From a virus, in IMG/VR virus record IMGVR_UViG_3300023087_000055, positions 1-37,767 of that record: a DNA stretch of 37,767 bases. One strand, written 5' to 3'. Each line of letters starts with the position of its first letter. Position 1 is the stretch's first letter. The translations under genes and the position numbers were made by a program. The notes below the pieces were generated by a model. That model did not search any database. It was not told the origin of the DNA and was given only the letters and a program-made list of their open reading frames with translations. Positions 1 through 37,767 of this stretch are shown here, piece by piece.

Positions 1-321
1 TGCAATTTCTTTAGCCTCGGAAGTTTTCATTGTTTTTTGGCCATTTTTTCCAATATATAATTCTTTTTCTAGCTGCTGAATTTCATTACTTAAAGCAACC
101 TGCTGAACGTCTTTAGACGAGTCCCATAAATTGTTTTCGTACATAAAGTTTTTCAACTCTTGCTTTGTCATGATTTTGTCCCTAACACAATCAGTCCAAA
201 CCTTTGCGGCAACTCTTTGAGCGCCAGAAAGAACACTGCTTGGTGGAGAAACTACAAACATTTTTATTGTTTCGCCATTTTCTTGCTTTACTTCAAAATT
301 CTTTCTTTTTTCCTTACTCAT
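1..321 (-). CDS. Unknown phage protein, C-terminus cut by window edge
   Basis: The open frame starts at ATG 321 and runs off the left edge, so at least 107 codons are present. It begins MSKEKRKNFEVKQENGET and is hydrophilic, with no motif I recognise. Its ATG overlaps the TGA of the upstream gene (ATGA), and a GAGGAG ribosome site lies seven bases before the start, so the two genes are translationally coupled. It lies after the probable tail tube gene, where tailed phages usually keep tail assembly chaperones and then the tape measure. That role is inferred only from position. The frame upstream of its ATG is closed by a TAG, so it is not made as a frameshift extension of the previous gene. 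Confidence 0.75.
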   Translation of the reverse strand, partial: MSKEKRKNFEVKQENGETIKMFVVSPPSSVLSGAQRVAAKVWTDCVRDKIMTKQELKNFMYENNLWDSSKDVQQVALSNEIQQLEKELYIGKNGQKTMKTSEAKEIA

Positions 322-653
322 CTTGAATCTCCTCTATCTATAAAAAAGTTAATGTGGTTTCCTTCTGGTTCCACGTATTGAACATAATAATTTTGTAATT
401 CTATATCAACATTTCTAATCTGATGATTTCCTTTGTCTAATATTTCTGATCTTAGGCTTTCAAATTGTTCTAAAACAGAGTGTTTCTGATCCTCGTTTAA
501 TATATTTTCTTCCCATAAAAAAGTAAAATGTTTTTCTATACTACTTATGGAACCAATCATTGTGGTCTTTATTTTTTTCTTTATGTTATCCGAAAGTATT
601 TTCTTAGATCTAATATCCTGTAAAGAATTTCTCTTTCTTTCATAGTTACTCAT
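318..653 (-). CDS. Unknown small phage protein, possible tail assembly role
   Basis: This 111-aa protein starts MSNYERKRNSLQDIRSKKIL and has a basic N-terminal third followed by a mixed, probably helical region. I recognise no domain. Its ATG overlaps the end of the upstream 304-codon gene by eight bases and its stop overlaps the next start as ATGA, so three genes are tightly coupled. Position just downstream of a probable tail tube gene suggests tail assembly, but this is context only. I looked for a canonical -1 slippery heptamer near the stop and found none with an open continuation. Confidence 0.7.
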   Translation of the reverse strand: MSNYERKRNSLQDIRSKKILSDNIKKKIKTTMIGSISSIEKHFTFLWEENILNEDQKHSVLEQFESLRSEILDKGNHQIRNVDIELQNYYVQYVEPEGNHINFFIDRGDSR

Positions 654-1560
654 TTTTTATTCCTAAATTCTGCTCAAGCGTATTTGATGTAAACTCATCG
701 TTTGAATCTTCAGTGTCTTTGTAAGTAAATACGTGTTGATGGTTTTTACTAAATTTAGAACTAGCTCCCGTATCGTCTTTGTCTCGTTCTTTAGCTTCTT
801 TTTCTCTTTTGTTTTTTTGTATCAATAGCCAGCCGTCTAGCATATCGTCATCTTCAATTACGAAATCAAGTGGGCAATCTAAAGACTCGTTTATGTTGTC
901 ATATACTCTAGACCAAGTTAACATGTTTCTTTGATTGATAGTTAGGTCCGTATTTTTTCTGACGCAAAATAAATCAAAACCAAAACCTCTGTTGCTCCAA
1001 ATAGAACTCCAGATAGCGGTGCGACAAAGAAACCTAATAGTAGATTCAGATAGCAAAGAGTTTTGCCACAAATCAATAATATATTGAAAGTTGGCAGGTC
1101 TATAGAGCTTACCAGATTTGTATGTGGTGTTCTTTAGGAGAAATATTATTTTTTTAGTCTGGGCAATAAATTCGCAAGTGTTTGTTATGAAATCAGATTT
1201 AGGTTTAATTAAATCAGATAAACTAGATCTAGTCTTTTGTAAATCTTGCTTCAGCAATTTAATAGACGATTTTGATTTTCTGTTGAAAAACAAGTCTTTT
1301 TTGAGAGAGTCTATTTTCTCAATTAATATTTTTTTAATGCTATAGAAGCTGCTTGGCAGAATATGATTTTCTAGCATCCATCTCTCCAAAGATTCCTCTG
1401 TCATTAAACCTTCATCTAAGCAATTTGAAAAACTCTCAGAATAAACATTGCTAGCTAAAGAGATTTGATCTAACGTTGCTGGCACTATTGTTATATTTTT
1501 AGAAACAACAGTGCCAGAACGAATTGAATTAATCAGTTTTTCCTGTTCGTCTGTCCTCAA
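646..1560 (-). CDS. Unknown protein between tail tube and coupled small genes
   Basis: The 304-aa frame has no ATG near its 5' end. It begins just after an in-frame TAG, and the most likely start is the TTG at 1560, preceded by TAGGA about eight bases upstream. The first internal methionine is at residue 53. The middle (about residues 75-125) is rich in lysine and serine and likely helical; residues 160-210 contain a tryptophan-rich stretch (LCRTAIWSSIWSNRGFGF); the C-terminal 60 residues are very charged and probably disordered. I recognise no family. It follows the probable tail tube gene by 38 bases and overlaps the next gene, so it is part of the tail gene string. Confidence 0.65.
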   Translation of the reverse strand: MRTDEQEKLINSIRSGTVVSKNITIVPATLDQISLASNVYSESFSNCLDEGLMTEESLERWMLENHILPSSFYSIKKILIEKIDSLKKDLFFNRKSKSSIKLLKQDLQKTRSSLSDLIKPKSDFITNTCEFIAQTKKIIFLLKNTTYKSGKLYRPANFQYIIDLWQNSLLSESTIRFLCRTAIWSSIWSNRGFGFDLFCVRKNTDLTINQRNMLTWSRVYDNINESLDCPLDFVIEDDDMLDGWLLIQKNKREKEAKERDKDDTGASSKFSKNHQHVFTYKDTEDSNDEFTSNTLEQNLGIKNE

Positions 1561-1598
1561 GCAAAAATCCTACCATTAATACCATGAAGTGTACGTAA

Positions 1599-2453
1599 TT
1601 AACTGTACGAAAAAGAACTGTAACTCGTCCAGCTAGTGCTTGTCGAGACGTTACCGCCACCCACATCGCCTCCCTGTATGCTACTACTCGCCATTACAGC
1701 ACCGGTAGTGCCGCGAGATTTGGAACCTAGTCCTATTGCTAGGTCATAAAGATAGCCAGCAGCCTTATTGTTGGTAATTACTTGACTATTTGGTAATCCG
1801 GGAGCGCCAGCAGCGTGAGTTTCAACTTCGGTCGTGACCTCGACTGGGAAAGTAGCAAACTTACCAGCTGGTAAGCTTTGTCCTAATATGCTAACCTTTT
1901 CTACTCCAGCGTCCCAGCTCATGCCAACAGATAAAACATTACCATAACTAATAGCTCCGGCAGCTCCAGTCCCTTCGCAATCGCCTGTATTAGTTGCTGA
2001 AAAGCTTGTAAAATCTGGACGAGTAATAACAGAGCAGTTTGCACCAGCATGTAATGCGCTAGCGCTACCAGCTCCAAATACTGAAGTGCCAGTATTTTGG
2101 AAGGTTACAGATTCAGTAGCTGGGCCATCTACGCCCATCTGTAAAGAGTAAGATGAGGCAACAGCATTTAATTTTATAACACTAAAACCCCCAGTCGATA
2201 ATGAGTAAATTATTTCAACATCCACGGGCGAATCCCAAATTATAGCTGGAGAAGCCCAGCCGCCCATTGCGGCTTCTACGGTGATCTCAAGATCTATATC
2301 TTGTACAATTGGAACAGCCGCAGTGCTACCAAAAGCACTAAATGTTTCGATGTTTGTTGTAGAGCTTGCCCCAACGCTTTGTACGCCGCCTATTAAGGAA
2401 CCTCCGACTTTAAAGCTTTGTAAGGCGTAATTAATTCTAGAAATGTTTGACAT
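1599..2453 (-). CDS. Probable tail tube / major tail protein
   Basis: The 284-aa protein starts MSNISRINYALQSFKVGGSL. I choose ATG 2453 over the in-frame ATG ten codons earlier (2483) because GGGAG lies seven bases before it. Composition is rich in glycine, alanine, serine and threonine with alternating beta-prone stretches and ends in a serine/tyrosine-rich tail, as expected of an abundant virion structural protein. The family assignment comes from composition and position: it follows two head-tail-type genes and precedes genes in the usual assembly-chaperone position. It has its own upstream spacer of about 100 bases with a GTGTAT-containing promoter-like box, consistent with a highly expressed late gene. 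It could instead be another virion surface protein. Confidence 0.5.
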   Translation of the reverse strand: MSNISRINYALQSFKVGGSLIGGVQSVGASSTTNIETFSAFGSTAAVPIVQDIDLEITVEAAMGGWASPAIIWDSPVDVEIIYSLSTGGFSVIKLNAVASSYSLQMGVDGPATESVTFQNTGTSVFGAGSASALHAGANCSVITRPDFTSFSATNTGDCEGTGAAGAISYGNVLSVGMSWDAGVEKVSILGQSLPAGKFATFPVEVTTEVETHAAGAPGLPNSQVITNNKAAGYLYDLAIGLGSKSRGTTGAVMASSSIQGGDVGGGNVSTSTSWTSYSSFSYS

Positions 2454-2507
2454 TTGATTCTCCCTTTGGTTGGGCGTTACCATACGCCTCGTTGATAATT
2501 ATCTATT

Positions 2508-2532
2508 ATTAGATACACATTTTGGTAAAATA
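2508..2532 (-). promoter_or_regulatory. Possible late promoter box before tail tube gene
   Basis: Minus-strand reading gives ACCAAAATGTGTATCTAAT in the 100-base gap before the tail tube start. It resembles the stronger late boxes near 16440 and 33746 (A-rich run, then GTGTAT, then an AAT), but the AAT is displaced by two bases. Confidence 0.35.
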
Positions 2533-2553
2533 AGAAAAAAAACCAAAAAACAC

Positions 2554-3492
2554 CTATTTGTAAATTTCTACTGAGCATTTAGCAAGCCCAAGATGTATAT
2601 TGGAGTTTAACGTTTTAGCCATATCGACACGAATATCCCTTAGAAAAACGGAGCAAGATGAGTATTGAGATATTAGGTCTGGATATCTTAGGGCGCTGGA
2701 TACTGGGGAGCCTTTGTAGTCTAATGGGGCATTATTACTACTAATAATTGCATTAGAGTCAAAAATAGGCAACATCGTATCACTTTGGTTTACTAAAATA
2801 TCAAGCATTGTATTTCTAGTATATTCATCTTCTGCCACGCAGTGAAAAATTAAGTCCGTTAAAACCTGTTGACCTCCCGCCAAGGAGAATGGTATGGATT
2901 TTTTGCTTGCAACTTCTACGGCTATGCAGGGCAGATTTATAACCATTTCTGGCGGTAAAATTTTGTCTGGGCCATTTACAAGGCTATTATAGCTCACCTC
3001 CTTGATCCAAGGAAGTGTGTTTGCATAAATTATGTTGATATATTTGTAGCTATATTCAGCCTGAACTTTAGAGCCTGTTGGAATAGGAGTGTCGAATATA
3101 ATTCTGCCGTTATAGTAATCTACGTAATGTGCGTAATCTCCAGTTGTGTCTGAAGCGTAAAAAATATCATCAACATAAACACCGCTAATTCCGGGGATTA
3201 AATCATTGTCGCCAACGATTGGATCTGAAAAACCTGTTGGTGGAACTACTCCACTTTGCCAAACCCAGTTGGGGCGAAAGCCATCCCAAGCTCGACCGGT
3301 GGAAAAATTGCTATTATTAGAAAGCTGTAACAAGCTATAATCTGTATTATTGGGAGATAGCTCATTAAGCGTTACATTAAAATAATTACCTTTTTCTAAA
3401 AGAGACCAGTCCAGCCACTCTACCACATTGTCTTGAAACTCGTTGTAGTCGGTAGAATCGAAAACAGTATTTATATGTTTGAGAGGAGACAT
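2554..3492 (-). CDS. Head-tail or tail completion structural protein
   Basis: This 312-aa protein starts MSPLKHINTVFDSTDYNEFQ and has no signal peptide or membrane segment. Residues 90-155 (GDNDLIPGISGVYVDD, then YYNGRIIFDTPIPTGSKV and QAEYSYKYI) look like a beta-sandwich platform segment, and the C-terminal half is mixed alpha/beta. The start ATG directly abuts the TAA of the upstream gene. Together with its two upstream neighbours it forms a block of three structural genes between the fibres and the tail tube, the usual place of neck, tail terminator or tail completion proteins. I recognise no specific Pfam family, so the role is contextual. Confidence 0.5.
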   Translation of the reverse strand: MSPLKHINTVFDSTDYNEFQDNVVEWLDWSLLEKGNYFNVTLNELSPNNTDYSLLQLSNNSNFSTGRAWDGFRPNWVWQSGVVPPTGFSDPIVGDNDLIPGISGVYVDDIFYASDTTGDYAHYVDYYNGRIIFDTPIPTGSKVQAEYSYKYINIIYANTLPWIKEVSYNSLVNGPDKILPPEMVINLPCIAVEVASKKSIPFSLAGGQQVLTDLIFHCVAEDEYTRNTMLDILVNQSDTMLPIFDSNAIISSNNAPLDYKGSPVSSALRYPDLISQYSSCSVFLRDIRVDMAKTLNSNIHLGLAKCSVEIYK

Positions 3493-4119
3493 TTAAGAAA
3501 ACACCTTATGTAGTATAGAAGATATATAACTTTCTCTACCCCGCAACGCTCTAGTGATAAAATTATTGTCTATTGTTCCAGAAAAAGATGGAGATACTCT
3601 AAAAGATTGACCCACAGACATGAAGCCAAGTCCTGATCGACCTCTGCCGCCAGAAGGTTGGTAGTGATAGTTTGCAACGATAATGGAAGATCCTAAAGTT
3701 ATGAGCCAATCTAGCCAATGTAAATCACCGTCTTTATAGTTAACGTGGCCAGTTCCTAGAGAAAGAATGTCTTGAAAATCATCGGGCTGAACATTGATAT
3801 TAAAGCTACCCTTAAGCTTTTTGTCAAAAGGCTGAAAATCAATTCGTATGCTGTTTTTGATAGAATATATAATGGACTCAACCGCCGAGTTAACCATTCC
3901 TGAAGGTATTCCAAACTGGCCAGCTAAAGAATTTGGATTTGAGCTTAATAAAGAAATTATTTCTGGCTGTTCTAATATCCAGCCGTTAATAGAATCTTGA
4001 AGCTCTTTAGTTATAAAGGATTGTTTTGATCGTAAAATTTTGTTCATCTGAATAGACAAAGACTCATTAATTTTGTCTTTTATTTGACTGACGGGTGTTA
4101 TTAACTTAAGACTTATCAT
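3493..4119 (-). CDS. Probable neck / head-tail joining protein
   Basis: I place the start at ATG 4119, whose ATGA overlaps the upstream stop and which follows GGAAAAGAG; the longer frame would need a TTG at 4137. The 208-aa product starts MISLKLITPVSQIKDKINES, has an alpha-helical first 100 residues, then the run GDLHWLDWLITLGSSIIVANYHY and a glycine/arginine/serine-rich loop (GGRGRSGLG). A helical N-terminus followed by an aromatic beta hairpin fits a neck or completion protein, and the neighbours agree. This is an inference; no catalytic motif is seen. Confidence 0.5.
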   Translation of the reverse strand: MISLKLITPVSQIKDKINESLSIQMNKILRSKQSFITKELQDSINGWILEQPEIISLLSSNPNSLAGQFGIPSGMVNSAVESIIYSIKNSIRIDFQPFDKKLKGSFNINVQPDDFQDILSLGTGHVNYKDGDLHWLDWLITLGSSIIVANYHYQPSGGRGRSGLGFMSVGQSFRVSPSFSGTIDNNFITRALRGRESYISSILHKVFS

Positions 4120-4598
4120 ACTCTTTTCCAAAAACAACCAAAGTATCTGTCCTGCTTAAGCCCCATTGGTATGTGTTCGCCCATACGTTCAAACCTAAGT
4201 TCTTTAATGTCTTTAATCCCCTTATGAACTAACAATTGTTTGGCTTGTAGTATCTTGGGTAGATCAGACATAAAGCCTATTGTTTGTATGGAACCATCAG
4301 GGATTTTAAGTTGGTCGGTAATGCCAATGAAATTCTTGGTATCCCAGTAGACTTTAAGTTTAATATCTGTTAGAGTTTCTATTTCACGAATTGTCTTTGT
4401 GCCAACATCATATTCACCACCGCCACGATTACGATTATTAATAGTGTTGCGGTTGGGGATGTTGTTGTTTGGATTATTGACGATGACTTCGCGCTTCTCT
4501 ATAGACACAAGTTGACATGTAACTCCAAATATATCAAAAGTGGAGTCGATAACGTCGAAGTATTTATCGAAAACAGATTGTGGTACGTTTATTGGCAT
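4116..4598 (-). CDS. Probable head-tail adaptor with Asn-rich insert
   Basis: I choose ATG 4598 (MPINVPQSVFDKYFDVIDST) because it lies 14 bases after the stop of the preceding gene. A longer frame reaches ATG 4643 inside that gene, and neither start has a clear Shine-Dalgarno site. The 160-aa product begins with a helix, then a beta-rich segment (FDIFGVTCQLVSIEKREV). An asparagine-rich insert follows at about residues 40-60, then a second beta-rich half ending in CFWKRV. The shape and place fit a small head-tail connector or tail terminator. Its stop overlaps the next start. The asparagine-rich loop may be a variable surface insert. Confidence 0.5.
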   Translation of the reverse strand: MPINVPQSVFDKYFDVIDSTFDIFGVTCQLVSIEKREVIVNNPNNNIPNRNTINNRNRGGGEYDVGTKTIREIETLTDIKLKVYWDTKNFIGITDQLKIPDGSIQTIGFMSDLPKILQAKQLLVHKGIKDIKELRFERMGEHIPMGLKQDRYFGCFWKRV

Positions 4599-4611
4599 AT
4601 TTATGATTACA

Positions 4612-5991
4612 CTAGAGGAATTCGTCGTATGTAGCAGGCCCATAAGCGCATGTGCTTTTAGTTATAGAGGGAGGAGGAAAAGAACCTAAGCTTCCCAATT
4701 CCCAGCTTGCAGAGGTTCTCGGTTCTGCATAACTTAGCTTTTCTTGAGTATAATACGCAAGGGAAATGTTGGTTGTAGGAGAAGAGCCATTTACTATTGC
4801 CCAATGGTACGTTGTTTGGTCTGAGGACAAAACCAGACAAATGGTATTCCCGCCCCCTTTCCACACAGGCGATGTAAAGCTCCCAGAACCATTGACAAGC
4901 GGCACTTCACTATAACCAGCAAAACAATACAAGCCGTTTGCAGAAGAAGTTCCAGCGTTTGCCACGATTATTTGGTTCCTTACTCCACCTACTGACATAA
5001 TCTTAATTTTTGGGCTTACGACAGTGATTACATTCGGCTCCCCAGTAATCTCGGACGTACTGGGAGCAGAAATCCGACACTGGGCTGCAAGAAACTCATT
5101 TGGTGTTCCCGCCTTTTGAAGAATAACCTGCGAAGTTTCCATGCCGTTTGACACAAAGCCGTAGTCTTCATAGTGGGAATTAAAGTTATCGTCTGAAGGA
5201 TACCACGCGTTAATGTAATCATCGTTGTCCATTTCGTGACTATAATATTTACTGAAAAACCATTGATAAGAAAGTGGCGCTCCGTTGTTTGTGCTTGCAG
5301 CGACAGTCAGCACGACTGGCGAAGTTGTGTCTGTTGTTATGTCTCCCAGCTGTTGCGTAATCGTTATTTCAGTATCCGTAAATGAAGATGTTGCTGTTAA
5401 AGACGCAGCATCACTCGTAACACTATCTTCGTCCGTCGCCCCAACGATAACTCTGTACTGATTTCCAACATCATTAGAACTCAAACCGGTCAAGTTAAGC
5501 GTAGCATTAGTTTCGCCGCTTATATCATTCCAATTAGCGCCGTCATCAGTAGATATCTGCCACTGATAGGTTAAAGAAACGCCCCCAACAACCGTCGCCT
5601 CAACGGAAAAAGAAGCCGTATCTCCAGACAATTCAGCGTTACTAGGTTGTGAAGTGATAGTGATGCCAACTAAATTAAAACCAGTGCCGCAATAAGTTGC
5701 AATTTGTGCAAGTTTTGTAATAGTAACGCTTTCTGGAATATCGTCTGTTGAAACGTAAAGTTCGTATGGAAAAGAAGCTTCTGCCTTGCTAATAATAGCA
5801 TAGCCTTGGTTATTTGATAAAGAAGTAAGCCCCTGAAGAAAATCTGGAAGCCCGTCTATGTAAAATTGGAAGCCGCCATTTTCATCAATGCCTATAACCT
5901 TACTAACATTAGCAATGCTAGAAAGATCTTTAATTTCCACAGGATTATCTACAGTGTATGTAAATAATTGTAGGGGCGTGTTTATGTTCAT
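4612..5991 (-). CDS. Modular fibre protein: shared anchor plus two Ig-like domains
   Basis: The 459-aa protein has three parts. Residues 1-80 are an anchor-like module (QLFTYTVDNPVEIKDLSS ... YAIISKAEASFPYELYVS) shared with the two fibre genes at 5988-7856 and 9555-11612. Residues about 112-200 are a bacterial Ig-like domain of the type with SYQWQ/LTYQWQISTDDGANW and a DVGNQYRVIV strand. Residues about 208-325 are a second Ig-like domain (LSYQWFFSKYY). The C-terminal 130 residues are unassigned and contain LYCFAGYSEVPLVNGSGSF and a terminal cysteine. Ig-like domains in phage virions usually give weak carbohydrate binding on cell surfaces. The start ATG overlaps the upstream TGA as ATGA. Confidence 0.7.
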   Translation of the reverse strand: MNINTPLQLFTYTVDNPVEIKDLSSIANVSKVIGIDENGGFQFYIDGLPDFLQGLTSLSNNQGYAIISKAEASFPYELYVSTDDIPESVTITKLAQIATYCGTGFNLVGITITSQPSNAELSGDTASFSVEATVVGGVSLTYQWQISTDDGANWNDISGETNATLNLTGLSSNDVGNQYRVIVGATDEDSVTSDAASLTATSSFTDTEITITQQLGDITTDTTSPVVLTVAASTNNGAPLSYQWFFSKYYSHEMDNDDYINAWYPSDDNFNSHYEDYGFVSNGMETSQVILQKAGTPNEFLAAQCRISAPSTSEITGEPNVITVVSPKIKIMSVGGVRNQIIVANAGTSSANGLYCFAGYSEVPLVNGSGSFTSPVWKGGGNTICLVLSSDQTTYHWAIVNGSSPTTNISLAYYTQEKLSYAEPRTSASWELGSLGSFPPPSITKSTCAYGPATYDEFL

Positions 5992-7856
5992 AAGTCTATC
6001 CTGTACCAGCTGTTTTCAGCTACGCCATCGCCAAAGCCAACAACATAAGCATTGCCGTCCAGTGTAACTCTAAACGTATTGCCGCTATTTCTGTATTCAT
6101 CAGTAATGTTAATAGAGCTTCTTTGAGCATTGTTCAAATATAAAACTAAAGTGGTTGTTGCTAATGGGTTATTGATCGTTGTTATTATGCTGAATTCTAT
6201 AGAATCTTGAGAATCACCAGAATTAAACGATAGACCACCTCCGGGTTGACTGTACGGTGTGTTCGCTGTAGTGTCATAAGTCTCTGGAGATTGAGTGGTG
6301 GAAGGTGTTATGGTCGTTGTTGTACCCACTGTGTCAGAAAAACTATTAGCTAAACCGCCATCAATAGAACCTGTAAAATCTGTGGGCTGCGTAGTGTAAA
6401 GGATGCCACCCATAGCGGCATGGTTGGAACACTGGTAGTACAATATATCTGGAGCATTATAAGGAACTTCGAAAACAATAGTTCTGTCAGTGTAACCATT
6501 GTTAGTTACCCCAAAATTGTACATATTGGAAGTGCCTGTAGTTCGTTCTGTTTTTATGTAAAAAGGATGATATCGTGCGTTAATATTAAAATGGTAAGTT
6601 TCGCCGCGACGAAGATATATGGTGGGATTATCTTGATTTGACTCATTGATTCCAACCCCAGAAAACCTAAAAGCGGATGTTGATCCGGGGCTTTCGTTGT
6701 TGGGAATAACGTCGAATTCATATCGAGGTCTATCTAATATGTAATCGAATAAAGTACCAGAAGCTGCAATTAAATCGTTGAATAGCTTGCCAGAAGCTGC
6801 GACTAGCTCTTCGTGGGCAGTATTGGATGCGGCGGTAATCTTAGAATTTAGAACGCCAGAAGTGCTGTTTACATGGCTCAAGATAGAGGTTTCAAGAGCA
6901 GAATTTGAAGAATCATTATGGAACTCTAGGTATCCAGAAGTTGCTGATATTAGCTGTGAATTATCTTGAGTAGCGACGTTAATGTTGTTTACAAAATCTC
7001 CAAGATCTGGGTTGTTATTTAAAGCTTCCGCAATCTCAGATAGTGTGTCTAATGAGTCAGGAACTGACCCAAGCAGGTTGGAGAATTCTGTACTAATTCT
7101 ATTGTCTAAAACTCCAGAAACTTCTGTGATTTTACCGTCTAACAAGCCAGAGGTTGCTACTAAATCTCCAGAGACTGAAACAAAATTAGCGGAAAGTACA
7201 TCGCTTGTTTGATAAAGGTCATCTATTCTACCAGAATCAAAAACGAAATTTCCACTAACGGCAGATATTTCGTTGTTTGCATTGTTGAGGTCATTTGTCC
7301 AAGTTCCTGAAACGGAAAGTATTGCAGAATTTAAAATGCCAGAAGTTAAATAGATTATAGAACGACTTTGATAATCACCCATCGTGATTTCTTCTGTCAG
7401 ATCTCCAGAAACTTGAATTAATTCTTCTAATGTAAGTGTGTCAATTTGACGACTAAAAACTCTATTTGCTTCTACAACACCGGACAAGGCACTGTGATTA
7501 TTTAATAAATCTGAATAAGAAGCCTCTGAAAAATTTCTGTTGTCTGCGATAAGATCTCTTAAAACTTCAATATTTCCAGAATTGGTAATAACCCTGTCAT
7601 CTAAGGCGTTGACGAAAAGGTTGTAAGGATACACAGCATTGGGCTTAGAGTATACAAGGTAGGCTCCGTTTGGTTCAAGAGTAGTAATGCCCTGAAGGTG
7701 GCTATAAGACTGTGTTATTTGAGAAAACCATCCAATATAATTACCATTAGAATCAATAAAATAAATTTTATCGACATAGTTAATGTTTGATAGATTGTAA
7801 ATATCGGCGGCAGATTCGCCCCTGTATTCAATGAGCTGAACTTGTTGAGTAATCAT
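5988..7856 (-). CDS. Modular fibre protein with intact cupredoxin-like copper site
   Basis: The 622-aa protein begins with the shared anchor module (residues 1-82). Residues 110-375 carry many SGxL-type repeats (SGVL, SGLLDGKITEVSGVLD), predicted as a trimeric helical stalk. Residues 378-490 form a cupredoxin-like beta-sandwich with all four type-1 copper ligands in order: His430 (YHPFYIK), Cys476, His479 and Met482 (QCSNHAAMGG). A Thr-rich linker follows at about 511-530, then a C-terminal module ending SWYRIDL, shared with the neighbours. It is ATGA-coupled on both sides. Cupredoxin-type domains are known in electron transfer proteins and oxidases; in a fibre the site might bind copper structurally or sense a surface. 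Copper binding itself is inference. Confidence 0.75.
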   Translation of the reverse strand: MITQQVQLIEYRGESAADIYNLSNINYVDKIYFIDSNGNYIGWFSQITQSYSHLQGITTLEPNGAYLVYSKPNAVYPYNLFVNALDDRVITNSGNIEVLRDLIADNRNFSEASYSDLLNNHSALSGVVEANRVFSRQIDTLTLEELIQVSGDLTEEITMGDYQSRSIIYLTSGILNSAILSVSGTWTNDLNNANNEISAVSGNFVFDSGRIDDLYQTSDVLSANFVSVSGDLVATSGLLDGKITEVSGVLDNRISTEFSNLLGSVPDSLDTLSEIAEALNNNPDLGDFVNNINVATQDNSQLISATSGYLEFHNDSSNSALETSILSHVNSTSGVLNSKITAASNTAHEELVAASGKLFNDLIAASGTLFDYILDRPRYEFDVIPNNESPGSTSAFRFSGVGINESNQDNPTIYLRRGETYHFNINARYHPFYIKTERTTGTSNMYNFGVTNNGYTDRTIVFEVPYNAPDILYYQCSNHAAMGGILYTTQPTDFTGSIDGGLANSFSDTVGTTTTITPSTTQSPETYDTTANTPYSQPGGGLSFNSGDSQDSIEFSIITTINNPLATTTLVLYLNNAQRSSINITDEYRNSGNTFRVTLDGNAYVVGFGDGVAENSWYRIDL

Positions 7857-9553
7857 GTGAATTCTATTCTCCTGTAGCTATCTAACTCTTCAACTCCAGA
7901 ACCGAAGGAGCTAGAATATGTGTTACCGCCAGAATTAAGGGTGAAAGAAATATTGTTGTCTATATAGTCTGAGGGAACGGTTAATCTGTTAATAAGAGTT
8001 CCATTGTAGAATAAAAGTATTTCTTTAAATGTAATTGGTTGAACTAAAGAGCTTGTGTCGATATAATTGTAAGAAATGCTATCCCCGGAATTTCCATAAA
8101 AAATTAAATGACTTTCTATAGATGTGCTTGAATTTTCCAGTATTTCAAGAGTAGTAGAAAAGGGAGCTTGCGTTGTTGTCGTGGTAGTAGTGGTAGGGTT
8201 GGCATCTACTAATAAAAGGCTGTCTGGAGAATCTGAAGTGGTAATGTTTTCAAGCCTTTTGAAAGTCTTGTAATTGTATGTGGAAATTTTGTCATTAAGA
8301 GGATGTGAGATATACATTATTTGAGTGTTATAATCAATCGCTACTGAAGATGGGCTATTGTCAACGCCAATTACTGATAAGGGTTCTCCATTTTTGATAT
8401 CAATTAAAGAAATGATATCGAGAAGCTGACTAGTAGCAATTACCCAACCGTTTGAGTTATCTATTAGGGTATGGTTGATTGGCAGCCTATTATTGCTATT
8501 AACTTGAACAATAGTTTTATCCATTAAGCTCATGCGGAAGAGATTGTAAAAATTAAAATCAGAAATAAAAATGTTTTTAGATATAGGATCTAAAGAAATG
8601 CTAGAAGGCCTAAAAACTAGAGATTTGTTAGTTATGCTTAGGTCGTTTGTGTCCACAAGCAAAAGGGCATATGGATTTTCTGAAGATATTATGGCCATAT
8701 TGAGATCTGAGTCTAAAACAATAGAAGTGCAAAGTTCCGTAGTAATGAAAGAATTAACAATCTGATTGTTTGACATGTCTAAAATATAACACTTATTGTC
8801 AAGGTTGTTTAAGACGTATAAGGAATTATGCTTTTTGTCTAATGCAAAATCTATTATTCCTTTGCTTGCTGGGATCTCAGTAACGCTTAGTGTGGCGTGA
8901 TCTATAACGCTTATGTGGTCCGATAAGTAATTAGCAACATAAATATTTCCTGAGCTTTCTATGATTTTTTCCGGCCTAAAACCAACATTAATCTCAGCGT
9001 CTATAACACCAGAGGGTATGTTGTATCTATAAACCTTGTCTTCAGTCTTAGAAGTAAAGTAAATAAAAGTGTTTGGCAAAGGAGCGGAAGTTGTAGTTGT
9101 TGAAATTAAGCTTGGATCAAGCTGAAAACCGTCCACAGAGCCAGCAACACGACCGCTGGGTAGCATTGTTTGAGAGTTAGTATCGTAAACGTCAACAGAC
9201 TCTGTAGTAAAAAGCATTAATATACTACCATCCGAACTAAGAAGTAAGGAGTTTACAGGAGACGTTGATAGGTCAGTGAAAAGCTGTTGAAAATTACCGC
9301 TAGAATCTTGACTATAAGCTGAAAAAGAATTGCTAGAAGAAGACGCTACGTAGAAAATTTCATTGTCTTGATCAAATACAAAAGAGTCTCCATTCTGTAC
9401 AAAAAAACGATCTATTATTTCGTTTTCAATCGGGTCTATAGTAAGTATTTCATTCGCCTCTGAAAGAGCGTAAATAACCGAATCTTTTTTAGAAGTTATA
9501 ATGCTGTTAACAGTAGCATATCCAAGTTGCAGTTGATTTACTGGTTCGTACAT
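7853..9553 (-). CDS. YVTN-like beta-propeller fibre protein
   Basis: The 566-aa protein has about 450 residues of repeated four-strand blades, with recurring phrases such as NIYVANYLSDHISVIDHATL, NSLYVLNNLDNKCYILDMSN, NIFISDFNFYNLFRMSL and IMYISHPLNDKISTYNYKTF. These are typical of YVTN/NHL-type propellers. A threonine run of eight lies at about residues 453-460, followed by the C-terminal module (residues 470-566, ending DSYRRIEFT) that resembles the ends of the two neighbouring fibre proteins. A short second Thr tract (STTTTSAP) interrupts one blade near residue 150. No signal peptide is seen, as expected for a virion protein. The propeller probably binds host surface ligand, but no ligand can be named. 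Confidence 0.7.
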   Translation of the reverse strand: MYEPVNQLQLGYATVNSIITSKKDSVIYALSEANEILTIDPIENEIIDRFFVQNGDSFVFDQDNEIFYVASSSSNSFSAYSQDSSGNFQQLFTDLSTSPVNSLLLSSDGSILMLFTTESVDVYDTNSQTMLPSGRVAGSVDGFQLDPSLISTTTTSAPLPNTFIYFTSKTEDKVYRYNIPSGVIDAEINVGFRPEKIIESSGNIYVANYLSDHISVIDHATLSVTEIPASKGIIDFALDKKHNSLYVLNNLDNKCYILDMSNNQIVNSFITTELCTSIVLDSDLNMAIISSENPYALLLVDTNDLSITNKSLVFRPSSISLDPISKNIFISDFNFYNLFRMSLMDKTIVQVNSNNRLPINHTLIDNSNGWVIATSQLLDIISLIDIKNGEPLSVIGVDNSPSSVAIDYNTQIMYISHPLNDKISTYNYKTFKRLENITTSDSPDSLLLVDANPTTTTTTTTQAPFSTTLEILENSSTSIESHLIFYGNSGDSISYNYIDTSSLVQPITFKEILLFYNGTLINRLTVPSDYIDNNISFTLNSGGNTYSSSFGSGVEELDSYRRIEFT

Positions 9554-9554
9554 T

Positions 9555-11612
9555 TTAAACCTCTGGATTGCCGTAAGTAAAAGTTTCGATACGATTTGCA
9601 GTAGAGCTATAGTAAGGATTTACACAAACATTAAATAAAGTTCCATCGCCATTGCAAGAAACTTTAAAACCAAATCTATCATTATCATTAACACCATAAA
9701 TTGGATCACCAACGAGAGACCAGTTATTATTTTCGAATCTATAAATTCTCACTGTGCCACGTAAGTTATCTTCGGCTAAACTTCCTACAATCAATGTTTT
9801 TCCAGATTGGCTAACAGAAATTTGTGAATATGCAGCAGATGTGGGTAAGACTAACGAATCTCCAGACTGTACCCACCCAAGAACTCCACTAAAATCAAAA
9901 GATTTGATAGAATTATTACCAGAAGAAACAAATAATCTTGACCCCGTTTCGTTTAGTTTTGTCATGGACCCAAAGCTTTCGTTTGATTCTCCAGAAATTT
10001 TGTATTCTAGGGCCGCTGTGTCAGTATTTGGATCATATGAAAAAATATTCACATAACCATTGTTAGTTGTTGAAGACGCAGTAAAAACGTCGCCGTAGGC
10101 ATTGATACTAACAGAAGAGCCAAAAGAATCATCAATATCGTCTCCGTAAAATTGAGTGCCAACCATTTCCCAAGAATTTATGGAACTATTGAATTTATAC
10201 AATGCAACCTTATTATTTAAAGAGCTTAGTTTAGCCTTAGAAGACATAACCATGAAGGAGCCATCTTTATTTAAGTCTATGCCATAAGCGCACATATAAT
10301 TTGTTGGGTCAAGATTATCACCGTATATTATTGGAGAAATTTCCGAGAAAGAACGATTTGTTTTATCTATAGCAAAGGTTGATATTGCGCCATGTGTTTC
10401 GTTAGAATTATTGCTGCTATGAGATCCAACTACTAGTATGGAGCCATTCCCGCTAAGATGCACTGATTTTACATCATATGGAAATTCTACGTCGTGCATT
10501 AATCTCTCGTATTTGCCATCAACTAAATGGTAAAAAGAAACTTTGTTTCTAAAATTTTGAACACATATAACTTCACCGTCATCGCTTACTGAAAATGAAT
10601 AAGTGAAAAATTGATCAAAGCTATCGGGTCGAATGAAATAATCGAATTTGTTGATATTAAATGGTTTGTCTTCTATTTTTATTAATGAATTTTGATCAGT
10701 TAATACGTATATTGACTCTTCAACAAGTAAAAGATCTATTATAGCACCATTAATCTTTCCGGTGAGGTCTAGTGTTTCTAGGATTTTTGAGGAATAAGGA
10801 TCGATTATCATAATTTGAGGCGATTCACTAGATGAAACGTATAGTAAATTGTTTTTGTATTTAATCAAGTCTGGAGCAAAATTGTCTGGGTAAGTCAAGC
10901 GGATATTGTATAGCAATGTTTCTGAGGCAATATCTATAACCTGAACAGAGTCTTCTGCGCCGCTTATCACAAATGCCAAGCCAGAAGTGTTATCGAAAAC
11001 AACGCTTGTGCTATCTTCAAGAATGTCTACTTTTCTTTGTATTAGGCCTGTTGAAGTATTAAATACGCTCAAGCTATTGTTAGTAGGCGTTAAAGCGTAG
11101 ATTTCAGATCCTAAGATATTCTCGCTAAAAAGAATGGGAAGCTCTGCGTTATCTTTTAAAGAAATCATGTAAGTTTCACCGTCTTCTATCAAATTGAAAT
11201 CATTGTTTTCACTTGAAGATCTCCAATAAACATAGTTTCCATCAACGGGTTTTGCGACTCTATCGAAGTAGTGATCGTCAGAATCTAGATCGATATTGTT
11301 ACCATAATATGTAAAAATCTCTATATCTTGATTGAAAAAGTTAGCGTAAGTTAATGAATAGGTAGTATCGAAAGATAAAGAATAAGGGGTAAAAGAATCT
11401 TGATCTTTTGAGATTATAACGTAACCTCTACCTCTTTCGAAGCTGTGTAAATTATTTTGTTCTAGTTCATAAGACCAACTTAACCAAGATTCACCATCGT
11501 AGCTATATATCTGCGCTACATTTTCAATTCCAGTAACCTGACTGAAATTTACAGTACTTGAACCAAAAAACTGAAAAAGCTGCAAAGCAGAAGTAATGTT
11601 TAAGTTAATCAT
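9555..11612 (-). CDS. Fibre protein: doubled anchor module plus WD/FG-GAP-like propeller
   Basis: The 685-aa protein opens with two copies of the shared anchor module: residues 1-85 (QLFQFFGSSTVNFSQVTG ... YVIISKDQDSFTPYSLSF) and a diverged copy at about 90-165 (IFTYYGNNIDLDSDDHYF ... TYMISLKDNAELPILFSE). Residues 170-330 hold YVTN-like blades. Residues 340-680 hold repeats of the form FGSSVSINAYGDVF / FGFKVSCNGDGTLF alternating with VRIYRFENNNWSLVG, the pattern of FG-GAP/integrin-alpha-like propellers. It is one base from the next gene and ATGA-coupled to the previous one. There is no Thr linker or shared C-terminal module here, unlike its neighbours. Confidence 0.7.
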   Translation of the reverse strand: MINLNITSALQLFQFFGSSTVNFSQVTGIENVAQIYSYDGESWLSWSYELEQNNLHSFERGRGYVIISKDQDSFTPYSLSFDTTYSLTYANFFNQDIEIFTYYGNNIDLDSDDHYFDRVAKPVDGNYVYWRSSSENNDFNLIEDGETYMISLKDNAELPILFSENILGSEIYALTPTNNSLSVFNTSTGLIQRKVDILEDSTSVVFDNTSGLAFVISGAEDSVQVIDIASETLLYNIRLTYPDNFAPDLIKYKNNLLYVSSSESPQIMIIDPYSSKILETLDLTGKINGAIIDLLLVEESIYVLTDQNSLIKIEDKPFNINKFDYFIRPDSFDQFFTYSFSVSDDGEVICVQNFRNKVSFYHLVDGKYERLMHDVEFPYDVKSVHLSGNGSILVVGSHSSNNSNETHGAISTFAIDKTNRSFSEISPIIYGDNLDPTNYMCAYGIDLNKDGSFMVMSSKAKLSSLNNKVALYKFNSSINSWEMVGTQFYGDDIDDSFGSSVSINAYGDVFTASSTTNNGYVNIFSYDPNTDTAALEYKISGESNESFGSMTKLNETGSRLFVSSGNNSIKSFDFSGVLGWVQSGDSLVLPTSAAYSQISVSQSGKTLIVGSLAEDNLRGTVRIYRFENNNWSLVGDPIYGVNDNDRFGFKVSCNGDGTLFNVCVNPYYSSTANRIETFTYGNPEV

Positions 11613-14600
11613 AGGTCAACTCTGCCTTCCACGATTTGGAATTCATAATTAGTAATTGCGTCTGGCATGATTATTGAGAAATAAGATCCTATATAACCAT
11701 TAGTTAGATTGATAGACATGTAAAGATTGTTATTTCTATAAACCTCGCATGTTATAGGTGTAAATCCAGCGTCTGCCACTCGATTGAATCTTAGAGTAAT
11801 ATTTGGGATGCCATTTAAAATTGTTATACCGTAGTTTGGTATAAGTAGTGAGCCATCTTCTTCGATAGAAGAAATAAAATCGTAAGATATTTCTGGAGGA
11901 ACGGTAGTCGTAGTAGTGGTTGTTGTCTGTAAAGTAATCACATTGCCAACGGCGGCAGAAAAATCATAGCCAGTAACTGGAAGGCTCCAGTCGTAATCCG
12001 AGGAAATGAGGGAAATAGAATTGGTGTCAGTTGGTAAATCTGGGCCTAATTGTCCACGATTAGATTTTCCACAACCGAATAAATTATCAGCAGAATTAAT
12101 AAACAAAGAATGAAAATTGCCAGCTGCAACATCTGTCCAGTTTCTTTCTTCGCTAATTTTTATTAAAGCTGGAATAACTTCTGCGGTTGAAGAATTTATT
12201 CCTAAACAACCATTATTGTTTGTTCCGAAAGAAAACAATTCACCGGCCTGATTGATGGCTAGGGAATGTTGATATCCAGCAGAAACTTTTGACCAATTAT
12301 TAAAAATACCAGCATTTAATGCTATAGCATCAACATTTTGGCTACTGATATTATTAAAGTCTTCTATGAAATAGAAGCTATCGATGTTAAGAGAAGAAAC
12401 TGGGGTTGGGTTCGATATATTTGTATTGTGTCTTGCTAAACGATATGTGCCTGAAGACCCCTCGTTCTCAATAATTTGTCCAACTCCAAGCTGAGATTCG
12501 GTATTTCTACCAAAAGCGAAAAGGTTTCCATTAACAGTAATACAAAGACTGTGCATATAAGCAGAAGCTGTTCTCCAAAGATAGCCAATGCCAATCTTTG
12601 TGGGAACTAAAACGTCTTCAAAGGTATTGTTTCCAACCTGTCCGTACTCGTTAGACCCCCAAGCGAACATTTCTCCTAGAGAATTTATTGCTATGTTGTG
12701 AGAAGTGCCACAGAAAACTTTTTCCCAATTCTTGGCAACACCAATCTTTTTGGGTTTTATGTGACTTATTCTAGTTCCATTGCCTAGCTGGCCATTAAGA
12801 TTTCCTCCCCAAGTATATAATTCGCCATCCATAGAAATAGCAGCGCTGTGGTAAGATCCAGCAGCTACCATCTTCCATCTTATAGTATCATTGATTACTC
12901 TAGGATTGATGATATCAGTTTTAGTTCCATCGCCAAGCTGACCATCAGAGTTCCAGCCCCATCCGAATAATCTACCAATAGAATCTATAGCAAGCGAATG
13001 AAAATCGCTAGAAGCTAATGATGCAATATTTGGCACATTAATTTGAGTTAGAGCGGAAGAAGAAGTTCTAGTGGTATCAAACCCTAATTGGAAGTTTCCG
13101 TTATAGCCCCAAGTAAAAACACTATTGTAAGTTGGTTCTGGCTCTAAAGTGGTTGTAGTTGTGGTACTAGTAGTAGTGCTAGTAGTTGTCGTTGTTTGGC
13201 AATCACTATAAATTGGACAGCCATCATAAGTACCACCATCGTTAATGATGTCTGTTATAGTTCTCACTTGTCCCTGAGAACAAGGCGCAGGAGTTGTGCA
13301 GTCTGGAGGCCAAGTCGTGGTCGTTGTTGGCTCAGGAGTAGTTTCAAAAGATTGTATTCTTACGCGCTTCCAACCCTCTGAGGTTTTAAAGTAAGCCCAA
13401 TAATCATCGATAGCAAAAGATCCAACATCACCGGCAGACAAGGGATCAGAAATTGTGTTATACTTTGCGTAGGAATTTCCACTAGGAGCAAATATGAGAT
13501 TTTGTAGAGAAATATTTTTATACTTCGAATCACTACTATCCCAAATAACCAATGTGTCTGAACCATCTGTTTCTTCTGGGCTAGAGATGTCATCGTAGGA
13601 ATTATAAGAGGTTATATTAATATCAGACGTATAAATAACGCCAGACATGGTTGTTGAGCTAGAAGAAGAGTAATATAGAACGTCTGGAGCGTCTTGTGGG
13701 ACGGTAAAAAGTATAGCGCCACTATCTGTGCCGTTATTAGCAACTCCGCTGTTGTAAATATTTAGATTATCTGCGCTGGGACTGGTTTTAATGAAGAAGG
13801 GATAGCCATTTGTATCAACATTAAAAATGTATTTCAAGCCTTTTTGTAAATTTATGCTTGGATTTACTGAAGAGTTAGTTCCAGCGCCAGAGAAAACATA
13901 TTCTTCGTTGATTTGATTTATGTTAAAAGAATTTAAGCCATCGTCAATGGCAGAGCGTAAAGAGCCTGAAGCTGTTATTAAGTTTTCATTTTGTGAAATA
14001 TCGCCAGCTTCAAAGTCGGAACGAAGTAGCCCAGAAGCCTCTGTAAGATCATTTCGCAGAACGCCAGAAACATCATTAAGGTTTGATATGCTTACATATA
14101 AAGAGCTGAGATCTGGGATATCATCAATATTTATTGTTCTAAAAATTGGATAATCATCGGCGCATGGACCACTACAAGTGCCGCTTCCGGGTCCAGCAAG
14201 AAAAGTTCCCTCTGGCTGTCTTTTGAACAATATGATATTATCAACAGTACCGCTTAATTCAATTACGTCGTGAATTAAAGTATTATTGTCTAATTGGTTT
14301 GGCTCAAAGTGAACCAGCTGACTACCGCCAGTATAGTTAATATCTCCGTCGTTTGCGGGAGGAAAAACAACACCGCTAGGCCCAACATAAAATCCAGAAG
14401 CTTGAACAGAAGATTCGTTAACGCTACCTCCGATATCTATAGCGTAATCAGGGTATGATTTTTTTATACCTAAGCGCTTATGGTTAAAATCCCAAATAAT
14501 CTCGCTATCATAGTTTAATATGTTTGAAGAAGACCAGAATGCTAGACCACTACTTTGAGGAAAATTTAAATCAGCAACCCCAGAGCCAATATAAACAGAA

Positions 14601-14911
14601 TGAGTAGAAGGATAAGTAACATAAACTTCTTTTGCGCCATCAGTAAAGGGAACCTTTGCGTGGTTTGGTTCACTGCTCTTAAATGGCATTCTAACAATGG
14701 ACTGGCTAGATAGTCCGACGCTAAAGATACCTGAACCAATTTCATAGTTTATTCCATTGGTGGCTGCGTAAAATAATATATCTCCATCCTGATATGCGGA
14801 GCCAAAAGAGCTAAAGCCATTAGCAGCGCCAGATAATTCAAAGTCTGAAGTACCTGTGGTCCAGCTAATTTCTTTAATTCTGTCTGAAAGTATAATAAGA
14901 TTATCTGACAT
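11609..14911 (-). CDS. Giant fibre protein with seven-blade RCC1 propeller
   Basis: At 1100 aa this is the longest gene here. Order: an N-terminal beta-rich base (1-130; MSDNLIILSDRIKEISWTTG), a linker with SGxLR helical repeats (about 275-330), a cupredoxin-like domain at 334-429 whose copper ligands are replaced (YPFFIKT and SSSSSTTMSG), Thr-rich linkers with CTTPAPC (527-590), and seven RCC1 blades at about 594-984 (VFTWGYNGNFQLG through NLFGCGKSNRGQLG). Blade 5 has a 60-residue insert. A third Thr run (994-1002) and the shared C-terminal module ending EGRVDL close the protein. RCC1 propellers bind proteins or sugars; here receptor binding is inferred. A clear AAGGGG ribosome site precedes ATG 14911. 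Confidence 0.8.
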   Translation of the reverse strand: MSDNLIILSDRIKEISWTTGTSDFELSGAANGFSSFGSAYQDGDILFYAATNGINYEIGSGIFSVGLSSQSIVRMPFKSSEPNHAKVPFTDGAKEVYVTYPSTHSVYIGSGVADLNFPQSSGLAFWSSSNILNYDSEIIWDFNHKRLGIKKSYPDYAIDIGGSVNESSVQASGFYVGPSGVVFPPANDGDINYTGGSQLVHFEPNQLDNNTLIHDVIELSGTVDNIILFKRQPEGTFLAGPGSGTCSGPCADDYPIFRTINIDDIPDLSSLYVSISNLNDVSGVLRNDLTEASGLLRSDFEAGDISQNENLITASGSLRSAIDDGLNSFNINQINEEYVFSGAGTNSSVNPSINLQKGLKYIFNVDTNGYPFFIKTSPSADNLNIYNSGVANNGTDSGAILFTVPQDAPDVLYYSSSSSTTMSGVIYTSDINITSYNSYDDISSPEETDGSDTLVIWDSSDSKYKNISLQNLIFAPSGNSYAKYNTISDPLSAGDVGSFAIDDYWAYFKTSEGWKRVRIQSFETTPEPTTTTTWPPDCTTPAPCSQGQVRTITDIINDGGTYDGCPIYSDCQTTTTTSTTTSTTTTTTLEPEPTYNSVFTWGYNGNFQLGFDTTRTSSSALTQINVPNIASLASSDFHSLAIDSIGRLFGWGWNSDGQLGDGTKTDIINPRVINDTIRWKMVAAGSYHSAAISMDGELYTWGGNLNGQLGNGTRISHIKPKKIGVAKNWEKVFCGTSHNIAINSLGEMFAWGSNEYGQVGNNTFEDVLVPTKIGIGYLWRTASAYMHSLCITVNGNLFAFGRNTESQLGVGQIIENEGSSGTYRLARHNTNISNPTPVSSLNIDSFYFIEDFNNISSQNVDAIALNAGIFNNWSKVSAGYQHSLAINQAGELFSFGTNNNGCLGINSSTAEVIPALIKISEERNWTDVAAGNFHSLFINSADNLFGCGKSNRGQLGPDLPTDTNSISLISSDYDWSLPVTGYDFSAAVGNVITLQTTTTTTTTVPPEISYDFISSIEEDGSLLIPNYGITILNGIPNITLRFNRVADAGFTPITCEVYRNNNLYMSINLTNGYIGSYFSIIMPDAITNYEFQIVEGRVDL

Positions 14912-14924
14912 TATTGCCCCTTAG

Positions 14925-15878
14925 TTATGGTGCGGATGTCGTTGTTGCTAGTGAGTCTGGCTGTTCGTTGTCGTGAGACAGGCCGAATATGACTAAATCA
15001 TTAACTTTAGAGTTTACGTATTCGCCGTTGTCATTTCTTACGACGAACGTGACATAGTTAGTGGCTCTTTCAATCACTCCAACTGTGTTTAAATCGAAGT
15101 CAACATTGCTTGAATTGTCAGTTGTACTATTGCTGGAACCAATCGCAACGTAAGGAAGTGGAATGCTGTCTTTAAAATAAATAACAAACTTTCCATCACC
15201 AGTAGATTGAATATCAGCGATGTTAAAAGAAGCATTAACAACAATTGGTCCCGGAGTTGGGTCGCTAAGAGCGTGAGCGTCGAAAGTAACCCAAGCTTTG
15301 GCTACCCCCTTGGAGCTGCGCATTTGAGAGTTGTCATGATCAAACTGAGTATTGGTTTTATAACCAACGTGTAGAGTTTCATTATTGTCATCAACTGATA
15401 CAAACTTTAAGCCTTTATCTGAACTTGAATTGCTGCCATCGTTACCCTCAGAATTTAACCAGTAATTGTCTAAACCAAGGTTTCCCTGCATTTGTCTTTG
15501 CCCGTTTACATTTAAATACTGAGTATGCACATCTCCGATAGTCAAGTTAGCAAGTAAATTGTGGTCAACGGCATCATTTCCGGGATATGGAACGAGCTGT
15601 ATATTGTCACCCTCTTGATTGCCTCCAACGCTGGAAAACTGAACCCCAGACTCTGCTATAAAAAGACCCTGAGCGCTACCAACAATTGCAGCTCTAACAC
15701 TTGTTTGAAATGGATTAACGCTATTAAAATTGCTATTAGCAACGATGTGAGCTATGGACTCAACTGTATTATCCATGTTCTCTCTAACGTCAGCTGCCGA
15801 TATCAATCCAGCGTTGTTGTCTGCCAAATCGGCCCTTATAGATGCTTGCAAAACACCTTTGTCTTGAACTGTCGCCAT
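14925..15878 (-). CDS. Tail-fibre-like protein ending in a Thr-rich linker stub
   Basis: The 317-aa protein starts MATVQDKGVLQASIRADLAD after a perfect AAGGAG site. Residues 105-160 contain a fibre-type segment common in phage fibres (HNLLANLTIGDVHTQYLNVN, GQRQMQGNLGLDNYWLNSEG), and the C-terminal half is beta-rich (FVIYFKDSIPLPYVAIGSSN). The last residues are ATTTSAP, the same linker motif that elsewhere in this cluster joins a body domain to a C-terminal module; here the protein simply stops. This suggests a lost or swapped tip domain. It lies 13 bases before the RCC1 fibre gene and likely belongs to the same virion appendage. Confidence 0.7.
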   Translation of the reverse strand: MATVQDKGVLQASIRADLADNNAGLISAADVRENMDNTVESIAHIVANSNFNSVNPFQTSVRAAIVGSAQGLFIAESGVQFSSVGGNQEGDNIQLVPYPGNDAVDHNLLANLTIGDVHTQYLNVNGQRQMQGNLGLDNYWLNSEGNDGSNSSSDKGLKFVSVDDNNETLHVGYKTNTQFDHDNSQMRSSKGVAKAWVTFDAHALSDPTPGPIVVNASFNIADIQSTGDGKFVIYFKDSIPLPYVAIGSSNSTTDNSSNVDFDLNTVGVIERATNYVTFVVRNDNGEYVNSKVNDLVIFGLSHDNEQPDSLATTTSAP

Positions 15879-15891
15879 TTAAAATCTCCTT

Positions 15892-16404
15892 TTATCTGAA
15901 ATAATTTCCCCTATGATCATAATCGCTGTGAGTTCTTGCGACCACATCACTTCCGGGACTATATGGACCAAGAATAGCTTGTCCACCCAAGCTTTTACCA
16001 GCAGTGTAATCTAGTGAAGCTTCTTCATACTTTGAACAATACTCTTGAAGTAGAATGTTTAAAGTGGAAGAAACGCCACGAAGATCTATTGAGGAAGGGC
16101 CGTCTTTTATTGCTATTGAATTTCCAGACTCCGCTTTGATTTCACTGCCAAGAATTACGCAAGCTGTTTTTAGGCACAAGAGGGTAATAAAGTCATTATC
16201 TGATTTTTCTACTGGGTCGGGCGAAATCGTGCTATTTGGTATATCTATAACGTAATTTTCAGAAAATTCATTCTTGGACAAAACAAGCTGCGCCGAAACA
16301 GTAGCTGCTTGCTGTAGTCTTGAGTCTGTATATTTGTAGTTATTACTGTCTAGGTCATTAAGCATATGACGAAGCATAATAGTTATATTAGTTTGCCAAG
16401 GCAT
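15892..16404 (-). CDS. Adaptor-like virion protein
   Basis: The 170-aa protein starts MPWQTNITIMLRHMLNDLDS. The first 120 residues look all-helical (RLQQAATVSAQLVLSKNEF, LKTACVILGSEIKAESG), with a conserved-looking ISPDPVEKSDNDFITLLCLK stretch, and the C-terminus is glycine-rich (GKSLGGQAILGPYSPG). This layout resembles head-tail connector proteins of the gp6/adaptor kind, although it sits among fibre genes. It is the first gene after a late-type promoter at 16436-16462, so it may open a separate transcription unit for the propeller fibres. No motif proves the assignment. Confidence 0.5.
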   Translation of the reverse strand: MPWQTNITIMLRHMLNDLDSNNYKYTDSRLQQAATVSAQLVLSKNEFSENYVIDIPNSTISPDPVEKSDNDFITLLCLKTACVILGSEIKAESGNSIAIKDGPSSIDLRGVSSTLNILLQEYCSKYEEASLDYTAGKSLGGQAILGPYSPGSDVVARTHSDYDHRGNYFR

Positions 16405-16435
16405 GTATTTAATCCCTAAAAAGTGGTTTGTAATA

Positions 16436-16462
16436 GATTATACACTGTTTTTCGCTAAAAAC
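16436..16462 (-). promoter_or_regulatory. Late-type promoter
   Basis: Read on the minus strand the site has GTTTTT, then GCG, an A-run, and AGTGTATAATC, with TATAAT as an apparent -10. The 11-base core AGTGTATAATC recurs exactly only upstream of the first late gene (33742-33769), with the same GTTTTT and GCG elements about twenty bases upstream. It overlaps the last codons of the giant fibre gene and lies about 32 bases before the ATG at 16404. Confidence 0.55.
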
Positions 16463-19400
16463 TTACAAGCGCGTTGAATTCGTTACTGACCCATATTGGC
16501 CTGTATTCTGAGCCAATTCTAATCGCAACAACATAATCTCCCTTTTTTATTGTTAGATTAGGATCTCTGTTATGCACGGTAATTAAAGATCCTTGCAAGT
16601 CCATTATGGACCCATATGTGGGCATATTAATACTTTCTGGCCTAGAAATCGTAGAAGTACAAGAACCTTCAACTAAAAGTGACTGTAGAGAGGAATTTAT
16701 ATCAGATTGTTTGGATTCTAAATCTTGTATTTTATTTGAATCTGAAGAATTCATGAAACTTCCATCGCTGAAACAAATCCCTCCTTTTAGCTTGAGATTT
16801 CCAGAAAGTTCAGCAAATGGACCATCAACCTCAATATATGAAGTTGGATTTGTCATCGCTGGATCTTCGTGGTTTAGCTCCAGTAAAGTTTTGCTGAAAT
16901 TTCCCGAAAAATTAAACTTAAAAGAATAGTCTGGATAATTAGATCCGCCAATATCCATAACTTCTATTGAATTGGAGTTAATTTTTAAGGATTCGCTATT
17001 AGTTGAATTATTGATCTCTAATAATCCATTGTTTGGCAATTGTAGCTTTTTATTTTCGTTATTTGGACCAAGAATGCCTTTGAGAAGAATATGATCATCG
17101 TCTAGTCCTAGTAGAAAATTAAAATCACTGTTAACACTAAGACCTACTCCGTCTGTACCTATGCATATATTGTGTCTAGAATTTTTATTATTCATCAAAG
17201 ACTGATATCCGATGGCGACGTTGTTGCTTCCTGTCGTGAGAGACTTTCCGGCTTCGGAGCCATATGCGGTATTAAAAGAGCCTTCTGAGATTTGATTTAA
17301 TGAATTAAAGCCTAAGCCAGTATTGTTATTAGAAGAATGTTCTTTTTTGTTGTCAAAAGAGTTTAAGCCGCCAGCAACATTTGTATTATTGATAAAAAGA
17401 AGACCATCAGAAGAATTCATGCTAGTAGTAATCATATCAAAAATATTTCCACTACTATCTATGAAAAACAAGCTTGACGATTGAATATCTCCTACTATCT
17501 TCTCTTTTGTGAAAATTGCGCCATAGCCAGAAGCTGCAACGGGACTAGAAGCAGAGTGAACAAGCCCAATAGAAGAAGATTTGTTCACCAAATCTCCAAT
17601 ATTAACAGAAAAATTGTGAGTACCGCTAGTATTATTAAATAAATCTAAATTATGATCAGTTAACCTAGCGGCTGTAACGTCATTGTATCTCAAATGTAAA
17701 GCGTTGTTGCAAATGATTTCTGATGATCCTCGATTGTTGGTCTCTAATTGTAATTTGGCAATCTTATTTGGACCAGTAGTATTTACTCTAACTGCGCATG
17801 AATCTTGAATGGAAAAATCTGCCGTAGATTTAGGTATATAATTTTCTTTATCTGTTATTGCAAATATATTAGAAGAGCTATCTCTATTTACTACTAAGTG
17901 ATTGATGGGAACCCTTCTGTAAACGCTTGTGGAAAAATTTCCGTTAGAATCAACAGAAGTCATTGAAGATTGTACTTGGTCAGAAAATGGTGAGAATGAT
18001 TTTATGGAAAAGCAAGACCTTGAAGGAGAATTTACGACTGAGTTATTAATGATGGAAGATGTGGCTGATTTGTTTTCGTACTCAAGCTCAAATCCAATAT
18101 AATAGCCCTCGTTGGCGGCGTTGTCGCTGCCATATGCGCTGCTGAAAAATCTTTGAGCAATGACAGAATTTTCTTGAGCAGGTGTTAGAAAAGAAGTTAT
18201 AAGGCTTGAACCCTGAGAAGCAAAGTTGTAGTTACCAAAACCAAGTGTATTGTTATCGCCATAAGTCTTTTCCCCAAAATAAAAATAATCATCACGAATG
18301 GATAGAATATTATCTGATTCTGGTTTTTCTAATTTAATTTCAAAAGACTCGAAAGAATGTAAATTATTAGCTTTTATGTAAGCATCTGGTGGAAGTTCTA
18401 AGCTAATATTAGATTTCCAGAAAGGTATATCAGAAGACTTTGTGTCTAATAATAAATCAAAAGTATCTCCAGAATCAACATGTACTCTAAGGCCAGCTCC
18501 ATCTACTTGCCTTTTTGTTAAATATGGTATAAGGTTGTTAGAAGTTTCTGCTAAAAAATAATCATAAAGAGAATAAGAGCCGCCAGCATCTAAAATTACT
18601 TCTTCTGGCTTCGCAGCTAAATTTATGGTCTTATTAAGATAATGAGACTGATGAATAAACTCAGCATTCTGTATAACTGCGGTATTATTTACAAGTAAAT
18701 TATCGGTGTATAGGTAATTAAGGCTGTTAGAGAGAGAGCCAATATTATAATTGCTATCATGCTCTGGAACTAAATCAAAATTAAAGTATACATTGTCACT
18801 ATTAGAAAACTTCCGAGTAGAGGACAAGAATATGTTGGAAGCAAACAGATTTTTCCAAATGAGTTCATGAGAGCCAATATCAAAATCTTCATTAGTTGAA
18901 GGAGAAATAGATCCGCTAACCTGTAGCTTGGCATTGCCTACAAAGTCGTTAGTATTAATTGCAAGGATATTTTGCTGCAAATCTCCACGAAGCAATGGAG
19001 TAAAATTTGAGCCATCAACATCGCTGCATAAAACTCCACTATCAATAGGCGCAGAACCTAAATAAAACTGATAGCTGTCATTTCCTGATATGTAATAACC
19101 AGCCCCGTGGCCAATGGAAATGTTGAAGTCGCCCTCTTTATTAGAAATAAGACCAAAATTTCCAATAGAAACGTTACCAGAACCAGAAACATTAGCGGCT
19201 AAAGTGTCATGGCCAACAGAAACGTTATCAGATCCGTAAATATTTGTACGAAGAGACTGGGAACCTATAGCTGTATTTCTGTGGCCCTTAAAGTTTAATC
19301 TAAGAGCAGAAAAGCCAAAAGCTGAGTTGTCTTCACTTTCGTAGTTTGGGAAACCAGATCTTTCTATAGCCCTCTGACCAAATATTGATGTTCGCGTATT

Positions 19401-19571
19401 TGGGGTTTTGGCGTTTTTGGATCTAATATCTAAATCAGAAAATAATTCTGGTAAAGAATCTAGAACGTCTAAAAGATTATGCCTTACATGGTAGGGGGTT
19501 ATAGACTCGTTGGAATTATCACTAAGCTCATTTAATATATTATTAACCAACTGTGGCTTGGATAGAAGCAT
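16455..19571 (-). CDS. Giant tail fibre with YadA-head-like beta-roll repeats
   Basis: The 1038-aa protein starts MLLSKPQLVNNILNELSDNS after an AGGAAG site. Residues 67-160 carry repeats with the NTAIGSQSL / DNVSVGHDTL / GNVSIGNFGL pattern of trimeric left-handed beta-roll heads in YadA-like adhesins, spaced about 20-25 residues apart. A second block lies at about 747-830 (NTGLGFNSLNQISEG, NTAYGSEAGKSL, NNVAIGYQSLMNN). Between them are long serine/asparagine-rich beta segments. Near residues 960-985 is a short coiled coil (SNKIQDLESKQSDINSSLQS), a likely trimerisation helix. It is probably a trimeric host-binding fibre. No C-terminal chaperone peptidase is evident. Confidence 0.75.
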   Translation of the reverse strand: MLLSKPQLVNNILNELSDNSNESITPYHVRHNLLDVLDSLPELFSDLDIRSKNAKTPNTRTSIFGQRAIERSGFPNYESEDNSAFGFSALRLNFKGHRNTAIGSQSLRTNIYGSDNVSVGHDTLAANVSGSGNVSIGNFGLISNKEGDFNISIGHGAGYYISGNDSYQFYLGSAPIDSGVLCSDVDGSNFTPLLRGDLQQNILAINTNDFVGNAKLQVSGSISPSTNEDFDIGSHELIWKNLFASNIFLSSTRKFSNSDNVYFNFDLVPEHDSNYNIGSLSNSLNYLYTDNLLVNNTAVIQNAEFIHQSHYLNKTINLAAKPEEVILDAGGSYSLYDYFLAETSNNLIPYLTKRQVDGAGLRVHVDSGDTFDLLLDTKSSDIPFWKSNISLELPPDAYIKANNLHSFESFEIKLEKPESDNILSIRDDYFYFGEKTYGDNNTLGFGNYNFASQGSSLITSFLTPAQENSVIAQRFFSSAYGSDNAANEGYYIGFELEYENKSATSSIINNSVVNSPSRSCFSIKSFSPFSDQVQSSMTSVDSNGNFSTSVYRRVPINHLVVNRDSSSNIFAITDKENYIPKSTADFSIQDSCAVRVNTTGPNKIAKLQLETNNRGSSEIICNNALHLRYNDVTAARLTDHNLDLFNNTSGTHNFSVNIGDLVNKSSSIGLVHSASSPVAASGYGAIFTKEKIVGDIQSSSLFFIDSSGNIFDMITTSMNSSDGLLFINNTNVAGGLNSFDNKKEHSSNNNTGLGFNSLNQISEGSFNTAYGSEAGKSLTTGSNNVAIGYQSLMNNKNSRHNICIGTDGVGLSVNSDFNFLLGLDDDHILLKGILGPNNENKKLQLPNNGLLEINNSTNSESLKINSNSIEVMDIGGSNYPDYSFKFNFSGNFSKTLLELNHEDPAMTNPTSYIEVDGPFAELSGNLKLKGGICFSDGSFMNSSDSNKIQDLESKQSDINSSLQSLLVEGSCTSTISRPESINMPTYGSIMDLQGSLITVHNRDPNLTIKKGDYVVAIRIGSEYRPIWVSNEFNALVSF

Positions 19572-19588
19572 AAATCACTTCCTTTTTT

Positions 19589-20281
19589 TTAGTGAATGCT
19601 AATTTCAAGAGAGTTGGTATCAAACTTAATGCTATCTCCAGCAAAAACGTATCTAGGGTTATTAAGTTCCGCATAAAGTAATAGATTTCCAGACTGATGA
19701 TCTGGGCTGTCCAAAATAGCTACTCCAGAAACCCAACCCCAGTCAGTCAGAGCGGTGTCGAATACTAACTGTGTAGTATTTTTAATAAACCCATTACCTT
19801 CGTACATTGTATAGCCCGGATTTGACTCACCGCTTGCTGTTAAGCTGTGAGGACCAAAAAATGAAATTCCGGGATATTCTGAAAAAGTGTATTCGTCTGC
19901 CGTTTTGGCATTATTGACTGCATCTATGTCATTATTTGTAGCGGTAGATTCAGATAAGTAAAGAGGATAAAAATAACCAGAAGATGGTACATCCTCAGTA
20001 AAAACTGTAAAAGCTGTAATGTCATCGAAACCAGATCTTCCCCAATGAGAATTTCCATTGACAGAAGGATTTCCTAGACTTATTCTGTTATAATTCGTGC
20101 TAACAGAAACAGAGTCAAGCTGACTTGAAACTGGAATTTCTGGAATTGTAGATCCAGAGTCGTTGTCTTGCGGTACGCCACTAGTTAAAGCTATGGAAAT
20201 ATTTTCAGGCTTAGAAAAAACTTCCGTCCTAAATAGATGTGTCAATATGCCAGATTCTAAATAATCTGATAAAGCTGCCAT
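19589..20281 (-). CDS. Small virion protein, Gp80-like fold suspected
   Basis: The 230-aa protein starts MAALSDYLESGILTHLFRTE after a GGAG site eight bases upstream. Its pattern is an N-terminal helix, then ISIALTSGVP, a central loop region, and at the end TDWGWVSGVAILDSPDHQSG, GNLLLYAELNNPRYVFAGDS and a beta strand. This order resembles small phage virion proteins with an IALTxGxP start and a GD-type terminal strand (the Gp80-like family as I recall it). It sits between the capsid gene and the YadA-like fibre and is probably a fibre base or capsid decoration. The family link is from memory of the pattern only. Confidence 0.55.
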   Translation of the reverse strand: MAALSDYLESGILTHLFRTEVFSKPENISIALTSGVPQDNDSGSTIPEIPVSSQLDSVSVSTNYNRISLGNPSVNGNSHWGRSGFDDITAFTVFTEDVPSSGYFYPLYLSESTATNNDIDAVNNAKTADEYTFSEYPGISFFGPHSLTASGESNPGYTMYEGNGFIKNTTQLVFDTALTDWGWVSGVAILDSPDHQSGNLLLYAELNNPRYVFAGDSIKFDTNSLEISIH

Positions 20282-20332
20282 ATTTTAGCTCCAATTCATG
20301 ATTCCTTTGGTGATAAATGCCCATTAAGGAAT

Positions 20333-20359
20333 AAGCCACCCCCTGACCGAAGGTGGCTT
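20333..20359. terminator. Hairpin after major capsid gene
   Basis: AAGCCACC and GGTGGCTT form a perfect eight-pair stem with an 11-base loop, 38 bases beyond the capsid stop codon. In the plus direction the stem runs into TTTTT. In the direction of capsid transcription the tail is only CTTATTCC, so it may be a partial terminator or an mRNA-stabilising 3' hairpin rather than a full stop. Confidence 0.6.
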
Positions 20360-20396
20360 TTTCCATATGATAACAAGAAAAGAAATAATGATTCTA

Positions 20397-21404
20397 TTAG
20401 AAAGAACCGAGAATAACTCTTCTGTTGTCAAGAACACCAAAGCCAAGTTCGGCCCAGCCGTAATAGCCAGCTCTTTGCTGACGATGCAGGGTTGGGTCTT
20501 CAAAAACTTGGAGCTGTTCTTTAACTGGCATGACGAAGCTATCATTCGACGACTGGTCTAAGCCAACGACTAATTCAGCATCGTTGCTTTCGACGGAACC
20601 GCCAAGGTCGCTGGTAAAGAACGACTGATACTCTTGGCCTTCGCCAAGTTCGTCAAGGTCATGAACATTAACGCCAAAGATTCTAGTCAATGGAGCGCCG
20701 CCTTCTGGTGCGGAATAGATTTCACGACGAGTAACCTCGTCAACCTGATCCAAGCCCCAGTTTCTGATGTCTTCCAAAGCTTCTGGCGAAACGTAGAGGT
20801 CAGTAAGACGACCACGACCAACAGATGCCGAGTTTCCACCGGAATTACGACGCATGACAGTTTGCATTAATGAAACAAGCCTCTTTGTGAAGAGGCCTTC
20901 GGTTGCATCACCATCATAAACAAGAATGTTACGATCAACGCCAGCTGCAAGAAGCGTGTGCCAGCCGTCGTCGTTCATCTTCTTTACGAAGCCAGCTTCC
21001 ATGACCTGCATGGCACGACCAACAATATCCCAACGAGCTTCACGAGCGTAACGCAGAAGATAATCTACGGACGAGGCAATGCTATAAGTTGGAATCATCA
21101 CATAGTCGCCTTCAACCGAACGCTCTGGAATTCTACCATGACCGGGATTTGTATAAGCGACATGTTCGCCTTCAAGGCCCGGGCTGATAAGATCAAGAGG
21201 GAATTCAGTTGTTGAGCCTGACTCAACATTGATGGTTTCGAAAATATTACCAAGGATGTTGCCAACCAAGACACCCTTACGAAGAGGTAATTCTAAAGCT
21301 TTGGCAAACTCTCTCTGAGCAGCCTGAGCTACGTTAACATCGGCATCACCTGATTTACGCAGGAGATTGATGAATTCATCACTAGGTCTTTCTGTAATAG
21401 GCAT
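20397..21404 (-). CDS. Major capsid protein (HK97 fold)
   Basis: The 335-aa protein starts MPITERPSDEFINLLRKSGD after AAGGAGA. Its place is diagnostic: directly after terminase, portal, protease/scaffold and decoration genes. The sequence shows an N-terminal helical segment, then a probable E-loop (TTEFPLDLISPGLEGEHVAY), a long spine-helix region (YLLRYAREARWDIVGRAMQV), a P-domain-like segment (RGRLTDLYVSPEALEDIRNW), and a C-terminal strand (RAGYYGWAELGFGVLDNRRV) of the sort seen in HK97-fold capsids. Base composition is clearly more GC-rich and codon-biased than the fibre genes, as expected for a very highly expressed protein. A hairpin follows the gene. Confidence 0.85.
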   Translation of the reverse strand: MPITERPSDEFINLLRKSGDADVNVAQAAQREFAKALELPLRKGVLVGNILGNIFETINVESGSTTEFPLDLISPGLEGEHVAYTNPGHGRIPERSVEGDYVMIPTYSIASSVDYLLRYAREARWDIVGRAMQVMEAGFVKKMNDDGWHTLLAAGVDRNILVYDGDATEGLFTKRLVSLMQTVMRRNSGGNSASVGRGRLTDLYVSPEALEDIRNWGLDQVDEVTRREIYSAPEGGAPLTRIFGVNVHDLDELGEGQEYQSFFTSDLGGSVESNDAELVVGLDQSSNDSFVMPVKEQLQVFEDPTLHRQQRAGYYGWAELGFGVLDNRRVILGSF

Positions 21405-21432
21405 ATTAAATGTCTCCTTTATTTTTTATTAA

Positions 21433-21912
21433 TCAGGGAAGGTTTACTTCGACTTTAGCGTAGCCGTCAGCATCCTTAGCTGATAAGAATCGGCCTACTA
21501 CCTTGCCATTAGTACCAACGGCGTTGCTAAGATAACCAACTTCAGCGCCGCTTGTAGCGTCTGAAAGATAAGCAACATCACCAACACCGGGGGTAACACC
21601 AGTTTCAATGGCGTTAGTTACGACATAACCCTTGCGGAGTATCGTAACTTTACCACCCTTTTGAACCTCGTCCTTGTGCTGGTTGAGGTGAGTTCTGGTA
21701 AGGTCTTTGTTAACAACATCGTTAAGCAGGATTCCAGCTGGAACGCTATCAGCGTCAGCAGCTTCGGCAGCAACGAGGGCTACACCCTGATCCATAGCAG
21801 CGCCAGAACCAGTACCGTCTTGATAAACTACGACAAGACCACGATCAAGCACGGTGTCGCAGAAAAAACTAATATCTGTCTGGAGTTCATATCTGTCTGA
21901 TTTTAAAGCCAT
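21433..21912 (-). CDS. Probable capsid decoration / stabilising protein
   Basis: The 159-aa protein starts MALKSDRYELQTDISFFCDT, is beta-rich and glycine/alanine/valine-rich (GVALVAAEAADADSVPAGIL, RKGYVVTNAIETG) and ends in a strand (YAKVEVNLP). A small beta protein located directly before the major capsid gene and after the scaffold is typical of head decoration or head-stabilising proteins. A GGAG site precedes the ATG. Strong codon bias like the capsid gene suggests high copy number in the virion. Confidence 0.7.
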   Translation of the reverse strand: MALKSDRYELQTDISFFCDTVLDRGLVVVYQDGTGSGAAMDQGVALVAAEAADADSVPAGILLNDVVNKDLTRTHLNQHKDEVQKGGKVTILRKGYVVTNAIETGVTPGVGDVAYLSDATSGAEVGYLSNAVGTNGKVVGRFLSAKDADGYAKVEVNLP

Positions 21913-21930
21913 AATTAATTTCTCCTTTAA

Positions 21931-22599
21931 TTATTTGCTAAGTACGTTGGTCTCAAGCCACTCTGCTACGCTAGCTCTTGTGGCCAATAATTCATCTTTT
22001 TCTTCCGAAGCGTCCACTAGAGTGGCCTCAGACGTAGAAACTTCTTCTAAGATTTCTGCAACGGTTTCTTCCGAAACCTCTTCTGCTTCTTCATTAGCTT
22101 TTGCTTCTGCTTCTTCAGCCTTTGGTTTTTCTTCTTTGTCTTCTTCTGTTTTCTTGTACTTGTCGGCCATTTTCTTCATGGCGGCAAGAACAGTTTCAAA
22201 AGATGCATCGTCTAACTCTTCGTATGAAGCGAGTGATTCTTCAGCTTCTTCAGCTTCTAAGCCAAGGTCGAGAAGAGAAGCCTTGCGGGCTTCTGTTTTC
22301 TTTTCCTTCTTCATCTTCTTGAGTTCTTCCATCTTTTCCTTCATGTCTTCTTCGTTCTTAGCTATAGAATCCTGAAGTTCTTTGATGGTTGATTCTTTTT
22401 CTGAAACAGAAGCTTCAAGGTTATTGATAAGTTCTTCTTTTTCAGCAACAGTTGTCTCAAGAGCAGCGATTGATTCAAGCGCTTCTTTGGAAGCGGCTGC
22501 CTCTACCTGCGACTTGAGTGCTGTGTTTTCTTCTTTTGCAGATGCTAGCTGATCTTTTAACTCTGCAAGCTGCTGCTCTAAAAGATTTGTATCTGACAT
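21931..22599 (-). CDS. Nested in-frame scaffold protein
   Basis: Inside the protease gene, codon 269 is an ATG (MSDTNLLEQQLAELKDQLAS) preceded by AAAGGAG at 22608-22614, eight bases away. This is a perfect Shine-Dalgarno site inside coding sequence. Translation from it gives a 222-aa protein that is almost wholly coiled coil and very acidic in its last third (EEDKEEKPKAEEAEAKANEE). It matches exactly the boundary between the protease and scaffold domains. By analogy with lambda Nu3 it would be the abundant internal scaffold, with the full-length protein supplying the protease. Confidence 0.7.
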   Translation of the reverse strand: MSDTNLLEQQLAELKDQLASAKEENTALKSQVEAAASKEALESIAALETTVAEKEELINNLEASVSEKESTIKELQDSIAKNEEDMKEKMEELKKMKKEKKTEARKASLLDLGLEAEEAEESLASYEELDDASFETVLAAMKKMADKYKKTEEDKEEKPKAEEAEAKANEEAEEVSEETVAEILEEVSTSEATLVDASEEKDELLATRASVAEWLETNVLSK

Positions 22600-23403
22600 A
22601 TCATTATCTCCTTTTGGAAAACTAGTTATAGTTATATCGTTTAGTGAAAATGCCCTACTTGAATCAAGTATAACACTACGAGGGTTTGCAGGCTTAGAAA
22701 CAAGTCCTTTGCCAGAAAATGAAATTTCTTTTAAAGATCTTCCAATTTTGTATCCTTCATATTCACCAGTACCACCGTAAGCTCTAAGGTGTTTAGTTAA
22801 AAACGCAGAGCCTTCATTTCTTTCTAAAAGCTTTGCTTCACCAGACTCACTAAGTAAAGCATAGTCAAATCCAGCAAATAAACACTCCATAGAAACAAAC
22901 CATTTGCCTTCTTCAATTTCAGCAATAATTTGATTCATCCTCTGTCTATTTTCTGGATCAGTCCAGCTATTATAAAGAACTGCTTCTGTAACTATATCAA
23001 ACTTGGGTGGCATTTCTTCGGAAAGAACTCTTTCGCCGCTCTCGTTAATGATATAACTACCAGTAATATGACCGATGATGTCGTTTTCATCGTGCATAAA
23101 ATTGAATTGTTTATCTTCCGGTGTGCTTCTAGCCGCCCAAGTTTCTGACGGATTGAACACATCATCATTTTTATTCCAGCCAGTAGAAACTAATACTGAC
23201 TTTAGATAATAAAGATCTATTTGTTCGGGATTAGCATTAGAGGCTTTAATCTTATCGATAGTAAAGCTGAACTTTTCGTCAAAATTTTGTTCTAACGACT
23301 CTTCTTTGGATTGCAAAACAGCGGGCGCACAGTAGGCTATACTGGCACTTGATTGCACAAGTTCAGCTACACCGTCTAAGATTTCTTGTTTATGTATTTG
23401 CAT
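21931..23403 (-). CDS. Prohead maturation protease fused to scaffold domain
   Basis: The 490-aa protein combines two domains. Residues 1-260 resemble phage prohead serine proteases: a candidate catalytic histidine lies in NFMHDENDIIGHITGSY (His104 or His112) and the nucleophile in WFVSMECLF (Ser171). Residues 269-490 are a long acidic coiled coil with repeated Lys/Glu stretches (KEELINNLEASVSEKE, KMEELKKMKKEKKTE), as in scaffolding proteins. An internal ATG at 22599 with a perfect ribosome site would make the scaffold alone. Such a protease-scaffold pair with shared C-terminus is the lambda C/Nu3 arrangement. The product would guide shell assembly and then digest the core before packaging. 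Confidence 0.8.
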   Translation of the reverse strand: MQIHKQEILDGVAELVQSSASIAYCAPAVLQSKEESLEQNFDEKFSFTIDKIKASNANPEQIDLYYLKSVLVSTGWNKNDDVFNPSETWAARSTPEDKQFNFMHDENDIIGHITGSYIINESGERVLSEEMPPKFDIVTEAVLYNSWTDPENRQRMNQIIAEIEEGKWFVSMECLFAGFDYALLSESGEAKLLERNEGSAFLTKHLRAYGGTGEYEGYKIGRSLKEISFSGKGLVSKPANPRSVILDSSRAFSLNDITITSFPKGDNDMSDTNLLEQQLAELKDQLASAKEENTALKSQVEAAASKEALESIAALETTVAEKEELINNLEASVSEKESTIKELQDSIAKNEEDMKEKMEELKKMKKEKKTEARKASLLDLGLEAEEAEESLASYEELDDASFETVLAAMKKMADKYKKTEEDKEEKPKAEEAEAKANEEAEEVSEETVAEILEEVSTSEATLVDASEEKDELLATRASVAEWLETNVLSK

Positions 23404-23419
23404 ATAAGCCTCTAGCTAA

Positions 23420-23440
23420 AGAAATATACACAAGATTAAA
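23420..23440 (-). promoter_or_regulatory. Possible late promoter box before protease gene
   Basis: Minus-strand reading gives a T-run followed by AATCTTGTGTATATTTC in the 48-base gap between portal and protease genes. It shares the GTGTAT core and upstream T-run of the stronger late boxes but lacks the exact TATAATC. Confidence 0.35.
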
Positions 23441-23451
23441 AAAAAAGTAGA

Positions 23452-25482
23452 TTATTGCATATATTCTGAAAGAAAAATACCAATTGAATTATTCTTAAAT
23501 TCATCAACAGACATTATATCCAAGGAAAGTTTTTTGCTTTTGACCTTCATTTGAAGGTCTTTTGGTATACCAAGGTTAGATTTTAGTATAGAGAATACAT
23601 CAGAGTGCGAAAAATCGCTTAATGGATCTAGGTTTAAGAAAACCTCTAGCTTTAAAAGCTCTAAGGTGTTAGCTTCAGACTTCGTTAGTTGCCTTAAATT
23701 CTTCTTTCCTATTGATCCTAAGAAAGCTTTATTGATAATAGAGCCGGATTTTTCCCAAGTTTTTTCAGCCCAGTTAAGAAACTCGGCAACTCCGGGGGTT
23801 GATTTTGGCTTTGTTGTTCGTTGTTTTCTTGGGACAGAATCTTGAGAATTGTTGGGCCTACCAACGGGTTTTATATCCGTGTTGGTGTTTTGTTTTTGTG
23901 AGTATTTTTGTTTTTCTTTTTCTTGTTTTAAGTTAATTTGCCCCTGTTTATCCATTTTTTCAAGGTCTTGCTGATGATTTGGATTGTGATAAGGGCTAGC
24001 TTTTGGTGGACCAGAATCTTCTCTTTTGTTAACCTCTCTTTTGATTCTTATGTTTTCTATTTGTGGTATTTCCTTAAATCTCTCTAATAGTGTCTCGTGG
24101 CTGATTATATCTCTATCTGCTAACTGAATCAGCAAATTCTTTTCCGAAGCTTCGTCAGATAGAGTCATTTGATCAAACTGAATGTGAGCTTTGTATCTAA
24201 AGCCCATAGCCTGTCTCACAAGCTCAAGCTCTTTTTCCCAGAATCTAATGAGTTGGTCTCGTCCGTATTGTAATCGTTCAACCAAGGTCTTAAGCGAAAT
24301 AAAGTTATTTGTAAAGCCTCCACCGTTTGTGGCCATTCCAGTAAGAGTTGGTGGGACACCCAGTCCAGCATAAATACTATTCAACACGGAGGTATACTTC
24401 TCGGAACCTAGAAATTTGTAAACCTCGCTATGAGATTCTTGAAAAGATAGTTCTGGACCCCAAACGAGTTCCATAGTGCCACCACCAACGTTACTGGCAA
24501 GAATGTCTCTAAGCTTGTTAATAGCTGCTTTATTGGGCAAGATTTTATGCTCAAGATTGCCCAATGTCCACAATCTAATATTAGATATAGCGCCATCTAA
24601 GGCTGAAAGATCAGCAAGTCGCATTTTTTCTAACATAATAATATCATCTAATATTGCATAGATCATCGGATTTGCCCATTGCCTCCAGTCGTCTTTCTTG
24701 TAATAGAACATGCTTAATCTCTCTGGATCTAATGGGATATCCTTTTCTCCTCTGATTAAGCTTTGTTTTATTGCTGGAGGTAAAGTGTCTAATACATGAT
24801 TAGGAATATCACCGGCCTTGAACTTGTCAAAAAATGAATTCGTTGTAATAGTGTAGTTTTGTAAGCCCATGAACAAGGATAGATTTCCTTCTTTATTTTT
24901 GACTGTTAGAGGGTTAAAGAAGTTATACCTCCAAGGTATTTCGTTTGGCGAAGCAGATGGTAGCTCGACCTTGATATCAGAAGAAAGAGCCTTCATGTAA
25001 TCCTTCAATTTAGGTGTTATTTGAGCGTAGCTACGGTAAATAATAACATTGCCGGTTCTATAAAGATTGTTTAGAAATCTTTCTGAACGCTCTTTGCCAT
25101 TAACGCTTCGGAACCACTGTTGGTAGAATTTTTCAACACTCTTGTCTCTGTGAACAATCTGAATACCCTGACTTCCAAAGTCACCCATGAGATCGATAAT
25201 ATTTCTAATGATACCAACCTTATCGTATGCATCCATGCACATTTTGATAATTCTACGCTGCTGAGTGGGAACGGCTTCCTCTGGGCGAAAAGAATAATAA
25301 TCGCTATGCTGGAATCCCGGTCGCACTGACCTGTTCGGTTCTATATCTATAAAGTGGCGATAGTGATTGCCCTGAGATTTACTTAGTCCGCTATAAGATT
25401 CTACATTTTTAGAGAATTGAGACATAGCGTTGGCTTTGCCTTGATCGTCGCCATCTCCCCACGTAAGCATATCGTCATTCAT
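23452..25482 (-). CDS. Portal protein
   Basis: I start at ATG 25482 (MNDDMLTWGDGDDQGKANAM), which has GAGG six bases upstream; the longer frame would use TTG 25494. The 676-aa protein shows portal features: a stretch IRNIIDLMGDFGSQGIQIVH near residue 90, an alpha/beta wing region, and the crown/stem-type segment GLGVPPTLTGMATNGGGFTN followed by LKTLVERLQYGRDQLIRFWE. After residue 480 is a long hydrophilic Q/K-rich linker (KEKQKYSQKQNTNTDIK) and a C-terminal helical domain of about 120 residues, which makes it longer than typical 450-550 aa portals. It forms the dodecameric DNA entry ring and lies directly after the terminase gene. Confidence 0.85.
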   Translation of the reverse strand: MNDDMLTWGDGDDQGKANAMSQFSKNVESYSGLSKSQGNHYRHFIDIEPNRSVRPGFQHSDYYSFRPEEAVPTQQRRIIKMCMDAYDKVGIIRNIIDLMGDFGSQGIQIVHRDKSVEKFYQQWFRSVNGKERSERFLNNLYRTGNVIIYRSYAQITPKLKDYMKALSSDIKVELPSASPNEIPWRYNFFNPLTVKNKEGNLSLFMGLQNYTITTNSFFDKFKAGDIPNHVLDTLPPAIKQSLIRGEKDIPLDPERLSMFYYKKDDWRQWANPMIYAILDDIIMLEKMRLADLSALDGAISNIRLWTLGNLEHKILPNKAAINKLRDILASNVGGGTMELVWGPELSFQESHSEVYKFLGSEKYTSVLNSIYAGLGVPPTLTGMATNGGGFTNNFISLKTLVERLQYGRDQLIRFWEKELELVRQAMGFRYKAHIQFDQMTLSDEASEKNLLIQLADRDIISHETLLERFKEIPQIENIRIKREVNKREDSGPPKASPYHNPNHQQDLEKMDKQGQINLKQEKEKQKYSQKQNTNTDIKPVGRPNNSQDSVPRKQRTTKPKSTPGVAEFLNWAEKTWEKSGSIINKAFLGSIGKKNLRQLTKSEANTLELLKLEVFLNLDPLSDFSHSDVFSILKSNLGIPKDLQMKVKSKKLSLDIMSVDEFKNNSIGIFLSEYMQ

Positions 25483-25521
25483 CTTTAACCTCAATTGGAA
25501 TGTAATTGGAATGTATACGTA

Positions 25522-27498
25522 TTAATACACATCTTTCATCTGATCTGCAAACCAACTTGGACCATTGTATAATTTATCGTCTGTTTTAGGCATATATCCA
25601 CCAGTTGCAAAACCTCCATAAAATTGATACTCTGCCTGAGTTGGTAGTCTTTGTAAAGTTCTTGCGGCCATGTTTGCCATCAGTAAAGCTGAATATCTAT
25701 CCTTTCTTATTTTACTCTTTTTGCCAGTTCCAACAACTACTTCTGGCGTATCCCATCTATCTCTACCAGCAGAAGTTTGAGTCATCTGAATCATAGCTAA
25801 TTCATCTTTTAGCTCTTCGATGTCTAAGACGCATTCTTCAAGGGTGTCAAACATCCTTCCCTTAGTGCCGTCTTCATGGCCAGAAATTGTTAATGTCAAT
25901 GGGTCGAATCTTGGAAATAATAAAGCTTTATCCTCAAAGTCTTTTCTCATGCCGTGGTTTGATTCGGCTAACCAATCGTATTTAGCGAATTGGCACATTT
26001 CTAATATGTGTAGACCACGTTCTCCGTCTGTATCTTTTGGCTTGTCGTCATCTATAACTGGCCAAATAGGAGCCTCTCCATCTTTAATCTTATCATTGTC
26101 ATGAAGGGATTCCATTACAGCAACGCCGCCCCCCTGAGCGTCCATTGCTATATGTATACATGGAAATAACCTCATTAAATCTCTTATTTTCCTAGCACAA
26201 TAAGCATAAAAATCTGTTTCAGTAGAATATCCGCGCTTAACCTTCTCTTTATGTTCTGATCGTGTCGTTGTCCAGCAGTGAACTATCCTGCGATGCGAAG
26301 GGTGTACTTCTAAAACAACAATGCTAAAATTGTCAACTTCAGATGCGGGGTCAACACCGAATATATAACGCTTGTCTTTGTTTCCTAGCAAAACCGCTTC
26401 AAAAAGTATATCATTACCATTTTCATCTTTTATAGCAGAGTCTTCAGAAACAACGCAAGACTCAATCAAAGAACGCTTGAAAAAGCCTTGAGAGTCTCTT
26501 GTAAAACAAGCGCCGTACTCCATTTGGTAAATTCCAGTATGAACGGTGGCCTTAGATCGAGCTACTTGGTCGGCATCCATAAATCCCTTTGGTAGAAGTT
26601 CATATGGCATTCGTATTATAGAATATTGAGTCCAATCAAAACTGTCTGGTGGATCTTCCCCGAATATTTCTCTAAGCCTAGATATATCTCCTCGGCTTTT
26701 AATAATAGACTTCCACTTCTTCCAGTATGTGGCAAAATGATTAAAATCATAATAAGCTGTTCCTGAGAGAATAATCTGATTGTCTTTCTTAACTTCTTTC
26801 TCTTCTGTGTGAAAGGATACACCAAGCTCTTCTGCTTTCTTTTTCGCTGCTAACCTTTTAACGTTTTCTACTGGATCTGCACTAACAGCCGCAAAGCCAG
26901 CAACAACGTTTTCAAATATCTCTCTAGGTATAGACGCAAATTCGTCGGCAATAATATCGTTAGCTCTTTGACCTCTAATCTTCTGGCCGTCGCCAAGAGG
27001 CAAACAAGTGACTGTACTATCATTAAGACGAAGGGTGCATCTATCAGTATCCCTGCGCGGGCCACTGTCTCCGTCGCAAATATCTCTTAACATTGGAGAA
27101 TTGCGCCACATAGTCTCCATGTACTCAAAAAGAACCTTGGACTGTCTGAATGCCGCTCCGACAACAACTACCTTTCTACGGGGCAATATGAGCGCCCTAA
27201 GTACTGCATAGAGAGAAAGCATGAATGATTTACCAAAACCTCGGCTGGCAATGAGCATTGGGAATTTTCTATTCCATATTTCCCTGAGAAATAAAGACTG
27301 GGATGGTAGAAGTTGTATATTCAATATTTCTCTAGTAATAAACGACAGATATTCCGGCCTAGTCATTAACCAAGCAAGTTTAATATTAAAATCGTCATCT
27401 GAAGCGGTAAGTATAGACATTGGGTTAAAGAAGTCTGTTTCCGCACTGTCTAGCCCCAACCAAGCTTCATCAATTGTTTTTAGTTTAGATTTTGCCAC
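25522..27498 (-). CDS. terL: Terminase large subunit
   Basis: The 658-aa packaging motor starts at GTG 27498, overlapping the ClpP-like gene. The ATPase domain has a variant Walker A (ASRGFGKS, residues 84-91), Walker B with catalytic acid (DIIADE, 181-186), and a coupling motif (ILSGTAYYD, near 243). The nuclease domain has acidic residues at Asp383 (FGVDPASEVDN) and Asp453 (AMDAQGGG), plus a likely third acid in IRKDRYSALLMANMAA near the end. It cuts concatemeric DNA and pumps it into the prohead through the portal encoded next door. Type of ends (cos or pac) cannot be told. Confidence 0.92.
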   Translation of the reverse strand: MAKSKLKTIDEAWLGLDSAETDFFNPMSILTASDDDFNIKLAWLMTRPEYLSFITREILNIQLLPSQSLFLREIWNRKFPMLIASRGFGKSFMLSLYAVLRALILPRRKVVVVGAAFRQSKVLFEYMETMWRNSPMLRDICDGDSGPRRDTDRCTLRLNDSTVTCLPLGDGQKIRGQRANDIIADEFASIPREIFENVVAGFAAVSADPVENVKRLAAKKKAEELGVSFHTEEKEVKKDNQIILSGTAYYDFNHFATYWKKWKSIIKSRGDISRLREIFGEDPPDSFDWTQYSIIRMPYELLPKGFMDADQVARSKATVHTGIYQMEYGACFTRDSQGFFKRSLIESCVVSEDSAIKDENGNDILFEAVLLGNKDKRYIFGVDPASEVDNFSIVVLEVHPSHRRIVHCWTTTRSEHKEKVKRGYSTETDFYAYCARKIRDLMRLFPCIHIAMDAQGGGVAVMESLHDNDKIKDGEAPIWPVIDDDKPKDTDGERGLHILEMCQFAKYDWLAESNHGMRKDFEDKALLFPRFDPLTLTISGHEDGTKGRMFDTLEECVLDIEELKDELAMIQMTQTSAGRDRWDTPEVVVGTGKKSKIRKDRYSALLMANMAARTLQRLPTQAEYQFYGGFATGGYMPKTDDKLYNGPSWFADQMKDVY

Positions 27499-28124
27499 GA
27501 ATTAATAACCTTGTCTGCAAAGCCATAGTGAACTGCCTCATGTGCTGTTATGTACCAATCTCCAGATTTTAACTTTGTGCTTAAATAGTTTTTTACTTTT
27601 GTTACTGCATTCTTGCCGTATTTTTCGATAAAGAAATCTCCATTACAGCATTGATTTGCATATATATCAAGCATCGTATCGCATATTTGTGTTTCGTATT
27701 TTATCCAGTTCTGAACATTTAGGTAATCACCGCCTGCGCTCGTGCTGCCGTAATGAGACATAAAATATGTGTGAGGAGTAATCAGCCTAGTGTCTGCCGC
27801 TTGAAATATAATGCTACTCATTGACTCTGCTTGTCCATAAGCAATTATTGTAACATGAGATCTACACATTGTAATTGCATCATATATCGCCATGCCATCG
27901 GGCCATGCTCCACCAACGCTTTGCATGTGAATTATAATTGGTTTATCTGACTTTATATCTAGCGCACGTATATTCTTAATAAATGTATTCGACATTTTAT
28001 ATTCAACTCCGGGATTCTCATCATCTCCAGAGCTATAATAATTGTGTAAGAAAATTTCCCTAGAGTCTATATTAGATCCATGATTGTGAAAATCGTAGAG
28101 AATGTCTTTATCATTGTTGTTCAT
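27480..28124 (-). CDS. ClpP-like serine protease
   Basis: The start is ATG 28124, one base after the stop of the ERCC4 gene; a longer frame overlaps that gene without reason. The 214-aa product has the ClpP triad in order: Ser101 (YGQAESMSS), His124 (YFMSHYGS) and Asp189 (SGDWYITAHEAVHYGFAD), and the IHMQSVGGAWPDGMAIYDAI segment that matches the ClpP IxSPGGxxxxGxxIYD region, with QSVGGAW instead of SPGG. Length is that of ClpP. Placed next to terminase and the nucleases, it may process a virion protein or degrade host proteins. The core also has its own prohead protease, so the two probably have different targets. Confidence 0.85.
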   Translation of the reverse strand: MNNNDKDILYDFHNHGSNIDSREIFLHNYYSSGDDENPGVEYKMSNTFIKNIRALDIKSDKPIIIHMQSVGGAWPDGMAIYDAITMCRSHVTIIAYGQAESMSSIIFQAADTRLITPHTYFMSHYGSTSAGGDYLNVQNWIKYETQICDTMLDIYANQCCNGDFFIEKYGKNAVTKVKNYLSTKLKSGDWYITAHEAVHYGFADKVINSWQNLN

Positions 28125-28125
28125 C

Positions 28126-28629
28126 TTATGTCTTTCTCCCGATAGTATACATTTCGTTAATTCGCTTGAAAATGCTGCTAACAGCAAGGAATGCTGTATG
28201 CTTGTCTCCGCAGAAGAGTACGTGTACGTCATTGTATAACTCAAATTCTATTAAACATTTTAGCATATACTTACCGGTAATTTTAAGCGATGCTTTATTC
28301 TTTACTGGTATTCTTGTGTCTTTAGGGAATTTAATTAGATCTTCAAGAGAAAATTCTAAAACTAGATACTTATGAGGAAAGGGTTCCATTCTTTCTATTT
28401 CATTCAAGAAGGCGTATTTCTTTTGTCCTAGATTTATAGCTAGCTCTTCAACACAGCCTTTTCTTTCTATGCATATTTTGTCTTCCATGCCCTGTATTGA
28501 ATAATCGCCAGTGTCAAGCTTCTGGTCTATCATGCCAGCACAAGTGTTGAATTTACTAAAATAATATCCATCCTGCTCTCTAGTGTCTTTGAGAACAGTG
28601 AAGTCAGGAGCTTTTTTATACTTTGCCAT
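28126..28629 (-). CDS. ERCC4/XPF-type nuclease
   Basis: The 167-aa protein has the ERCC4 nuclease motifs: VLKDTREQ (Asp15, Arg17-Glu18), LDTGDYSI (Gly41-Asp42-Tyr43) and CIERKG (Glu55-Arg56-Lys57), followed by a NLGQKKYAFLNEIERM helix. It is the nuclease domain alone, without helicase or helix-hairpin-helix. Such phage proteins are structure-specific DNA nucleases that can resolve branched DNA before packaging. Its start overlaps the end of the HNH gene by 14 bases, and its stop is one base before the ClpP-like start, so it belongs to the packaging operon. Confidence 0.85.
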   Translation of the reverse strand: MAKYKKAPDFTVLKDTREQDGYYFSKFNTCAGMIDQKLDTGDYSIQGMEDKICIERKGCVEELAINLGQKKYAFLNEIERMEPFPHKYLVLEFSLEDLIKFPKDTRIPVKNKASLKITGKYMLKCLIEFELYNDVHVLFCGDKHTAFLAVSSIFKRINEMYTIGRKT

Positions 28630-28879
28630 TTATAATCTCTCTGAATAAATTTTCGTAGTGGGACTCTTTTCCGGTGATTGATTTATGGCAATGGCGACAA
28701 AGGGTAATACCATTTGATGGTTCATATCTTAAAGCGGAAGCGGTTGACCAAGTTTTTATGTGATGTACATTTAGATCTTTTCTGCTCTTGCAATTTGGCA
28801 TTTGGCATTTAAAACGATCCCTATTCAGGACAGACATTCTAAATTTCTTGTATTCTGGATCTTTGTAATCTCTTTTCAT
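28616..28879 (-). CDS. HNH endonuclease
   Basis: The 87-aa protein is a minimal HNH domain. It has Cys25 and Cys30 (CQMPNC), the HNH histidines at 39-40 (LNVHHIKTW), Asn56 and a second zinc pair CRHCH (Cys61, Cys64, His65). Small HNH proteins beside terminase genes assist DNA cleavage at packaging in many phages, and this position makes that more likely than a homing endonuclease. ATG 28879 overlaps the upstream TGA (ATGA). Confidence 0.85.
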   Translation of the reverse strand: MKRDYKDPEYKKFRMSVLNRDRFKCQMPNCKSRKDLNVHHIKTWSTASALRYEPSNGITLCRHCHKSITGKESHYENLFREIINGKV

Positions 28880-29124
28880 AATGCATATACTTTATCTATG
28901 CGTAAGTGTTTTCTAATTTTCCTACAAATAATCCTAGTTGAAATAGAATCTTCTTGCTTCATAATTAATCTCATTAATCTTAACATAGCAATGTTACAAG
29001 CGTCGTCAGGATCTGAGGCCTCAATGAAAATAATTGTAAAAGGTGAGTGGAATTCATATAAATCAAAACGCATTAAATAAGGAAATACATCAAAGAAGTC
29101 TATGAAAATCTTATAGTTCTGCAT
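28876..29124 (-). CDS. Unknown small protein
   Basis: The 82-aa product starts MQNYKIFIDFFDVFPYLMRF at ATG 29124 (the frame also has a TTG one codon upstream). It overlaps the end of the dehydratase gene by 14 bases and is ATGA-coupled to the HNH gene. The first half is aromatic and beta-prone (FTIIFIEASDPDDACNIAML) and the second half is basic and helical (RIICRKIRKHLRIDKV). No family recognised. It may be a small accessory protein of the nuclease/packaging group. Confidence 0.65.
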   Translation of the reverse strand: MQNYKIFIDFFDVFPYLMRFDLYEFHSPFTIIFIEASDPDDACNIAMLRLMRLIMKQEDSISTRIICRKIRKHLRIDKVYAL

Positions 29125-30148
29125 CAATCATAAGTTTTACTAACCCCTCCAAGTCGGTCTTTGGCTGCCAACCAAGATTATTTTTAGCCTTTGAAAAATC
29201 TCCTCTTAGATAATCTACTTCTGATGGTCTATAAAATTCTTTGTCTATTAGATAAAGTTTCTTATAATCTGTTATTCCGGCGCTATAGAAGGCTATATTT
29301 AAAAACTCTGCTATTGTATGAGTTTTTCCTGTACAAACAACGTAATCGTCTGGTTTATCTTGCTGTAACATTAACCACATGGCTTCTACATAATCGCCAG
29401 CGTAACCCCAGTCTCTATAGGCTTCTAGATTGCCAAGTCTTAGCTTTGGAAACTTGTCGTTATTTATGCTAATGTAGTCGTCGCTGAAAAACAGTATTGG
29501 GTTTTCGTAAGAATTTCTCCAGTGAATAAAATCGGCTATCCATTTGATAATTTTTTTAGTGACAAAGTTTTCGCCCCTGCGTGGACCTTCGTGATTAAAT
29601 AATATACCGCAGCTAGCGTGTAAGCCATAACCATCGCGATACAAACCAACGGCATAATGCGCAGCACACTTAGAAATAGCATATGGAGACTGCGGCATGA
29701 ATTTAGTGTTTTCATTTTGGTATTTATTTCCATTTTTGTCTACGTCATAAGAACTTCCAAACATTTCGCTGGAAGAAGCTTGATAAAACTTAACATGTCG
29801 CCTATTTAGGTCTACGAGGCTCTGTAATAAGTTTAGGCAGCCTTTCCCGGTAATATCCCATGTAAGTGCTGGTTGCTTAAAGGAAGTTGCCACATGCGAC
29901 TGTGCCGCTAGATTGTAGACTTCATCAACATCTTCGTTATCTTTGAATATATTAATTACACTACTAACATCTGTGATGTCTCCCTCGACTAGCTTGAACC
30001 TTTCGTTATGTAAAATATGTTTTATTCTTTGTGTATTGTCTGTGCTGCAACGTCTGGCGACACCAACAACTTCATAGCCTTTTTCTAAAAGAAAATCTGC
30101 AAGGTGACTTCCATCTTGTCCTGTAATACCGGTTATTATTGCTTTCAT
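29111..30148 (-). CDS. gmd: GDP-mannose 4,6-dehydratase
   Basis: The 345-aa enzyme converts GDP-D-mannose to GDP-4-keto-6-deoxy-D-mannose, the precursor of fucose, rhamnose and perosamine-type sugars. It is an extended short-chain dehydrogenase: NAD(P)-binding GITGQDG at 7-13, SSSEMFG at 125-131 (catalytic Ser/Thr and Glu), and Tyr156-xxx-Lys160 in SPYAISK. It also has NHEGPRRGENFVTKKI, typical of Gmd, and the usual length. A strong AAGGA site precedes the ATG. No fucose synthase or reductase is visible in the window, so the keto sugar must be finished by host enzymes or genes outside it. It sits with a glycosyltransferase and a sulfotransferase. Confidence 0.92.
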   Translation of the reverse strand: MKAIITGITGQDGSHLADFLLEKGYEVVGVARRCSTDNTQRIKHILHNERFKLVEGDITDVSSVINIFKDNEDVDEVYNLAAQSHVATSFKQPALTWDITGKGCLNLLQSLVDLNRRHVKFYQASSSEMFGSSYDVDKNGNKYQNENTKFMPQSPYAISKCAAHYAVGLYRDGYGLHASCGILFNHEGPRRGENFVTKKIIKWIADFIHWRNSYENPILFFSDDYISINNDKFPKLRLGNLEAYRDWGYAGDYVEAMWLMLQQDKPDDYVVCTGKTHTIAEFLNIAFYSAGITDYKKLYLIDKEFYRPSEVDYLRGDFSKAKNNLGWQPKTDLEGLVKLMIDAEL

Positions 30149-30150
30149 GT

Positions 30151-30888
30151 TTATTTCCTTAATTCATTTAGTGATATTTTTTCTTCTTCTTCTAGAATTT
30201 TTTTATTGTATCTTTTACCGCCTTTCGGATGCCAAGCAGATAATGCTAAATGAGAAGAAACAGTGTGTCCGGGCTTTGGCGGTCTTAGAGAAAAAAACAT
30301 ATCATTGTAATCCAAGTAAGTGTCTTTTCTTTTTGATAAAGTATTTATTATGTCTGACTTTGTGATTTTTATTCCTTCGGTGTATCTATGAAGCCACCTC
30401 ATTACGCCATTAGTGAAAAGAATAGGCGCTGGAACAAAGCTTGGTCGATAAAAAGAGCTTATGTGTTTTACGAAGGGTTGATCTGGAGAATAGCCAAAAA
30501 TACCATCAGTAATCCAATGAGAACCTTTTTCTGGTATTACAAAGAAAAAATCTTTTGAAAGAATTTTATCTGGTAGCGGCTGGTGAAATCTAATGTCACA
30601 ATCAACATAAAATCCACCAAAATAATTTACTAATTGGACTCTGAAAACGCCAGACATTAAAACATTTAGATGGGTTTGATTGTTAGTAATTCTTTTTTTG
30701 AGTATCTCTATACCAGACATCTGCTCTTCCGTTAATATGGAAAAAAGAAAATCAAGATCTGAATAAGACCACATCTTATGTTCAAATTCTGGATTTTGAT
30801 TTATTGAAGACGATATACATTCAAAAACAGTTTTTGGCACTGCTTCTGATTCGTCTAGCCATATATGATGTATTATTTTTGGTATCAC
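30151..30888 (-). CDS. Glycosyltransferase with DxD motif (OCH1-like)
   Basis: The 245-aa enzyme starts MIPKIIHHIWLDESEAVPKT, the N-terminus typical of the Gly_transf_sug/mannosyltransferase OCH1-like family, and carries the sugar-nucleotide/metal motif GGFYVDCDIRF with DxD at 96-98. It starts with GTG 30888, whose GTGA overlaps the sulfotransferase stop; there is no ribosome site, so translation depends on re-initiation. The nearby Gmd suggests a GDP-sugar donor, but this is inference. It could glycosylate a virion fibre or a host surface glycan. No membrane segment is seen. Confidence 0.82.
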   Translation of the reverse strand: MIPKIIHHIWLDESEAVPKTVFECISSSINQNPEFEHKMWSYSDLDFLFSILTEEQMSGIEILKKRITNNQTHLNVLMSGVFRVQLVNYFGGFYVDCDIRFHQPLPDKILSKDFFFVIPEKGSHWITDGIFGYSPDQPFVKHISSFYRPSFVPAPILFTNGVMRWLHRYTEGIKITKSDIINTLSKRKDTYLDYNDMFFSLRPPKPGHTVSSHLALSAWHPKGGKRYNKKILEEEEKISLNELRK

Positions 30889-31496
30889 TTTTTATAACCA
30901 AACAGTTTGAAGTCTTCTTTGTAAATAGAATATACTATGTCTTTTGTTTTTTGAGTGTAAGCATCTAGGGGCGATTTGTATTTTCTGGTTTTTCCAGTTT
31001 TAGAATAATGATAGGGGGTTGATAGGCCAATCTTTTTTAAATCTGCCTTAAAGTTTTCAAGGTGTACTACTGAGCTTACGGTATAGTCATTATCTTGATA
31101 ATAAAAATTTTGTCCAGCGAAATGACCTCTTGAGTATTTAGCACTACTAGCTTTGAAGCGTCTTTCTAGAGTATTTAAAACGAAGGTTTCGAAGTCCATG
31201 TTTTTGGAATGTCCATTGTAAAAATAGGAAGACAATATTCTTTCGTATGGTCTTCTTACAGTAACTATGGTGTCATACTCTTTTAAATTTATGCCCAGAA
31301 TGTTGTATAGCCTGATGTCGGCGTGTTGAAGATATACGTTAAATTCTCTATCTATGCCAAACATTATGTCTCTATTTGCAACCTTGGCGTTGAGTGTAAC
31401 GTTTGGCAAATACTGGTCACGCAGAGCGTGTTCTAAGGAAGTTCCTCCGGTTTTGCCGGGATGTAGTAGAATTATTTTGGGCGATTCGATTTTCAT
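30885..31496 (-). CDS. Sulfotransferase (Sulfotransfer_2 type)
   Basis: The 203-aa protein shows both PAPS-binding signatures of carbohydrate sulfotransferases. The 5'-phosphosulfate loop is LLHPGKTGGTSLE (12-22, compare HIPKTGGTSL), and the 3'-phosphate motif is VTVRRPYERILSSYFY (compare VRNPYDRLVSAY, residues 79-93). It would transfer sulfate from PAPS to a sugar hydroxyl. Unlike animal Golgi enzymes it has no N-terminal membrane anchor. It overlaps the small membrane peptide upstream (ATGA) and the glycosyltransferase downstream (GTGA), so the cassette is translated as one string. Confidence 0.85.
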   Translation of the reverse strand: MKIESPKIILLHPGKTGGTSLEHALRDQYLPNVTLNAKVANRDIMFGIDREFNVYLQHADIRLYNILGINLKEYDTIVTVRRPYERILSSYFYNGHSKNMDFETFVLNTLERRFKASSAKYSRGHFAGQNFYYQDNDYTVSSVVHLENFKADLKKIGLSTPYHYSKTGKTRKYKSPLDAYTQKTKDIVYSIYKEDFKLFGYKK

Positions 31497-31591
31497 TTAA
31501 CGTTTCTTACTATAAATCCAAGTATTAATAGTTCAACACCTATAGCCACCGACCAGCAGGGTAATATAACCGATAGGGATTCTGGGTCCAT
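31493..31591 (-). CDS. 32-aa single-span membrane peptide
   Basis: This small gene fills the gap between two larger ones. It starts at ATG 31591, six bases after an AAGGA site that lies inside the end of the preceding gene, and stops at 31493 as ATGA overlapping the sulfotransferase start. The peptide starts MDPESLSVILPCW and has one hydrophobic segment (WSVAIGVELLILGFIV) followed by basic RNVK, which suggests N-out/C-in orientation. Perfect spacing on both sides argues for real translation. Function is unknown; it may anchor or couple the sulfotransferase to the membrane, or act in lysis or superinfection exclusion. Confidence 0.7.
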   Translation of the reverse strand: MDPESLSVILPCWSVAIGVELLILGFIVRNVK

Positions 31592-31592
31592 G

Positions 31593-32378
31593 CTAATCCT
31601 TTACTGTTTCTGGACTTAAGAATGGTTGATCGACTGTTCCATCTTCATACTTATGGAAAGATGACAATCTTTCCTCTTCTTTCTTCATCGCTATTCTCAT
31701 CTTTTCCATCTCGATGCCGTAACGCTTCATTCGTTCTGGATCTTGCATCATTGCCGCAACCCAGCTTGTGAAGCTCTGCTTGCTATCTTCCAACCTTTTG
31801 ATTCTTTGTTCGCGGGTTCCTTTCATTTCACGCAACATGCTGGCTTTTTTCGCTTGCAGTTCTCTGTAGTCCCGATTGAGGCTTTCTTGTGAAGCTCTTA
31901 GTGAAGCAACTTGTCGTTCTAGGTTAATAATGTAATCGTGATCCTGCTGATCCTTGTCTCTAGAGCGTTCGTCCTTGATCATTTTATCGTATACGTTAAT
32001 TTGTTCGATATTCTCCTTGTTACCCTTCAGGCATCTATTCATGAGTATCTCTAGCTTAATAACATCAACAACTTGTAATTCTTCTGTTGGGAATACATCA
32101 TCCTTGAACTGTGAGATGATTCTGGACCAGTGATATTTAAACAACTCTAATTCGTGGTCAGTGAACTGGGCCTTTAGTTCAACCCAGTAGGGGCGGTCTT
32201 CAAGTGAATACGCAGCGAACTCTTCATTCGTAAGCCCTACCTTGAACTTGCGCTTAATAAAACTTTCTACAGAAGAAGTATCTCTGTTGAGTTTCTTCGC
32301 AATGTCTTCTGGTGTCATACTATCGACCAAGCGGGCAATTGTACGCTCTTCGTCTTTAGATATTCTACCTTTCTTCAT
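31593..32378 (-). CDS. Helix-turn-helix / coiled-coil protein, possible small terminase
   Basis: The 261-aa protein starts at ATG 32378 (MKKGRISKDEERTIARLVDS); a TTG at 32384 is better spaced from AGGAG and is an alternative start. Residues 1-45 form an HTH-like domain (MTPEDIAKKLNRDTSSVESF), residues 60-130 are helical, and residues 140-205 are a coiled coil (EQINVYDKMIKDERSRDKDQ and later RELQAKKASMLREM). It ends in FHKYEDGTVDQPFLSPETVK. A DNA-binding N-terminus with a coiled coil and position upstream of the packaging genes fits a small terminase subunit. It could also be a transcription regulator that works with the adjacent sigma-like protein. Confidence 0.5.
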   Translation of the reverse strand: MKKGRISKDEERTIARLVDSMTPEDIAKKLNRDTSSVESFIKRKFKVGLTNEEFAAYSLEDRPYWVELKAQFTDHELELFKYHWSRIISQFKDDVFPTEELQVVDVIKLEILMNRCLKGNKENIEQINVYDKMIKDERSRDKDQQDHDYIINLERQVASLRASQESLNRDYRELQAKKASMLREMKGTREQRIKRLEDSKQSFTSWVAAMMQDPERMKRYGIEMEKMRIAMKKEEERLSSFHKYEDGTVDQPFLSPETVKD

Positions 32379-32832
32379 TGTCAATAAAGCTCCTTATGAA
32401 ATCTAAAAGCTTGTCTTTTCTATTTTTCTGTATAGATACGCCATTGCAAAGTTTTAGATAATCTTCTCTTAAGCTAAATGGAATTTTCTCATCTATTTTT
32501 TCCAGTATTTCTTTTTGTATTATATAGTCTTCTAGGTTGTAAGAATCATTTGCTATATTGTCATCTAAGATATATTGGGGAGATTTTATTTTTTTCTTGT
32601 GCTGATTTTCTTTAACGTAATAGTTGTCCCTTACGAAATTCTTAAGCCTATTAGACAAATGCACAGACATAAAATTCTCTAAAGGTCTGTCGTTGTCGTA
32701 TCGAGAAAGGGCTTCGTGGCATATGATGAAAGCTTCTTGCTTAATGTCTTCTAAGTCGTAATCTCTAAAAGTATACTTGTGCGCGATTTTGTTTATTACC
32801 TTCTCTATAATTTTGTAGGTTTGTTCATCCAT
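32365..32832 (-). CDS. Sigma-70 region 2-type factor
   Basis: The 155-aa protein has the region 2 signature of sigma factors: YDLEDIKQEAFIICHEALSR (region 2.1-2.2, core-RNA-polymerase contact), then PLENFMSVHLSNRLKNFVRD (2.3-2.4, -10 recognition and melting). The C-terminal third (LREDYLKLCNGVSIQKNRKD) might be a reduced region 4 but lacks a clear helix-turn-helix. Length is in the range of phage late sigma factors. It overlaps the HTH protein by 14 bases or more. Because it lies in the late operon next to an HTH protein, it may drive the late promoter family described here; that link is inference. Confidence 0.7.
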   Translation of the reverse strand: MDEQTYKIIEKVINKIAHKYTFRDYDLEDIKQEAFIICHEALSRYDNDRPLENFMSVHLSNRLKNFVRDNYYVKENQHKKKIKSPQYILDDNIANDSYNLEDYIIQKEILEKIDEKIPFSLREDYLKLCNGVSIQKNRKDKLLDFIRSFIDNEER

Positions 32833-32833
32833 A

Positions 32834-33595
32834 TTATTTATCTAATAATGTCTTCCATTTATCACCATCATAGTATTGAAGGCAATTAGAAGATTTATTG
32901 TAGAAAATCGTGCCAGTTTTAGCATCTGGAGCATCGTGCGGCGACAATAGAAGTTGTTTAGTTTTTATTTTTCTGACATCAAGCTGAGAGCTTTTTAAGA
33001 TGAGTTGCTTAGTATATGATTTTATGCTTTCGTTAACAGTCTCTGATATCGGCAGGGATTCTATTAAGCCTTCTTTTCTTCCAAGTAAAGAATTTTCTTC
33101 AATATATGCTGGAAATGGTGTGAATTCTTGTTCTCCACAAACTATAACGGAGTTTGGTTGTATAAAAAACTCTGATAGATTTACAGGTACATAATTTTTT
33201 ATAATTAAATATGTGCCATCTGTGTCGCTATAAAATTTTGTTGGGCCATTTGTAACAGGGCTAAATTTCCCGCTTGATGAAATAGTATAAAGCGGCCTCT
33301 TTCTAAATAATGTATTATGGTCTTTAGAGATGCTTGCGATTCCAACTTCGGCTAGTATTGTCTTATAATCTGGGCCATTCATCTGTACAATATACATAAA
33401 TTCATCATCGCTACTAAAGCTTTGATAGAAATGGCTTTTTGAAAGATCAACTGAATTATTGTCAAATGCCGATTTAACGAAAATATCGTGTTTCGCTAGA
33501 TTTTTTGTTCCAAATAGGGATATGTCGTCAGAGTCTTGCTTTTGTTTACCTAATTCAACTATCCCGTGAGTCGTCGTTTTTATCCTCTGGTGCAT
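32834..33595 (-). CDS. Unknown virion-like protein
   Basis: The 253-aa protein starts MHQRIKTTTHGIVELGKQKQ after GAGGAAG. It is mostly beta-prone (DYKTILAEVGIASISKD, GTYLIIKNYVPVNLSEFFIQ), and its C-terminus (DAKTGTIFYNKSSNCLQYYD followed by GDKWKTLL) has the pattern of the short fibre/trimerisation strand found at the end of many phage surface proteins. It overlaps the previous small gene by 41 bases in another frame. The stop is one base from the sigma factor start. The role is unknown; virion association is an inference from the C-terminal pattern. Confidence 0.6.
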   Translation of the reverse strand: MHQRIKTTTHGIVELGKQKQDSDDISLFGTKNLAKHDIFVKSAFDNNSVDLSKSHFYQSFSSDDEFMYIVQMNGPDYKTILAEVGIASISKDHNTLFRKRPLYTISSSGKFSPVTNGPTKFYSDTDGTYLIIKNYVPVNLSEFFIQPNSVIVCGEQEFTPFPAYIEENSLLGRKEGLIESLPISETVNESIKSYTKQLILKSSQLDVRKIKTKQLLLSPHDAPDAKTGTIFYNKSSNCLQYYDGDKWKTLLDK

Positions 33596-33722
33596 TTTCT
33601 TCCTCTTGTATTAATTTAGCCAAACATTTGTCTTTTTTGCAAAGATCTTCAGCAACAGACTCTTCTAGGCTTCCCTTTGCTTTGCATTGCAATTGGCATT
33701 CTAACTGTTTAGGTTCATTCAT
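33555..33722 (-). CDS. 55-aa four-cysteine protein, first gene of late operon
   Basis: This short gene starts at ATG 33722, seven bases after a perfect AAGGAG, and stops at 33555 inside the next gene. The peptide starts MNEPKQLECQLQCKAKG and has two cysteine pairs, CxxxC (9 and 13) and CxxxxC (28 and 33), and a very acidic tail (EEENAPEDKNDDSRDS). The four cysteines could bind one zinc ion or form two disulfides across a helical hairpin. It is the first gene after the late promoter at 33742-33769 and would therefore be the most upstream late product. It lies in a different frame from the overlapping gene. Function unknown. Confidence 0.65.
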   Translation of the reverse strand: MNEPKQLECQLQCKAKGSLEESVAEDLCKKDKCLAKLIQEEENAPEDKNDDSRDS

Positions 33723-33741
33723 ATTGTTTCTCCTTGTATTT

Positions 33742-33769
33742 GATTATACACTATTTTAACGCAAAAAAC
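33742..33769 (-). promoter_or_regulatory. Late-type promoter at the strand switch
   Basis: On the minus strand the site reads GTTTTT, then GCG, an A-run, and AGTGTATAATC, with TATAAT placed about 20 bases before the ATG of the 55-aa gene, so the leader carries only the ribosome site. The core is identical to the box at 16436-16462, and spacing differs by one base. It would start the whole minus-strand operon. Confidence 0.6.
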
Positions 33770-33942
33770 CACTGGATAATTTTATTCGGCAGATGGCAAG
33801 CTTGCGAAGAAGCTGGGGCTTATTTGAGGAGATCGGGTAATACATTTAAATAAATTTTGATGATTGTGTTTTGACCACCCACGGTTTTTTATGGGGAAAT
33901 AGTAAGAGCGTTTTATAAGTTATAATTGGGCATACCTAGTAA

Positions 33943-33983
33943 GTGGGGTGTCAGTTGGGCCACGGCCCCCTCGAAAGAGGGGT
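33943..33983 (-). repeat. GC-rich hairpin element, copy 1 (reverse, partial)
   Basis: The plus strand reads GGGCCACGGCCCCCTC, GAAA, GAGGGG: a perfect six-pair stem with a GAAA tetraloop next to a GGCCACGGCC-type palindrome. It is the reverse complement of the core of the elements at 34933, 35710, 36328 and 37491, with the second hairpin diverged. Confidence 0.7.
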
Positions 33984-34001
33984 ATTAAATAAAAAAGTTT
34001 T

Positions 34002-34018
34002 TTGGCATGATATTTGCA
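34002..34018 (+). promoter_or_regulatory. Sigma-54-like promoter, site 1
   Basis: TTGGCATGATATTTGCA matches the sigma-54 consensus YTGGCACG-N4-TTGCW with one difference (T for C) and keeps the GG-N10-GC spacing exactly. It lies about 100 bases before the first plus-strand gene and 35 bases upstream of a sigma-70 promoter. Confidence 0.45.
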
Positions 34019-34052
34019 GTAGAAAAAATCCAAAAATTTTTCAAGAAAGTAC

Positions 34053-34081
34053 TTGACAACTGACGATTAGATGTATATACT
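34053..34081 (+). promoter_or_regulatory. Sigma-70 promoter for first early gene
   Basis: Consensus -35 TTGACA (34053-34058), 17-base spacer, -10 TATACT (34076-34081). The expected transcript starts about 34 bases before the ATG at 34122. Confidence 0.8.
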
Positions 34082-34121
34082 TAGGACATAAGAAACAAAC
34101 ACTAACCAAAAGGAAAAGGAC

Positions 34122-34316
34122 ATGACCAAGTTTATCCCCTACTTCGAAGCAAATGGCGTTCGATACACTATCCTCAATAAGATGCGAATTTTCCTTTCGC
34201 AGAACAATCAAGTTCTTGCTGTTCAATCAGCAGACACCTTTCCTGCTAAGGTTTCACAAGATCCGCTCTTGGTTCGCTTCTGGCAAAATGAACTGAATAG
34301 GACTTATAGCAACTAA
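34122..34316 (+). CDS. Unknown 64-aa early protein
   Basis: The peptide starts MTKFIPYFEANGVRYTILNK after GGAAAAGGAC and a consensus promoter. It is mildly basic with alternating strand-like segments (RIFLSQNNQVLAVQSADTF) and ends in a helix with FWQNELNRTY. No family recognised. It is a one-gene unit: the next promoter begins about 75 bases after its stop. The 5' position at the strand switch suggests very early expression. Codon use is more GC-balanced than in the late genes. Confidence 0.75.
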   Translation: MTKFIPYFEANGVRYTILNKMRIFLSQNNQVLAVQSADTFPAKVSQDPLLVRFWQNELNRTYSN

Positions 34317-34389
34317 GGGAAGGGAAGGGCAGGAATTGCCTGATTCTACCACAACAACCACAATTTTGACAAAAAAAAGATTTTAGGAC

Positions 34390-34418
34390 TTGACAGCCGG
34401 TTGCCGATACTGTAGAAT
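34390..34418 (+). promoter_or_regulatory. Sigma-70 promoter for four-gene early unit
   Basis: -35 TTGACA (34390-34395), 17-base spacer, -10 TAGAAT (34413-34418). It precedes the small operon 34443-34929 by about 25 bases. Confidence 0.75.
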
Positions 34419-34442
34419 AGAGACAACAAAGGAGAATTGACG

Positions 34443-34535
34443 ATGAACGAATCAGATCAAGAATTACTGTTGATTTTGGGTTTTCTAGTTGTGACGATTG
34501 TTTCTGTTTTCTGCCACTACACCCCTATCTGCTAA
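34443..34535 (+). CDS. 30-aa membrane peptide
   Basis: ATG 34443 follows GGAG by eight bases. The peptide starts MNESDQELLLILGFL; residues 8-24 (LLLILGFLVVTIVSVFC) are one hydrophobic span, and it ends HYTPIC. A short acidic N-terminus suggests the N-terminus is outside or that insertion is spontaneous. It heads a four-gene unit of overlapping or nearly touching tiny genes. Function unknown; small phage membrane peptides of this kind often block superinfection or alter host membrane proteins. Confidence 0.65.
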   Translation: MNESDQELLLILGFLVVTIVSVFCHYTPIC

Positions 34536-34545
34536 GGTGAAACCA

Positions 34546-34686
34546 ATGGGACTTGATTTTGACTACTTCGCTGAACTTGAGGCATACGAGGCACGGGCTG
34601 AATACGAGGCTTGGCTTGACGAGCAAGAGCAGGAATTTTTGGCAACGATTGACGATAACCCATACTGTGAAGAGGTGGTAGAATGA
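34546..34686 (+). CDS. 46-aa acidic helical peptide
   Basis: Starts at ATG 34546 with AAGGTG upstream, ten bases after the preceding stop. The peptide (MGLDFDYFAELEAYEARAEY onward) is strongly acidic and predicted as one long helix, with few basic residues. It ends in CEEVVE. Its TGA overlaps the next ATG (ATGA). Function unknown; strongly acidic small phage proteins can mimic DNA or bind basic host proteins, which here is only a suggestion. Confidence 0.65.
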   Translation: MGLDFDYFAELEAYEARAEYEAWLDEQEQEFLATIDDNPYCEEVVE

Positions 34687-34757
34687 GCGGAGAAGATAAG
34701 TTTCTTCTGGTGTTTGCGTTTCTTGTTGGCTGTTTCACTGTACTTTTCATCAACTGA
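34683..34757 (+). CDS. 24-aa membrane peptide
   Basis: ATG 34683 overlaps the previous TGA, with GAGG eight bases upstream. The peptide is MSGEDKFLLVFAFLVGCFTV plus LFIN: five polar residues, one lysine, then a single hydrophobic span to the C-terminus. It is tightly coupled to both neighbours. It resembles the 30-aa peptide at 34443 in layout, suggesting a pair. At 24 residues it is near the lower limit of what can be called a gene, but coupling and ribosome site support it. Confidence 0.55.
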   Translation: MSGEDKFLLVFAFLVGCFTVLFIN

Positions 34758-34764
34758 GGATAGT

Positions 34765-34929
34765 ATGTACAATTTTGAGAATTGGGAAACTAGGGAAATT
34801 CAGTCTTGGTTGAAGAATGGGCAAATTGCCCTAGATACTGCAACTGGAGCAAGCAGGGAAATCTGGTTGTGCATCATCCGTGGTGCTGCAAAAGAGTTGC
34901 AATTCCGCTGGAAATACAATCTACTGTAG
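34765..34929 (+). CDS. 54-aa early protein
   Basis: ATG 34765 follows GAGG by five bases and the stop of the previous gene by seven. The peptide starts MYNFENWETREIQSWLKNGQ, likely two or three helices, with tryptophans at 7, 15, 35 and 49 and a hydrophobic second half (REIWLCIIRGAAKELQFRW). It is the last gene of the unit, and a GC-rich double hairpin begins four bases after its stop. No family recognised. Confidence 0.7.
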   Translation: MYNFENWETREIQSWLKNGQIALDTATGASREIWLCIIRGAAKELQFRWKYNLL

Positions 34930-34932
34930 TGT

Positions 34933-34993
34933 ACAAATGTCACCCCCCTTCCGAGGGGGCCGTGGCCCGCCGCGAACCCCCCATTAGAGGGGT
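34933..34993 (+). repeat. GC-rich double-hairpin element, copy 2 (subfamily A)
   Basis: The element begins with ACAAATGTCACCCC. Stem 1 is CCCCCT-TCCG-AGGGGG, followed by a GGCCGTGGCC palindrome and a second stem CCCC-(CCATTAGA)-GGGG. The first 50 bases match copy 4 (36328-36377) at 49 of 50 positions. It follows the stop of the 54-aa gene and probably ends or tunes that transcript. Another hairpin (CCCCCCAAAGGGG) lies at 35025-35037. Confidence 0.8.
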
Positions 34994-35042
34994 GTGTATT
35001 ACACGATCTATCCCGCTACGGCCAACCCCCCAAAGGGGTGGC

Positions 35043-35070
35043 GCAAAATGCAATGCAAAATGCAAAAAAC
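35043..35070 (+). repeat. Short direct repeat GCAAAATGCA
   Basis: The motif GCAAAATGCA occurs twice, 14 bases apart, within this AT-rich stretch, followed by an A-run. It lies in the 286-base gap between copy 2 of the hairpin element and the gene at 35216, just before a sigma-54-like site. It might be a small binding-site array. Confidence 0.4.
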
Positions 35071-35143
35071 GTAGCAGAATGCAGCACGGTCACAATGGGG
35101 GGTGTATACGAAAACCCCTTGTTTTATAGACTCAAAAATATTT

Positions 35144-35172
35144 TGCGAATGGCACGGTATATGCATTATATA
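35144..35172 (+). promoter_or_regulatory. Promoter for gene 35216, sigma-54-like site 3
   Basis: ATGGCACGGTATATGCA (35149-35165) keeps GG-N10-GC and the exact TGGCACG box, with AT for TT in the -12 element. The same stretch can be read as a weaker sigma-70 promoter (TTGCGA, then TTATAT after 17 bases). A GGAG ribosome site and ATG follow about 45 bases downstream. Confidence 0.4.
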
Positions 35173-35215
35173 TAGGTATTGAAATTGGAAAACTTGACTC
35201 TGGAGAATCAGAAAA

Positions 35216-35419
35216 ATGGAAAATTACGCTAAGAATTTCGATATCCTCGCCAACCTTCCTCGTATCCGCAAGCGGAAAATTTGGGAAGTGATCATGGATG
35301 GCAAGGTTGTCCAGTTGGTCGGTGCAACCGACAACCGCAAGATTACCGCAGAGCGGTATATCGCCAACAAGTATCCCAACGCTCAGTTCACGCTGAAGTT
35401 TCTGGAATATCGCATCTAG
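35216..35419 (+). CDS. Unknown 67-aa basic early protein
   Basis: The peptide starts MENYAKNFDILANLPRIRKR after GGAG. It is basic, with a helix-rich N-terminus (LPRIRKRKIWEVI), a beta segment (GKVVQLVGATDNRK) and a second helix (ITAERYIANKY). The layout alpha-beta-alpha-beta suggests a small nucleic-acid or protein-binding fold, but no family is recognised. A hairpin (CCCCC-aacgt-GGGGG) follows its TAG by one base and abuts the next promoter. Confidence 0.75.
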   Translation: MENYAKNFDILANLPRIRKRKIWEVIMDGKVVQLVGATDNRKITAERYIANKYPNAQFTLKFLEYRI

Positions 35420-35420
35420 T

Positions 35421-35463
35421 CCCCCAACGTGGGGGTTGACAAGAAAACTTTTTTTGGTAGACT
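35421..35463 (+). promoter_or_regulatory. Hairpin fused to sigma-70 promoter (class B)
   Basis: The hairpin CCCCC-AACGT-GGGGG (35421-35435) directly abuts TTGACA (35436-35441). A 16-base spacer containing TTTTTTTGG leads to -10 TAGACT (35458-35463). The same arrangement recurs at 36025-36069. The hairpin sits between the previous gene's stop and this promoter, so it probably ends the upstream transcript; there is no U-run right after the stem. Confidence 0.65.
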
Positions 35464-35490
35464 GTTAGGAAAGAGAAGGAGAAAGAGACT

Positions 35491-35709
35491 ATGGAAGATT
35501 TTGGATTTTGCGGCGGTTGCGACGACATCCCCACGCCTGCGGTTCAGCCGATGGCTGTTGAACCAATGGTGGTTCAGGAGTCGCAAGGCGACCGCTCTCA
35601 CCCCGCCGATTGGGGTTGGCCCGAATGGTGGGGGTCGTTCGGCTATGGGGATTCCTACATCCCACCACGCCACGAATGGCCGGAAGGCTGGAAGCCCAGT
35701 AGGGGTTAA
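35491..35709 (+). CDS. 72-aa Trp/Pro-rich early protein
   Basis: The start ATG 35491 follows AAGGAG. The peptide has an N-terminal FCGGCDD (Cys7, Cys10), a proline/valine/methionine middle (PAVQPMAVEPMVV) and a Trp-rich end (DWGWPEWWGSFGYGDSY and RHEWPEGWKPSRG) with six tryptophans in under 35 residues. This makes it unusual: likely extended rather than globular, perhaps a binding peptide. The CxxC could bind metal. A double-hairpin element begins at the stop. No family recognised. Confidence 0.7.
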   Translation: MEDFGFCGGCDDIPTPAVQPMAVEPMVVQESQGDRSHPADWGWPEWWGSFGYGDSYIPPRHEWPEGWKPSRG

Positions 35710-35760
35710 CCCCCCTTTCGAGGGGGTCGTGGCCCTCCCCGCCCCCCCATTAGAGGGGTA
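35710..35760 (+). repeat. GC-rich double-hairpin element, copy 3 (subfamily B)
   Basis: Stem 1 CCCCCT-TTCG-AGGGGG with a UUCG-type loop, then GTCGTGGCCCTCCCC and the second stem CCCC-CCATTAGA-GGGG. It matches copy 5 (37491-37541) at 45 of 51 positions. It lies immediately after the stop of the Trp-rich gene and probably ends its transcript. Confidence 0.8.
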
Positions 35761-35792
35761 TAGCAAACACTGTGCCAAATAGAAAAAAACTT

Positions 35793-35809
35793 TTGGCATG
35801 AAATTTGCA
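35793..35809 (+). promoter_or_regulatory. Sigma-54-like promoter, site 2
   Basis: TTGGCATGAAATTTGCA is nearly identical to site 1 (34002-34018), with the same flanking A/T runs. It keeps GG-N10-GC and lies 27 bases upstream of a sigma-70 promoter, as in site 1. Confidence 0.45.
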
Positions 35810-35835
35810 CACCAAAAAAATAATTATTTTTCTAC

Positions 35836-35872
35836 TTGACATTCAAGAATAAGTCTGTATAATGTCGATATA
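35836..35872 (+). promoter_or_regulatory. Sigma-70 promoter with TGTCGATATA box (class A)
   Basis: TTGACA (35836-35841), 16-base spacer, TATAAT (35858-35863), running into TGTCGATATA. The same TATAATGTCGATATA is found at 36543-36557, and the TGTCGATATA part also at 37582-37591. The box covers the likely start site and may be an operator. Confidence 0.75.
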
Positions 35873-35898
35873 AGGAATAAGGAAAAGGAGAAATAAAA

Positions 35899-36045
35899 AT
35901 GGAAATTCAAATCCTCTACATCTCAGACTGTTGTGGTGCTTATCTTGATGATGCTCAGATTGAGCATGGTATCTGCAACGATTGCGGTGAGCATTGTGAA
36001 ATAATCACCGAAGAATATCCTGCCACCCCCGTTTGTGGGGGTTGA
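35899..36045 (+). CDS. 48-aa zinc-ribbon-like protein
   Basis: ATG 35899 follows AAGGAG. The peptide starts MEIQILYISDCCGAYLDDAQ and has cysteines at 11, 12, 26, 29 and 33 plus His32 (CNDCGEHC), the layout of a one-zinc ribbon: an N-terminal CC pair and a C-terminal CxxCxxHC group. It resembles small zinc-binding proteins common in large phages (a CCGxxL...CPxCxEHC pattern, as I remember it). The stop TGA (36043-36045) lies in the hairpin arm and inside the TTGACA of the next promoter, so no base is wasted. Confidence 0.7.
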   Translation: MEIQILYISDCCGAYLDDAQIEHGICNDCGEHCEIITEEYPATPVCGG

Positions 36046-36069
36046 CAAACACAAAAATTTTGGTAGACT
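36025..36069 (+). promoter_or_regulatory. Hairpin fused to sigma-70 promoter (class B, second copy)
   Basis: Stem CCCCC-GTTTGT-GGGGG (36026-36041) lies inside the end of the zinc-ribbon gene and abuts TTGACA (36042-36047). A 16-base spacer ending TTTTGG leads to TAGACT (36064-36069). It shares GTGGGGGTTGACAA and TTTTGGTAGACT with the unit at 35421-35463. Confidence 0.65.
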
Positions 36070-36095
36070 TTGGAATAACTAAGGAGAAAAACGAA

Positions 36096-36275
36096 ATGAT
36101 GATTTACCCTACTCAGAACGACTATCGCCAGTATTTCGCCACGATGAGCAAGGAATTGCTGGCAGTGTGGATCGAAGTTGCAGAACGCAAACTGCCACAC
36201 TATACTAGGATCGAAGAGGTCGAAACCGTAAAGGCCGCTCTAATCGCGGCTCGTTGTGCATTGGCTGCTCGATAG
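36096..36275 (+). CDS. 59-aa helical early protein
   Basis: Starts at ATG 36096 (MMIYPTQNDYRQYFATMSKE) after AAGGAG. It is predicted all-helical: an aromatic first segment, then LLAVWIEVAERKLPHY and a second helix (TVKAALIAARCALAAR) ending in arginine. Base composition is more GC-rich than in the late genes. No family recognised. It is a single-gene unit bounded by the class B promoter and hairpin copy 4. Confidence 0.7.
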   Translation: MMIYPTQNDYRQYFATMSKELLAVWIEVAERKLPHYTRIEEVETVKAALIAARCALAAR

Positions 36276-36327
36276 GAGAGAGATCACCTACGTTCCAAAG
36301 TGTCCACCGCTACCGTGGCAGTGGTGA

Positions 36328-36394
36328 ACAAATGTCACCCCACTTCCGAGGGGGCCGTGGCCCGCCGCGAACCCCCCGTTGGGGTGGTGAACGG
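36328..36394 (+). repeat. GC-rich double-hairpin element, copy 4 (subfamily A)
   Basis: ACAAATGTCACCCC start, stem 1 CCCCACT-TCCG-AGGGGG (one bulge), GGCCGTGGCCC palindrome, then CCCCCCGTTGGGG. The first 50 bases match copy 2 with a single difference; the second hairpin has diverged. It follows the 59-aa gene by about 50 bases. Confidence 0.8.
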
Positions 36395-36520
36395 TTGTGT
36401 ACTACCGGAACCGTCCCGGTAACGACTAATGAGACAGCCAGCAAACGCCATGCCAAACGCACACAAAATGCTGAAAAGTTGTGTCAAAATCTCTTGACAT
36501 AAAAATACTTGGAAAACCTC

Positions 36521-36557
36521 TTGACTTCTAAAGAATATCTGCTATAATGTCGATATA
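36521..36557 (+). promoter_or_regulatory. Sigma-70 promoter with TGTCGATATA box (class A)
   Basis: TTGACT (36521-36526), 16-base spacer, TATAAT (36543-36548) continuing into TGTCGATATA. A second TTGACA (36494-36499) with the same CTCTTGACWT context lies 27 bases upstream but lacks a matching -10. Confidence 0.7.
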
Positions 36558-36576
36558 GAAAGTAAGGAGAAAGAGA

Positions 36577-36771
36577 ATGAGAAAACCTAGTTTCAAGACC
36601 GTTGAGAAAAATCTGGCACAGTATGCTAGAAAGATGGATTGCGAAATCGTCAAACACCACGACGGTTCCTATTCACTGTACGACCGTAAAATGGATTATG
36701 TATCCATTACCAAAGCAACTCGACAGCGTGTTGCAAACGAAGTTTACTATTGGGTTAGTGCTAGTAAGTAA
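36577..36771 (+). CDS. Unknown 64-aa basic early protein
   Basis: The peptide starts MRKPSFKTVEKNLAQYARKM after AAGGAGA. It has a basic first helix, a beta segment (CEIVKHHDGSYSLYDRKMDY) and a C-terminal helix (ATRQRVANEVYYWVSAS). The net charge is positive, so nucleic-acid or acidic-partner binding is possible. No family recognised. It is followed by the acidic 96-aa gene after 12 bases. Confidence 0.75.
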   Translation: MRKPSFKTVEKNLAQYARKMDCEIVKHHDGSYSLYDRKMDYVSITKATRQRVANEVYYWVSASK

Positions 36772-36783
36772 GAAAGAGTGAAA

Positions 36784-37074
36784 ATGAACGATAACCCGCG
36801 ACTCTGTTTTTTTGATGTTGACCCCGTAAAGTTTTCTGGTATGATGGATGAACTGTTGAAGAAAGGTGTTGTTGATATGGCGAATTACCATGATGATGAA
36901 TGGAATGACATTGACGATGGAATGATTGACGTTGAAAGTTTTAGGGAGATGATTGAGGATTTTCATGAGGATGATTATTACGATGATAGCATGGATGGGG
37001 ATTTTGATACGGCCATGCGTGATGCAGGATTCGGAACTGATGAGGACTATGGTTACTATGGGGAGGACTATTGA
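36784..37074 (+). CDS. 96-aa extremely acidic protein
   Basis: Start ATG 36784 (MNDNPRLCFFDVDPVKFSGM). I count 31 Asp/Glu against about six Lys/Arg, with the acid concentrated after residue 35 (DDEWNDIDDGMIDVESF, HEDDYYDDSMDGDFD). The first 30 residues look folded; the rest alternates acidic and aromatic residues. Very acidic small phage proteins include DNA mimics that block restriction enzymes or nucleoid proteins, a suggestion without sequence proof. Its TGA overlaps the next ATG (TGATG). Confidence 0.75.
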   Translation: MNDNPRLCFFDVDPVKFSGMMDELLKKGVVDMANYHDDEWNDIDDGMIDVESFREMIEDFHEDDYYDDSMDGDFDTAMRDAGFGTDEDYGYYGEDY

Positions 37075-37280
37075 TGAAATACTATAAGTGTAACAATATC
37101 ACAACTGTAGACGGTGGAGTATATAATCACTGTGTTGTTGGAATTGAGGATATACAGCCTAGCGGTGACGCTGCATTAGATCGTCAGACTATCCGCGACG
37201 ATGTAATGACAGCCCTAGAATATTCGCTGGCTGGTGAAGTAGAAAGTTTTTATAACATGGAGGAATTACAGTGGGAATAA
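37074..37280 (+). CDS. Unknown 68-aa early protein
   Basis: Starts at ATG 37074 (MKYYKCNNITTVDGGVYNHC) with GGAGG eight bases upstream inside the previous gene. It begins beta-prone with two cysteines, then is acidic and helical (RQTIRDDVMTALEYSLAGEV). Coupled to both neighbours, so the three genes 36577-37280 (and the next membrane gene) form one unit. No family recognised. Confidence 0.7.
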   Translation: MKYYKCNNITTVDGGVYNHCVVGIEDIQPSGDAALDRQTIRDDVMTALEYSLAGEVESFYNMEELQWE

Positions 37281-37474
37281 TTCAAGTTGACCCCGCTAGT
37301 TTGGCGATAGGATATGTAGCCGGTACACTGTTGTGCTGGTACTTACAAGAAATGCTTTACGGAGAAAGCACAGATGACAGAGAAGCAAAGAATGACCGTG
37401 AACGTATGTATACTAGCCTTTATTCTAGGCACAATGATGTGTCTATTTGTACACCTAAGCGAAACAGCAAGTAA
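37271..37474 (+). CDS. 67-aa membrane protein starting at GTG
   Basis: GTG 37271 follows GGAGG by seven bases and overlaps the previous gene. The N-terminal third has one hydrophobic span (LAIGYVAGTLLCWYL), and the rest is charged and basic (DDREAKNDRERMYTSLYSRH). Its second half overlaps the gene at 37374-37502 in another frame. Orientation is probably N-out, C-in. It resembles in layout an N-anchored inner-membrane protein, but there is no long coiled coil as in spanins. Function unknown. Confidence 0.6.
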   Translation: MGIIQVDPASLAIGYVAGTLLCWYLQEMLYGESTDDREAKNDRERMYTSLYSRHNDVSICTPKRNSK

Positions 37475-37502
37475 TCCCGCAACCTTTGCTCCCCCCTTCT
37501 GA
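37374..37502 (+). CDS. 42-aa membrane peptide overlapping the previous gene
   Basis: ATG 37374 follows GGAG by nine bases and lies inside the preceding gene in another frame; about 100 bases are shared. The peptide starts MTEKQRMTVNVCILAFILGT, with one hydrophobic span (VCILAFILGTMMCLFVHL) and a proline-rich tail (TASNPATFAPPF). The stop TGA sits in the loop of the first stem of hairpin copy 5. A cysteine in the span (TMMC) does not form a good lipobox. It is the third tiny single-span peptide in this block. Confidence 0.55.
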   Translation: MTEKQRMTVNVCILAFILGTMMCLFVHLSETASNPATFAPPF

Positions 37503-37541
37503 GGGGGACGAGGCGCTCCCCGCCCCCCCATTGGAGGGGTA
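37491..37541 (+). repeat. GC-rich double-hairpin element, copy 5 (subfamily B)
   Basis: Stem 1 CCCCCT-TCTG-AGGGGG, then ACGAGGCGCTCCCC and second stem CCCC-CCATTGGA-GGGG followed by TAAAAAAT. 45 of 51 positions match copy 3. Its first stem contains the stop codon of the 42-aa gene. Confidence 0.8.
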
Positions 37542-37581
37542 AAAAATATTTCTATTTTCTTTTCAAGTATTCCCGCCAGAG

Positions 37582-37595
37582 TGTCGATATATAGA
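37582..37595 (+). promoter_or_regulatory. TGTCGATATA box before last gene
   Basis: TGTCGATATA (37582-37591) is preceded by AGAG and followed by TAGAGTAGT. It matches the box fused to the -10 of the promoters at 35858 and 36543, but here the -10 position reads CAGAGT and no good -35 is seen. A diverged or activator-dependent promoter is possible. Confidence 0.45.
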
Positions 37596-37627
37596 GTAGT
37601 GGACAGGATAACCTACTCTGGAGAAAA

Positions 37628-37767
37628 ATGATGTTGACACTCTACACTATTTTTGGTATGTTCGTGGGCTTTGAGGGATACGACAATGGCAAGGTGTACA
37701 TTGGTGTATATACCCCCCAAACTGAGTACGGCTACGTTCTCACACAAAATGAAATTTATTTGGATAC
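37628..37767 (+). CDS. Unknown early protein, C-terminus cut by window edge
   Basis: Starts at ATG 37628 or the adjacent ATG 37631 after GGAG (the second has better spacing) and runs off the right edge with at least 46 codons. It begins MMLTLYTIFGMFVGFEGYDN, then GKVYIGVYTPQTEYGYVLTQ, mostly beta-prone and aromatic. The first 14 residues are hydrophobic and could be a short membrane or signal segment, but there is no clear charge pattern. No family recognised. Confidence 0.6.
   Translation, partial: MMLTLYTIFGMFVGFEGYDNGKVYIGVYTPQTEYGYVLTQNEIYLD

Follow-up and report, generated by a model that had tools for sequence, protein, structure and literature searches.

Cupredoxins are a well-known superfamily whose type-1 copper sites are built from two histidines, a cysteine and an axial methionine, spaced as H...C-x2-H-x(2-4)-M, with the short C-x2-H-x2-M loop being that of amicyanin. 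A metal site has likewise been proposed in phage tail fibres of the HxH type, whose fold differs from that of cupredoxins. The nearest printed idea to ours is the proposal (PMC11705849) of iron in the HxH fibres of T4 (gp37) and Alteromonas phage R22Y, which involve other ligands and another metal. The domain that we describe has itself long been present in databases as cyanophage gp9 sequence; in the open full-text literature, our searches found no paper linking this tail domain to cupredoxins and nothing to the purpose on copper toxicity with cyanophages. Here we analyse a predicted viral tail fibre that carries the complete ligand set, and the reading that we favour, with moderate confidence, is of a type-1-like copper site that is kept by selection, is dispensable for the fold and probably stabilizes or switches the fibre.

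The window (the whole stretch of DNA analysed, positions 1 to 37,767 of IMG/VR virus record IMGVR_UViG_3300023087_000055) encodes on its minus strand a tail-fibre open reading frame (ORF) of 622 amino acids (5988..7856), identified from its translation and PHROG tail matches. This protein comprises an N-terminal module (aa 1-86, 7599..7856), a coiled shaft with SG repeats, a cupredoxin domain (aa 379-490, 6387..6722) and a C-terminal module (aa 547-619, 6000..6218), all on the minus strand. Translation of the frame 7856..5988 places the candidate copper ligands His430 (6567..6569), Cys476 (6429..6431) and His479 (6420..6422) and the candidate axial ligand Met482 (6411..6413), each codon running from the higher to the lower coordinate, with C-x2-H-x2-M spacing and in type-1 order; Cys476 is the only cysteine in the 622 residues. 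An earlier note on this DNA had numbered the four residues identically; the extent that it gave, 6385-6570, takes in the ligand-bearing part, while the folded domain reaches from about 6387 to 6722.

The N-terminal module is common to ORFs 5991..4612 and 11612..9555 (blastp E 1.3e-08 and 7.8e-05) and the C-terminal module to ORF 9553..7853 (blastp E 2e-4). The tail ORFs at 4612-5991, 5988-7856, 7853-9553 and 9555-11612 form a modular cassette with different middle domains, the common modules being either N-terminal (about 85-110 aa) or C-terminal (about 75 aa). A sub-cut-off Pfam match of the coiled shaft to hepatitis E cysteine protease (E 0.0067) was set aside as low complexity.

AlphaFold2 modelling of the fibre domain from an alignment of 40 relatives (pLDDT 92.0, pTM 0.85), together with PDB matches, assigns it to the Greek-key beta-sandwich fold of the cupredoxin superfamily. 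Numbered within the domain (aa minus 378), the four putative ligands are residues 52, 98, 101 and 104: in the model, residue 52 lies just ahead of strand 54-57, residue 98 closes strand 93-98, and residues 101 and 104 sit in the loop preceding strand 105-111, an order that we take to be the cupredoxin arrangement. In this predicted structure, the candidate ligands agree with the topological positions at which cupredoxins hold copper. The best PDB match is the cupredoxin domain of the three-domain nitrite reductase of Hyphomicrobium denitrificans (2dv6_A, Z 11.2, rmsd 2.3 Å, 94 residues aligned; also 6tfd), followed by His143Met rusticyanin (2cal, Z 10.6) and by two-domain laccases near Z 10; Foldseek agrees, and the listed matches are filled by copper proteins. 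The nitrite reductase and rusticyanin share about 16-24% identity with the fibre domain and belong to an enzymatic or electron-transfer context. A cupredoxin-like domain with a complete type-1 ligand set, as the earlier note had described it, is thus borne out by the predicted fold and by the four residues present.

Sequence profiles point the same way. The profile alone reaches copper nitrite reductase 6hbe (E 3e-05), a second 6hbe match displaying C-x2-H-x2-M, and among the 40 relatives 8 match the Pfam plastocyanin/azurin family PF00127 at E≤1 (best 7.3e-07), which the window's fibre copy does not, and 6 match NCBIfam amicyanin (best 1.8e-05). The window domain passes no curated family cut-off, its Pfam matches being sub-threshold ones to PF25489 and CBM_4_9, which limits its naming by library and not the fold assignment. 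Amicyanin and plastocyanin (PF00127, TIGR02657, TIGR02656) share with it the fold, the order His...Cys-x2-His-x2-Met and, for several relatives, weak profile similarity; however, the fibre copy is no free, exported single-domain electron carrier but part of a 622-residue predicted virion protein among tail genes. The capture of a host plastocyanin gene for metabolism was ruled out, given that the domain lies within tail genes. Models of cyanophage tail proteins in BFVD match the domain model with TM up to 0.90. Weaker fold matches (Foldseek E about 1e-7 to 1e-6) are found to BFVD 'beta-sandwich proteins' of Marseillevirus LCMAC and Pithovirus LCPAC.

Among phages, the closest relative is the PHROG_677 family, 'baseplate wedge tail fiber protein connector', which matches aa 391-487 of the fibre (whole-protein E 1.7e-22), with the match confined to profile positions 314-407 of 412. 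The C-terminal domain of cyanophage gp9 is the same domain with the same four residues, whereas the remainder of the window fibre is not gp9. Of 50,697 phage records searched by tblastn, 341 contain the domain, and almost all of these bear the name Synechococcus phage, Prochlorococcus phage or cyanophage; scans of viral contigs yielded many further copies. Among the 60 matches listed, many fall in genes annotated as baseplate wedge tail fiber connector, gp9. In 17 of the 27 distinct copies from named phages, the domain stops 1-5 residues short of the end of the open frame. These occurrences rule out an artefact of chance or composition, and the expectation in the earlier note that a copper-type site would be unusual in a phage did not hold: the domain is a standard module of marine cyanophage tails and not a rarity.

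The His, Cys and His ligands are kept or lost as a unit. Across 163 distinct full copies, all three are present in 115 and all three absent in 48, with no copy in between, so that the replacement of ligands in most homologues, which the earlier note had named as counting against the site, was not found. A first set of 148 distinct full-length copies divides into 102 with all three residues and 46 with none; a second set of 18 rows, 3 of which repeat earlier loci, adds 15 distinct copies, 13 complete and 2 lacking the residues. By source, intact copies make up 27 of 27 from named phages (Met included), 10 of 13 whole-record HMM matches, 62 of 63 from pattern-biased viral scans and 1 of 43 from a scan with a ligand-less copy as query, to which the single SAR11 single-cell genome copy and the window's fibre copy, both intact, are added. 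The named-phage set comprises 27 records (20 from the tblastn list, 7 from further lists), of which one, L247, contributes no distinct row; a second copy in the window, discussed below, is represented in the set of 148 by its match in contig G001 (L139). Outside the counts stand 87 incomplete copies, 85 of them from the ligand-less-query scan and read as mostly flanking repeats, the others being a merged tandem pair in L130 and a copy cut by the end of L224.

These proportions reflect how the copies were sought. The patterns of the first two viral scans included the C-x2-H motif, which inflates the intact count, so those intact copies say little about the Cys and the second His; the named-phage tblastn, whole-record HMM, ligand-less-query and bacterial-genome sets were therefore added. 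The named-phage, whole-record and bacterial-genome sets are pattern-free, yet their search profile or query still includes the motif, and the ligand-less-query patterns held Tyr in place of the first His along with the retained Met, which weights that set in favour of copies without ligands. Because the copies are related, the ligand counts are not independent trials. The methionine, present in 102 of 102 intact copies, also occurs in 32 of the 46 ligand-less ones and is thus not diagnostic of the site. Spacing in the intact copies is C-x2-H-x2-M in 101 of 102; the exception, C-x4-H-x2-M, is an intact copy in Synechococcus phage S-SKS1 (L231), where the Cys-His loop is two residues longer (YYQCTTGGHGGM).

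When the tree is computed with the ligand columns removed, the site changes state at least 7 times (bootstrap range 6-7), at least 3 of these changes being forced by well-supported branches, in an alignment of 91 columns for 89 rows that leaves many forks unresolved. That three separated residues were repeatedly lost or gained together is what a single functional site would produce. An exposed lone Cys next to His residues is capable of binding zinc, and 97 of the 102 intact copies have one Cys per domain, which excludes an intramolecular disulfide in them, so that zinc or silver-like soft metals, or a free Cys cross-linking subunits within a trimer, might serve as the stability element. A cross-link would not need both histidines, yet none of the three residues is kept or lost without the others, and His, Cys, His and Met in a cupredoxin fold are the classic copper set; we consider another metal or a free-Cys role quite unlikely.

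A second, homologous copy of the domain, absent from the earlier note, lies in the same window within a 1100-residue tail ORF (11609..14911, minus strand) that also encodes an RCC1 beta-propeller (Pfam RCC1-like E 6.1e-73) and that matches PHROG_677 (E 1.6e-15). This copy (aa 332-430, 13622..13918, minus strand) is 45% identical to the fibre copy and has lost His/Cys/His, with Tyr, Ser, Ser and Met at the ligand positions. Its AlphaFold2 model, built from an alignment of ligand-less relatives alone, reaches pLDDT 91.2, and its best matches are still cupredoxins (AcoP, apoplastocyanin). The persistence of 48 ligand-less copies and the prediction of one of them in the same fold weaken the suggestion in the earlier note that copper helps folding; a contribution of the site to basic folding seems less likely because copies without ligands are predicted to fold. 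That 48 of the 163 copies lack the site means that the domain has a use without metal.

The same pairing recurs in contigs G532 and G537. In each, a protein related to the window fibre has an intact copy, and the counterpart of the RCC1 ORF (48% identity over 867 columns, 53% over 831) has one without ligands; the intact-copy protein of G532 begins with the same N-terminal module as the window fibre, and of the two contigs Pfam confirmed RCC1 repeats in G532 only. Contig G001 (L003) likewise has both copies but, being near-identical to the window, is not an independent case, and pairing of an intact with a ligand-less copy is not universal, since in contig G536 both the first copy (L148) and the second (L263) are ligand-less. 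The pairing shows one virus employing the fold both with the site and without it, a division that has lasted through about 50% divergence.

These observations also weigh on the possibility that the domain is a structural relic, that is, a beta-sandwich building block whose ligands descend from an ancestor that bound copper and, in virions, are for the most part empty. The 48 copies without His/Cys/His, the unchanged predicted fold of a ligand-less copy and the scarcity of free copper in seawater all fit such a history. A relic would, however, be expected to decay residue by residue, yet no copy among the 163 has one or two of the three residues; the named-phage copies are intact throughout, and in three diverged viruses the fibre copies are intact where their RCC1-gene partners are not. 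We regard a relic as unlikely.

Copies also occur in bacterial genomes. Among 299 genomes from the phylum of G039, 2 encode the domain, one being G039 itself, where it sits among phage tail-like genes; in the order of G193, 9 of 200 genomes do so. A search of 10 genomes from a single family yielded 3, all found before. Outside G039, all 12 distinct bacterial-genome copies keep all four ligands, and most are small proteins whose starts, judged by eye, resemble signal peptides; two that were checked had no Pfam match and no meaningful NCBIfam match. Proteins such as L248, L254 and L255 share the signature of the fibre domain, including HPF and GV-x-x-NG, and all four ligands, and differ from the fibre in being mostly free-standing, small and exported-looking. 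Because the bacterial copies are uniformly intact and mostly of this kind, the sequences suggest that the copper-competent form is ancestral and was later built into phage tails. The SAR11 single-cell genome copy (L103) was considered as a further cellular one and, its neighbours being phage tail-like and short hypothetical ORFs, was counted as phage-derived.

The exported appearance of these relatives, together with the published precedent of the iron idea in tail fibres (PMC11705849), lends some plausibility to a copper-dependent step in receptor binding or uptake, in which the loaded domain would be recognized by, or take copper from, a host surface or periplasmic copper protein. In 17 of the 27 named-phage copies, however, the domain ends a gp9-like connector or related protein and not a fibre tip, and no host partner is known; we consider such a role very improbable.

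For our favoured reading, we infer that the folded virion protein takes up copper and binds it at the fibre site. The domain would then be an intact type-1 site of the short, amicyanin-like loop type (C-x2-H-x2-M), with the metal clamping together two loops, one joining the last two strands and the other preceding an earlier strand. Such a clamp would stiffen an exposed knob that terminates a fibre shaft or, in cyanomyoviruses, the fibre-baseplate connector gp9, and the change between loaded and empty, or oxidized and reduced, states of the site might act as a switch at that joint. The module would belong to a cupredoxin subfamily also used by bacteria in small exported-looking proteins, and phages would keep it in two states: one has the site and occurs in a fibre or connector, while the other lacks it and is purely structural, the RCC1-propeller protein of this virus being an example. 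A metal clamp for stability or a copper- or redox-responsive switch is the most likely role of the candidate site; attachment through copper is possible and unsupported. Alternatively, the four residues could hold a different soft metal, or the site could remain unfilled in seawater, whose free copper content is very low.

Copper may be present in the tails of these viruses, and we tentatively extend the proposal to marine phage tails as a large, unrecognized blue-copper class, with a fibre or joint clamp or switch kept by selection in hundreds of cyanophages and, in some, a metal-free twin in a neighbouring tail protein. Should copper binding hold, virus particles that abound in the sea would contain a trace metal that is limiting or poisonous to their hosts. 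A second metal would then join iron, on which discussion of metals in phage tails now centres, and the site would allow the state of fibre or baseplate in virions to be followed by spectroscopy. The intact and ligand-less domains, as a conserved pair, provide a ready-made natural control.

Two minor observations concern the wider setting of these genes. Very long open frames, of up to 5,190 residues, occur in the viral contigs of L150-L220; in these frames, partial, repeat-like copies lie on either side of a full cupredoxin copy without ligands. In the window itself, a cluster of nucleotide-sugar epimerase, glycosyltransferase and sulfotransferase genes at 29111-31496 indicates that the virus carries sugar-modifying and sulfation functions.
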